From contig OZ004594.1 of the NCBI GenBank assembly GCA_963924555.1, forward strand, positions 6,045,563 through 6,109,562: a stretch of 64,000 nucleotides of DNA, in the 5' to 3' direction. A program made the position numbers and the translations under genes. The notes beneath the pieces were generated by a model that was not told the DNA's origin, did not search any database, and saw nothing but the letters and a program-made list of their open reading frames with translations. Below are positions 1 through 64,000 of the stretch, piece after piece. Numbering within the stretch: the first letter of the stretch is position 1; each line of letters begins with the position of its first letter. Source of the DNA: Crambe crambe. Its lineage: Eukaryota; Porifera; Demospongiae; Poecilosclerida; Crambeidae.

Positions 1-1966
1 TTATATTTAATACTACAGGTCATCTACCTAAAATTAATTTGCTCAAGCTGCTGAGGTTACTAGGAAACAATATCATCTTAGTGCAGACTATTCTCAATCT
101 CCCCCAAAGAGACCTCCACCAACCTCCACATCTGATTCCTCAATTCTTCCTTTGATATGCGCAAAATTATGATTATACTATGGACGTGATCATCTGGAAT
201 TCCAAAGTGTTGAGTTTGATGCTAATATCTTTCCCTTATGCTTGAAAAAGAAGTTACATAGCTTACCAAGAAAAAAAAATTAAGTTACATATCAAGTAGA
301 AAAAGAAAAAAAAAGAGAAATACGTAATGTAATGTGTAATGTTAGTCTTGCGAGCCAGGAGGGGGGAGGAGAAATACGTCTGGTGAAAGACGGAATGTTG
401 ACTACATCATATTACATATTTTCCATGTGACTTTGACCGCAAATTCCAATCAAATACGTGGGCGTGATAGACCATGTGGCAATTGAAGTTCGTGCATGTT
501 TGCGATTGCCTTCTTCATTTCTTGGATGATGCTTGATAGCTAGTTCTTGGTCTGGCCTCAGATCATAGTCCAGTTGCACACTTGCTGTAGACAGTGCTTC
601 ATAACACATCCAAAGCCATTGCATTATAATAGTACGTGGAACTAATTCTGACACGATGATGTCATGCACATGTGATCTATAGTGTGTGGCAATTTGTAAA
701 TTGACAATCTCATTGGTTCTGCCGACATTCTGGCAGAGGTTCATGCGTCTTTCACTAAATGTATTTTCTCCTTCCCCCTCCCTTCTTCCACAATATGTCT
801 GGCTCATGAGACTAATGTCTAAATAAAATAATCAAACCACGTTTCTTCCCTGAGTACCTCAGCGCTTCACTATCATCAAAGATCTCTACAGTACCTTCGT
901 CATTCTCCATGCTATTAACTTAGAGCTTGTGGCCATCACAGTCACTTCAATTGTAAGGTTTGCACATCTCCCCTTCAGTAAGAAAACTGAAGTAGTAAGA
1001 ATACAATGTGGGCTGTTCTTGAGGTAGGCCCAGGCATGGTTCCACTCTGGAGGGGGTCCAGGGGCACTGGTGCCAGTAGGCAATTCTCCAAGTGCCAGTG
1101 AGGGTTACTCCGTAGGCTGTTCTGGAGGGCACTGGGTAATAAATTGTTACTGTGATAAACCTAGTTCCTTCTTCCAGGCCATTCATCTGAACCAAGTAAA
1201 TTTTGTGCAGGTTGAATCATACCATACCACTTGACTTCCCCCTGCCACCACATGTTATCATTATGTTTTATTTATTTTTCTACTTGGTAGCTAGCTATGT
1301 AATTTTTTTCAAGCGTAACTGACATACCAAGAGCAGCAGCATGCAGCGCACGTATTTATACATTATGGTGTGAAAGTATCTTTGGTCTTGTGGTGCTAGT
1401 GGAGGGGGCAGTGGTGGAAGTGAATGTTTTGAGTTCATGGAAGGTCCTGGAGCTCTGATTTTTTGCATGCTGGCTAGCTACTGACCATCACAGGATAGTA
1501 GGAGATTAACTTTTGTAGCTTCTAGTCAACCCAGCCAACCTCTTCATTTCTGCTGCGTGACTTGTGCCCTACCAACTCAATTGCAGTACACAGCAGAGTG
1601 AAGCCAGATAGAGCCATAGCTAGCATTATCTATGATAGAGCTTAGAAAGGCTTCAAATATAGTGGTAGGCTTTCCAGCCTATATGCTTGCAAGGCTTTCC
1701 AGCTTATATGCTTGCAAATATAACCCAAGTACCTTGTTGCTCTTCCCTAGGCGCTTCATAGCATGAACTAGCCACTCTCCTAGTTGGAAACCCCACCCCT
1801 TGCGTGGCATGGTATTATTTTTCTACTTGTTATGTGGTTGCACTTGAAGAAGGAAGAAAAAGAAAAAAAAAGTAAAATAGGACAATGGTTAACTATTTGC
1901 TGTCAGTTTAATAATCATTTGGCCACTTTCTAGCCCTGCTTTAAATAGTGAACATTATTAATGCAG
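1..1966. other. repeat-rich flank / intron upstream of ODC exons
   Basis: I found no convincing exon here. The stretches at about 840-960 and 1660-1860 resemble 46240-46320 and 46540-46740 (shared phrases such as 'ccatgctattaactta', 'ttgttgctcttccctagg', 'gcttcatagcatgaacta'), so part of this is a dispersed repeat. The first 170 bases contain a short open frame (Pro/Ser-rich, reading ...SPPKRPPPTSTSDSS...) that could be an exon of something ending to the left, but there is too little to call it. Confidence 0.5.
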
Positions 1967-2411
1967 GAGAAGTCTCCGACATTCAAGAGCATATTGTGGG
2001 GACCAACTCTTGATCCTACTGATAAGATATGTGAAATAGATTTACCAAAATTGAATGTAGGAGACTGGATATACTTTGAACACATGGGTGCATACTCAGT
2101 CACTCTCTCCACGACATTTAATAAATTCCTTCCACCTAAACGTTACTACTATGTGCACAGTTCTGAATGGTCAGTCACAAGCATTATAATAATATATAGG
2201 ATTTAGTATTGCTAGCAGCATGTGTATGATAGCTATGCATGTGCATGATAGCTAGCAGCACATGCATGATATTGCTAGCAGCATGTGCATGATAGCTAGC
2301 AGCACATGGATGATATACGTAGCTCATGCATGATAGCTAGTACAAGATATAGCTAACATGTTCATGTTTTATATTATAATCCTTAGGAAAAAGCAAATCT
2401 TTGAAGCCTAA
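1967..2411 (+). CDS. ornithine decarboxylase-family protein, C-terminal two exons (partial)
   Basis: This is the C-terminal end of a fold-type III PLP decarboxylase of the ornithine decarboxylase (ODC)/antizyme-inhibitor family; ODC makes putrescine, the first step of polyamine synthesis, in the cytosol. Exon 1967-2169 (acceptor atgcag, donor GTCAGT) encodes ILWGPTLDPTDKI, then LPKLNVGDW and FEHMGAYSV, matching the ODC block around WGPTCD..D and VGDW..FENMGAYT, including the Cys-region loop (here Leu replaces the catalytic-region Cys of WGPTCD). The terminal exon 2387-2411 completes a split Trp codon and ends in KKQIFEA and a stop. Upstream exons are outside the window. The protein stops about 8 residues after the conserved core, so it lacks the long PEST-like tail that drives antizyme-dependent turnover of vertebrate ODC. 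With the Cys-to-Leu change it could be a non-catalytic paralogue (antizyme-inhibitor-like) rather than an active enzyme. It converges on RINT1. Confidence 0.85.
2213..2345. repeat. short degenerate tandem repeat
   Basis: About five imperfect copies of a 'gctagcagca(c/t)atgcatgata' unit lie in the last intron of the ODC-like gene. Confidence 0.8.
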
Positions 2412-3242
2412 CTTCTGGAGAACCATAATGGATAATTAAAATTAGCTAAATCATAACAGAATGTTATTGGTTATTTCAATTTGAAGCAGTAATAATATAA
2501 TTATTCACATGGCCTGTAGCATAACTCTTAACTATTTATAGGAAAGTAAACTTCAAGCAGGCAGGCTTAGAAGTAGCTAACTATCAATCTGTCCTGTCAT
2601 GACTGAAAGAAGGCAAGACTCTGTATTGACTCCGTAGTCACAACCTCAATGATACTTTTCAATAGCTAGTATCATGCAATTATTGGATAAAGATGTTTTT
2701 CCAGAAAGAAGGGCAAGTGTGTTATTTTATTGTATGCTCATGTGACTCATGCATGTGCACTTAACATCCATTATCTCTAGTTTAACTTCATACACACACA
2801 ATAATGCTACTGACTATGCCAGCTATGCAGCCTGCATGCATGTGCATGTAATAGCTATGTGTGCATTGAAGGCTAGCAGTCATTGCTTTTCATTGGTTGA
2901 GTGACTTGCTGATTACAAAACCTGCTGCTCTGTAGCTATGCAGGTAAAATGTGCATGACACTGGCTGAAGAGTAAGGGAGGGGCAATTCCAGAGAGAGAC
3001 CACACCATGCAGCACAAGTAATTTTTATGGAGGAGAATGGCTAGGTTGGGTCATCCCCTCCATCCTAAAACATCTTATGATCATGGGCTTGGCTAAAGTA
3101 AGAACGAACGTTACCATTTTGCTTACTTTTAGCACTGTTTATCTTTGACTCACTCCAGGGAGAGTGATGAGCGGTCGCTTCATATACAGTTGAGACTATT
3201 CAATCATTATTATAGTTGTAACTAGGTACTAGTAACAATAGG
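2412..3242. other. ODC-RINT1 convergent intergenic region
   Basis: Spacer between two convergent genes; no exon, RNA gene or clear repeat element seen. It should hold both 3' UTRs. Confidence 0.5.
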
Positions 3243-6200
3243 TTAGCTGGTGGAATAGATTCTACGTTTAAGTATTTGAATGGCTAATTGGGGGGAGAGA
3301 GTATGGATACTCATGTCACTGAGGGTTGTATTAGCAGCTGCTAGGGCTTGCTCTTCAGTTAGTTCACTGCCAGCATTACGTAAAACATCAATCAAGAGTT
3401 GGGCTGAACCATGCAGCAGAGAAAGTAGTGAAACTGCCTCTTGGACCCTATAAGTATAAATGCATGTCATAATTATTATGTAGCTATAGTAGCACATACT
3501 TTTTACATATCCCCCTTCATCTATTTGGCCTCCTAATATTGCCTGGATTGACTGCATATTCAGTACACTGCAGTCTGAATCATCCTTGTTCATACAACCC
3601 TTTCAAAAGGGGAGTTTAACCTGAAATATGAGTGAGGATGCTAAGTGTCTCTCTTATATAGTTGATCATCCCTGTCCAGATCGAGCTTCTTCTTGGTAAC
3701 GGAATGCACACATTTGGAAACCATAGGTGCATGGCATGAAAGAATAACTACTTGTATAAATTACACTGTACTTGGAACAGCTTAACTTTTTCAGCAAAGA
3801 ACAAGAAGGTGCAGAGATGATGAAGAAGAAATCATTAGAATCACCAATTTGCTTGTTGTATATTAATAATTGAGGCAAGCACAATGAGGAGTGGCCAGGC
3901 TGCATTTTCAATCCCAGTTATACATATAATCTATATAATCTATGGTTTAGCTATATAAACCTTGGGCATTACATTATGTGGTAGCAAACTATGAAGTATC
4001 AATTCACACATACTGCTGAAAATTGGACTGACCTTTCTAATAACTGTCTGCTGAGGATATGGTCACAGTGTCTTGCCAATAAAGGAGCAAAGTAGTTTTT
4101 AATGTCATGGTCCAGCTGTTCAACTCCAGCATCATTAAAACTGCTTCTTAATATAACCTGCAGTTTCATTACCATAGCAGTTACAACAATAGATGTGATG
4201 TTCTATGCATCATGATGTTCTATCATATACACGTTCTGGACCAACACATGCATGCATTATGATGTTCATTCCCTAGCACATGTATGCATCATGATGTTCC
4301 ATTCCCCAACACATGCATGCATCATGTTCTATTCCCCAGCACATGCATGCATCATGATGTACTATTCCCCAGCACATGCATGCATCATAATGTTCTATTC
4401 CTCAGCACATGCATGCATCATGGTATTCTAATCCCCACTCTGTTCTCAAAATGGGAATTCCTTCACTGTTTCCCAGTCGTTTTATATTATGCCTCCTCAG
4501 TCCAGTGCCTTCCAGTGCTTTCTTGCTTGCTTGTTCGCTGTCAAATTTGCACAATGCCCTAGTCCTTGGCTATAGTTACGACTGCATGCTATCTCTGCAG
4601 GCTGGATTCATATATATGCATGTATCCCTGTATGCTGGATTCATACATATGCATGTATCCCTGTATGCTGGATTCATAATCTCTGCATGCTGGATTCATA
4701 CATATGCATGTAGATACGTACCTCTGTTAAGATAACAAGATCAAAATCTTCACTGAATTTCTCCATTAGACCAGGAAGAAGCAGAGGGGACACATAGTCC
4801 TCCATTAACAGGAGGTTATCTCGCAGATAAGTCAAAAGATCAGCAGCTCCAGCACTGACTTCCATGCACAACTGATTCTTATGGTCCCTCATATTGTGCC
4901 ACCTGTCATATTATTTCACACAATTACTAACAATGTGGCCAGGTAGACTATGGTTCCCCCACCCATTATGGCCAGGCAGACTATGGTTCTCCCCACCCAT
5001 TATGGCCAGGCAGACTATGGTTCCCCCACCCATTATAGACCACAGGTAGACTATGGTTCCCCCACCCATTATGGCCAGGCAGACTATGGTTCTCCCACCC
5101 ATTATGGCCAGGCAGACTATGGTTCCCCCACCCATTATGGCCAGGCAGACTATGGTTCCCCCACCCATTATGGCCAGGCAGACTATGGTTCCCCCACCCA
5201 TTATGGCCAGGCAGACTATAGACCACAGGTAGACTATGGTTCTCCCACCCATTATGGCCAGGCAGACTATGGTTCCCCCACCCATTATAGACCACAGGTA
5301 GACTATGGTTCTCCCACCCATTATGGCCAGGCAGACTATGGTTCCCCCACCCATTATGGCCAGGTAGACTATGGTTCCCCCCACCCATTATGGCCAGGCA
5401 GACTATGGTTCTCCCACCCATTATGGCCAGGCAGACTATGGTTCAGGTCATAGGTCTCTCCATTCTAAATGCCCCAGGCATGCATTAGTAGTACGCATAG
5501 CATGCTCCAATTATTATTTAGCGTGGATTATAGGCACTATAAGCTTATTATCTAAGTGGATTGTAGGTGTTCTGAGGTAAGCATTCCAGCTTCCTATGTA
5601 CAAAGCTGCCACTCTAAGTCTTAACTAGCTAAGGAGTTGAAGCACAAATGAGCCTATCAGCCCTAACTAGGAATGATTTACTTGCTTGCTCAAATGCTGC
5701 ATATTGCCCTAGTAATTATAACATGTATACAAAGAAAATACAAACCTTTCAGCTCTGTATTTGTGGCAGTGAAGTTTTGCCTGTTCAATAATCTCTCCCA
5801 CCATTCTTTGTTGCAGTTCGTCAATCAGGGATGAAAATGCTGTAACTACAGCTTCAAAGATGGAGCCCTCTTCTCGGCAATATTCTGGATCAGTTTTTCT
5901 CACTTGCTGCAATGCTTGCACAGGCTGAGACTCTACTTCACTGTGGACTTGTTTAGAGTAATAGAAGAGTTCCAAGAAAAACTGCAACAACAGAAAACAT
6001 GCAACCAATGACCTTATGACCCACTATGTACTTCTCTATGTACTAATATTATGCCTGGGGCATTCTGCAATAATACAATGTACAAGTGTGGTCCATAGGT
6101 AACTATTTAATTTGACTTTCACTAATGTAACATATGAACTGACCAATTCTTCTCCCCATTTCCTGAGAATGGTTTGAATGTAGTTGCTTGCATTGAAATA

Positions 6201-8699
6201 AGCAGCAAAGCGAGGGTCTAGGGGATGTGTTTTGGAAGCAGCCTGGGAAAGATCTTGATGAAACTCCAGCAAAAGGTCAACTTGAAGTTCTAGGAAAAGT
6301 AGTTGGTGATGCTTGCTGGGAAGGTAATGATAGCGTTCTGTTATACGTAAAATACCATATAATATGATGACAATCTACAATCTCAATGATATTATTATAT
6401 CTAAAAAATATGTTTCATAGATATGGCAGGTCTATATTTTTCAAAAAAAAAGAGATAAAATACATACATACATACATACATACATACATACCAAGTAGAA
6501 AATAAACATTTGTGGGCAGAGTAAAAAATGCCAGGATTTTATGTATCTGATAAAACAATCTATTTGTAAGCCAAGTAATGTACATAGAAAAGAGGTGAAA
6601 AGGAACCAGAAAAAAGTATCAAAGGTTGATTACTATACATGTTCTTTGTTCTTTAATGATTATGTGTTTGCTTTTTTCCCTGCTATCGGCACCCCAACTT
6701 GGTATTGTACATACGACCTGTAAAAATACAGGTCATATGTATATATGGAAGTGCGTGTTCTTACTGGCTATTACGAAGTTATCCACATCTCAAAAATTAT
6801 AATAACTGCTCTTTCTTTTTCTTGGTAATAAAGTTTCACCACGTAGCTACTTATTATAATATTAAAGTCTTTTTTATACGTAGTTATCAAAAGCATTCAA
6901 CTATTATATGTAGCTCTAAGTGATACCTGCAAGAAGCTGCATGCATGGCAGTTGAACAATATTGATCGGATAAACAAGTTTCTGATCACAATGGAAAAAT
7001 CCTTGAAGCTAGCCTTACACATGGACAGGGCTGTAATCACATCCCACACATGCACAGGTAGGCATTGGCATTTATGCTGGCATAATGATTATTCTGGGAA
7101 TAATAGGTCGGTTGAAATAATAGCTACAGTTTTGGGAATGATAGGTAATAAATTAATAGTGCTTAAAAGTTGCCAGTGTTGATTCAGTCTTCTTCAGCTG
7201 TTGAATGTGTGTTTTTTTTCTTCAATACTGCCAACAAGATGAGCATTACAAGGTCATAATTATTGAAGCTTCTATAATGTTGGGAAACTAATTCTGTAAC
7301 CAATTTTTAAACAATCTTGGAGGGTAGGCTAGAAATTTGAGCACTGCTGGAAACAATATCAGATAAAATTTTTAAGCATATAATGTGCCAATGCCTATTC
7401 ACAGGGTTGTAACAATGCCAAAAGATAAGGGACTTAGCAATCAGTTGTCCTCATGGTCACTGGTAGCTAAGAAATGTGTACCAGTGATAGCCTTGATGAG
7501 CATCATGAGGTCTTGAGTACACTGAGGGACCATTGTTTCATCAGCACCACACAAGTCCTTATAGGCAAGGCTCCATGCCGTCTCTGACATCATCATTTCA
7601 TGCAGTCCATCTATAGCAACTATTCAAAATGTTTAGATTAGGAGGTGGGAGGAGCGGAGTAATGAACAATTGTTCCACAGGGGGTAAACAAAGAAAAGAA
7701 CACTCTATTTATGATGGGTGGGGCAAGAGAGTAGCTGGGCTATGATGGGTGGGGCAAGAGAGTAGCTGGGCTATGATGGGTGGGGCAAGAGAGTAGCTGG
7801 GTTATGATGGGTGGGGCAAGAGAGTAGCTGGGTTATGATGGGTGGGGCAAGAGAGTAGCTGGGTTATGGGACATGTTGAGGAACCAATAGTTAACACTTA
7901 CACTTTTTTTCAAGGTTTCTCCATTTGTCAAACGGTACTTCACTGAGTAAGACATTTAAGACTGAGAGTGTTGCACTAGCTGTGCTGAGTGTTTCAGGAG
8001 GAGAGAGGGAGATGCTGAGATGTACATCATGATCAAAGAGAAGGAGCTCATCTACCAGGTGAGACATTAAGGAGTCATGGGAAACCACTTCCTTGATGTC
8101 TACTTCCAACTTGCCAACCACTACTTGTAGCAGACCACGATAAAACTCTAACTATGTATGTATGAAATGTAAACAATGAATATTATATGGTAGAACCTCA
8201 CTTTAGCATCAATGTGGTTGTACTTGTCTTGATTGAGGATGGGCTGGACTCTCTCTTCCAGCAGTCCAATGTGATCTCGCAACCAATTAGACACTTGAGT
8301 CAAATACCACTCGGGCTATAAAGAATACAATCATACAGCAACTGGCAGTGAAGTACGTACCTTTTTCAAGTCATTTGTCTTCCTGTTCTCCATGAAGTGA
8401 TAGTTGAATCTCTTCCTGAGTGGCAAGACCATTATCTCCAGGGGTAAAGGCAGAGGTGCTGACAGTTCCTTTGAAGAGGAAGAACTCTGGTCATTACCAG
8501 TCAACCACATGTCAAGCTTCATCAGATTCAAAAATGATTGTGCAAATTCTCTTTGATGAGTGTCCCAGTTAGTGAGGTCATGAGATGAAGACGCAGATCC
8601 AATCAAAGGCCATTTTAAGGAGCTCAACAAAGAAGAAAATTGACTGTGGATAAAAAATATCACCATACTCGCATTGTGGGGGAATTTGCCATCCCTCCC

Positions 8700-8734
<35 letters not shown>

Positions 8735-11700
8735 TTCATCATAACTTACGCTATGAGTTTGTTTTTGAGGAGGTTAGTTGAGTGGGTATGAATGGTCAGT
8801 GCCCACTCCTTCAGATGTGCACACTTGCTCTTACTGAGGATGTTGCATGCACCACACAATTCAGAGTAATGTGCAATTGCTTCAGAATTTTGGCCACCAA
8901 GAAGATCATTATCTATTTCAGTGCTGGAAAATTTGGGGGGGGGGGGGGGGGGTGAGAACTGAAATTAGAGATGTGTCTATAATTAGAACCTGGGTATGGA
9001 GTATGAAATGGTTCACTCATTCATCCATTAGATATTTGCACACTTGCCCATCCATTAGTAATGGATGAATAAGTGAAGCATTCTGTACCCCATGCCACTG
9101 TAACATCTAGCATCTCTATCAGAGAGAGTGGTAGCTCTCTTTATGTAGGGATGACGCGGACGGCTGCACGCGCTATAGACTAATACAAAAGTGAAATTCT
9201 AGTTCCCCCACTTACTTAACAAAAGCTACTGTGAATGATTATCCAGCCTACTAGAGCCTACTACAACGTGCAGACCAAGTTTCAGGACCAGGGAGCTTAC
9301 CGTTTCAGAAATATGGCAAACAGGTAAATCACTGGATTCTTCTTCTCTATTGTTATCGTTATTCTTCTTTGACAACCATATCTCTTGAACCACTCAAGCT
9401 ACAGCTATGATTCCTGGATAAATCCACTCCAAATTCTACCAGCTACGATCTTTTGCACTCGTCAATCCTCGAAAGAGTCGATGTAAAAGGAGACACTACG
9501 GAGCACAGTAATTCGACTAACTTAATTATTGGAAGCCATTTTATCGATACTGTAATGTGGTATTTGATATCCAATTATTCCAAATTATAATGTTACTCAG
9601 CTAGCTAAGCTCTATGTATGTATGCTAGACTACTCAATCAACTCGGGGATTTCGGATTCACCAATCCGTAGACTCTATTTGAGATTCATCTGCATCTTCG
9701 ACCTCCAAGTATAGCTCAATACTTCAAGCCTTGACTCGCTGATAAATAATCATTGGGCTGCTATGCTATTGCTATCGGAGAACTATTCTTCTTTCATCTG
9801 TCCCTGCATACACATAGAAGAATGAACTCTATACATAAAACCATAAAAGAGAGGGAAAAAAGACCAGGAACAAGTAAGGGAAAAAATATTTCTGTTGAAA
9901 TGAAATGTAGGGATGACCATTGCTCAAAAAAGTAAGGAAACAAGGGCAGATATGAAGGATGGAAGGATGGAAATGGGATCAAGCTTTGTTCTGTATATAC
10001 AGCCAACAATCCCTACATATACGCACTATTATCTGAGGCTACCTGACGTATATGTAGGGATTGCTGGCTGCATATACAGAACAAAGCTTGATCCCATTTC
10101 CATCCTTCCATCCTTCATATCTACCCTTGTTTATATCTACCCTTGTTTCCTTACTTTTTTGAGCAATGGTCATCCCTACATTTTTCATTTCAACAGAAAT
10201 GTTTTTCCCTTATGAAATACATAGCACTATGATGATCATAGTTTGTAACAATATAATCACGTGATTTTACTACCATGACTAATTCTCTGTACACAAGGCA
10301 CTTGGAGACTGGGAGTGATTGAACTTTGACCCCTGACTGCACATGCTCATAAATATGCCTGTACACTAGCCTTGTACCCAGGCTCTAAAATTATGCGGAG
10401 GCGGGAAATAGAGCCTGGTAACCACTGTTCATGCATGCACCAAAATAATCATGCCTATTTAGTATTACACTTTATGACAGTGTGTGATGTCACAGACATG
10501 TAACTATGTGTACAAGTAATGCGCTATACCAAGAACCTGGAGAAGAGAAGACAAGACTGACACTTCTAAAAATAGTACTCAAAGTGGCCAGAAATTCCCC
10601 GCAAGAAATTCCCTATCCATAAGTTGCTCTCCCTTATGCCGGAGGAGATGATCACAGCCTCTACACTATTACCCCCTCAGACTTCTAGCCTGGTCCACAA
10701 TCAGAGCAATGACTATTGGTACCAACTAGGCCACCTTTATGGTCGAACAGGAAAGGAAACACTTGACATTTTTGCCAAATTGCTTGCTAGTGGCTGCTCC
10801 TTGTTCAGGTTATTCCAGCTGAGATAGAGGTAAAACACAGTCTGCAAAGAAGAACTGGTACATGAACTAATAGCTAGCTTCTGCTTCATGCAGTGCTGAT
10901 TCAGCAGTATTGCATTGTGTCACAGATGATTTCTGAGAGATTACAAATCCACTGAATCATGGGGGAGGAGGGGGATTTTCATGGGGGAGGAGGGGGTTTT
11001 CATGGGGGAGGAGGGGGATTTTCATGGGGGAGGAGGGGGATTTTTGGTGCATGCGGAAACAGTGGATCTTTTGTTCACCTCCACAAATCTTAGAGCCTGG
11101 AGATGAAGCTATGCTTTGCTCATACCAACGAAGTATGACCAACTGCTAATAACCTTTTAGCTTGTGGCCACTGTTAATCAGGCTATAAGAGATGTTGTAG
11201 ATAGTACTGTACCTGAGATGTTGTAATTGCCTGAGCCAAGTGAGGTAGGCTTGCAGTTGTTCTATTTTCCCCATCTCTTTCACCAGTTCAGATATACCCA
11301 TTACACACGAGGTTGCTGATTTCCAGTTGTCTTCTTTCATCATTTCCTCTGTGACAGTGTGCAGCTGCTCACCAACATTCTGGAGGTCTGAGATGGTACT
11401 TTGTACATCACTAACCACTTTCAACCATTCATTACCACTTGTCAGAGAGTCACCTACAAGCTGTGGCAACAGATATTATATGTGCATCAAATCCATTACT
11501 AAGAAAATTTGCGCTCAAACATAATGCACATGTACATGGAACAGGATTGGAAACTTAATACTACCATGCGCGTGCTATCCGTCTTTGCCGGGAAATTTTC
11601 GGGTGAGATATGTAATAGTTGGAACATGGGTGTCAGGGTTGCACCCTCGGGACTTGGGTTGTTTATAATCCATAAAACACATGGCACCCATGTTCTAACT

Positions 11701-12657
11701 ATTTTTATATCCTGCTATAGCTAGCTAAGGTGAGTATAGACTAGGCTAGCTACAGTAAAGTTCACATTTTAGCGGCTGCGCTTTCTTGTATCTATGGAGA
11801 TTAAATGTTGTTTCCATGGACGACGGAGATTCTGCATCTCAAATTGAGTTTAGCCTTCCTCTCCAGCGATCTATAGATGCCTGTTCTTGTGCAGAGAGAT
11901 TTATAGAGTGGATATCAAAACATGATAATTTGTCATTAGCAAATAATTTTAACCCATAGTTTAACACTGTATTAAAAGAAAACTAACAGCTATGAGCTTA
12001 TTTGATAGACAAACTATTATGCTACTAAAAGATACCAAATACTTGACTTCTGAGTCCTGTTCAAATTGGTAAGCCTATAAAATCTTTAGCAACACATCCT
12101 ACACCAAAAAAACAGTTACTATACTCTTTAGTAAGAAACTTTACCTTCCAAGAGAATATCACTTGCACTCGTAGCTCTAGTCCCACAAAGTCTATACCTC
12201 TCTTCAGAAAATGTATTGTGAAAATAGGGCAAAATTTTCTATGGTTATAACGCAGATAAAATGTTTGAAAGTGTATTAGCATAAGCAATTTCCAATCCTT
12301 TTCCGTGTCCAATATCTATATGTGACCTAGTCCTCTGTCACAGAGGGTCAGGATCTGATTAGAGCCTGTTTAATGGTGCTCTGTAATAGAAAAGTTCAAT
12401 GAGGTAAATTCACTGGATTACTTCATGGGATCATAAACTATATGTCATAACTCCTGGGATCGTCCTCAGTATCAACAAACCTGCCCTTGCAATACTGCTT
12501 CCTCCTTTTGCAAGCCTCTTAGGAGATCTGGAAGAAGACAGATCTTACTACCAATAGCACCATCCAAGTAATCGTCCATCAGCTTATCGGGTACAGTATC
12601 GCTAACGAGTAAACTAGCTATTATAGCACGCGCAATATGCAATGTAAATGATTGCAA
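3243..12657 (-). CDS. RINT1: RINT1 (RAD50-interacting protein 1), Golgi/ER tethering factor
   Basis: RINT1 is the Dsl1/NRZ (ZW10-NAG-RINT1) tether subunit for Golgi-to-ER traffic, also tied to the G2/M checkpoint. Exons read on the minus strand: 12657-12481, 11460-11213, a weak one near 10830-10770, 8922-8750, 8643-8361, 8315-8202, about 8147-7902, 7610-7481, 6337-6144, 5981-5746, 4912-4722, 4157-4033 and 3447-3243. Family landmarks are seen in order: an N-terminal helical segment; the AYLTWLRQLQ block; LKWPLIG; PLPLEIMVLPLRKRFNYHF followed by the GNRQTN-like ENRKTND; PEWYLTQVSNWL; HLVDELLLFD; SETAWSLAYKD; LLFLELQVDLL; AYFNASNYIQTIL; and a C-terminal helix pair. Phases agree at nearly all junctions. 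The start at 12657 is the least certain part, because an upstream non-coding or short coding exon is possible, and the exon near 10.8 kb is tentative. Introns are short apart from those holding minisatellites and the 9.9-kb palindrome. Confidence 0.93.
4195..4440. repeat. minisatellite, ~37-bp unit
   Basis: Six or so copies of a 'catgcatgcatcatgatgtt' + 'ctattccccagca' unit in a RINT1 intron. It creates a spurious His/Met/Pro-rich open frame. Confidence 0.85.
4604..4715. repeat. short tandem repeat, ~33-bp unit
   Basis: Repeats of 'gctggattcatacatatgca' + 'tgtatccctgtat' immediately next to the RINT1 exon at 4722; a later copy is truncated. Confidence 0.8.
4935..5445. repeat. minisatellite, 33-bp unit, about 15 copies, with variant units
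   Basis: Tandem 33-bp units built on 'ggttcccccacccattatgg' + 'ccaggcagactat'. A variant unit carrying 'agaccacaggtagactat' is interspersed at three places. The unit is a multiple of three with no stop in several frames on both strands, so it opens 11-residue repeat ORFs (DYGSPTHYGQA on +, MGGGTIVCLAI-type on -). It lies inside a RINT1 intron between exons 5746 and 4912, so coding use is unlikely. Confidence 0.95.
6464..6491. repeat. (CATA)n microsatellite
   Basis: Seven tandem 'cata' units in a RINT1 intron. Confidence 0.9.
7688..7868. repeat. minisatellite, 31-bp unit, ~5-6 copies
   Basis: Near-identical copies of 'tgatgggtggggcaagagag' + 'tagctgggcta' in a RINT1 intron. Confidence 0.92.
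8702..8733. repeat. (TG)n microsatellite
   Basis: Uninterrupted TG dinucleotides between two RINT1 exons. Confidence 0.95.
8936..8952. repeat. poly-G tract next to a splice acceptor
   Basis: Sixteen or so consecutive G on the plus strand, so a poly-C polypyrimidine tract on the coding strand just 5' of the RINT1 acceptor at about 8923. Confidence 0.85.
9877..10210. mobile_element. long palindromic MITE flanked by TA (Tc1/mariner-type signature)
   Basis: The two halves are near-perfect reverse complements over about 150 bp: left 'gtagggatgaccattgctca' pairs with right 'tgagcaatggtcatccctac', and the match continues through 'gatcaagctttgttctgtat'. The arms begin agggaaaaa and end tttttccct and are flanked by TA on both sides (9875-9876 and 10211-10212). 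The right arm carries a small internal duplication ('tatctacccttgttta'). No coding capacity. It sits in a RINT1 intron. Confidence 0.88.
10960..11045. repeat. G-rich minisatellite, ~24-bp unit, 4 copies
   Basis: Copies of 'catgggggaggaggggg' + 'atttt' in a RINT1 intron. The G runs could form G-quadruplex on the plus strand. Confidence 0.9.
11614..11703. repeat. small inverted repeat (foldback), possible MITE
   Basis: Arms 11614-11634 and 11683-11703 match at 19 of 21 positions as reverse complements ('aatagttggaacatgggtg' versus its complement). There is a 48-bp GC-richer centre and no coding capacity. Confidence 0.75.
11818..11959 (+). other. short unassigned ORF, 47 codons
   Basis: ATG to TAG frame starting MDDGDSASQIEFSLPLQ, Cys-containing (ACSCAERF), antisense to the first long RINT1 intron. 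The composition looks more protein-like than the surrounding sequence, and the region upstream ('gcggctgcgctttcttg') is locally GC-rich. No family recognised. It may be a chance frame, a small gene, or a first exon. Confidence 0.2.
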
Positions 12658-13018
12658 ATAAACTCTACCAAAATTTAATAGCTAATTGTTGTTTCCTGCT
12701 CAAATTATTGGATAAGGGAGCAAGGGTGGGGGGCTTGGGGGCTAAGGCCCCCCAGAATTTTTGAATCGTATAGCTTATTAGAATGAAACTATGTATTGCC
12801 AAATGTTTAGTATTACATTAGATGAACTCATTTTGCAATTGTAAGTAAAGGAATGGTCAGTTTTGTTCTTGTGTACATGTAGTGTTTAATGGCCACTAAT
12901 TTGAGCTTGTACAGTACATGTTTTAGTACTAATTAATTGATTGTGCATGTACAGTACTGTTTGAATAGTGATAATTATAATCACCTCATATTACACCAGA
13001 AGCAATCTCAGAACACCT
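12658..13018. other. RINT1 upstream region
   Basis: Upstream of the RINT1 start. It contains a G/C-rich stretch ('agggtggggggcttgggggc') at about 12720 that resembles a repeat end. No gene seen. Confidence 0.4.
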
Positions 13019-13128
13019 TAGTCTGGTGAACCATCCCCGGCCACTTCCACAGCACTGGATGTATCTGCGTGCTGGTGATGCAATACATCCAGTGCTGCGG
13101 AAGTGGCCGGGGATGGTTCACCAGACTA
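13019..13128. mobile_element. foldback MITE, 110 bp, with 9-bp target duplication
   Basis: Near-perfect palindrome with termini 'tagtctggtgaaccatcccc' and its reverse complement; each arm is about 48 bp. The 9-bp direct repeat agaacacct flanks it at 13010-13018 and 13129-13137. A second copy of the same family lies at 45729-45850. A 9-bp duplication is what MULE/Mutator-type transposases make; an 8-bp hAT reading is also possible. Confidence 0.92.
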
Positions 13129-13957
13129 AGAACACCTGAGATTCAAAATTCCCCCTAGATAATGCAGTTAGCCCCCCCAGTTGAAAAAACTTATCTACAC
13201 CCTTGGGAGGGAGGCTATTTTTTATACTAGTGCTATATCTAGCAATAATATTTGAAGCAAGTGAGCTTTTAGACTCCGACTTGTACCCCCTTAAATTTTT
13301 GCTATTGGAGGTTCCAACCAAGCAGCTACAATCTTAGGAAGGTGTAATATGTCACATACAACTGACAATCAGCTTGCTTAGCAGATAATAATAAACGAGT
13401 AGGCCTAGGTATGCAGTGGCCAAATCAGTTGACAATGAACGTTGGCCTAATGGACAAGCACCATAGAAACCTTATGTAAATCCACCGCATGCATTATCTT
13501 AGCCTCGTGCCCCAGGCCTTTTTTTTTCTTTCACAGGTTTTTTATAGGTGTGACTGCTGCAGTTCTTGACATATCATGTAGCTTTTGTAGCCTCGTTCCC
13601 AGGCCTTCCTCTCTCACTTGAAGTCTTTCCAGAAGAAAAAGACTCAATTCCCACCTCATGAATACCCCGTACAGCTACAGTATCTACTGGCAGCATAGAT
13701 ATATGAGCCGTACCGGTGTCATAAAGTTTTGGGGACCCCGTAGTTTTAGGGACCCCCCATCCCTAAATCTACCGTAGATATGGGGACTCCCACATAGATA
13801 TAGGGACCCCATCCCAAATGTATGTTTATACAAGATATCTCATCCACAAATCTACATAGACATCAGTAATAGTTAAATCCACACCTTTTAACACTTTTAT
13901 ATTAGATCTTGGCCTTAGGGTGGCTGCTCAAAGTATGGTAGCTGAGTCTAACTCATT

Positions 13958-14000
13958 ATTATTATTATTATTAGTAGTAGTAGTAGTAGTAGTAGTAGTA
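13958..14000. repeat. (ATT)n/(AGT)n microsatellite
   Basis: ATT repeats pass into AGT repeats. The AGT tract resumes at 14495-14512 on the other side of the inserted element. Confidence 0.9.
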
Positions 14001-14495
14001 CAGGCTCGTAGCCAGAGTTTTGCAAGGGGGGGTTCTAAAATATCTGCGCAGTAGCGTGGAAAAATTTTTGGCATAACCACGCCCATTTTCGTATAATCAC
14101 ACCCTCTTTTGATAAAAACAATGACTTAGCTAGCAGCTGCAATGCAGGATATGAAGGTAGGGAAAGTATGAAGATGAGTAGATGATGAAGATGGTACAAC
14201 TTCTTCACAATCTGCTAGCTAGCTATACCTGTACAGTTTTTACAGCAAGATTTATACTTTATAGTCATAGTCTCAGGCACTAAGCCACTAACTGCTCAGT
14301 AGGGCTGAGTTATAAGTAAAAATGACCTTTTCTGGACGAAAATAGCTAATAAGTCTCACTTGTTTCTCTCTCGCTTAGAGTGATTACACGAACGAACCCG
14401 AGTACGTGCATAGCACGCGCTCGCGCTTAAAATTTTTATTCATTTTGAAAAGGTGGTTCGACCGAACCACCCGAACCACCCCTGGTTACGCCCAT
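14001..14495. mobile_element. third-level insertion inside the AGT microsatellite
   Basis: Sequence between the two halves of an AGT repeat, starting 'caggctcgtagccagag' and ending 'cccctggttacgcccatg'. Both ends show the 'gtagccag...'/'...ctggttac' pattern as rough inverted repeats, with G-rich (caaggggggg) and C-rich (accacccgaaccacccc) subtermini. No coding frame. Probably a small non-autonomous DNA element; the target duplication cannot be read because the target is itself a repeat. Confidence 0.65.
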
Positions 14496-14513
14496 GTAGT
14501 AGTAGTAGTAGTG

Positions 14514-14625
14514 CTATTTGGATAAAATAGGGTTCTGAAATAGTCCATGCATGGTTGCCAAAATTGTGCGAGCGAAGCAAGTACAATTTGGCAACCAAAG
14601 GGCAATTTCAGAACCAAAATAGCAC
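14514..14625. repeat. hairpin-forming inverted repeat
   Basis: 'ggttgccaaaattgt' pairs with 'acaatttggcaacc' around a 15-20 bp centre. Outer arms 'aaaatagggttctgaaat' and 'atttcagaaccaaaatag' also pair. Part of the 1.57-kb element. Confidence 0.8.
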
Positions 14626-15387
14626 AACTAACCCACCTATCATAGGCTAATAGTTATACAAATAGCCAAAGCCAAAGCTCTTCAAATAGCCAACACTATT
14701 TCAAGCAAGTAGCCCACAATAACTGCATCATGATAACTGAGGTATTATGGAGGCGAGCCAATAACTGCATCACTAGCTACCAAGGATTTCCAAAAGTACT
14801 GAACAATCGCACTCTCTGATATAAAAGCTGCAAGAGCTGGGGGTCCCTAGACATAGGTGTAGTGCTGGGGCAGGTCAGGCATTTATACAAGCCAACATAT
14901 CTTCCACATCCTGATGGCCTCACTTCAGGGAGAGTCTAGCTACAACATTAATGCAGTTTGCATAACTTCAGTAATTGGTAATTTTGATAGCTACCGACAC
15001 CTCCAGATTCTTCATACCACTCAGGTTACAGTTAATGGGGGAGAGCCTAGCTGACCAGTGGGAGTATTTGCCTGACCAATGCACAAAACACTGCTAGTTA
15101 CACCTCCGCTAGTCTGCTAGACAAAACAGGCTGGGGTCCCCATATCTACATAGGGGTCCCCAAATCTACCGTAGATATGGGGACGGGGGTCCCCATATCT
15201 ACGTAGATTTAGGGACGGGGATCCCCATATCTGCATAGATTTGGGGACGGGGATCCCTAAAATAGGGGGTCCCCGAAACTTTATGACACCGGGATTGGAA
15301 ACGTAATACTTTTGAAATTAATATTAGGCGCGTTTCGCTATTAACTCGGTAGTGCAGGAAATTAACCCCCTACTCACCGTATAACCA

Positions 15388-16749
15388 ATGGCGCGTAAGG
15401 CGCGGGACCGGCAGCAGGACTTGCAGCAAGCTAGAGAACTGGATTCGTGGATGCTAAAGTCCCTGTGTACAGTAGGTATGATAGCATGATAGCTATAGGC
15501 TAGCTATAATTAGCCTAATAGCTAAGTAACCGCCTGACTTGTTCAAGGTATGTTCAAGGACTGTGGTTTTTATACTGTCAACGTTTTTGAGAGTCTTGTT
15601 GGGTTTCAAACACATGTATCTATGTACGTTTAAATTTGCTGTATGATTGAATTAGTGCAATACAAGGGTTACATTCTTTCCAAACCTCTGAGCTTATTAT
15701 TATTATTTCTAGCTAGCTAGATATTGTGCTAAAATTAGAATGCAATACAAGCTAGGTACCTAATAGTAAATAATTTAATCTTATAGATCATGGCAGCCAG
15801 TACCCCAATGATTGAAAGGGTCATTAAAGCAGCTGGGAAGAATGAAATAATGTCCCTTTTAATTGCAAGTAGCAACAAAAAAGTTGTGGACAAATTATTT
15901 TGTGAATTAATTTCTGCTATCAAGACATGTATAATGGAGTTGGGAAGAGTAAGTATGGCACATGCAAGAGAAAGGGCTATAAAAAAATTTCATCAGCTCA
16001 GACTGAACACGCTACCTGAAATATGGAACAAAAGCTTAGCTGAGCTTGAAATTACAAGCACTCCAGTGTTACTTCAATCAATTAACAGACTAATTTTTAA
16101 TGAAATCCTAACTGAACATTTTTCCACTAATCATGCATCATCGGCTATGTCATCAAGACCATTATCAGTGCATATGTCTTCGGAAGAAGAAAATGCTATT
16201 AGATATGCAAGTGGATTTGTCACAATGCGATTGAAGAAAATTTACGAACAGGAACATACCAACAAAGCCAGGCAGTTTGTAGAATGCCTCGCTAACATGT
16301 CAGTTGAGGGTGATGGAAGTAATTTTTATGAATATACTAAAATTTGGATAAGTACTATAAACCGAGGTGGCCTATTTGAAATCAATGACAGCTGTTTCCT
16401 CTTTTTTCGTGCTCTTGAGCTTAAAATACAAGAGTGTCTTCCTCATCATCTAAAAGGTGGAACCATGTCAAAGGAGCAACTTTTCACCCTCATCATGGAT
16501 GATGAAGATGTCAATTTTCTCTGGTCAATGCTTTCCATAAACATCGATTCCAAGTATTCTGATGATCTTTTACGCACAATAGTGGAAAAGTGGGTCACTC
16601 TTAGAGGATTCACCATAACATCTTCTTGGTTACAAGAATATAAGGATATTAAAGCAAAGCAAGTAAGTAAGAAAAAAGCATTGAGAAAGGAATTAGCCAA
16701 AAAAAAGTCCAAGAAAGGATCAACAGACTTGGACTCCAGTGATGATTAA
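15388..16749 (+). CDS. uncharacterised companion protein of the P-like transposon
   Basis: Two exons: 15388-15471 (MARKARDRQQDLQQARELD...) with donor GTAGGT, then 15787-16749 after acceptor 'cttatag'. Joined in phase 0 they give about 348 residues; without exon 1 the downstream ATG at 15790 gives 319. The protein is mostly alpha-helical by composition. Its central part (exon-2 residues about 125-265) has a patterned region: ENAIRYASGFV, then EYTKIWISTINRGGLFEIND, CFLFFRALELK, MDDEDVNFLWSML, and WVTLRGFTITSSWLQEYK. The C-terminus is a Lys-rich basic tail followed by an acidic Asp/Ser end. No catalytic motif, signal peptide or TM is visible. It is in the same element as the transposase and ends 31 bp from the transposase stop on the opposite strand, so a role in transposition, DNA targeting or regulation is inferred only from position. 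I do not recognise the family. Confidence 0.75.
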
Positions 16750-16779
16750 CAAAATATGTATTGTAGCTAGCTATATCAG

Positions 16780-17109
16780 TCATTTATTATCTTGATTATT
16801 CAACTTTTTTGCTTGTCTTCGTCTCTTTGGAAGAGGTGTATCATCAATCACCTCCTTGTTGTGCAAGAGCCGTCTTTTCCGACTACTATTACCTCTAACA
16901 GGTAGCAGAGAAACAGATCCTTGTACTCTTAGAGATTGAGTAGACTCAAGGCATGCCTGTACAGATGGATTTTCAGAGCGGCCACCTCTTCCACGAACTT
17001 GGCCAAAGAAATTCTCTAAGGGGTCTTGTGAAAAACATTCACTGAGAATATACTTCTCTGGATATCCAGGAAGAGAGAGCAGATATTTAGATACTTCAAC
17101 GAATGATTT

Positions 17110-17179
<70 letters not shown>

Positions 17180-19498
17180 ATGAGTGTGTATGCATGCATG
17201 CTATCTGCAAAATGTACCTGTTATTCGTAGGCCTTCTAGAGTTTCTGTGCTGAGACACATAGTTGCTTTGTAACCATCTGATACTTCAGAATTAGACTCA
17301 ATGCTATCTTCCCATTCCTTCAAGTAGTCCAGAAAATCCTCCTTGAGCCACTACAAAAATACCACTTTGCCATCCATTAATTACAATATTAAATTGCAGT
17401 ACAGTACCTTAAATCTCTCGTCTGAAGTGTCAGTATAAGGTTTTAAATTTGGTTTCCTCCTCTTGATGTACTCCAGTTTGTTCCGACCATTTAAACAATC
17501 AAATAATTTGTCAAATATGCGCACAAAGCGCTCAGTCTCAGATGTCTTTGGATCACCATAGAATTTAAGTGCATTCCCAACACTCTCACTCAATACCTAC
17601 AATTAGAATTCACTCATTGTATTCTACACCCTATTTAAACATTTGTAGCTTATACCTGCACAGCAAGATCCACCCGCATCCTTGAGTATAACGTGAGTTT
17701 GATATGCTCTAGTGACAGCTTTGGCAATAGATATAGGCCATGTGATCTGTTCCCCATTGCAATCTTTGCATGATACAGCTTACACAGGTGTTGCCAACTG
17801 ATTTCCTTTCCATTGATCTAAAAATTATGCATGTGATTTACTTGCACTATATTGCTAACTGCTTTCTTACCCACAGGTTGCGTGTATTGCCATGGCCTGA
17901 AGAGTGAGACCAGCAATTTCTTGTCGTTTTGAGCAAGTGAGGTACATCAGACATGAAATAAACATATCTCTCATCGGAGGCATATGGATTCTTGGTTTTA
18001 TAACACAAGCCATCATCTTTGTCACTCTGGTGCATGCGAAAGAATTTTCTGTTCGGTGATGCACCGTCAGCAGTCACTACGATTACTTTAAATCCACATT
18101 TTTCAAGTCTTTCAATAGCTTCCCATACTATTAAAAAAAGGTAATCACTTTTGATTGTAGTGGTTGCAAAAGTTGCATATGGGAAATGTAGGTGGAAAAA
18201 AATGCCACGAATCATTAGTGTCAGTACATGGGTAGCAACATGTGGTGTTTTTTCATTACCAATATCTCTCTCCAATTGATCAAGATGATCACCAATATCT
18301 CCCATGTTGACAAAACCTATCACTTTCGTCTGATGTTTGTTGTACACGAGGCTTTCCTTCACCTTCATCTCATCCAAAACCAATGTCACATGTCTCTTCC
18401 ACTCAGGTAATTCGGATAATTTTGCCTCTTCCTCCAACATTTGGTCAACTTCTTCAGAAAATCCTGGTGCACTCTTGATATAATGGGTGTAATCACGCAA
18501 GGTTCTTTCCGATGGAAGCTTGACCATGCCTGATGTTCGTAATGCATGATATGCTGCTGTGGATAGGAATTTCAGATTGAGGCACCATCTCACCATCATC
18601 GGGTGCCAACGCATCTGACGAGAATTCGTCAATCTGGCCACCTTCAATTGTTCTTCCCAAAATAGCCTGCGAAATGATCCTTTCGGATATATATCATTAA
18701 TTTTGTGTTTATTTTCTTCCATTATATTGTGGAGGTCAGAGTGTAATTCTTGATCCACAATAACACTATTTCTTTCATACGATTGTTTTATTTTCTTTCT
18801 TAGCCTCTTGAGATTGTATTTTGAATTACTAGCTTTAGATTGAAGATTTTTCAACTTTTTCAACTTTTCTGCTGAACTAAGGTAACGATTGTTGCAATAT
18901 TTAGATTTTGTTTTCTTTTTTTTAAGAATCGACTATACATCGATCTTAAATTTGATCGGAATTTCTGACAAATATTGCATTTACCATCACCCACAATTAA
19001 TGTACAATCTGTAGTTCGAACTGTTGAGTTAAATACTTTACCGTTATACCAAACAGAGAACCCTTGAATCACCTCTGCTACCAGCGATCCGGCACTTGTT
19101 CTTATTTTGCCTTCATAAGTTGGGGACAAGATCATATCAATGAATTTCTTGTCTGGATTTCCTGGGCATAATTTTGAATTACTGAGAATGTGCGTAACAT
19201 TTACTATTAATTCTTTTTTGTTGAGAAGCTTGGGTAGTGCCAACATTGTGTGGTTGATTTGTCGTCCATGAATGCATATCTCCCATGAAAAATCATTATG
19301 AATCGTGAGCTCATATGCATTGGATGATTTGCAACGAAAAGACATACTACCTTTCGATTGATCAGTTAAATCAACCCATCCATCTATATCTTCCCTTACT
19401 GCCAGGTATAATTGGTTCATGTCTAATTGTGCCCTCTTAGCAGCCTGTTTCTTCCTCTCTCCATTCTTGAAATGAGTAAATCTTTTCTTCCGAGGCAT
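16780..19498 (-). CDS. P-element/THAP9-like transposase, with a -1 frame change
   Basis: DNA-mediated transposase of the P superfamily. Minus-strand exons: 19498-17871 (containing the frame change), 17817-17656, 17596-17408, 17350-17218 and 17111-16780. Family marks: the Cys pair CNIC and the RYLSSAEKLKKLKN coiled start; LVLDEMKVKESLVYNKHQTKVIGFVN (first Asp of the RNase H-like core); VIVVTADGASPNRKFF (second Asp); VYFMSDVPHLLKTTRN (third acidic block); and near the C-terminus LSECFSQDPLENFFGQVRG then GGRSENPSV. No N-terminal THAP zinc finger is visible before the MPRKKRF start. The 0 frame runs to a stop at about 18860, but the conserved protein continues in the -1 frame after a run of eight T (A in mRNA) at 18916-18923. 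This is either a one-base deletion, a homopolymer sequencing error, or a programmed shift at the A-AAA-AAA heptamer there. Confidence 0.88.
17115..17179. repeat. (TG)n(AG)n compound microsatellite
   Basis: About 40 bp of TG then about 22 bp of AG, in the last intron of the transposase. On the coding strand the TC/AC run forms the polypyrimidine-like stretch before the acceptor. Confidence 0.95.
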
Positions 19499-20190
19499 TC
19501 TGCATGCATGTTACAGTACCATGTCAGCTAGTGCTACACTTTGTGATATAGCTATATTCATCACAAAGTGTATAGCTATTAATTTGGTTTGGGAATGTGG
19601 GACTCAATATTATGCCTTAAGCTATAGAGCTATAGTGTAGCTAGCTGTAACTTTATCCCTGCATAAGTCGGATGCTAAACAGCTTGCATTCAGCAAAATA
19701 GCACATTTAGTTACTTTAATAGGTAAGCAATTGCTGCTAATCAGAAAACAAGTCCTATCCTTTAACACACAGTTGCTTATGGTACACAAAATTGAGCCTT
19801 TGAATTACAAAGATGAGGGCAGTAGATATAAACTATTCATTATTTAATTCTAGTGACAATGGATTTAGTTGCACATTTGGTAGCTTTACATTATCCACTA
19901 TATGCTAACTCTGCATTATATAGCACTTACTTGCAAATGGTACACAAGATAGATTCAGGCAAGGAGCTGAGAGTGTTTCTTATAAATTTCTCCCCTAAAG
20001 AGATTTGAACGAATTCTGTTTGGGCTAAACTGTAGTACCGTTCTCGCGGCTTGTTTTACAATAGTCGCAAAGATTTTCTGATATGTTTGCGGTCCTTTGT
20101 ACTCGGGAAGACAGTAACTCATGCGCGTAACTAAGGTGAAACGAGCCTGTACTTCAATAATTATACTAGCCCTACGGGCGCACGTGACCC
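19499..20190. other. right non-coding part of the P-like element
   Basis: Upstream of the transposase start, so it should hold its promoter. No other gene seen. Confidence 0.5.
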
Positions 20191-20303
20191 CGTTTCCAAT
20201 CCCGGTACGGTTCATATATCTATGCTGGCAGCTACACTGGCAGTCGTGTCTTCAGTCAGCTTCAGTGGAGAAGAGTTTATATCAATGCACGAAGAGTTGT
20301 TAG

Positions 20304-20372
20304 TCTGGCGTCGCCAGCCCAGTTTTTGGGGGGAAGGGGAAGAAAGCTGGGAGCTGGCGACGCCTGATCTGA
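20304..20372. repeat. small GC-rich inverted repeat (MITE-like)
   Basis: 'ggcgtcgccagc' at about 20308 is the exact complement of 'gctggcgacgcc' at about 20362, with further CCAG/CTGG pairing and a G-rich centre. Lies in the V-ATPase subunit H upstream region. Confidence 0.75.
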
Positions 20373-20423
20373 AGCGTGAGGGTGGGCGGGGCTGATTGTG
20401 TCTGGTACAGATCGTCAAAGCGA

Positions 20424-20447
20424 TCATGTGACTTTTCGTCACATGAC
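20424..20447 (+). promoter_or_regulatory. paired CLEAR-like E-boxes upstream of V-ATPase subunit H
   Basis: TCATGTGAC (20424-20432) and GTCACATGAC (20438-20447) stand 5 bp apart and 43 bp before the ATG. The second differs by one base from the CLEAR consensus GTCACGTGAC bound by MITF/TFE factors, which drive V-ATPase and lysosome genes in vertebrates and flies. Function here is inferred. Confidence 0.5.
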
Positions 20448-20490
20448 ACTACTGTGAACTAGTACAGTCAGATCCGTGGCAGTTAGGGAC

Positions 20491-21113
20491 ATGGCAGGCT
20501 ACCAGAAGTTAGATGCTATGATAGAAACTGTCCAGGAGGAGCGAAGTGGTAAGTCTAGCTTTAGTAACGTGCATTGATCCAGCCCATTCATCTTATGGCC
20601 TGTCTTTGAATAGCCATCTGGTCAGGTTTAAAGTGCCCAGGTTTATTTTGTTGCATAACTATAGATGTGAAGGGTTAGTATGTCTACACAAATATCTCTT
20701 TTGACTAAATACTGTGCATGGGTTGAGGGTAGCTTGATCCCAACGAGCTGTGTGAGATGTATATAGGTCTACAATGGAATGCAGTCCCTACAGAATAAAG
20801 CTGATTTGCAGCCCCTGCATCCATCACTATGAACTATGAGCACTGTGGACACTGAGAATGTCAGGATAGACTTGAAGTGATTGGTGACTTTCTATTCAGA
20901 GTTTGAGTACGACATGATATTCAGTCCATTGAGAACTTCATGTCTCTCTCTAGTGCTCCTACATGCACCATGCAACCATCCATCACATCATGCAGCATCC
21001 ATTCATGTGCTCCTACATGCAACCATCCATTGCATCATCCAGCATCTCCTATATGCACCATGTAACTATGTCCATCTCGTCATCAAGCATCCATGCTAGT
21101 CACTTGGGAATGT

Positions 21114-21183
<70 letters not shown>

Positions 21184-24100
21184 GTGGCCTGAGCTGAAGA
21201 ACCCCCCTTTAGAGTTATGCAGTGTCTGTTGATCATTTTTGTTGTTTGCACATGTGGAGGATCATTTTTGTTGTGTGTGCAGTGTCTGCTGGATTCAACC
21301 AGATAGCAGTGGAGGCTCAGGAAATACGCAAAAAGTCCTTCAGCTTCAGGGAATACTACAAGTGAGTGGGTGTGGCCTAGTGAGTGGGTGTGGCCTAGCA
21401 TGAAGGAACATAAAAAAGCTGAAAGGCTATGAGGTTGGAGAGTGGGGTGGGTGGGAGGGTGGATGTGGGGTGGGGTATAGAGATGGTTCCAAGTGAGTAT
21501 GGGTAGGGAAGTGAACAGCTCAACAAGATGCATGTAATATTGTTTCTGCAGGAACCAGCTGATCACAGATTCGGCTTATAGTTTTGGTGACCAGTTTCTG
21601 AATGCCGATGCAGGAGAAAGAGCTGTCCTTGTCAAGCAGAATCCAAAAGCTGTAAGCAATGAATGAATGTGCTGGAACTGCGTAGCTCTGTGGTGTACAT
21701 GTATAATGTGCATGTGCTTCAGAAGAGTGAAAGTGTCATACATAATTATTAGGTATTCAAAACAAAACAAAAAACAACTTCAAACAAACCAAAAAAGTAG
21801 ATTATGTTAATCACTCATGAAAATAGGGAAGTTAAACAAAGAATAAGGCTGGCCTATTGCGTTTATGCATTCAGCCCCTTGACTTGCCCTTGCCTTATCA
21901 CTTGAGTAGAATGGTTATCTTTATCAGTGACTTACTATGTGTTTATGCAGTGCATTGAGTTGTTTAGCACCATGTCACTCAACATGAGGAAGGACAGCAC
22001 AGTGAGATTCATCGTCACTCTGCTCAGTGATCTCACTGAGGTCAGTGTTTGCATGCATGGTTCATCCATGGAGGTCATTAGTTTTGTGTTCTACACTGTT
22101 GCAGTACTGGTATGAACTAGTATTAGTATTTCCTCCCCTTATCTCCTTGCAGAATCAAGCCATCACCAATCTACTAGTGAGAGAACATAAAGGGTAATAC
22201 AGAAATATTGATGTTGATCAGTATAAATCTCATTGATTGTGTATGTACTTGTGCAGGGACGAACTCATTCAACCATTACTACACATTCTCTTCAGAAATG
22301 ACAACTACAGCAAATTTCAGGTAAAATTTAATATATGTAGTTCCTAGGTACTGTACACTGACCCATGTACATAATATACCCTACCCTACTCTATGTACGT
22401 AGCACACCCTAGGTATGGCTTTATTGGTACACTGACCCATGTACCCTAGGTATGTTGGTACACTGACCCTATGTACTTAATACACCCTAGGTATGGCCTA
22501 TATGTTGACATACATGCACTTGCCATCTTCGCAGGTTTGTTTGATCATCTCAAGACTGGCAGCATTCAGCAAGAACACTATGAAACCTGATGATCTCAAT
22601 CAGTTCCTCAGCTGGTCCATTTCAAACCTCGGCTCTCAGGTATGTATGGTATGTCTGCGCACACAACCACACACACTTGATATTTGAACTGTTTTTTGCC
22701 TCCGAAGTGCTGAGGTGCAGTGCTGGGATCGACTATGTGTGCGTGGTATGTACGTCGTAATAGTAGCACACCGCACGTTCATGTACACCCACGCAATACA
22801 TTGCATGTATGTGCAATTGAAAAAAAATTGGAGTAGGCCTTTATAGATTTGAGTAGAACATGTAGAAATCTCAGAGAATCGATCAAGAGACAGCGGACAG
22901 AACAGCAGAGACAACACTCAACAGGAAAGCCAAGAGCATGAGAGAACATCAACTACATGCCAGAAAGTAACAGCGGAGACAATAGTCTATAGTTGAATAA
23001 GAAAGCCAGGATTTTAGTGTGACCACTGACTATACAGGCCTTGCATGGAAGTGAGCATTTGAGAAGGGCACTGAGACACACAAGTAAACTCATCACAGGA
23101 ATTGACACTATCTGACTTATTAAGCCTAGACCCTCCATTGATTACAAAGATTTGGTTTCAACAGTGTCATTGCTCCATATAGCTAGCTACCAGTGCTGAG
23201 GCATAAGTCTTTTTAAAGACTAACATGTTACTGTTTTTTAGATAGAGTATCTGGAGTGTGTGTCCAGGGCACTCATGACTTTCCTCAAGAAAGACGAGTA
23301 CAGACTTCCTTTCTTTACTGCCAATGGAGTCAAGCCGTAAGTTACTACATACATACACTCTATAAGATTGTATGTATGTATGTATGTATGTATGTATGTA
23401 TGTATGTATGTATGTATGTATGTATGTATGTATGTATGTATGTATGTATGTATGTATGTATGTATGTATGTATGTATGGAGTCACTGGCAGTGAGTGGTT
23501 TGCACTCTGGGCTTATAAGCGGGAGACCGTGAGTTCGAGTCCCACCAGTGACATATGGTGTTTATCCATCCTCCTTTTCACCAGCATTAATTTGCTGTGA
23601 ATATCCACCCAGCTGAAAATGGGTACCTGGGGTGCAAATTAAACTGGCTATCTCTCTAATATCAGCTGTGGTCCAGGTGGGACTTCGGGTGCCTACACCA
23701 CTTGCTGAGAAGAGGTAGTTAGTCCTCCTGTGAGTTCCTAGCCCGGGCTCCAGGAGGTTGCCAGCACTGGCTCATAGTGCCTGCTTAGTGCACAGGCATC
23801 CTGGCTTGACCAGGTGTGTGTGACTGCTCAGCGGCAGCTAGATGATTTGCATTTTTGCATGTATGTATGTACTAGCATGACAGCATAATGATCACATGAC
23901 CACAGCATAATCACATGACCACAGCAATTGATTTATTTAGAATTTTGGATATTTTGGACAAAAGGATCTCCTTTCAACTTCAGTATCAACTCATCTTCTG
24001 CTTGTGGAACCTTTCCTTCAATGTCACTGTTGTGGAGAAAATGAAAGAGTAAGTCTTTAGTGCATGATCATAGCCTCCCAACTGCTGATGTATTGATCAT

Positions 24101-26779
24101 GACAATTCAGTTGCTGAATTACTACAGTATACATAGTGATGGTATGTGTGTGTAGGTTCCCAGTTGCCGTAGTGCTGTGTGATGTTTTACGTGCAACTAA
24201 CAGAGAAAAGGTACAACGTGTGATCTTTGCCACTTTCAGGGTAAGTAACTAACCAGGATGAAGGGATAGATTGTTTCCATTGATGACACCTTTCCTGCCC
24301 CCTTAGAATCTTATAGAGAAGCCTTCACCATCAGTATCAGAGCAATATGCCACTCAAATGATCCACTTCAAGGCGGTACCAGTGCTGAATGTGCTCGTCA
24401 AACAATCACGTGAGGACACAGACTTGGAAGAAGATATCATATTCCTCCATGAAAAGTTGAATGCCAGTCTTCAGGATCTCAGGTGGGTGTGTTATATCAA
24501 GATGAATTGAGATGAATTGAGGTTAAGGTTGGTGGGTGTAATGTAGGGTTAAGGTGTACGGTGGAACCTGGTTATTGGGCCAGCAAGAAAGAAGTGGCCT
24601 GCACTAAAAGCCCTCTTGGGACTTGGACCCTTGGCTGTTATGGAGAAGTGACCTGCTTATACAGTGACCATTATAACCAGGTTCCACTGTATCAAAGGTT
24701 GAGGTTGAGGTGGGTGTCTTGGGAGGGGGCTGGGTGTTTAAGGTAGGTAGGTTGGTGTGTGTAGGTAGGTGAGGTGTGTTGTATTTAGGAAGGTTTATTA
24801 AGGTGTGATTATTAAAGTGGGAGAGATGAGTGCACATGGGTGTATTCAGCAAGACTAATTATGGAAGGAGGATAACAATTCTTGGGGTGGGGGAGAGAGA
24901 GAGGTATCTGATAGCTTACGTACCATAATTTGTGGGACCTAGTGATTTTTGTGGTTTAAAATTTTGCTGTTTTCAGTTCGTTTGATGGTTATGCAGCAGA
25001 AGTGAAGACTGGTCGTTTGGAGTGGAGTCCAGTCCATCGCTCTGACAAGTTTTGGGTCAGTCGATATTTTATCCATAGTGATGTCTTGGGGTGTTGTCAT
25101 AGTGGTGTGTTGATGTTGTGTTGATGTGTAGAGGGAGAATGTGATGCGTCTGAATGAGAACAACCATGACCTGCTGCGCACTCTTGTGGGAGTGTTGCAG
25201 GAGTCACAGAATCCAGTGGCCATTGCTGTTGCTGCTCATGACCTCGGGGAGTATGTGCGCTATTACCCAAGAGGAAAAAAGTATGTGGGCATAGAAATAC
25301 GAAGAAATCTAGTAATATACTGCAACAGGGTTTTTCCTTGGTTATAAAGTGGGCATTAATTTATCTGAACTCCCTGTATCGTAGTAAACCCCCACCCACC
25401 CCCTGAATTGCAGCAATGCATTGTTGAGCTGAATGTGATGCATGTTCCTTTAGCATGGGTGAAACAGTGAGAATGCTTCTCTTTCCTCAGTTGTTTCTAA
25501 AGACAAGCATTCTTTCCCAGGATTTGGAGCCTGGCTTCTCTTTCCTCTGCTGTCTCTGACATCAACCACTGACTTATACTCTCCCTCTAGCACTCCAACA
25601 TAGGCCTTCTATCTCCTACTTTCACTCTCTTTCACTTTAGTTTGTCTATTATCTTTCTTTACAAGGGCAGCACATGTTATATATATATATACTAGCCTGT
25701 ACCTGCAGAAAATCTGTGACAATTTTATTTTGCACTTGAAATTGCATCTGTTGGGCTGGTTTCTTCTAGCTAAGCCTATGCTATGCTCTTTTTTCTTCAG
25801 TGAGGCATTTCTTGTGTCGTTTCTAGCACCTTGTTTGCTGTCTAGGCTTGCTGCAGTGTTTGACTCCACTCCATTCTTTGCTGGCCTAGACTTACTGCAG
25901 TCTCCGGCCCCTTGCTTGTTTCTATCTTTGCCGGGCTAATAAGCTTGCAGCAGTGCTGCAGTCACAGTATCAATTGACCTTTGAACCATATTTCTTTCTT
26001 TTTTCTCCTCTCACCTCTGTTGGACTCTTAGAGCAAGTCCATAGCTAGAAACAAGTGCTTGGGCATGGAGCGGCTTGACCCGCCCTTTCTTGTCTTGTTG
26101 CCATGAGTGACATGAATCTGCTTTATCAATTGACCTTTGAACTATGATGGACGTATGAACAAACATATTAATATACGATTAAATATAATGCCAACCCACT
26201 AGTGTGGGGCTCGCTCAGGTTCGCCCCAATTATATTCAGGGCTCACTCTGCAATATTAATTCAGCCCTTTAAGAACATCTCCTTAATCAGGACCCACAAA
26301 ATGTTCACATTTAGAGGTCCACTGTACATATGCTACTGTAATACATATGCTATAGGGCACAATAATGTACTTTTCATTTGTAGAGCTGTGGAGAGTCTTG
26401 GAGGGAAGAATCTGGTGATGAATCTAGTGAATCATGGCAGTTCAGATGTCAGAATGCAAGCACTGCTTGCCATTCAGAAGATGATGGTCCAAAACTGGTA
26501 AGTACTTCCACAAGAAGTCCACAACCAAGTCTGTCTAATCAATTCCACAACCTACAACTAGCTACATGTACAGGTCTACAACTAACTACATGTACCTACA
26601 ACTAACTACATTTACTTATAACTATTGAACTTTCCTTCAGCACTATATATTGTGATGTGGAGTTAGCTAAGTGTGAAAACAGTTGAACCCTTTCCTCACT
26701 CCCACTTTGCTGCTATTATCTCTCTGTTTTTGTATGTAGGGAGTATTTAGGGAAACAGTTGGAAAGTGACAAGAGTTGA
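20491..26779 (+). CDS. ATP6V1H: V-type proton ATPase subunit H
   Basis: Subunit H of the V1 sector; it couples or silences ATP hydrolysis and proton pumping on lysosomes and endosomes. Fifteen exons with clean GT-AG borders: 20491-20548, 21283-21361, 21552-21651, 21951-22040, 22153-22193, 22257-22320, 22535-22639, 23242-23336, 23941-24048, 24156-24240, 24307-24482, 24977-25055, 25132-25280, 26384-26497 and 26740-26779. Marks: [17 protein letters not shown] near the N-terminus; an [12 protein letters not shown] block like [110 protein letters not shown]; and the C-terminal [22 protein letters not shown]. The order and spacing are those of animal H subunits, which form a HEAT/armadillo superhelix. 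The last exon has just 13 codons. Introns carry a SINE, a pogo-like MITE and several microsatellites. Confidence 0.96.
21117..21180. repeat. (CT)n microsatellite
   Basis: About 32 CT units in the first intron of the V-ATPase subunit H gene. Confidence 0.97.
22378..22500. repeat. short degenerate tandem repeat
   Basis: Repeats of 'ccctaggtatg', 'ggtacactgacccatgtac' and 'taatacaccctaggtatgg' in the sixth intron of the V-ATPase subunit H gene. Confidence 0.8.
23371..23478. repeat. (TGTA)n microsatellite
   Basis: About 27 TGTA units. It directly abuts the 5' end of the SINE and a short TGTA run recurs at the SINE's 3' end (about 23862-23872). Confidence 0.97.
23481..23870 (+). mobile_element. 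tRNA-derived SINE
   Basis: The head 23481-23553 looks like a tRNA: gtcactg pairs with cagtgac as acceptor stem; 'ggcagtgagtgg' is A-box-like; 'gagttcgagtcc' fits the B box GGTTCGANTCC. The anticodon arm is distorted (long loop around 'gcttataagc'), so it is not a working tRNA gene. The body continues with 'gaaaatgggtacctggggt', a GGGTACCTGG motif familiar from metazoan SINE central domains, and ends at a short (TGTA)n tail. Lies in an intron of the V-ATPase subunit H gene. Confidence 0.8.
24559..24689. mobile_element. 131-bp pogo-like MITE with TA target duplication
   Basis: Starts cggtggaacctggttat and ends ataaccaggttccactg, flanked by TA at 24557-24558 and 24690-24691. The CAGTGGAACC(T)GGTTAT end is the pogo/Tigger kind of Tc1/mariner terminal repeat. 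Same class as the element at 52757-53171, but not the same sequence inside. Confidence 0.87.
25440..25625. repeat. dispersed repeat copy 1
   Basis: Highly similar to 27140-27310 (shared 'gtgaaacagtgagaat', 'tctaaagacaagcattct', 'aggatttggagcctggc', 'tcctctgctgtctctgacat'). This copy is in an intron of the V-ATPase subunit H gene; no coding frame. Confidence 0.85.
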
Positions 26780-28190
26780 GGAACCTTTGGTTTCAGACTT
26801 CACTTACGTAGCTCTCAATCAGGTCAAACTTAATGTTAACACTGCAATATTGAGCAGCTTTATGTTTGTATGTAGCCTAATAATACAGTACTTGAAATAT
26901 CAGCATTATTTTCTCTTTGTTTAGAATGATTATTGTGGCTGTAGTAATTAAGTTATAGAGGTAAATACACAATAATAGTACCAGATGTGTCAGTTCACCT
27001 GATTGACTATGACATCAGAGGGTCTTTTCCAAAATTTCTTTCTCCTACACAGTTATTGTGGAGGACTGGGCAGGCTCTAATTTCACTTTTGAAAATACTA
27101 CAAAAGTATTATTTTCTTTCAGAGATAAACAAATCAACCAGGGCAATAGGTTCCTTTAGCAAAAGTGAAACAGTGAGAATCCTCAGTTATTTCTAAAGAC
27201 AAGCATTCTCTTTCAGGATTTGGAGCCTGGCCTCTCTTTCCTCTGCTGTCTCTGACATTGACCACTGACTTGCACTCTCCCTCAAGTGCTCCAACGTAGC
27301 CTGTCTTCCAGATTCGGTTCATACATTAAGATGAAACCTCCGATGAACTGCATACCTACAATATATGTTTGGAAAGAACTTTAACTTTGATAGGAGGATC
27401 ACAGCATCCAGTTGCCTATAATAATAAGTATCTCTGAGTTTAGAGCACTATATTTCATCTCTAATTTGCATTACATCAAAAAAGGTGGTGAACAAGGGGA
27501 AACTAAATAAAATAGGTGGCTGTGTGTAAAGTTCAAGGATTTTGTGTAGCTATTGTTCTATGATAGTAAAAGCCATACTGGATATTTAATCATAACATGA
27601 GGGTAGCTAGCTTAAACACTAGTTCCAATAACAAAGAGACAAAGAATCATGATACATGTAACAAAATCGTTTCAAATTCTTTCACATCCATGTAGCTAGG
27701 ACTATAAAGGACCCTGTAGTTAATCCAGGTAGCCACTAGCTAGTTAGCTATACTCAAGCTGTTAGCTCTAAGGTTAACACGATAAATCAATGGGTGCATT
27801 TTAAGTTTACTGCTGGTGGCTGTATTGCCTCAGTTCAGCTCAAGCACTATTCCATTTTATGGCTGTAGACCTCCTACACATTGTGGAGATTTTTTCTCCT
27901 AAATAGCTATAGGTTGTGCACACTGGGAAAAAGCATTGAATTCACATGTCAGTTCAGGATTCATATTAGTTGGAGCAAGATGGACAATCTGCATCTCCAA
28001 ACAATCGTCATCAGATAAATGGTAAGTGGGCTCATCCGACACCAATATCAGAGCCTCCAACCATTATCAGAGTTCACAGGTTGGAGGCACTGCAATATGC
28101 AAGCGTAAATTTAGCTATGAAGTCAGCAAATGAGCTATTATAATAATTTTATTAATTATGTAGCAGCCATCTCATGCATGTCCCAAGTTA
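26780..28190. other. downstream of V-ATPase subunit H; no gene seen
   Basis: 3' UTR and intergenic sequence. It contains the second copy of the dispersed repeat (27140-27310). No exon with a recognisable domain found. Confidence 0.5.
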
Positions 28191-28194
28191 ATTG

Positions 28195-29842
28195 CTCCAA
28201 GCTCTGGTTCAGTGCATGTCAGTGGAAACACTCCTGGATCTAGAGCCGGTTCAAACTTGTGGGAGTGGCATGGAGAAAGTGTCAGTCAAATGGACAGTGG
28301 ACCGGAAAAGCTCCAACTTGCATGGATAAGTCAGATCTAGTTCACTAGCTTTAAGTTGGCTCGCACATTACATTCACCTCAAGCATTATACGCAACACAT
28401 TCTAGTACACTATGCTTTAAAACAAATGGAGCTAGATCAGAAAGTGATCTAAACAATTTCTAGCCCTTGCATTGCAAGCTCTGACACACGTTGGGTTCAG
28501 TAAGAATAGAATTAGCTATTGATTATATTCAAAGAGGTTGAAACCAAATGTAGTGAAATGCTAAAGTCTATAAAAGAAGACACTTACTGTAAGCACTAGG
28601 GAATGAGGCTAGTCCTAGTGGATCTTCCACTAGGCTCCTGTGTACCTTCAGCACAGGTCCTCAAGTGTCCACTAAACATTTAAATGTGTGCTTGAAGAAA
28701 TTTAAAGCACACTTTTCAGAGGATCTGATTGGTCACAAGTCATGTGATAAGCACTAATCCAGCAGTTGAAATCTTCTTTCCTATAGGAATAACTTGTCCT
28801 AGCCCTCAAATACGTATGGTTCTGTGCATGTCGGTGGAAACATTTCTGGATCTAGAGCTGACTACAAGGGTTAAAACTTGTGGGAGTGGCATGGAGAAAG
28901 TGTCAGTCGAATGGATAGTGGACTGGAATAGCTCCAACTTGCATGTGTAAGTCAGAGATAAGGCAGTTAAAATCATCTTTCCTATAGGAATAACTTATCC
29001 TAAGCTTGATGCCCCCAAAATAATGGTTCAGTGCGCGTCAGTGGAAACACTCCTGGATCCAGAGCTGACTACAAGTGTAACACTGGGTTCAAACTTGGAG
29101 TGGCATGGAGAAAGTGTGGATCAAATGGACAGTGGATTGGAAAAGCTCCAACTTGCATGCGTAAGTCAGATAAGTAGCTAAATCACAAATGTGCCACCAC
29201 AAGCATTACAGCATCATTCGAGTGCACCATGCATATAAAACACATGGAGCTAGATCAGAGTGATCTAAACAATTTAGTGCTGATCACATGACTTGGACGC
29301 AACCAAATTCCAGTTGGTCCTTACAGAACCCTAGCCCCTAGTACCTAGCAAGCTCTGACACACGTTACGTATGGAATTATTGATCAAATTAATTAAATGA
29401 GGTGAATTCCTGAGGTTTTCCTGTTTGAAACCCAATGTGAAATGCTAAAGTCTATAAGCTTCTCACTTACTGTAAGCACTATAAGGACTGAGGCTGGAAG
29501 GTCATAGTCCTAGTGGATCTTCCACTAGCTCCTGTGTACCTTCAGCACAGTGCACACTAAACATTTAGTGCACATAAAAAGTGTGTTAAGAGAATTAAAG
29601 CACACTTTTCAGAGAATATGATTGGTCACAAATCATGTGACCAACACTAATTCACTAAAATATCTTAATAACTTGTTTTACACTTGATGCCCCAAAATAT
29701 GGTTCTGTGTGTGTCAGTGGAAACACTCCTGGATCCAGAGCTGACTACAAGTATAACACTAGATTCAAACATGTGGGAGTGGCATGGAGAAAGTGTCAGT
29801 CAAGTGGACAGTGAACTGGAAAAGCTCCAACTTGCATGCGTA
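28195..29842 (+). pseudogene. decayed tandem sushi (CCP) domain exons
   Basis: Four related segments at about 28205-28325, 28795-28945, 29018-29162 and 29688-29842 encode variants of a CCP/sushi module end: GSVxVSGNTPGSRADYKCNTGFKL, then VAWRKCGSNGQWIGKAPTC, where the Cys, Trp and Gly of the CCP fold are visible. Copy 3 keeps the longest open frame, though an upstream stop (TGA at about 29000) breaks its start. Copy 4 has a Cys-to-Tyr change and a stop in place of the Trp codon. Copy 1 has an internal deletion. Copy 2 is frameshifted. The spacer is duplicated too: 28430-28800 resembles 29240-29690 ('taaagtctata', 'cctagtggatcttccacta', 'tgtaccttcagcacag'). So module plus intron was tandemly duplicated before decay. 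No intact gene can be built from these. Confidence 0.75.
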
Positions 29843-29956
29843 AGTCTAATTAGCTATAGTTAATTTGCAATAATTATTTTAGTCTTACCATTATTATGAT
29901 GAAACTACATAAATCTCTACCAAAAGAAAAAAAACAAAACAAAAACAAACTATAAG

Positions 29957-30298
29957 GATAATAGCATAGCTGTGCAACAAGGATAATAGCATAGCTGTGC
30001 AATAAGGATACAGCATAGCTGTGCAACAAGGATAATAGCATAGCTGTGCAATAAGGATACAGCATAGCTGTGCAACAAGGATAATAGCATAGCTGTGCAA
30101 TAAGGATACAGCATAGCTGTGCAACAAGGATAATAGCATAGCTGTGCAATAAGGATACAGCATAGCTGTGCAACAAGGATAATAGCATAGCTGTGCAATA
30201 AGGATACAGCATAGCTGTGCAACAAGGATAATAGCATAGCTGTGCAATAAGGATACAGCATAGCTGTGCAACAAGGATAATAGCATAGCTGTGCAATA
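29957..30298. repeat. minisatellite, 49-bp composite unit, ~7 copies
   Basis: Alternating 25- and 24-bp half-units, 'acaaggataatagcatagct' + 'gtgca' and 'ataaggatacagcatagctg' + 'tgca'. As 49 is not a multiple of three and no frame of the minus strand contains a stop, all three minus frames are open at once, which is a sign of a non-coding repeat. Confidence 0.96.
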
Positions 30299-30657
30299 AT
30301 AATTTTCATTGATATCATGTGTATAGGTAACATGCTGTGAGGAATGGATTTGTCAAGTTCAGTTCAACCACAAAAGGTTCACGAGTCTTATAATCCCGCA
30401 GCAAAGGCTATGTCTTGAAGTTATGTCAACCGGTCATTAGTCTGGCTCTACTCCCCAATGTGTTCACCACTAGCTGGTTAACTTGTCGGATTCTTAATGG
30501 ACACAAAAATCATTGCATGCATGAGTGAATGAATATGTTATAACTAATAATATTATAACTACATTATCTTCCTGGCAAACCTGTTGATTTTATGTAACTA
30601 TAGCAATCAATATAGTGAGCTACAACAATAAATTCAAACCCTGTAGTTTGTAACTAA
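30299..30657. other. downstream of the GH76-like gene
   Basis: No exon or repeat element seen. Confidence 0.5.
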
Positions 30658-32755
30658 TCACAAATTTGATATTTTCAAGTGAGCCAAGAATAAGTTCAAT
30701 GCTGAACCTTGACTTCTGGCATCCATACACGTGGGCATATTAACTCCCAAACACTTTTCAGGATAATCAGGACAACAACTTCCCATACTGTTGTTATCAG
30801 TGAAATTAGGATTGCATCCATCAAAGCACCAACAATACCCTCCACCTCGAATGGCTTGAGCATGAGCCTTCTTACAAAATCCTTGGCAGCTGAGATAGTC
30901 ACTATCCTGGACACATTCCTCTGCATAGTCCAGACAGCAGTCAAGATGTTTGGTACAATTAGAGTCACAGTAACAAACTCCATGCTTTAGTTTCTGTGGT
31001 TTATGTGACCCACAGATGCCTTTGCAACTTGCATGTCCGAGAGGACGCTTAACTCCAACATTGAAATCAGAATCAGTTTGATTGCATATATGATTGGTAC
31101 GATTGTAAGACCAAATCCAGCAGTGATATTGATCTGTAGAGAATAAGTATTTTGAGCACAGTTTGTTCTTGGAGCATTTCTTTTCACATTTATCTTCAGT
31201 ATACATTGGACCATCCCAGAGCTGGGTGCCAGCACCAACACAACGCAAGTAAGTCTTATGGAGGTAAAGTCCAGAATCTGGTGGCAAGATCTGCCTGGTT
31301 TTCTCTTCTCCCCACCACCAATGAAACTTTGGAAAGTTGGATTTACTTTTAACACCAGCATCACAGGCATCTTCCTCTTTAAAAGGTGGCCACACAGCTG
31401 ACCTGGCCCAAGCAGCATCACTTGTATTCTGTACAAACATTTTAATCTTTGCTAACATGTTGCCATTGAGTGCTTTTTTCGCAGATAATATATCTGAGAA
31501 GTAGGCCAAGTGGAGCATGAATATGCCATTGAAAGAATACCAATCACCTCCAGGGTCAGCTCCACCCACACACTGACTTCTGAAGGTTTGTCCACTTCTA
31601 GGCTCATCGATAAGAATACCATCAGTCGTAGTATAGTTCTGTAAGACCGCGTTGAGTAGTTTTACACCTGTATCCAAGTACACCTCATTTGCTGTTAAGG
31701 AATAAAGATAAGCACTTGAACTCAAAAGCAGTCCTTGGTTGTAGGATGTGCCGGACAACTTTGAGCTGTAGCATTTCTTAAGGAGAATTTTAGTGGAGGA
31801 ATTGCAACAGAGCTCAGGCATAGCTCCAGTTGAAACCAAATTTTTCTCTGTCAGTAGACCAGTACCATTGTTAAAACTGTAGATCCAATTCCAGATTTTT
31901 TCAGCATGCTTAATATAATCACTATCCTTTGGGTACATGAAGGCCAATTTCGATGAGAAGTGCAACATTTCCATTATTGTGACTGAATCCTTGAATTGTT
32001 GGCCAGGCCATGTGCTCCACCAAAAACCACCACATGGGTCATCCCAGCCATTTTCCCAAGCCCAGTTATAGAGATCTATGGAACGGTTCAGCCATTTCTC
32101 ATCCTGCAGCCAGTGCACAAGATATATTATGCCATGTCTGTAAATAGCATGCTTATTGCTATACTCTTTATGCATATCTAAAATGGGCATGTGGTTATAG
32201 TATATGGTACTACAGCCTGTTTAATATAGTCAAGTGGATTGCATGCGTGAAGGTGCATCGACTATTATTATCGGATAATGTTGATGAGGTTTACTAACTC
32301 ACCTTGAGCCATTCATACACTCGAAGGTATGCAATTCCATACCAGGCAAAATCATCAATGAATGTTTTTCCATAGTAATTAGCATTGTATGGTGAATGAT
32401 TAAAAATAGTCTCTGGTACTTGAGAGTTCTTTGTTGTGTTGCTGTAGATCCCATAAGTGGCCAATGATTCAATTGCAACTGCATCCCACCATCGATAGCA
32501 ATTCAGACATGAAGTCTTATCATAACAGCTACACTTCTTCCAGTTGCTAGACCCTTGGCCTCCTATCTGTCCACATGCAAAGAAGAACATGATATCTTTT
32601 TCCTTTGGGTCATTGTTCCAATAATATTCTATCAAGCCGTTTAGAGTTTGATTGACTCGCACCTCTGCATTAGCAGACCTTTCACCTCCTCCATTAACGT
32701 TGCAAGTTAGAAGTAGAACGAAAATAGCAGTCACCACAGGCACTAGGATCTTCAT
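30658..32755 (-). CDS. secreted GH76-like glycosidase with two somatomedin-B domains
   Basis: Two exons: 32755-32299 and 32177-30658. A donor GTTAGT one codon past the more obvious GTGAGT gives the right phase and reads EWLKVNMHKEY across the junction. N-terminal signal peptide (MKILVPVVTAIFVLLLTC). The GH76 (alpha/alpha)6 fold, seen in endo-alpha-1,6-mannanases of bacteria and fungi, is recognised from CYRWWDAVAIESL, TFIDDFAWYGIAYLRVYEWL (the Asp-Asp pair is the catalytic dyad of GH76), DPCGGFWWS and SYNQGLLLSSSAYLYSLT. After about residue 470 there is a Cys-rich link (RCVGAGTQLWDG...CEKKCSKNKLCSKYLF, apple/PAN-like), then two somatomedin-B domains: CKGICGSH...CYCDSNCTKHLDCCLDYAEEC and CQGFCKKA...CWCFDGCNP...SCCPDYPEKC. 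Many N-glycosylation sites. It is probably secreted and may cleave mannans of microbes or matrix; substrate is not shown by sequence. Confidence 0.88.
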
Positions 32756-33765
32756 GACCTGGACGAGATCACAGCTTGAGCTAAACTATAGCTAGCTGTA
32801 GGGTCACATGATCAAACCGAGATTAATTTGTAAACCCACATTTGCTATGAGTTGACATAACTATCTCCCATGCAGTTCACTACTCTAGCTAATAAAGTTT
32901 GAAGGTAAAATAAAGTTCATAAAGTTTCTAACTAAAGTTTTGTCTAATAATAATTGGTACTGCAAGGTCACCTGATACTGTTGCCTGAGACTTGATGCTG
33001 AAGTTAATCTCTGACTAGTTAATAGCTAGAAAAAAATCTAGTGTCTGGAATACAGTGATGTTCCACAGGGCTAGTGGCACAGCAATTTGAAAGAATGTTC
33101 AAAGAGCAATTTATCAATGGAAGTTCAGAAAACAATTTAGCTAGCTAACCTTATTAATGGAGGTCAAAAATTTCTACAGGAAAGAACAAAGACACACTAT
33201 TGAACAGAATAGCTGAGACCCATGGAGAAGATTGCACAGCTAGTTTATTATGATGTTTGGTACAGGTAAGCCCAGTAAGGCAAGCTAGGCATGCTTTCCA
33301 ATTCTAACAACTGGAATGGCTGTAGCTGAATCCAGAATGTCTAAAACTTGCAAGTTGTGCAAAATGGAATAAGTTATGGCATTCTAGATTCTACTGCACT
33401 AGTTATGCGTCCATGAATGGAAAGAGATCCAAGATGTTTGTGGACAGGGGCCAACATTCTCTAGACAGGTTCGTAAACAGAATGACCTCTAGCTATATGC
33501 CTAGCTATATGCTAATGATTATGAAGCTCTGAGATCTAAAGCTCTTGGACTGAACATGCTTAAGCCCTCGGTTGGTTGCCGAGGGGACATTGAGTTATAA
33601 ACATGGATTAGTTAGTGACAGCTACCTAGCTATGGCTATAGAGCTATAAAAATTATATTATATGTATATTATTATGGTTAGGGATCTGGTAGCTATTCTT
33701 GAACTCATTCATTTAATAAAAGATAATGAAAGTGCAAGCTATGTAGCTATAGTGCTCCATGATTC
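32756..33765. other. GH76 upstream / reeler gene 3' flank
   Basis: Contains the GH76 promoter (with a TCACATGA E-box at about 32804). No other gene seen. Confidence 0.45.
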
Positions 33766-35767
33766 TTAGACTTTTATATAATTTCTAACTGATGCTGTAT
33801 TACTGAAGGGTTTGACACGATTTTTATCAGTGATCTTGAACTTAAAGATTGATTTTATAATGAAAAATGTTACAACAATTGTAGCAATCATAGCGAAAAG
33901 TACAGCAACACCTATGATGCTACCTGGAAATAGATTTCAATATAGTAAAGATGACTCATGCATGCTAACTATGCATGTAGGTCTCAACAAACAACAAGAT
34001 TGAAACTAGCTATAGCACATGATGCTTGCACGAAGCATGCAGTGAATGCTTACCTTGTGCAGCAGGAGATAAAGACTGGGTACTCATAGAAGCACTTCTA
34101 GAAAATATCATAAGATTATTTATAGCAGAAGTCCAACTGACTTGGATTGTGATATTATTAGATACAGCTCTTGAAGCTGTATTAGTGGCTGATTGATCAC
34201 TGACTCTAGAGGATGCCACTGGTGTCGTTGATCTAAGATCAGTTGCCACAGAATCTAGATTCTCAGAAGGTAAAGTAGGAATGGGTGAAGTAGTGATTGC
34301 TTCATTGGTTGCTTCATATATAGTGGTCTGAGTTGCTGCTTCAGCCTGAGTGTTGGTTTCAGCCTCAATGGTTGCTTCAGCCTGAGTGGTTGCTTCAGCC
34401 TGAGTGTTGGCTTCAGACCGAGTGGTAGCTTCAGTGGGTGTTGTCGTTGAAGAGGGGAAAATAACACCAGGACAAACTAATTCCTACAGTATCCAGTAGT
34501 TCTCTTATAGAAACAAGCTATCATAAATTCTCAAGTAGCTACTGATTTTTACTTACAACCGGTCCTGCACTGGTAGTCCTTGGAAAATAAAATACCTCCA
34601 AAGTATCTGCCACAGTAAAGCTGGGGAAGTACATAATAGACTATTAATAATAAAAAATGCCATGCAGCTGCTTACATCAGTGTGATGTGCCTGCCTGATG
34701 GGTAGTCTCCATTCATGATATCTTCAGCACTTGGTGCTTTCCAGTATATGTCCAAGTTACTTGCATTAACAACTCTACTGTGTGTCACTGAATTCTGTTA
34801 AATGAGAGTATAACTTAGAAGCTAGCTATCTACATATTAGCTATTATTGCAAGTGCACTATGTAGCTAGCTAGCTTCTGTTGCTGCAATAGCTAGCTAGT
34901 AAATAATGAGCACCTCATAATAAATCTCATCCGCAGATTCACTTCTTTTACACCCAAGTATTTTCTGAAAAATGGCAGAGTCAGAAGTGGCAGGAAGTAG
35001 AAAGGTACCCCAGAGAGAGGAATTTCTGTCAAATGTAGGAGTACTAGTTCTTGCCTGGACAATAAACCCTCTATTTCGTGTTCGGCTGAGATTAACTGTT
35101 AAGGAAAATATGAGTTCCTCTTTTATTATTTTCATACAGAGGTATTTTACCCACATTCATAGCCCATTAACACCAGCAGTTACTAGTGGCCATTGATTCA
35201 GGCAAAGAATGCCATTGTCATAGTGAAACTGTCCACCCGGCCAGACAGTGTTTACGAAATTAGTCCCCCCAGACAGTATTCACTAGTGAGCAAGTAGTTA
35301 ACCAGTTAGCCCTCTTAGAGGGCACTAATTCATTAAGGTATTCAGCTTACCCCGATCAATTCACCATAACTATGTTGTAATTGTTCATTGATGCAATTAT
35401 TGCTGCAACTTATAGCTATAAAAAGATGAACTCCCCCCTTTTTTCACTTTTTAAAATCCCCCTATTTAATTATTTGAGTAGTTACACTCTTCTGAACTAT
35501 GAACTGGAACTTACACCTATAAGTAGAACCACATTCGTAAGTGGAAACATTTCGTTCTATCTCTTCAAGTGTTGTTTCATTAACTTTTGCTTCCAAAGAT
35601 AAAACTTGACAGTTCATCATACAAACTGTTTTAGATTTAGGCAGTCTATCAAATCCATAATGCACAATTTCATGTCCATAGCATGACTCATTGCGAGCCC
35701 CATCAGTGTAGGCCAGGGAGAAAGGATTAGAGTAGACAACCAGGACCAGAGAAAGGTATTTATTCAT
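33766..35767 (-). CDS. reeler-domain single-pass membrane protein, paralogue A
   Basis: Exons on the minus strand: 35767-35515, 35095-34914, 34794-34676, 34620-34557, about 34485-34053, 33923-33766. Signal peptide from Met at 35767 (MNKYLSLVLVVY...). The ectodomain starts ESCYGHEIVHYGF and reads a reeler domain: RGFIVQAR, LWGTFLL, ILGCKR, NSVTHSR..NLDIYWKAP, then FTVADTLEVFYFP. A VCPGV motif is followed by a long Thr/Ala/Glu stalk with TQAEAT repeats and TDLRSTTPVASS, then a TM segment (SIIGVAVLFAMIATIVVTFF) and a short basic tail ending NYIKV. Same exon phases as the two plus-strand paralogues. Reeler domains occur in reelin, spondin, FRRS1/SDR2 and insect defence proteins; the role here is unknown. 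It shares a 179-bp divergent upstream region with SPT2. The boundary of the exon at 34557 is uncertain by 3 bp. Confidence 0.85.
34336..34440. repeat. coding tandem repeat in stalk of paralogue A
   Basis: Repeats of about 24 bp ('ttcagcctgagtggttgct' and variants), translating to TQAEAT units in the Thr-rich stalk; likely length-variable. Confidence 0.8.
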
Positions 35768-35946
35768 AGCTACTATTGTATTAAAGTATAACCAATCAAA
35801 TAGTTTCAAGACACTCAGAGGTTCAGTGAGATTGTATTGCTTACTTTCAGATCAGAGCGTCGAACGCGAAACTCAAGCGGATATGTGCGCACGCGCACCC
35901 AAAATCCGATATTGGTGGGGATTATTAAGAGTTCTCTTAGTGGTGT
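35768..35946. promoter_or_regulatory. divergent promoter, reeler paralogue A / SPT2
   Basis: The two start codons are 179 bp apart on opposite strands. This span includes a CpG-containing stretch ('gatcagagcgtcgaacgcga', 'gcgcacgcgcaccc') unlike the AT-rich surroundings, which suits a shared housekeeping-type promoter. Confidence 0.6.
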
Positions 35947-38900
35947 ATGGATTTTGATCAGCTTCTTCAGCGAGCAGCCACTAATCAAGTAGCTGCTCAA
36001 AGAACTGTGAGTGAGTAGACGGGTCTCAGTAATCCTTGCTAGTTAGCCAAAAAAGTGGGAGTGGTGCGGTAACCCGTGAAGTCGTTTTACTAGACTATGA
36101 CTGTCTTTGTTTTGCTGTTCATATATTAGTGTGTGGTAATGTGATAGTGTGCGACCTGAATGAAGGAAAATGGGTCCGAGAATTATATCAGTTTGACACA
36201 GGACAAATATCCAGGCAAAACTCCAGCCATTTTCCTATTGGTCTGTTAAAATTCAGTGGTGAAATGTCAGGTCAACTGCTAATTGGCCCACTTTAGTGCT
36301 ATTTGAATGTAAGAACTTCTGGTCCTAACCAAGTGCCGCACCCTCAATATATTGTGGTGCTTTGATTTGAATGGAGTGACAGTTGCAGGGCTCTTATTTC
36401 ACTTAGTGCCCACTGCTTTCACTTAGTGCCCATTGTCCATGGCAGCGGGCAAGCTCACTCAGTGCTCTGCCTCTAAGAAGCATTATGATTGTTCCCCCTC
36501 AATCTTTAAATTTCAAATAGCATCATGAGGGAACTGTAATCTATACTTGTTCTGAACTTCTGATGGTAGTTTTTATAAGGCTCTAGTTCATTGAGAATTG
36601 TTGGTAAGAGCTCTGTACCACAATGCTTGTTAAGGGTTACAGTGAATCAAAGTTTTTAAAGTGCTTAGGGGATGACTGTTGTGTGTGTGTGTGCAGTATG
36701 AACGTCAACGAGTGGCCAAAGAAGATGAGAGGAAGCAGTTGGAGTTGAAGGGGGAAGAATTGCGGAGGAAAGCTGCTACTCATCTCAAGCAAGTCAAGGA
36801 GCGTGCTCATAAGGAAAAGATGAAATATAAAGGATTAGTCAACCCGACTCCCAGAAACTGTTAGTCCATCCATAGTGTGGGAAAAATACCTCCCAGTGTA
36901 CCTTAGTCAATGTCCCAGGGTACCTTAGCCAGTGTCCCAGAGTACCTTATCCAGTGTCCCAGAGTACCTTATTCAGTGTCCCAGAGTACCTTATCCAGTG
37001 TCCCAGAGTACCTTATCCAGTGTCCCAGAGTACCTTAGTCAGTGTCCCTGAGTGTGGGGACAATACCCCCAGTGTGGGAACAATACCTTAGCGAAGTGTG
37101 AGCCTGTCAGTCCTAGAGTGCTTTAATTAATCTATAGCAATATCCGAATCATGATTTGAATACATTAATACACACTGCAGAAGTATCTGGTTCTCTACAT
37201 GTTTTAAAGCTACCTCTTCACAGTTACTAGAGTGGGTATTTCAGCCATAGCTTAGAAAGCAGAAATACTGTGTAGGCTAGGCTGGAAAGGAATACTGACG
37301 ACCCTTACCCAAAAAGTGCCTACAATGATGGTGACCCTTACCAAATGTTCTAATATTGTTAGGTTAGTAGGTTAGTGTGTCTTCATTTCTTCTACAAGGT
37401 GTTTTCTACTTGGTATGTGGTTTCCCTTGAAAATAGGAAATGTATGTTTTTGTTCTTCAGGTAAACCATTCCCTCAAGTCCGTCCTTCTCCTGTCACCAT
37501 CACGCCCTCCCCCGATCCCAAACCACACCCACCATATCAGTCCTCTAATAAGAGTAGCAGAGATAAACAGCATTCAAGCAACAGAACTAGCAAATCACCA
37601 GCACCATCATCACCAAAAACAACTCTAAGTCACAAACAAGCCACATCTACCAATACAAACACCAAGAAAGGCAAACATAAACAAATTTCAATACACCAGC
37701 AAATCAAAGGATCAGACTTGAAAGTACCACAAGGGGCCAAAAAAAAGTCCCGCTCTCTCTCTCCTCTCATGGTCTCCGCCTCAAAACGACCCCCAACTGC
37801 CTCCACTTCTTCTAAACTAAAAACTTCTAGCAAACCGTCTGCCAACTTCAAAGACTTGATGAAGCTAGCCCAACAAAACTCTACTGCAGATTCCAGGACA
37901 CCATCACGACCACAAGAGGTGAAGTCTAAAGGTTTATCTTCATCTGGTCCCTCGTCCAGAGATTCCTCACCACTAGGCAAGTCTCTAGTGGAGCGGAGTA
38001 GAGCGAGTCACTCTGCAACTGTGCAAGCCAAAATTGCCAAAGAAAAGTCTGTCAATAAACTTACTGACAATGTGAAAAGTCATTCCAGGAGTGAGAAAGA
38101 TGGCAGTAGTTCTGGTAGGAAGAAGGTTGGTGTTCAACAAGTGGGGAAGCTTCCTATTACAACTTCATCTGAGCTAATTCGCCGTCCACTCAGAGAGTTG
38201 GGTGACACACCCACCTCCAGGAAAGGGGTGGGGCCAAATCTAGGTAGGTAACTTCATGCACATAATAAATGGCCTATGCTCCATGCACATAGTAAATGAT
38301 CTATGCTCCATGCACAATGACATAATAAATGGCCCATGCTCTATGCACATAGTAAATGGCCCATGCTCTATGCACATAGTAAATGGCCCATGCTCTATGC
38401 ACATAGTAAATGGCCCATGCTCTATGCACGTAGTAAATGGCCCATGCTCTATGCACGTAGTAAATGGCCCATGCTCTATGCATGTAGTAAATGGCCCATG
38501 CTCTATGCACGTAGTAAATGGCCCATGCTCTATGCACGTAGTAAATGGCCCATGCTCTATGCACATAGTAAATGGCCCATGCTCTATGCACATAGTAAAT
38601 GCCCTATGCTCCATGCACATGGTGAATGGCCTATGCTCCATGCACATAGTAAATGGCCCATGCTCCATGCATATATAGTAAATGGCCTATACTCAATAAA
38701 TGGCCTATGCTCCATGCACATAGTAAATAAACGGCCTATGCTCCATGCACATAGTAAACGGCCTATGGTCCATGCACATAGTAAACACTCCATGCACATA
38801 GTAAATGAGCTTGCTGTAGGACTGATATTGAGTAAGAGCATGATCTTAGTTCTCATCTTGAGTGTAGTCAAAGAATGAGATTGATGGAGATTGTCATAGG

Positions 38901-41900
38901 TCATCATTATATAATTTTATATGTGAGGTCTATTCTATCAGGGAAGGTGAATGTAAGAATTCCTGCTAGTGCCAGTATACTCAATTCAAAAGACCGCAGT
39001 CTCCAGAAAGTACAACGTGTGTCTAAACAGAGTGGTGTTAAGAAGGGGGCACGTGCCACAGACTTTTATGGGGCAGCAGCTGCACGCATTTTAAATCAGA
39101 ACAGGAAATCCCAGGCTTCCTCATTCAGGTACATACTATTATTTAGACAGTGAAATGGAGTTTGTAATCCAACTAAATGGAGCTAAATGGAGTGCTATAC
39201 ATACTATACAGTCAAATGGAGTACAGTCAAATGGAGTGCTGTACATACTGTACAGTCAAATGGAGTACTGTACAGTCAAATGGTGCAGTCATTGCCATAT
39301 TCCATGGTAGAGCTGTAAATGGAGTGGTAGTTGGAGTGTGGCCAAATGTGATTTAAAGTGCATTGTGTCTATTTTGACATGTGTAGTGCAAATGTACCTA
39401 TGCTATTATGATAAGCATGGGCTGCGTACAGAGGTTTTAACGTTGGTTGACCAGTAGAAATTTGCACATGTGCAAGATAAATTCAAGCGAGCAAAATATA
39501 CTGTCATACTAATGCAATGGTCTTAAATTTTACGAGCAGGAATTTAATTCTGCACCGTTGGCAAATTTTGTGTCAACCAACCTGAAAACCTCTATACTCT
39601 TATTTTCAAGGAGGAAGATATCTAATTTCACAAGAAAAGGGAGAAAGGTTTCCTTACATTTTTTGCTTGTTACTATGGAATGCCAGTGATGTTAATGGAG
39701 TGGTGTTTTGTTAACCATGGCTGTACAGGAAAAATGTATTATTACTATTATTTAGTGTCTATCAAGAATGTGGTGTGTATCGGATATGTGTTTACCTGAG
39801 AGTGCCGGTTTGCAAAAACAACTGTCTTGTTTCAATAAGGAGTATTGCATACTAGTTAATGTAATAGTGTTTTTGGGAAATATCCATAATGGCAAACATC
39901 CACAATGGCGATTGTACAGACAAATATGTCTTAGGACAGAATACTGCATGTACATATATGTATGTATGTATATTTAAGAACTTGTTCTGTGACTGGTCCA
40001 TTGGGAGTGGAAGGGGGTGATTTATAGTCTGTGTTGAATGTGATAGTGGAAGGGGTGACTTCTTTGTTGGTGTGGTATAGGAGTACATGGGTGGATGGTT
40101 GATGAGATGTATTGCTTATAGGAGTACATGGGTGGATGAGATGTATTGTTTATAGGAGTACATGGGTGGATGAAATGTATTGTTTATAGGAGTACGATGA
40201 GATGACTCACTGTTCTTGTTTTTTGTGCAGTGGTCAGTATAGGAGTACGTGGGTGGATGAGATGACTGACTATCTGCAGTCTGGGAGTGCTTACTGTGAT
40301 GATGATGATGAGGAGGAGGAGGAGGATGACTTGGATGGCTTTGTGGCTTCAGACGAGGAGTTCTCTGACCAAGAGGCTGACTATTCTTCAGAAATAAGAA
40401 AAATCTTTGGCTATGATAAATCAAGGTCAGTTGTACCAGAGTTCTTATACCTGTGCTGAAGTGGTGGTAGAATACGGGATCAAACATGGTACTCCTATAA
40501 GTAATACGAATGATAGGGAGGATAGAGAGGGGAATATCACCACACATGCAATGTTCATGTCACAGTGTACACAGCATGCTAGTCTACATAGCAACAAGTC
40601 AATGAGTGTTTTTGGCAATGGGTCATTAAGGAGGGGCTGAGATAGTTGATGTTAAACTGCAAATGCATTCTCATACTGTATTATGGTCACTCTGAATGTT
40701 TCTGCTCCTCTAGAGCTTTATTCTTCCCATCTCAGTACTTACTACAAATTGGACTATGGCATCCATAATATGCTTTGAAGTATTAGCCAGGCTTTTTAAA
40801 AATGAAATGACCCGCCATCAGGGCTCTGAACTAATAGTAGATCAATACCAGCCTGGGCTCCATAAACACCATATTATAGTAACGCTTGAGATTTCTCAAA
40901 GGGCTGTCAAACTTTAAGCAGTGTCATTGGGTTTCTTGTGGTTTTCAAAGAATGCAAAATGCAATAAGCTTTACTGACTATAGTTGAATTGCCTATGATT
41001 AAAAAAGAAACCCAGTAATACTACTGAATGTTTGATAGTATAAAAGGGACTCATTGAATCTACATTATACTGTAAGCACTACTACAGCGCTTAGTCTAAG
41101 TCGGTTATTAACAATGTCCTTAGCCTTGGAGTTGCACTATTTAGGACCTTTGGGCTGACCTCAGGCTGTGCCCTCTGTCTCCAAAAACTCCTCGACTTGG
41201 AGCAATATCCTATTCTAGTTCTTAGACATTGCTAAGAAAACACAGATAATTCAGTGAGGCTAGCAGGTATATGTTATGCTGTGTATGAAAAAGTTTAGTT
41301 CACTAAAGCTAGCCATGAAAAGCTTCATGTATGGAAAATCCAACAGCAGAAAGTAGACAATCATGTGAGAATTCGTTCGTGTTGCTTATCAGTTATTATC
41401 AAACTATAATGGGCACATATAGGAGGACGAGGTTAATATGCTGCTATTTTAATGAAATTCTTAATAGTGGGCTACATGTTTGTAATAATAGTGCTCTGTG
41501 TTAATGCACATGTGTGTAATTGCCTTAGTTATACATACAGTGTACATGAAGAACAACAACCAACTAAGTACCAGCTACAAGAAAACTATACTATGTCATG
41601 GCCTTATTCATTCTTCTGCCCAGTTTGGTTTCCTAACCTGTGTACGTAGTCTATGGCTAGATGCAGGTGAAATTTATGATGCAGTTCAGAATTAGCAACT
41701 GCCTTTGCTACATAACAAATGCGCCAACCTATACAAATCCAGTCCAGTTCCGTCCAGTCCCTATTTTAGTAACTGCCGTCAAGCAGCTCCATCTCGGGGA
41801 GTGTGTAAACGTGGACTGGATCACTGGACTGGACTACTGGACTAACCTGTGACCTTCATGTATGCTGAGGAGTATGTAGTTAGCTGTGTCTATCAATTCA

Positions 41901-44900
41901 TATTGCAGCAAGCATTTTGGGGATGCCCAGTGGGCTGACTGTGATTCATAGCTGCTCAATAAGCAGATCATGACCCTAAAACAACTCATAGGTGGGGGAA
42001 CCTACGTATGGGGACAGAGAGCCCATGGCCCCCCATATATATATTAGCCTCTCCAGATTTCCACCTCTATTTGAAGGTATACATTTTGTAATACACTTAC
42101 AGATATACTCATCATGTGGTAATTACACTACAGTGCTGTGTAACAGTTACTACAGTTAACTGTTAACTGAAACTTTGTTCCCTAGCCCTTAACCTCATAA
42201 TAGTTGCATGCAGAAAATTGGGCCCAGTAACTAGAATAACTATTCCTAATTTTTTCAATAACTACACTTATATCAAATCTCTACTTCACTCCCCTTTCCA
42301 GGGCTAAAAATAAGGGTTCAATGTTGCCAGGACAACTTGTCCTAGCAAAATGAGATTTGATTGGTCATTTAGTGGCAAAGGACTGCACTGTCCACGTGGA
42401 GCATGTGCAATGCGCTCACTAATACATTGAAGTGGGTGGAGTCTCGAACTAGAGTTAGAGAGAAACCAAGAGTAACGTTAGTTAATTTTCAAGCGTATAA
42501 GCTGGAAAGCCTGCCTTAGTTCTGGTGATTGCAGCTGCTGGATTCTCCGTGCACGAAGCTTTCATGGCTGACTAGCTAACTTTAGTGCTTCATTTGAAGC
42601 CTTTCTACTTCTAAGTTCCAAAACTTGGTCAGAAGTTTGATCATTTTAGTCCGAAACTGTTGTTAGGACAATGACTGATGTCCGCCTGTTATTTTAGCTC
42701 TGCCCTTCAACAACAAGTTAGTCAAGTAACCCCTTACTCGCCACTCCCTCCATGAGAAGTGGGGATAGTTTGCTTAGGTTGGGTGATATGGGTGTGGTTA
42801 TTGGGCCTAGGAGTGAAGTAGGAATAGTAATTTTGTAATATCTTGAGTTGATAGTTATATGGATGTGGCCTAGGAGTGAAGTAGGAATAGTAATTTTGTA
42901 ATATTGCCGTGGTTTTTGAGTTTGGTGATGGGTATGGGTAAGGCTGGAACAGCATCTGACCGGAACAGATAGCTAGCTAAATGAAGAGCTAGCTTGACTA
43001 ACAAAAATGAGAGTCTGAAATCAAAGTTCGCACTGACAGGTTGGAGGTATGTAGGATGAGAATCTGTAATGAGGAATGACTGAAACACCATCTGACCAGA
43101 ACAGATAGCTAGCTAAACAGTTAAACTGAAGCTGAACAGCTCTAGCTTGCACCTGACTTCTATGTGGCCTCACCCCTTAGCACATGCACGGGTTTGACAA
43201 AGAAAGATTAGCTAGTGTTCTGAGTGCTACTGATATCACTGAATTGTGAAATAGAACTGTAGTCAAAACTAATAGCAAAAGATCAGCCTCTATTTGTTGC
43301 TCTAACAGATGGCCTGAACAGAATTTTGATGACTATAGAGTGCATCGATCTTATTTATTGTAATAGAACAAAAAGTCAATTTTTTTTCTTATGTTAGGAA
43401 ATGAATTTTAGGTTTTTGACTCTTCTGTAATGATTCATTATAGCCTTCTGAGAACCTGTAGAGTAAGGGTAGAAGAGAAAGAAGAGTTTTTAGTTCATGC
43501 AGTCCTATGACTTTTGACCTGCCATCCCTACTTAGAGAATGCTACTGCACTCTCTGATTCACACTCAAATTCAGGTCACCTCTTGGTGGATAATTGTACT
43601 TTAGGGGAGTCCCTTTGAGAGGTATCTCCTTGTTTGAGTGTCCTGCCCTTCATTTTCCTGTGACTAGCTCAGGTAGGAAGGATGGTTGAATGTTATTTTG
43701 GGCACATGTTGTTTAAAAATTGAAGCTAAGAATGCTCTACTTTCATTATGTCCATAAATGACATTTGTACATAAATAATTATGCATGCATAATAACATTA
43801 TTATCAGGCTATAAATTTGAGCATTGTCTACACTTAAAGCTTCAGAAATATGGTCAGGGCTTAAAATCTAATGGCTGCAAAATATAAAGATTCCCATGGC
43901 CTTTTTCTAAACTACATACCCATATAACAATACTGCCACTACAGGGGTACATTTAGGGGGCATTTGCTCCCCCCCCCCCCTTAAATGTAAAAGAAAACAA
44001 GCAGCTAAAGAGAATCATCAATGTCAAACTGATACTATTCTTGACTTTCTCTGCCATATGCCTCCGTATCACTATCAGAGAGTACTTATGTGGAATGCAA
44101 TTATAAGTATCAGGGTTACAAGAGTGTGTGGGGAATGGACACTCTGTGGTATGGAGTGGCTGCAAACTCCCATGCACTGCCTTTTGGCAGCCAATGACAA
44201 TTATAGCGAGTCATTTTGGGTGTGGACTGCTAGTGGTTTTTGGGGTGGGTGGGTTTGGATTGCTATATAGCAGTAGTAGTGCCTGGGGTGAGTGGGTGTG
44301 AAATTTGATAGGTTATAATGAGATTTTTGTCTGTGTGGGGTTCATCAATATCAGGTCATGTCATGGCTCATCGAGATTTATATCTGGGTGTACACTTCAG
44401 ATGAGATATCTATTAAGGTTTACACTCTAGGTGTAGGAAGTTTTGCACATTGCTCTATTTATGATAGTGGGGTAGTGGGGGTAGTGATTGCTGTGTAACT
44501 AATAGCCTCAGGCCCTGTGGTCTCTATTAATAGCCACAGATCTTGTGGTCTCTATGTGGGCCCCATAGCCTCTGGGGTTAAACGTTGATAACTTTGCTTA
44601 TTCTTGAGTGTATACTTATGCCAACCAAGTAGAAACTTCATTATGAAATGCTTTGCCATACTGACCATCACTTGCATCATGGTTAGAAGTTTGCATTTGA
44701 GGTTGATAACCTCCTGGAGAGACTGTACCAAAGAAGTTGAATTGGTAGTTTAGTATGTCTCTGTGGCCATGAAAGAAGCAATTAAAAGCTCCTCCCCTTT
44801 TGAATGATGCTTATTATCTGTGTATGTAGATTTGGAGATTATGTTGATGATGATGATGTGGCAATGGAGTCAAGTTATGCTCAACAACAGTATGAAGAAA

Positions 44901-45211
44901 TGCGGAGGTCAGCTAATAAGAATGTAGCTATGTAGCTGTAGTCCTGCAATTAGACTTGTGTTGACCACTTAATCTCAAGGGTCATATATGTTTTATTTTA
45001 GAAAAATTTTCTAGAGTATTGTAGGTTCCAAATTGCAAGTGTCTGACCTTTTTGTATTGCTGAGCTGGAGTAATGATTTCAAATCTATAAATGCAGTGCT
45101 CGTATTGGGCAGTTGGAAGATGATGAAGATCTTGCAAGAGAGAGAACTCATCTCAAGAGGAAAAAACAGCACCAACACAAACCTACCTTTAAGCAAAAAA
45201 AACTTTTTTGA
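35947..45211 (+). CDS. SPTY2D1: SPT2 chromatin protein (SPTY2D1 homologue)
   Basis: SPT2 is a nuclear histone H3-H4 chaperone acting in transcription and nucleosome retention. Exons: 35947-36006, 36695-36861, 37461-38243, 38942-39128, 40231-40425, 44830-44907, 45097-45211, with matching phases. The N-terminus reads MDFDQLLQRAATNQ (SPT2 starts MDF..IL..A), then a Lys/Arg/Glu-rich coiled segment (ELKGEELRRKAATHLKQVKERAHKEK), a long Ser/Pro/Lys disordered middle, FYGAAAARIL, and the C-terminal SPT2 core: WVDEMTDYL, an acidic DDDDEEEEEDD run, SSEIRKIFGYDKSR, DDVAMESSYAQQQYEEMRR and SARIGQLEDDEDLARE, ending in a His/Lys tail. That core is the histone-binding helix pair. The fifth intron is 4.4 kb, far longer than the rest, and full of dispersed repeats. 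Confidence 0.93.
36888..37085. repeat. minisatellite, ~22-bp unit
   Basis: Eight or so copies of 'agtgtcccagagtaccttat' + 'cc', degenerate at the ends, in SPT2 intron 2. Confidence 0.93.
38255..38810. repeat. minisatellite, 27-bp unit, ~18 copies
   Basis: Units of 'catgctctatgcacatagta' + 'aatggcc', with a/g variants (cacata/cacgta/catgta) that cluster in the centre of the array. As 27 is divisible by three, repetitive frames stay open on both strands. In SPT2 intron 3, so probably not translated. Confidence 0.96.
39165..39320. repeat. degenerate tandem repeat
   Basis: Copies of 'aaatggagt' and 'actgtacagtca' in SPT2 intron 4. Confidence 0.85.
40080..40200. repeat. short tandem repeat before SPT2 exon 5
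   Basis: Three copies of 'taggagtacatgggtggatg' + 'agatgtattgttta'. The unit contains the same 'taggagtacgtgggtggatg' phrase as the start of the following exon (40240-40260), so the array looks as if it was seeded from that exon. Confidence 0.85.
40426..44829. other. large SPT2 intron 5, dispersed repeats
   Basis: No exon recognised. At 42715-43090 there are copies of the 'gtcaagtaaccccttac'/'ggagtgaagtaggaatagtaattttgtaatat' family that is also found at 48760-48900, 52570-52760 and 62560-62760; within it 'aggagtgaagtaggaatag' occurs twice and 'ctgaccagaacagatagctagctaa' twice. A C-rich run sits at 43970-43980. Confidence 0.6.
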
Positions 45212-45240
45212 TAATTAAATTACAGGTGAATGATCCGCGG

Positions 45241-45262
45241 GGGGGGGGGGGGGGGGGGGGGG
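45241..45262. repeat. poly-G tract
   Basis: Twenty-two or so consecutive G, 30 bp after the SPT2 stop codon. Length is likely unreliable in any assembly. Confidence 0.9.
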
Positions 45263-45728
45263 TGCGCGGGGCGGGCTGTATTTATTTACTTGTGGTCACG
45301 CCCCCACTATGTAGCTAGTAAGTGCATTCTCCGAGCTCCGAGTTTCACACGGCTTCAACTGGGGTGAGTCACAAGGTGTTAACTAGCTACAAAATACAGT
45401 GTTAGTATCGTAGGAAGAACCTTCTCCCCTCCTCAAAAACTTTTATAATGCGAGTCGTGTAATAGTACCCAGTGAAAACAAATCTGAAGAAGTACAGAAC
45501 AGAACGGATCTATTGCGGGGAACTGTATAACTAGCTATGTAGCTACTTAGTAAGTCTGCTTTGGCAACAAAATAATTTAGCCATGCAAGCTCATAGCTTT
45601 TGGTAGTAACGTATTAATCTTGCACAGGAGCAGCTAGCTGCATAGCTTTTAATGATTTGATTTGGGGTTAGCTGTAATAATATAGCTAGATCCTTAATTA
45701 CACATGCAAACTAGACTCTGGGTTCAAA

Positions 45729-45850
45729 TAGTCTGGTGAACCATCCCCGGCCACTTCCGCAGCACTGGATGTATTGCATCACCAATACATCCAGTGCCCG
45801 GCCAATACATCCAGTGCTGCGGAAGTGGCCGGGGATGGTTCACCAGACTA
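45729..45850. mobile_element. foldback MITE, second copy of the 13.0-kb family
   Basis: Same termini 'tagtctggtgaaccatcccc' and complement, with a partial internal repeat of 'aatacatccagtgc'. Flanks gggttcaaa (45720-45728) and gggttcagt (45851-45859) agree at 7 of 9 positions, consistent with a decayed 9-bp target duplication. Confidence 0.9.
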
Positions 45851-46920
45851 GGGTTCAGTCAATAGCTATTCCGGTCTGTTATTGAATTAAAAATGAATGA
45901 ATGAACAGTTTGAAGAAGCTACAACTGTATTTTCTGCTAGACAGCAGTTGTGCTTTCAGTATTAATCTGTTCACCATTCCCAAACTGCCAGAATTCCCAA
46001 ATAGGTAATAGACTGTAACCCTTGTGGTAGGTGTGGCATGGGCAGGGCTTAACACAGGAAGCTGCCGTGTTGGTGGACATCTGGAGGCGTGTCTACAGTT
46101 GTTTGCAAATGCAGACTAGCTGTGAGCTGTGACTCAGCTTTTTCTGTAAAATCCGGTTGTCCTTGAAAAAAATTATAAAAACAAATGTAATGTAATGTAA
46201 TGTAATGTAATCAAAACACATACGTATCTCCCCTGAGTATCTACAACTTCGCTGCCATTGCCAATCTCTAAAAGATCTTTGTCCTTTTCCATGCTATTAA
46301 CTTACAGCCTCCAACTCTTCTTTATTTTGGACTGCACATCTGTGTGAGAGATATACTACTGTCTTGAATGTTGACGATGTTTCAATGCACGTACAGCTCA
46401 TTTCAGAGTTACTTTTCATGAGTTGCTAGTTTGGTGAGGTTAAAAGGCTTCAAATATAGCACTAAAGTTAGCTAGTCAGCCATGAATGCTTCGTGCATGG
46501 AGAATTTAACAACAGAGAGTCTTGGAAATCAACAAGAACTAAGGTAGGCTTTCCAGTTTATATGCTTGCAAATATAAACTAACTAAGCTATCTATGCTAC
46601 CTTCGGTACCTTGTTGCTCTTCCCTAGGCTTTAGTTGGCGCTTCATAGCATGAACTAGCTTCTCTCTAGCTCTGAAACCCTGCCCCTTATTCTAAAACAG
46701 CATACCATTTTTTCTACTTGGTATGCGGTTCCACTTAAAAAGATTAGAGTAGCTATTTAGTTCACTTGATTCCTTAATCATTCATTATAATTATCTGCTT
46801 TAACTTTCTCAATTCTTGCCCAAACTTCACATTTAAACACCAGCAGAGAGCTGCTACTCCCAAACTGCAAATTAAATAAATTGCCATTGTTATTTAGGAT
46901 TTATAATTTTACAGCATATT

Positions 46921-49900
46921 ATGGATAGATCTGTGTATACATCCGTGGTCTTCCTGGTTATCCTCTCTGTCCCCTTCTCCCTGGCCTTTCGTCTAGGGGC
47001 CCCTGTTGAGTCATGCTATGGACATGAAATTATACACCGTTCCAGATTTACTAATCAGTTACTATCTAAAAGAGTTTGTACGTCCAATTGTCAACATTTT
47101 GTATACCAGAGAGCAATTGATGGAAGTGCTTTACGGGACAGGAATGAAGTGATACCAGTTACAAATGGATCATGTGCTGATACTAACTATTATACATGTG
47201 GCTGCACTTATCACTGTGAGTTCAAAAGAATGATTGAAAAGTGAAGTGAGCTAGCTATAGTGTCATAAAAAGCCTGTAACTGTTTGAGTCCCATTATGAT
47301 GAGTAATACTTATCAGTTTGAGCTTCTCTGAAGTAATTGCTCTTAACAAACAGCCAATGCATACTTTTCAATGATGCTTATGGTAAGTGTGAGCATGCAA
47401 GCATGCTGTAGATTTGAGAATCTGAAAGCTGGTAGCTATTGAACTTTGAACTTTGACGCTCTAAAGATGGCTGGCAATTATGTGTAGTGTTGGGTGAGCA
47501 AGTGAAAGACCAGAGTGAATCTTATAGCTTACTACTTTTGGCCTAACAATGCTTTCTCCCTATAGCATGACTGAGTTGTAATCTGAATATTAAGGAGTAG
47601 TTTATAAGCTTGCTCACTTACTTTTCATGAAGCATCCAATTTTTTTGCGTACAAAATTAATACAAAATTGCTTATTATTTTATGCAGTTACAATGAACAT
47701 TACCATAAACAGAGGATATATAATTCAAGCCCGACCTGAGACTCCTGAATTCATTAGAGGTGCTACTTTATATGGCACTTGGATAATTCATCCCAATGAT
47801 TCTTCTATCACCAAAGTTTTGCGCTGTGCAAGAGAGGAAGCGATGGAAAATGGAACAAAATATAATGTAGGTCTAGATTATGTCATAAGTGTACATCGTC
47901 TCCCCATGCCAAGTTTCCCCTACATTATAAGGAGAATTTAAATGGATAAAGCACACTCTCCCCTCAGTGTAGAATTGTCCTTCAGTATGTGTACATGTAT
48001 GCTTCTTTTTGCATGATAAAAAATCAGAGAATACAATAGTACTCTCTAAGTATAGGGATGGCACAGATGTCCTATTGGAGTATTTCTTTCATGACACTTC
48101 ACACTATTCAAAAATGTAATTGTTAACTTGACTATACAACATCACTATTCGAAATAGCATGTCATTTTCCAACTTTCAACCTACAACATGGCAGACATGC
48201 AGAGAGTACGATAAGTAGGGATGGCACAGATTGCCCCATTGGAATAGTAGTATATTTTCTTTCATAACTCCAGAATACCTATAGTCAGCAACTCCTAATT
48301 CGAAGACAGAATACCTTCACAAGTATGAAGAGCAGTATCATTTTACAGGGACTTTAAAATTGCCGTCTTCATCTGGTTGTTCATCATCATCATCTTATTT
48401 CAGAAATCGTTAATTCAAATGCTACCACACTACTCAAATTGACTGCACTATAATCCTTTACCTCTACCTCGACATGTTAAAAAATGACATGTCATTTTTT
48501 AACTTGTTAGCTTTCAACCTACAACGTGGCAGACATTTTTATGCCCCAGCTTGTACACATGATTCTAGGACCTTGACCTCACAACTGACTAGTAAATCTG
48601 TCATTAGCTTTCTCTCTTGATGTTGGTCTCTTGATGCTCAGCTAGGCACTAGTCAGGTTATGAATCAAGCCTTGATGCAATAAAGGAAAAAAAATTTAAA
48701 AAGAGAAGTAGGGAAGGCTGTATGCAGTTCAAAAAAGTTCAGCAACAATGGAGTGAACTTCAGTCAAGTAACCCCTTACCCATCACCAATATTACCAAAC
48801 TACAAGCTAACTATTCCTACTTCACTCCCATGACAGGCCAAAGTTAGCTCATAGTTCGGTAATATTGGTGATGGGTAAGGGGTTACTCGACTGAAGTTGA
48901 AATGCATACAGCCATCCCTTTTATTTAGAATTAAATATTTTTTCCTTTATAGAAATATATCCCACCCCTTGCACCTTCATCTTGTGTCTAACTAGCGAAC
49001 AATCTCTACTGTTTCGAAGTAAACAACACGGATATTGCCTAAATGTTTCGGCTGAAATGCCTTAGCCATCATTGGGCTTACATAAATCAGGGATTACACA
49101 ATTTTTTGCCATCCGACTGTTCTAATGAACAACTGGGAGACTTCTAATCCTGTGTCCCTGTTCATGATTAATTTTTGGGGGACAAGAGTGATGTATGGCT
49201 TCTTTCACTCTTCTTTCTACCTTTTTTTTTGAGGAATTTATGATTTCAACCTCATTCCTTCTTGCCAAGCATGTTTATGATCGAAAAAAGAAGCAGATAA
49301 TCTCTACTATATTTGCTGTCACCCAGGATGTTGTAATGTTTGGTCAAAGAGGAGCCATTACAAGTGACTTTCTCTCTTAAGGCTAGTCACTTGAACATTA
49401 TGAGTCCCTATAGGCACTGCTCAGAGCTTAGTGGATGATTGCTGCAATACCCAGAGTATAATACCACAACACCATTACTACTATTACTTAATTATTCTAA
49501 ATTCTATAGACATGTGAACTCCATCAGCATTCATTAGTATACAACAAGGATCAGACTCATTTCAGCTCTGGCTTGTACAATATCTCCAATGAAATCTCCA
49601 AATACTGCATAGGTATAATTAGGGACAAACTTTAGTCATCTTTCAGAACTATAAAAAGTAACTCTTACTATCCTTCATTCAAGACTTTGACTACAATGCC
49701 ATTCTATTGTTTGCACTACACCTTTGATGCATTAGCATTTCTGCCAGAGACCATTTCAACACTAGACTCTATAGAATGTGATGTATGAAGATAGGATACC
49801 AGGGGTGAACAACCTGAACCACACCAGTGAGCATCCAGTTCCAATGACACACAAGTAATTAGTGTCTCTCCAGTGAAAAGAGTCCCCCACTTTTTCAGTT

Positions 49901-50856
49901 CATTGGAGAAGGGTCTCTAAGCACTTGAGGAGATGGCTACAAAAATTGAAAATGCACTACCACTGGTTGGTTGTGGCATGGTATTGAATATTCACACCAA
50001 ACACCATATATATGTCACTGGCAAGACTCAAACTCATGGTCACCTGCCTTATGAGCCCAGAGTGCAACCACTCACTGCCACTCTTTATATGCACATTTCA
50101 TTTTGGATCAGATATGCAAAATTATCGTATAATTATAATTATTGAAATTTTGCAGAATACAGTAACTCATGCCAATGCAAACAGTCTGCCAACTCTTGAC
50201 TTCTATTATCAAGCTCCAACAGAAGGTGAAATAAACACAGTATATGAAGGACAGTGTCCATCAAGATTAACGTTTTTGTAAGTTGCTTTTGGATCACTCC
50301 TCTGTAGATAACAAGTAAATATATGGGTGAGATACACTGTATCAATGATGATAACAAAGTACAGTGATACGATAAGGCTGAAGCTGTATTGAATGATGGA
50401 AAACATCCAAATCCCTTACTAGATATTTGGTGTGTATTGCAGAGCTCAGAAGTCTATACAAACATGTCTGTATAATAATTTATCTTTCTAGTATTATGAT
50501 CATGAGAGGGTCTTGATGCCAGTCCATAACAAGTTAATTATAGTTTCTGTAGACAGATTTACTTACTAGATATTTGTGTATGGCTCAGTGATCTATAATA
50601 GAGTGCTGCAAGCCTATAATATTATAGTCTGAATGATAGCTATAGATCTATTTATCTTTCTAGTATTATGATCTCTAGAGGGTCCATAACAAGATAATTA
50701 TTGCAGCGAGTGAGCTGACTCTCAGGTCATGACTTATTGAAATCGTAGATATATAATTATAAGTAAATATCTAAGTCTACACTCCAAAGTGCCCCAGGCA
50801 TAAGTATAGGTATGTGTTGTGCAATAGTAGCTTAGTCTCACTAAGCCAGGCCACAT

Positions 50857-50935
<79 letters not shown>

Positions 50936-53900
50936 CAACTTTGTTGCACTGTCAGTAATTTTACTGGCCAAGCAGGATTCATGTGGTTTTAACTGGGTGT
51001 GGTCAATTCGAATAAACTTGTGTGTGTCAATTATGTCAATGGTAGCTAGTGGGCTGGACTAGCTGGACTAGCTGTGATGGATAAGAGATGCCATACTGCA
51101 GAGGAACTTCGATTTGACTAAACAACAGAAAGCCATTTCTTTTTCTGCACTTTGTGTGCAAAGTGATCTTAGCCATGCCCGCTAATATTATTCAATTTCC
51201 TGCCCAGAATCCTGGACAATGTTACACGAAGTTGCTATGCAAGTTTGACCAGACCCTTATTTTTCTACTGCCCCGCGAAGAAAATATGTGGGCTGGCCTA
51301 GCGAAACTAATAGCTAGTAGCTGCCTGCACGTACATATTGTGATATTGTGCATGCTTCGATTAAAGTAGATTGTAGGTGCTTGGTTTATCCATAGATATA
51401 CTAGACTACGTACACAGGATTGGAAACAGGGCATGCGCACGTAGAATTTATACATCCGTGTAGGTACCTGGCGAACAAAGAAATCTTACACAAAATAAGA
51501 AAGAGGGTGAAAGGCAAGGTATTTAGCGCAGCAATAATTATGATTATAAGTGAAAAGGCTCAATGACCTATAGCTGTAGTAGTTTATCATGTCAGTTTAG
51601 TCTATTTACTGTTGCTATGGAAGAAAAACGTGGAAACAGGTGACTGAAAAATTTTGTGGCACTCCTACTACTAAAATAGAAGTCTAGCTGCCTTACTTTT
51701 GGTATAAAATGAAAGATACTAGTTGACCATATGTACTCAAGTAGTTTTAATTTTGTGCAGGGCTGGAGATGGCATGCCATTTGCCATTGATGGTTTAAGA
51801 AGCCATTTCACTATGTTGTTGTTCGTATATGAGGAGATGAGATACCTTCTTGTATCAGGGGCAGAAAAGGATACACTGGGGCAGCTTTACTCTTCATCTT
51901 TATCCCTCAAAACAAGTATATCACAACAAATCTCTCGATGAATTGGATGTTCAGCAGTGCACTATCAGTACTTGTTATTATCATTTTTTTATTATAACAT
52001 GAAAGGAAATATGTGTAAAGTGACAGTATTAGTTGCTACATTATAGTATCCTTCTTTACTATAGCTTTTCTTGACAGCCAGCCATGGGTAATCTGAAGAA
52101 CAGTAACATCGACATGATTTTTTTTACAGGCACCTTTAAAAAGTACATATGTACATATAAATGATCACTACCTAACAGATTAGTGGGGAAAAAGAGACTA
52201 TACTTTTAACATCCAAGCTCCAGAGGTCCACAAAGTCGAACTACCATTGTTACTTGCAATTATACCCTCTAACACTTGAGAAACCAGCCTTTTTAAGAAC
52301 TATGCTTGTTTAGCACTATACTAGCCCACTCTTTGCATTCTTTGAACTTACCAATTGGCTATAGTTTAGCAGAAATTTGGCACACTACTTCTCCTCCCCT
52401 GTTTGTTTGGGGCAATTTAGCACGAACAGCTGCCTACACGGATTGTCAGTATTGTCGTTATGGGCGCACGTGACCTGTTTCCAATCCTGTGTACATAGTC
52501 TAGTATATCTATGGTTTATCTAATTCCTTGTGGTAAACATTTACAGTTTACAGCTTTCTATGTAGGCAGTTAGACATGACTAAGCAAACTATCCCTCTTC
52601 TCTCTGGCCTCATGGAGGGAGTGAAGTAGGGATAGTTAGCTTAAGGGAGAATGGGTATGGTTATTGAAATTAGGAGGCTAGGAGTGAAGTAGGAATGGTA
52701 GTTTTGTAATATTGCTGTGGTTCTTGAGTTTGGTGATGGGTATGGGTAAGGGGTTACAGTAGAACCTCGATTATCTGAAGCTTGATTATCCGAAACCTCG
52801 ATTAGTTGGATTGAAAATATTGAAGGTCAAAGTTCAGAATATACGTTGCACGTGTGCAGTGCTTCAATTAATTTTTTTGAAGCTGTTCTATTGATCGATT
52901 TCAAGGTTAAAGAGTGGAAGACTTCATTCTGGGTCTACTATAATCAGTTTTCTACCTAGCTGTAGTGTCTATCATAGGTTTTAGCTAGCTAGAGTGCTTG
53001 TCATAGTTAGTTGCCAGCTAAATGAAGCTGTTCACTTTGTAGCACTTCGTAACGGGGGTGTGGTCGTGTCAAAGTGGGTGTGGTTATGTAATTTCATTAT
53101 CCGAACATTCATTTATCTGCGCTTTTACTACTCTTCTGTCTGGAGCTGTTCGGATAATCAAGGGTCTACTGTACTTGACTCACTTGTTGCTGAAGGAGGA
53201 GTGAGGAGGGCTAGAAGTGATAGGATCTAGGAATAGTAATAATGCAGCTGAATTTTATGGCTATCCCTACTTCACTTTTTATTTAGAAGAAATTGTTGGT
53301 GCTCACTTGTGTAGCTAAGTCCGAAGCACAAATAAGTCTATCAGCTAGCCTATAGCTAGCTGTCAAAATTAATGTTGCAAGATTACACCCCTGTATATAG
53401 TCACTACCTGATTCTCTTTAGGTTAGCTGGTGTATGTTGATATCACTCATTTCTTTTGCAGCTTCACAGTAGCTGATAATGTGGAATTATTCTACTTTCC
53501 AAGACAGAGTGAACCTCGTGTAAGCCCTTTATACGTTTGTTCCATGACTGGACCTTTATTAGTGTTTCTATTCATTAGGAATTTAGATGTCCCGGAGTAT
53601 GTGATTCCCCTACCACAGATAGTATTACAGGTTTGCATAACATTTAGCTCTTTTGTAACTAAAGCTGCTTCATATGATTGTGAGAGTCATGACTGTGCTG
53701 TTTCAAATGTGAAGTCACTTATTGTTATGGATGGGATGGGGTGGGGTGGGGTGGGATGGTGTGATGAGTGGGGAGATGGGGTGGGGTGGGGTGGTGATGG
53801 GGTTTGACGGAGTCATTAATGCACCTAATTCTACTGCTCCATTTAGAGGATACTACTGCTGCTTCTGGTGCCACTGATACCCAGGGTCCCACTACTACCA

Positions 53901-54723
53901 CAGAAAGGACAACTAACAAAGGGAGTATAGAGTTGGGTCAAAGTAAGTTCATCATTACATGCTGAAACTAAAACAGAAGGATAAGCTCAGGGATTCTATC
54001 TCATGAAACAGATTATTCTATTGTGCATGCACCAAATTATTGGATGGGGTCTTACTTGCCTTGTTGGTTTGATTGCAATATCCTCAGATCATCAACCTTC
54101 ATTCATACATACATTTTGTTGCAGATGCTACAATTGGAATTGGAGTTGGTGTTGGTGGTGGTGCTCTTTGTATCATTGTACTTGTAGTCCTGATACTTAT
54201 TGTTTATCGAACAAGGAAACAAAAATATAAGAAAAAGACAAATGCCATAGACCCAGTTAAGAAGACTGATGATAAGAATAGGTACTGATGATAAGAACGA
54301 GTAATTACTGAGTTTACTTACTAGCTTATTAGGTTGCTATATATAATTGTTATAATTCAATGGCCATTTATTAGTAATGGAGCATTATCTATAATTGTTG
54401 TACTGCAGTGCACAAATTTTTAGAACTTCTAATGATTAAGACACACATGCAATCATTATTATTATCTTCCCAGATCAGAGATTGCAACATGCAAATTGTG
54501 GCATTCATGCAGGGAAGTGTATGGGCATGCTCCACCTAGCTTGGAAAAATGGGGACCACCGGTACAATTTCCGTGTTTGACTCCATCAGTACCTTTTGAT
54601 AAATCAACAAGTCTGAAACTTGAAGGAAGGGCACCACCAGGAATGAAGCCTGTGACTTATTATAATTATACAAGACACAGGAAAAGAAGAGAGCATGTTG
54701 AGCAACTTCTTTGTTTGTTTTAG
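46921..54723 (+). CDS. reeler-domain single-pass membrane protein, paralogue B
   Basis: Exons: 46921-47215, 47688-47866, 50156-50277, 53462-53519, 53579-53630, 53847-53942, 54125-54281, 54474-54723; phases agree at every junction. Signal peptide MDRSVYTSVVFLVILSVPFSLAF. The Cys-rich start has ESCYGHEIIHRS, C-x3-C and YYTCGCTYHC. Reeler marks are RGYIIQARPETPEF, LYGTWIIHP, VLRCAREE, NTVTHANA, LDFYYQAP and FTVADNVELFYFP. These are followed by FRCPGVCDSPTTDS, a Thr-rich stalk (TDTQGPTTTTERTT), a Gly-Val TM helix (IGIGVGVGGGALCIIVLVVLILIVY) with an RTRKQKYKKK stop-transfer, and an 80-residue cytoplasmic tail with Pro and Tyr (GHAPPSLEKWGPP, PVTYYNYTRHRKRREH). A cell-surface receptor or adhesion role is inferred. 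The third intron pair (50278-53461) is long and filled with transposon remnants. Confidence 0.88.
48756..48898. mobile_element. foldback MITE in reeler-B intron
   Basis: Arms 'aacttcagtcaagtaacccc' and its near complement at 48879-48898 pair over about 58 bp with few mismatches. A duplicate lies at about 59235-59372 in unit 2 of the segmental duplication. Half-copies of the same end occur in the 42.7-kb and 52.7-kb regions. Confidence 0.87.
50861..50933. repeat. (GT)n microsatellite replacing part of a transposon arm
   Basis: About 36 GT units. In unit 2 of the duplication the same place (61305-61360) holds ordinary sequence forming one arm of an inverted-repeat element. Confidence 0.95.
52757..53171. 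mobile_element. 415-bp pogo/Tigger-like MITE with TA target duplication and empty site
   Basis: Starts cagtagaacctcgattatc and ends gataatcaagggtctactg, flanked by TA (52755-52756, 53172-53173). The CAGTAGAACCTCGATTATC end is typical of pogo-type Tc1/mariner elements. The paralogous place in unit 2 reads 'aggggttacttgactcact' (TA at 62740-62741), which is the unfilled target. No coding frame. Confidence 0.95.
53726..53806. repeat. GGGGT/GGGAT-rich low-complexity tract
   Basis: Repeats of 'ggggtggggt' and 'gatgggg' in the intron before the stalk exon of paralogue B; a shorter version at 63415-63450 in unit 2. Confidence 0.85.
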
Positions 54724-56066
54724 CCTGTATACACCTAAGCCATGGAAATTTCCATGATCATGTATTTCCAGAGTCTTGACCACCCAGAGCCATAAAGCTA
54801 CAGGACACAGCTATAGCTATAACACTTGTCTCGATGACAGATTTGCTGGAACCTGGCTTGAAAAGCATTTTAAAAAAATTAGCCTGAATGTTAATTAATT
54901 AGTTGGAGACTTCAGGGACTGAACACATAGCTAAGATTAATTTGATTTGCGGGACTCTCCAATAGAGCACATTCCGACTCCTTGAACTTTAGCTTCAATT
55001 TTTGGCTCCAGTTACTCAAAGAGTTCAAGCAGGGCAGGATCCAGGGGTGGGGTTGAGGGGTTGCAACCCCCCTTTGTTCCCAAGCTAAGCCCTATAATGC
55101 AATTTGACCATGCCTACTTGCTTAGCTGTGTCTACAGTTAATTATGTTTCTTCTATACATATTATGAGCTAACTTAACTACTACAGCCATCATCATCTAA
55201 GGCTATGGTCAAGAAAGAAACAGTCTATGTATACATGACACATTTCTTTCAAGGTCACACATTAGAGATAACTCTGTGCATACGAACTGTTATTTCCTTA
55301 AGATCACACCTGACCATGCATGTGTCACTTTAAAGATATCTTTTGGAGGACTTTGGCTTACGTTTCAAAGTCACACATTAGATAACTCAGCAATTGTGAT
55401 TACCTTAATGAACACCTATGACCTTGCATGTGCCACTTAATAGCTAGCTAGCTATAACACAATTTTTTAGGTGCTGCACCCCTTTCCTACACTCATGTGA
55501 AGATTTGGACTTCTTGGATTAAATTTTGTGTAAAAGATTAGCTACACTGCATAAATAAGCCTGCCTGCAAGTGAAGCCAACATGGGTCTTCCAAATAACT
55601 TGCTCCTTCCCCATGGCCCAGTGTGTGGACACTCCTAGTCCTGCAACCCCAGTATCTAAAAATTCTGGATCTGGCCCTATCAAGTCTTCCTGTTATCACT
55701 ATAGGCACTATATGATAATATAGATTATGGTATCCTTCAAATCACCAGTTATGGAATGATTGACATAAACAATGGCAATATGAGGTACTCCTGAGACCAC
55801 TGGCAGCAGGCTGGAACCGGCCAATGGTAACATAATTATTAGTAGTCTGCCAGATGCCATAGTTCCATTGTCTTGAAGCCTCAGAGTTCTGTCTTGAAAA
55901 CAAAAATAACAACAAAACAACAACAAAAAAACAACAACAATACTTAAAACTTCACAGCTAGCAATAGCCAACACTTTGTATCTGACCACTTGGACATTCA
56001 AATAGAACTGCAGAATGTGCCCCCAGAGGTCCTATAGGTGGCCTTAAGGATCCCTCGACTTCTGGC

Positions 56067-56099
56067 CTTATCAAGGCTATCTTTTATAGCCTTGATAAG
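56067..56099. repeat. perfect 14-bp stem, 5-base loop hairpin
   Basis: cttatcaaggctat, loop ctttt, atagccttgataag: all 14 pairs match. Just outside (3' of, on the minus strand) the retrotransposon relic. Confidence 0.9.
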
Positions 56100-56149
56100 T
56101 GCTTGGTAGGTATAAGTGACCCAAGGCTCCAATCTCAATTGTGGTTAAG

Positions 56150-56640
56150 GTAGATTTAATACCTTCTTTTTGATAGATTGGTTTCTCACTTAGGGCTTCT
56201 TACGGCTCCAGGCGAGTTATATGGGATTGTAAGTTCGAGCAGATGAAGTTCTTTCCTTTGCATAAGGACCAAGTCTGGTCTAGCTGTAGTGACTAGAAAG
56301 GAGGACGGAATTGTAGCCAGAGGGTTTTCACTGCCACAAAGGCCAGGGAGATCTGCATATAGCTAGCTAACGAACAGTCTGATGGTAAGGAATCAGCAAT
56401 GTTCTGTGCCAGATGTTGCAAGACACTATCGTGTCACCAAGTGAATCTCTCTTGAGACAGTGAGATTGGACACAGATTCAGAATATGGTGAGTAGTAGGG
56501 TTTGTTGATCCACATAGCTTGCATCTTGAGTCTGCACGAAATTTCCAGCATTTTAGATTGAGTGATACAGATTCTGCGAGCTGCCTGGAGGGTATGCCCA
56601 ACATTATTCTGGACCATATTTGGTTCTTTTCTTCTAACGA
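56150..56640 (-). pseudogene. non-LTR retrotransposon 3' relic (CCHC finger + restriction-like endonuclease)
   Basis: Translating the minus strand across frames gives CKLCGSTNPTTHHILNLCP (a C-x2-C...H-x4-C finger), then RFTW*HDSVLQHLAQNI, YADLPGLCGSENPLATIP and ARPDLVLMQRKELHLLELT. This order (CCHC, (R)HD, PD-(D/E)xK-like block RPD...LLELT) is that of the C-terminal part of non-LTR elements with a restriction-like endonuclease, as in the R2 group. There is a TGA stop where Arg is expected and at least one frame change, so it is dead. The reverse transcriptase part was not found. Confidence 0.65.
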
Positions 56641-58875
56641 GCATAGCTACATTTTGAACTTAGATTATACTGAGAGACTCTCTAGCTTTTATTCCAGCGA
56701 TCGGTGTGAGCATAGAACCAATTTCTCTCTTTAATGTTTGCTTGTTATAGATTGTCTAGCCAGGGATACTATATTAGCATCTTTTGATATACCATTAGAT
56801 CTTCTAAAGTTCTCAGTCTGGGCAAGGCTGGTGATTTCCGTAATCAAAGGATCACTGGATAGAGAGATTGCTGACAGATAAAAAGTAGTAGTGCAACTAT
56901 CAAGGGCTCAGCACAGAATTGGATTGTAGACAATAGCTGATGTCTAGAATGTGTAAGTCCTAACCATTTCTTGATATGTTTATGGCAATGGAATTCAGCC
57001 GCTTGATTGTGGTTGCTATTAGCTATATAGCTAACAAGAGATAGGCAATGTTTTATGGAACATAAAAGTACTTATTTACCTAGCTACTCGTTTTGAATAT
57101 AGCTCGATGAAGATATCATGGTATATATATATGTACCATGTAATATCAGTGAGTACAATCTAAATAGGGATGGCCATTGGAGTTGATGGACTCACTGAAA
57201 CCCTGCCCCTTATTCTAAAACGGCATACCATTTTTTCTACTTGGTATGCGGTTCCACTTAAAAGATTAGAGTAGCTATTTAGTTCACTTGATTCCTTAAT
57301 CATTCATTACTTTAACTTTCTCAATTCTTGCCCAAACTTCACATTTAAACACCAGCAGAGAGTTGCTACTCCCAAACTGCAAATTAAATAAATTGCCATT
57401 GTTATTTAGGATTTATAATTTTACAGCATGTCATGGATCGATCTGTGTATACATCCGTGGTCTTCCTGGTTATCCTCTCTGTCCCCTTCTCCCTGGCCTT
57501 TCGTCTAGGGGCCCCTGTTGAGTCATGCTATGGACATGAAATTACACACCGTTCCAGATTTACTAATCAGTTACTATCTAAAAGCGTTTGTACGTCCAAT
57601 TGTCAACATTTCATATTCCAGAAAGCAGTTAATGGAAGTGCTTTACAGGACAGGAATGAAGTGATACCAGTTACAAATGGACCATGTGCTGATACTAACT
57701 ATTATACATGTGGATGCACTTATCACTGTGAGTTCTAAAGAATGATTGAAAAGCTGAATATGAAGTGAGCTAGCTATAGTGTCACAAAAAGCCTGTAACT
57801 GTTTGAGTCCCATTATGATGAGTAATACTTATCAGTTTGAGCTTCTCTGAAGTAATTGCTCTTAACAAACAGTCAATGCATACCTTTCAATGATGCTTAT
57901 GGCAAGTGTGAGCATGCAAGCATGCTGTAGATTTGAGAATCTGAAAGCTGGTAGCTATTGAACTTTGAACTTTGACGCTCTAAAGATGGCTGGCAATTAT
58001 GTGTAGTGTTGTGAAAGACCAGAGTGAATCTTATAGCCAAGAAAGCTTGCTACTTTTGGCCTAACAATGCTTTCCCCCTATAGCATGACTGAGTTGTAAT
58101 CTGAATATTAAGGAGTAGTTTATAAGCTTGCTCACTTACTTTTCATGAAGCATCCAATTTTTTTTGTGTACAAAATTAATACAAAATTGCTTATTATTTT
58201 ATGCAGTTACAATGAACATTACCATAAACAAAGGATATATAATTCAAGCCCGACCTGAGACTCCTGAATTCATTATAGGTGCTACTTTATATGGCACTTG
58301 GATAATTCATCCCAACCAAAGTTTTGTGCTGTGCAAGAGAGAAAGCGATGGAAAATGGAACAAAATATGATGTAGGTTTAGATTATATCATAAGTGTACA
58401 TCGTCTCCCCATGCTAAGTGTCCCCTACATTATAAGGAGAATTTAAATATCTCCCCAGTAGAATTGTCCTTCAGTATGTGTACATGTATGCATAATAAAA
58501 AATCAGTGAATACAATAGTACTCTCTAAGTATAGGGATGGCATAGATGTCCTATTGGAGTATTTTCTTTCATGACACTTCACACTATTCAAAAATGTAAT
58601 CCTTTATCGTTAACTTGACTATACAACATCACTATTCGAAATAGTTTGTCATTTCCAACTTTCAACCTACAACATGGCAGACATTCAGAGAGTACGATAA
58701 GTAGGGATGGCACAGATTGCCCCATTGGAATAATAGTATATTTTCTTTCATAACTCCAGAATACCTATAGTCAGCAACTCCTAATTTGAAGACAGAATAC
58801 CTTCACAAGTATTGAAGAGCAGAAGACAAAGCAGTATCATTTTACAGGGACTTTAAAATTGCCGTTTTCATCTGG

Positions 58876-58876
<1 letters not shown>

Positions 58877-58914
<38 letters not shown>
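58877..58914. repeat. (ATC)n microsatellite
   Basis: About 12 ATC units; unit 1 of the duplication has only four at the same place (48382-48395). Confidence 0.95.
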
Positions 58915-61267
58915 TTATTTCAGAAATTGTTAATTCAAATGCTACCACACTACCTTGACATGTTAAAAAATGACATGTCATTTTTCAACTTGTTAGTTTT
59001 CAACCTACAACGTGGCAGACATTTTTATGCCCCCAGTTTGTACACATGATTCTAGGACCTTGACCTCACGACTGACTAGTGAATCTGTCATTAGCTTTCT
59101 CTCTTGATGTTGGTCTCTTGATGCTCAGCTAGGCACTAGTCAGGTTATGAATCAAGCCTTGATGCAATAAAGGAAAAAAATTAAAAAGAGAAGTAGGGAA
59201 GGCTGTATGCAGTTCAAAAAAGTTCAGCAATAAAGTGAACTTCAGTCAAGTAACCCCTTACCCATCACCAATATTACCAAACTACGAGCTAACTATTCCT
59301 ACTTCACTCCCATGACAGGCCAAAGTTAGCTCATAGTTCGGTAATATTGGTGATGGGTAAGGGGTTACTCGACTGAAGTTGAAATGCATACAGCCATCCC
59401 TTTTATTTAGAATAAAATATTTTTTCCTTTATAGAAATATATCCCACCCCTCGCACCTTCATCTTGTGTCTAACTAGCGAACAATCTCTACTGTTTCGAA
59501 GTAAACAACATGGATATTGCCTAAATGTTTCGGCTGAAATGCCTTAGCCATCATCGGGCTTACATAAATCAGGGATTACACAATTTTTTGCCATCCGACG
59601 AATAACTGGGAGATTTCTAATCCTGTGTCCCTGTTCATAGTTAATTTTTGGGGGACAAGAGTGATGTATGGCTTCTTTCACTCTTCTTTCTATGATTTCA
59701 ACCTCATTCCTTCTTGCCAAGCATGTTTATGATTGAAAAAAGAAGCAGATAATCTCTACTGTATTTGCTGTCACCCAGGATGTTGTAATGTTTGGTCAAA
59801 GAGGAGCCATTACAAGTGAACTTTCTCTCTTAAGGCTAGTCACTTGATATGAACCCTATAGGCACTGCTCAGAGCTTAGTGGATGATTGCTGCAATACCC
59901 AGAGTATACCACAACACCATTACTACTATTACTTAATTATTCTAAACTCTATAGACATGTGAACTCCATCAGCATTCATTAGTATACAACAAGGATCAGA
60001 CTCATTTCAGCTCTGGCTTGTACAATATCTCCAATGAAATCTCGCATAGGTATAATTAGGGACAAACTTTAGTCATCTTTCAGAACTATAAAAAGTAACT
60101 CTCACTAACCTTCATTCAAGACTTTGACTACGATGCCATTCTATTGTTTGCACTACACCTTTGATGCATTAGCATTTCTGCCAGAGACCATTTCAACACT
60201 AGACTCTATAGAATGTGATGTATGAAGATAGGATACCAGGGGTGAACAACCTGAACCACACCAGTGAGCATCCAGTTCCAATGACACACAAGTAATTAGT
60301 ATCTCTCCAGTGAAAAAAGTCCCCCACTTTTTCAGTTCATTGGAGAAGGGTCTCTAAGCACTTGAGGAGATGGCTACAAAAATTGAAAATGCACTGCCAC
60401 TGGTTGGTTGTGGCATGGTATTGAATATTCACACCAAACACCATATAATAATGTCATACAATGTCATATAATGTCATATAATGTCACTGGCAAGACTCAA
60501 ACTCATGGTCACCTGCCTTATGAGCCCAGAGTGCAACCACCACTCACTGCCACTCTTTATATGCACATTTCATTTTGGATCAGATATGCAAAATTATCGT
60601 ATAATTATATTGAAATTTTGCAGAATACAGTAACTCATGCCAATGCAAACAGTCTGCCAATTCTTGACTTCTATTATCAAGCTCCAACACCAGAGGAATT
60701 ACAGTATATGAAGAACAGTGCCCATCAAACTTAACGTTCTTGTAAGTTGTACTTTTGGATCACTCCTCTGTAGATAACAAGTAAATAATATTGGTGAGAT
60801 ACACGGTTCTATAGTATCAATGATGATAACAATGGTCAATAAAAATACAGTGATAAGATAAGGCTGAAACTGTGGAAAACACACGGATCCATTATAGATA
60901 TTTGGTGTAATTAGCAGAGCTCAGTGATCTATATAGTGCTCCAAGCCTATACAAAATATAGTCGAATAGAAGAGATACAGGGAGTCATAGTTTGTATGTT
61001 CTATGAGAGAAGCCATACCCATTCCGGACTAACCCTACATAGAGTGTGCTACCGCACTCTCTGATAATAGCTATAGATCTGTTTATCTTTCTAGAGGGTC
61101 TTGATGTCAGTCATAACAAGCACTGAGAGAGTGGAGTGAGTGAGCTGACTCTCAGGTCATGACTCATTGAAATTGTAGATATATAATTATACAGTAGTGG
61201 GGATACCGGTCATTAATTTGCATTGATGCTCAGGTTACTAGTAACCTGGTAACTATAATTATTTGTA

Positions 61268-61815
61268 GTAGCTTAGTCTCACTAGGCCAGCCCACAATTT
61301 TTTTTTTCCGCGGGGCAGTAGAAAATAAGGGTCTGATCAAACTCGCATAGCAACTTCATGTTGCGCTGTCAGCAATTTTTACTGGTGTCATGTCCGGGTC
61401 TTTGGATGTGTGAAAGGGTAGAACTAGCGTAACTGAAGACACTCGAGAGACTCAGAAAAATAAGGTCTTACTCTGAAAATGGACACTGTTATGTAACACT
61501 AGTTACTGAGGATGTGCAATGTGATACAACACTGAGTACGTATGTGCAATGATACAATAATATGAAGTAGGGTCATTACACTGGCCAAGAAGGATGCATG
61601 TGGTTCTAACTGGGTGTGGTTAATTCAAACTCACGTGTTTCAATTATGTCAATGCTAGCTAGGGCCATTTCTTTTTCTGCATTTTATGCGCAGTGTAATT
61701 ATTTAACTTCCTGTCCAGAAATTCCTGGACTACGTTACACGAAGTTGCTATGCAAGTTTGACCAGACCCTTATTTTCTACCGCACCCTGAAAAAAATATG
61801 TGGGCTGGCCTAGCA
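61268..61815. mobile_element. inverted-repeat element, ~540 bp, in reeler-C intron
   Basis: Left arm 'taggccagcccaca...cagtagaaaataagggtctg' pairs with the right arm 'cagacccttattttctac...tgtgggctggccta' over about 85 bp. Unit 1 has the matching element at about 50828-51315, with its left arm partly replaced by the GT repeat. A related end lies at 62425-62470 ('ccaggcccttcgctttctac...gcgggcctggg'). No coding frame. Confidence 0.8.
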
Positions 61816-63780
61816 AAATCAAAGATTGTAGGCACTTGGTTTATCTAAGTGCTTGTGGTAAAACATTTACAGTTTTCTATGTAGGTGGTTAGAACCACCA
61901 GTTACAGGCAAGAATGCTGTGGTCTAGGCCTATCGTTCTAGCTACCACTACTTAGCCTCGTACCCAGCTCTTCAATTAAAGGGATTCACTATACTTTCGG
62001 GCATGTCCGTTGATACACAAATTGTAATAAACATTGAGAGCTGAGTCAGCAGCTCTAGCTAGAGACTGTTCGGTTGCTTTTGCTCTTTAATAGATTCAAC
62101 TCGCCTCACTCTTAGAAGCATTCTGTGCTAGCTGTTTATGAAAGAAGTGATGTGTTTGTGTCGCTACCAATTGGTTAGACAAGAAGGGTCGTTGCTGTCA
62201 AAGTATCATGTCTTACTTTTTGTTTTTGACCATAAGCTTGGCTTGGGATAGTGCTGTTCTTGTTGTGTCCCACTTTATTTCACTGATGTGGATCAGGTCT
62301 GGAGTCAGATCTAGCTAGGTAGCTAAAGCTAAGCTGATAGAACATGCGCGTGCTACATACAATTAGACCATGCACGAAGTTTTTTGGTTTAATTCAGCTC
62401 ATGCGGATGCAATTGATACCAGGCCCTTCGCTTTCTACTGCCCTGTGAAAAAAGCGGGCCTGGGTAAGAGGCTAACCACGACTCTGCTATAGGAATGGTC
62501 TTGGGTCTTCAGTCTTCAAGCTCTGTTGCAAAGATTCTGCAAAACCCTGTACATGACTAAGCAAACTATCCTTGCTTCTCTCTGGCCTCATGGAGGGAGT
62601 GAGGTAGGGATAGTTTGCTTAAGTTGGGTGATATGGGTGTGGTTATTGAAATTAGGAGGCCTAGGAGTAAAATAGGAATAGTAGTTTTGTAATACTGCTG
62701 TTGGTTCTTGAGTTTGGTGATGGGTACAGGTAAAGGGGTTACTTGACTCACTTGTTGCTGAAGGGGGAGTGAAGTAGGGATTTAAGTTGGATGATATAGG
62801 TGTGGTTATTGAAATTAGGAGGGCTTCATTTTTTATGTAGAAGAAATTTTTGGCGCTCACTTGTGTAGCTAAGTCTGAAGCCCTATTAGCTGGCCTATTC
62901 ATAGCTAGGCTACTTGGCTTACTCACTGTCAAAATTAATGTTGCACATGCCCTAGTAGTTTCTGTAGACAGATTTACTTTGTCTAAGTCAACGTATGTAT
63001 GCAAGTATACAGTCACTGCCTGATTCTCTTTAGGTTAGCTGGTGTGGTCATGGTGTTGTAAACACATGTTGATATCACTCATTTCTTTTGCAGCTTCACA
63101 GTAGCTGATAATGTGGAATTATTCTATTTTCCAAGACAGAGTGAACCTCGTGTAAGCAGCTTTATACATTTGTTCCATGACTGGACCTTTATTAGTGTTT
63201 CTATATATTTATTAGGAATTTAGACGTCCCCAAGTGTGTACTTCCCCTACCACAGATAGTACAACTGATACAGGTTTGCATAAAATAATGCCTTAAATTA
63301 ATACCGTCCCACAATCATAATATGAAGCAGCTTTAGCTCTAAGGCTGCTATGATTGTGAGAGTGATGCTGACTGTTTCATTGAAATTTCAAATGTGAAGC
63401 CACTTATTGTTGTGGATGGGGTGTGGGGGGGTGGGGTGGTGATGGGGTTTTAGGGAGTCATTAATGCACCTAATTCTACTGCTCTATTTAGAAGATACTA
63501 CTACTGCTGATACAGATAGTACCACTGATACTCAGGGTCCCACTACTGCCACAACTATTGCTACTACAGAAAGGAGAAATACAACCTCTGCATTAAGTCT
63601 AAGTAAGTTCATCATGACATGCTGAAACTAAAAGGTGGTAGGTCATTTGTGTCACTGCCATCACTATTTGGAATGAAACAGAATGAATAAGCTCAGGGAC
63701 CCTATCTCATGAAACAGATTATTCTATTGTGCATGCACCAAATCATTGGATGGGGTCTTACTTTTGTTGGTTTTGATATC

Positions 63781-64000
63781 TCCTTACATACAAATAACCT
63801 TTTCACTACCCACCATGAAAGATTTCTTGCCAATGAAGTGTTTCATAGTCCAAGTTTCTTTGTAGACATGACATGGAACAGTGGAGTAGGAAGCTAAAAA
63901 ATATTGGGAGGGCCAGCCACCTGGACTACTAATGTTCATATTTTTTAAAAAGTCATGATCAAAAGAACAAACAAACAATAATAAACCCCAAAAATAGCTA
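63781..64000. other. sequence beyond the duplication breakpoint
   Basis: Unrelated to the equivalent place in unit 1. Contains 'gtggagtaggaagctaaaaaatattgggagggccagcc', which looks like a dispersed-repeat end. No exon seen. Confidence 0.4.

Follow-up and report, generated by a model that had tools for sequence, protein, structure and literature searches.

A P-like DNA transposon in the genome of the sponge Crambe crambe carries, besides its transposase gene, a second gene in convergent orientation, and the locus raises the question of what this second protein is and whether it is a part of the transposon itself. The locus was analysed within a 64,000-nucleotide stretch of contig OZ004594.1 (referred to as the window), and the coordinates of its features are collected in Table 1. 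We consider it likely that the element belongs to a lineage of the P superfamily in which the transposase is split over two convergent genes, with a free-standing subunit that resembles the C-terminal domain (CTD) of the single-chain enzyme.

Table 1. Features of the P-like element and its two genes (positions are those of the window).
Feature	Position	Strand	Remark
7-bp target duplication CTGGCAG	13687-13693 and 20225-20231		flanks the P-like element; TIR/TSD script
P-like DNA transposon	13694-20224	.	about 4.95 kb once the nested insert is subtracted
Left TIR, outer portion	13694-13716	+	resumes at 15293-15303 past the nested insert
Nested 1,572-bp element	13717-15288	.	splits the left TIR at CCGG
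Exon 1 of the initial annotation, 28 residues	15388-15471	+	unsupported
Second gene; encodes an all-helical protein of 319 aa, proposed as a detached CTD subunit	15790-16749	+	
N-terminal helical portion, conserved in the family	15790-16152	+	second protein
Region with the fold of the Drosophila P transposase C-terminal domain	16168-16641	+	
Lys/Arg-rich terminus of the final long helix	16633-16716	+	second protein
P-type transposase gene, intron-containing, frame broken in the window copy	16780-19498	-	ends 77 residues past the catalytic Glu
RNase H, C-terminal part (PF21789), catalytic Glu in QDPLE	16960-17034	-	E 1.4e-8
GTP-binding insertion domain, part (PF21788)	17471-17596	-	E 1.1e-7
N-terminal part of RNase H (PF21787); holds two catalytic Asp and the D..H motif	18036-18470	-	E 3.7e-27
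Right TIR, CATAGATATATGA...	20191-20224	-	pairs with the left TIR

The initial annotation had placed both genes between the terminal inverted repeats (TIRs), and this was confirmed, with CTGGCAG directly outside the repeats. The TIRs of the window element are 34 bp long, and left and right are identical at 33 of 34 positions. The nested insert in the left TIR, which the initial annotation had not mentioned, has CCGG on both sides (13713-13716 and 15289-15292), and it is missing from the left TIR at L040, L043, L044, L046 and L049. The queried stretch, positions 15388 to 16749, was found at 99-100% identity and complete at eight loci including the window, and a ninth held its bases 20-1362. Compared with the window, nine copies of the second gene showed 1-5 differences over 954-957 compared bases, and a partial copy showed 2 over 699. 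Near-identical copies of the element elsewhere in the genome carry other target-site duplications (TSDs): in the window and five other copies with complete ends (six tested of the 11 fetched), the duplications were all different and each was 7 bp long. More distant relatives at L052, L054 and L055 likewise enclose both genes in TIRs, which begin CATAGATA, with duplications of 8, 7 and 7 bp, respectively. In four families, down to 27% identity, the gene pair is thus enclosed by TIRs flanked by target duplications; at L053 both genes are present, and a search for a TIR and a target duplication found none.

The nested insert of the window has the ends TGTCATAAAG.../...CTTTATGACA, and a similar one was seen at another CCGG at L047; these inserts are apparently CCGG-targeting elements. 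A long near-perfect inverted repeat, a hairpin or a small palindromic element, was spotted by eye at about 13010-13125 of the window.

The second gene had been described as a two-exon gene for about 348 residues with a patterned globular middle and a Lys-rich, then acidic tail. The frame at 15787-16749 on the forward strand is indeed open for 320 codons, and its product ends in a Lys-rich tail followed by a short acidic stretch. The proposed exon 1 did not hold up: across 12 loci, representing 10 distinct other second genes (L024 coincides with L052, and L021 with L054), no upstream match to its 28 residues beat shuffled peptides, and the best was equalled by 29 of 200 shuffles. The exon-1 stretch is also interrupted by insertions at L047, by the CCGG insert mentioned above, and at L048, by a different one. 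Other members of the family have N-termini that align to the ATG at 15790, and a protein of 319 aa starting there is the better model as judged from the DNA, although the RNA could still differ. The two stops are separated by 30 bp (16750-16779) rather than the 31 bp first reported, with the transposase stop at 16780.

The transposase contains a DDE RNase H domain with the D(2)H signature of the P superfamily, as described in the relevant section of PMC8230255. Both parts of this domain (PF21787 and PF21789) were recognized in the window, and PF21787 was above the cut-off at L052, L053, L054 and L055. The GTP-binding insertion (PF21788) was above the cut-off in the window and at L055 and reached 20.7 bits against a cut-off of 24.8 at L053 (three tested), and a Pfam match to a helix-turn-helix was under the cut-off. 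A THAP domain was absent from four transposase ORFs (that of L053 begins late) and from the N-terminal ORF of the window, and none of the 30 THAP matches in the genome lay within 8.9 kb of any P-type RNase H match. By its catalytic protein the element is a member of the P superfamily, but because THAP was not found it is not a canonical P/THAP9 element. A C-x8-C-x2-C cluster near the N-terminus (Cys 198, 207 and 210 in the L044 ORF) is invariant in four families and is possibly a different zinc-binding motif of this THAP-less transposase.

An in-line CTD was not seen in the transposase either. In six families the frames, with ends read from predicted exons, appear to stop 68-77 residues past the catalytic Glu; the L030 and L031 families, not readable to the end, were left out. 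A CTD profile run over the window and 16 loci gave matches solely in second-gene ORFs or their remnants. The transposase stop lies five codons earlier than in the window in eight of the nine other window-family copies with the last exon read, and at L052 the motif scan did not find the last transposase exon. Adjoining this exon in the window is a (TG)n(AG)n microsatellite (17115-17180), the length of which differs among copies.

The frame break in the window transposase sits at a mononucleotide run of variable length (10 copies compared). That the second gene is open while the transposase is shifted had been read as a sign of separate selection, for which the copies provide weak evidence: a second gene of 319-320 aa was found in 8 of 11 window-family copies, and an RNase H frame of at least 547 aa in 5 of 11. 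Since the length of the run varies and copies with long frames exist, the break in the window says little about selection.

The predicted structure of the second protein is almost wholly helical and terminates in a long Lys-rich helix. It shows the fold of residues 617-734 of 6p5a, the CTD of the Drosophila P transposase, which was the best fold match, with the next row 3.8 Z units behind; Foldseek gave no significant match. By sequence profile, the CTD was again the best among 177,635 sequences, yet with an E-value of 0.13. A full-length profile of the second protein gave no match at E 10, and the Pfam CTD model PF12596 matched neither here nor in control genomes. For the N-terminal helical portion, no known counterpart was found. 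The basic helix of the fly CTD reaches the target DNA, according to the structural description in PMC7776569, and the Lys/Arg-rich helix end of the second protein may be its positional counterpart. The structure, and to a lesser degree the sequence, suggests that the second protein is the C-terminal domain of a P-type transposase itself, the part that was not found in its partner, instead of the accessory, targeting or repressor factor of unrelated origin that had been suggested.

The distribution of the two genes was surveyed in the whole genome (143 Mb, genes with introns). Searches with the second protein returned at least 128 matches, which merged into at least 120 loci with identities down to 23%; each search scored the best candidates alone, so that all locus counts are lower bounds. 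Relatives with 23-48% identity are spread genome-wide, many of them with open frames. A P-type RNase H match lay within 6 kb and convergent at 85 of 120 loci, on the same strand at 4 and was lacking at 31, so that 35 loci had no convergent partner. With loci placed at random and pairs of every orientation counted, the mean was 2.1 and the maximum 6 over 200 draws, compared with the 85 observed. Homologues of the second gene therefore do lie beside P-type transposases within this genome, and the conserved two-gene lineage that the initial annotation had envisaged is borne out by the many paired loci and by the families with TIRs and TSDs. After three additional queries and hand merging, at least 182 second-gene loci were obtained, 93 of them paired; conversely, 92 of 146 RNase H loci were paired (52 of 66 for those with at least 60 bits). 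The divergence of the two genes was correlated between families (r 0.92; 7/720 permutations), as measured on the six families in which the C-terminal RNase H exon could be read. Many decayed second-gene copies were seen with no listed P-type RNase H match nearby. Five of these (C1:2817829, C3:4483226, C9:1627876, C15:3916313 and C18:1504491) have equal scores and equal stop counts, as if a non-autonomous form had spread after the gene broke.

P-type transposases have so far been understood as single multidomain proteins, and no account of a two-gene P-like element was found in the open-access literature among the matches listed. The TIR of the fly P element begins CAT, as do those described here, and a helix-turn-helix is shared as well, here under the cut-off. 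The Drosophila P transposase (6p5a), as portrayed in the domain descriptions of PMC7776569, also has the DDE RNase H with the D..H motif, the GTP-binding insertion and the CTD fold. It is, however, a single polypeptide with a THAP domain, a tethered CTD and an 8-bp TSD (same passages of PMC7776569), whereas here THAP was not found, the CTD-like domain is encoded by a convergent second gene, and a TSD of 7 bp occurs in three families, one of 8 bp in the fourth. Zebrafish Pdre2/THAP9 has a P-type transposase and a TIR beginning CATA (CATACCTGTCAAC), but differs in having just one gene, THAP9-like, that encodes both THAP and CTD, as well as a 13-bp TIR and an 8-bp TSD (excerpts of PMC10983969). 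A parallel in gene order is maize MuDR, where mudrA and mudrB form a convergent gene pair within TIRs and one encodes the transposase; it belongs to another superfamily, and in the passages of PMC3440606 and PMC3276141 dealing with mudrB its function is unknown and it is reported from Zea only. Unlike mudrB, the second protein here resembles a piece of transposase and recurs across several families. The second ORF of PIF/Harbinger elements encodes a Myb-like DNA-binding protein, whereas the other ORF here is CTD-like. Those elements are likewise of the cut-and-paste type and carry two ORFs (relevant part of PMC5543537).

Other origins of the second gene have to be weighed against a split transposase. 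A host gene captured by, or adjoining, the transposon is very improbable: this analysis found no point in its support, the near-identical copies lie in differing target duplications, both genes are enclosed by TIRs in four families, and the gene occurs at no fewer than 120 loci. A mere neighbour of the transposon is contradicted by such multi-copy, multi-family, TIR-enclosed pairs, and neither the host use nor the separate selection suggested earlier is supported, given the copies in different TSDs and the divergence of the two genes in step. It is also quite unlikely that the protein is an accessory or targeting factor of independent origin, a helical bundle that resembles the CTD by chance. 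Helical bundles match readily, the Foldseek and full-length profile searches and the modest E-value are in line with this reading, and maize MuDR also has a second gene in convergent orientation whose function is unknown (PMC3440606, in the portion on mudrB); however, the top match by both fold and sequence profile is precisely the domain that the partner enzyme appears to be without, and the lead in fold over the next row is 3.8 Z units.

A CTD-derived regulator without catalytic domains, which would limit transposition by sitting at the CTD site or on the ends of the element, is unlikely as well. Shortened fly P products act as repressors, as stated in the section of PMC7776569 on these products, and a separate gene would permit separate control. 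The fly 66-kDa repressor, however, retains the N-terminal DNA-binding part and is without the C-terminal third, which is the reverse of the situation here. With no CTD visible in the transposase, the second protein is moreover the only source of a CTD found, and its gene is retained alongside the transposase in many families.

For the split transposase, which we prefer, the following arrangement is hypothesized. The first protein would combine a non-THAP N-terminus, the helix-turn-helix, the DDE RNase H and the GTP-binding insertion, and would terminate where the fly transposase has a disordered linker; a CTD held on such a linker would be a domain that can be detached. The second protein would be this free CTD, probably related to it by descent, plus an added, conserved N-terminal helical part that aids docking. 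Its docking site would lie between two catalytic subunits, with the RNase H domain of the first on one side and the GTP-binding domain of the second on the other; there it would grip the looped transposon end, push its Lys-rich helix toward the target DNA, and so supply in trans what the Drosophila transposase obtains from its tethered CTD. Transposition would require both proteins. We see about even chances for the further proposal of an obligate two-subunit eukaryotic cut-and-paste transposase, in which the new N-terminal docking part replaces the covalent linker and the CTD subunit is exchangeable between families or sets target choice alone. If the CTD works in trans, the domain logic of the enzyme (GTP, looped transposon end and target DNA) could be taken apart and examined by mixing two proteins, and control of transposition through two proteins would provide an entry point for regulation. 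On this view, a second half may also have been overlooked where P-like elements were annotated in other genomes.

Two other ORFs of the window attracted attention. The one at 38321-38878 is a tandem peptide repeat of the SKWPMLYAH type, and a 520-aa ORF at 30658-32220 resembles, by eye, a carbohydrate-active secreted protein containing Cys-rich repeats.
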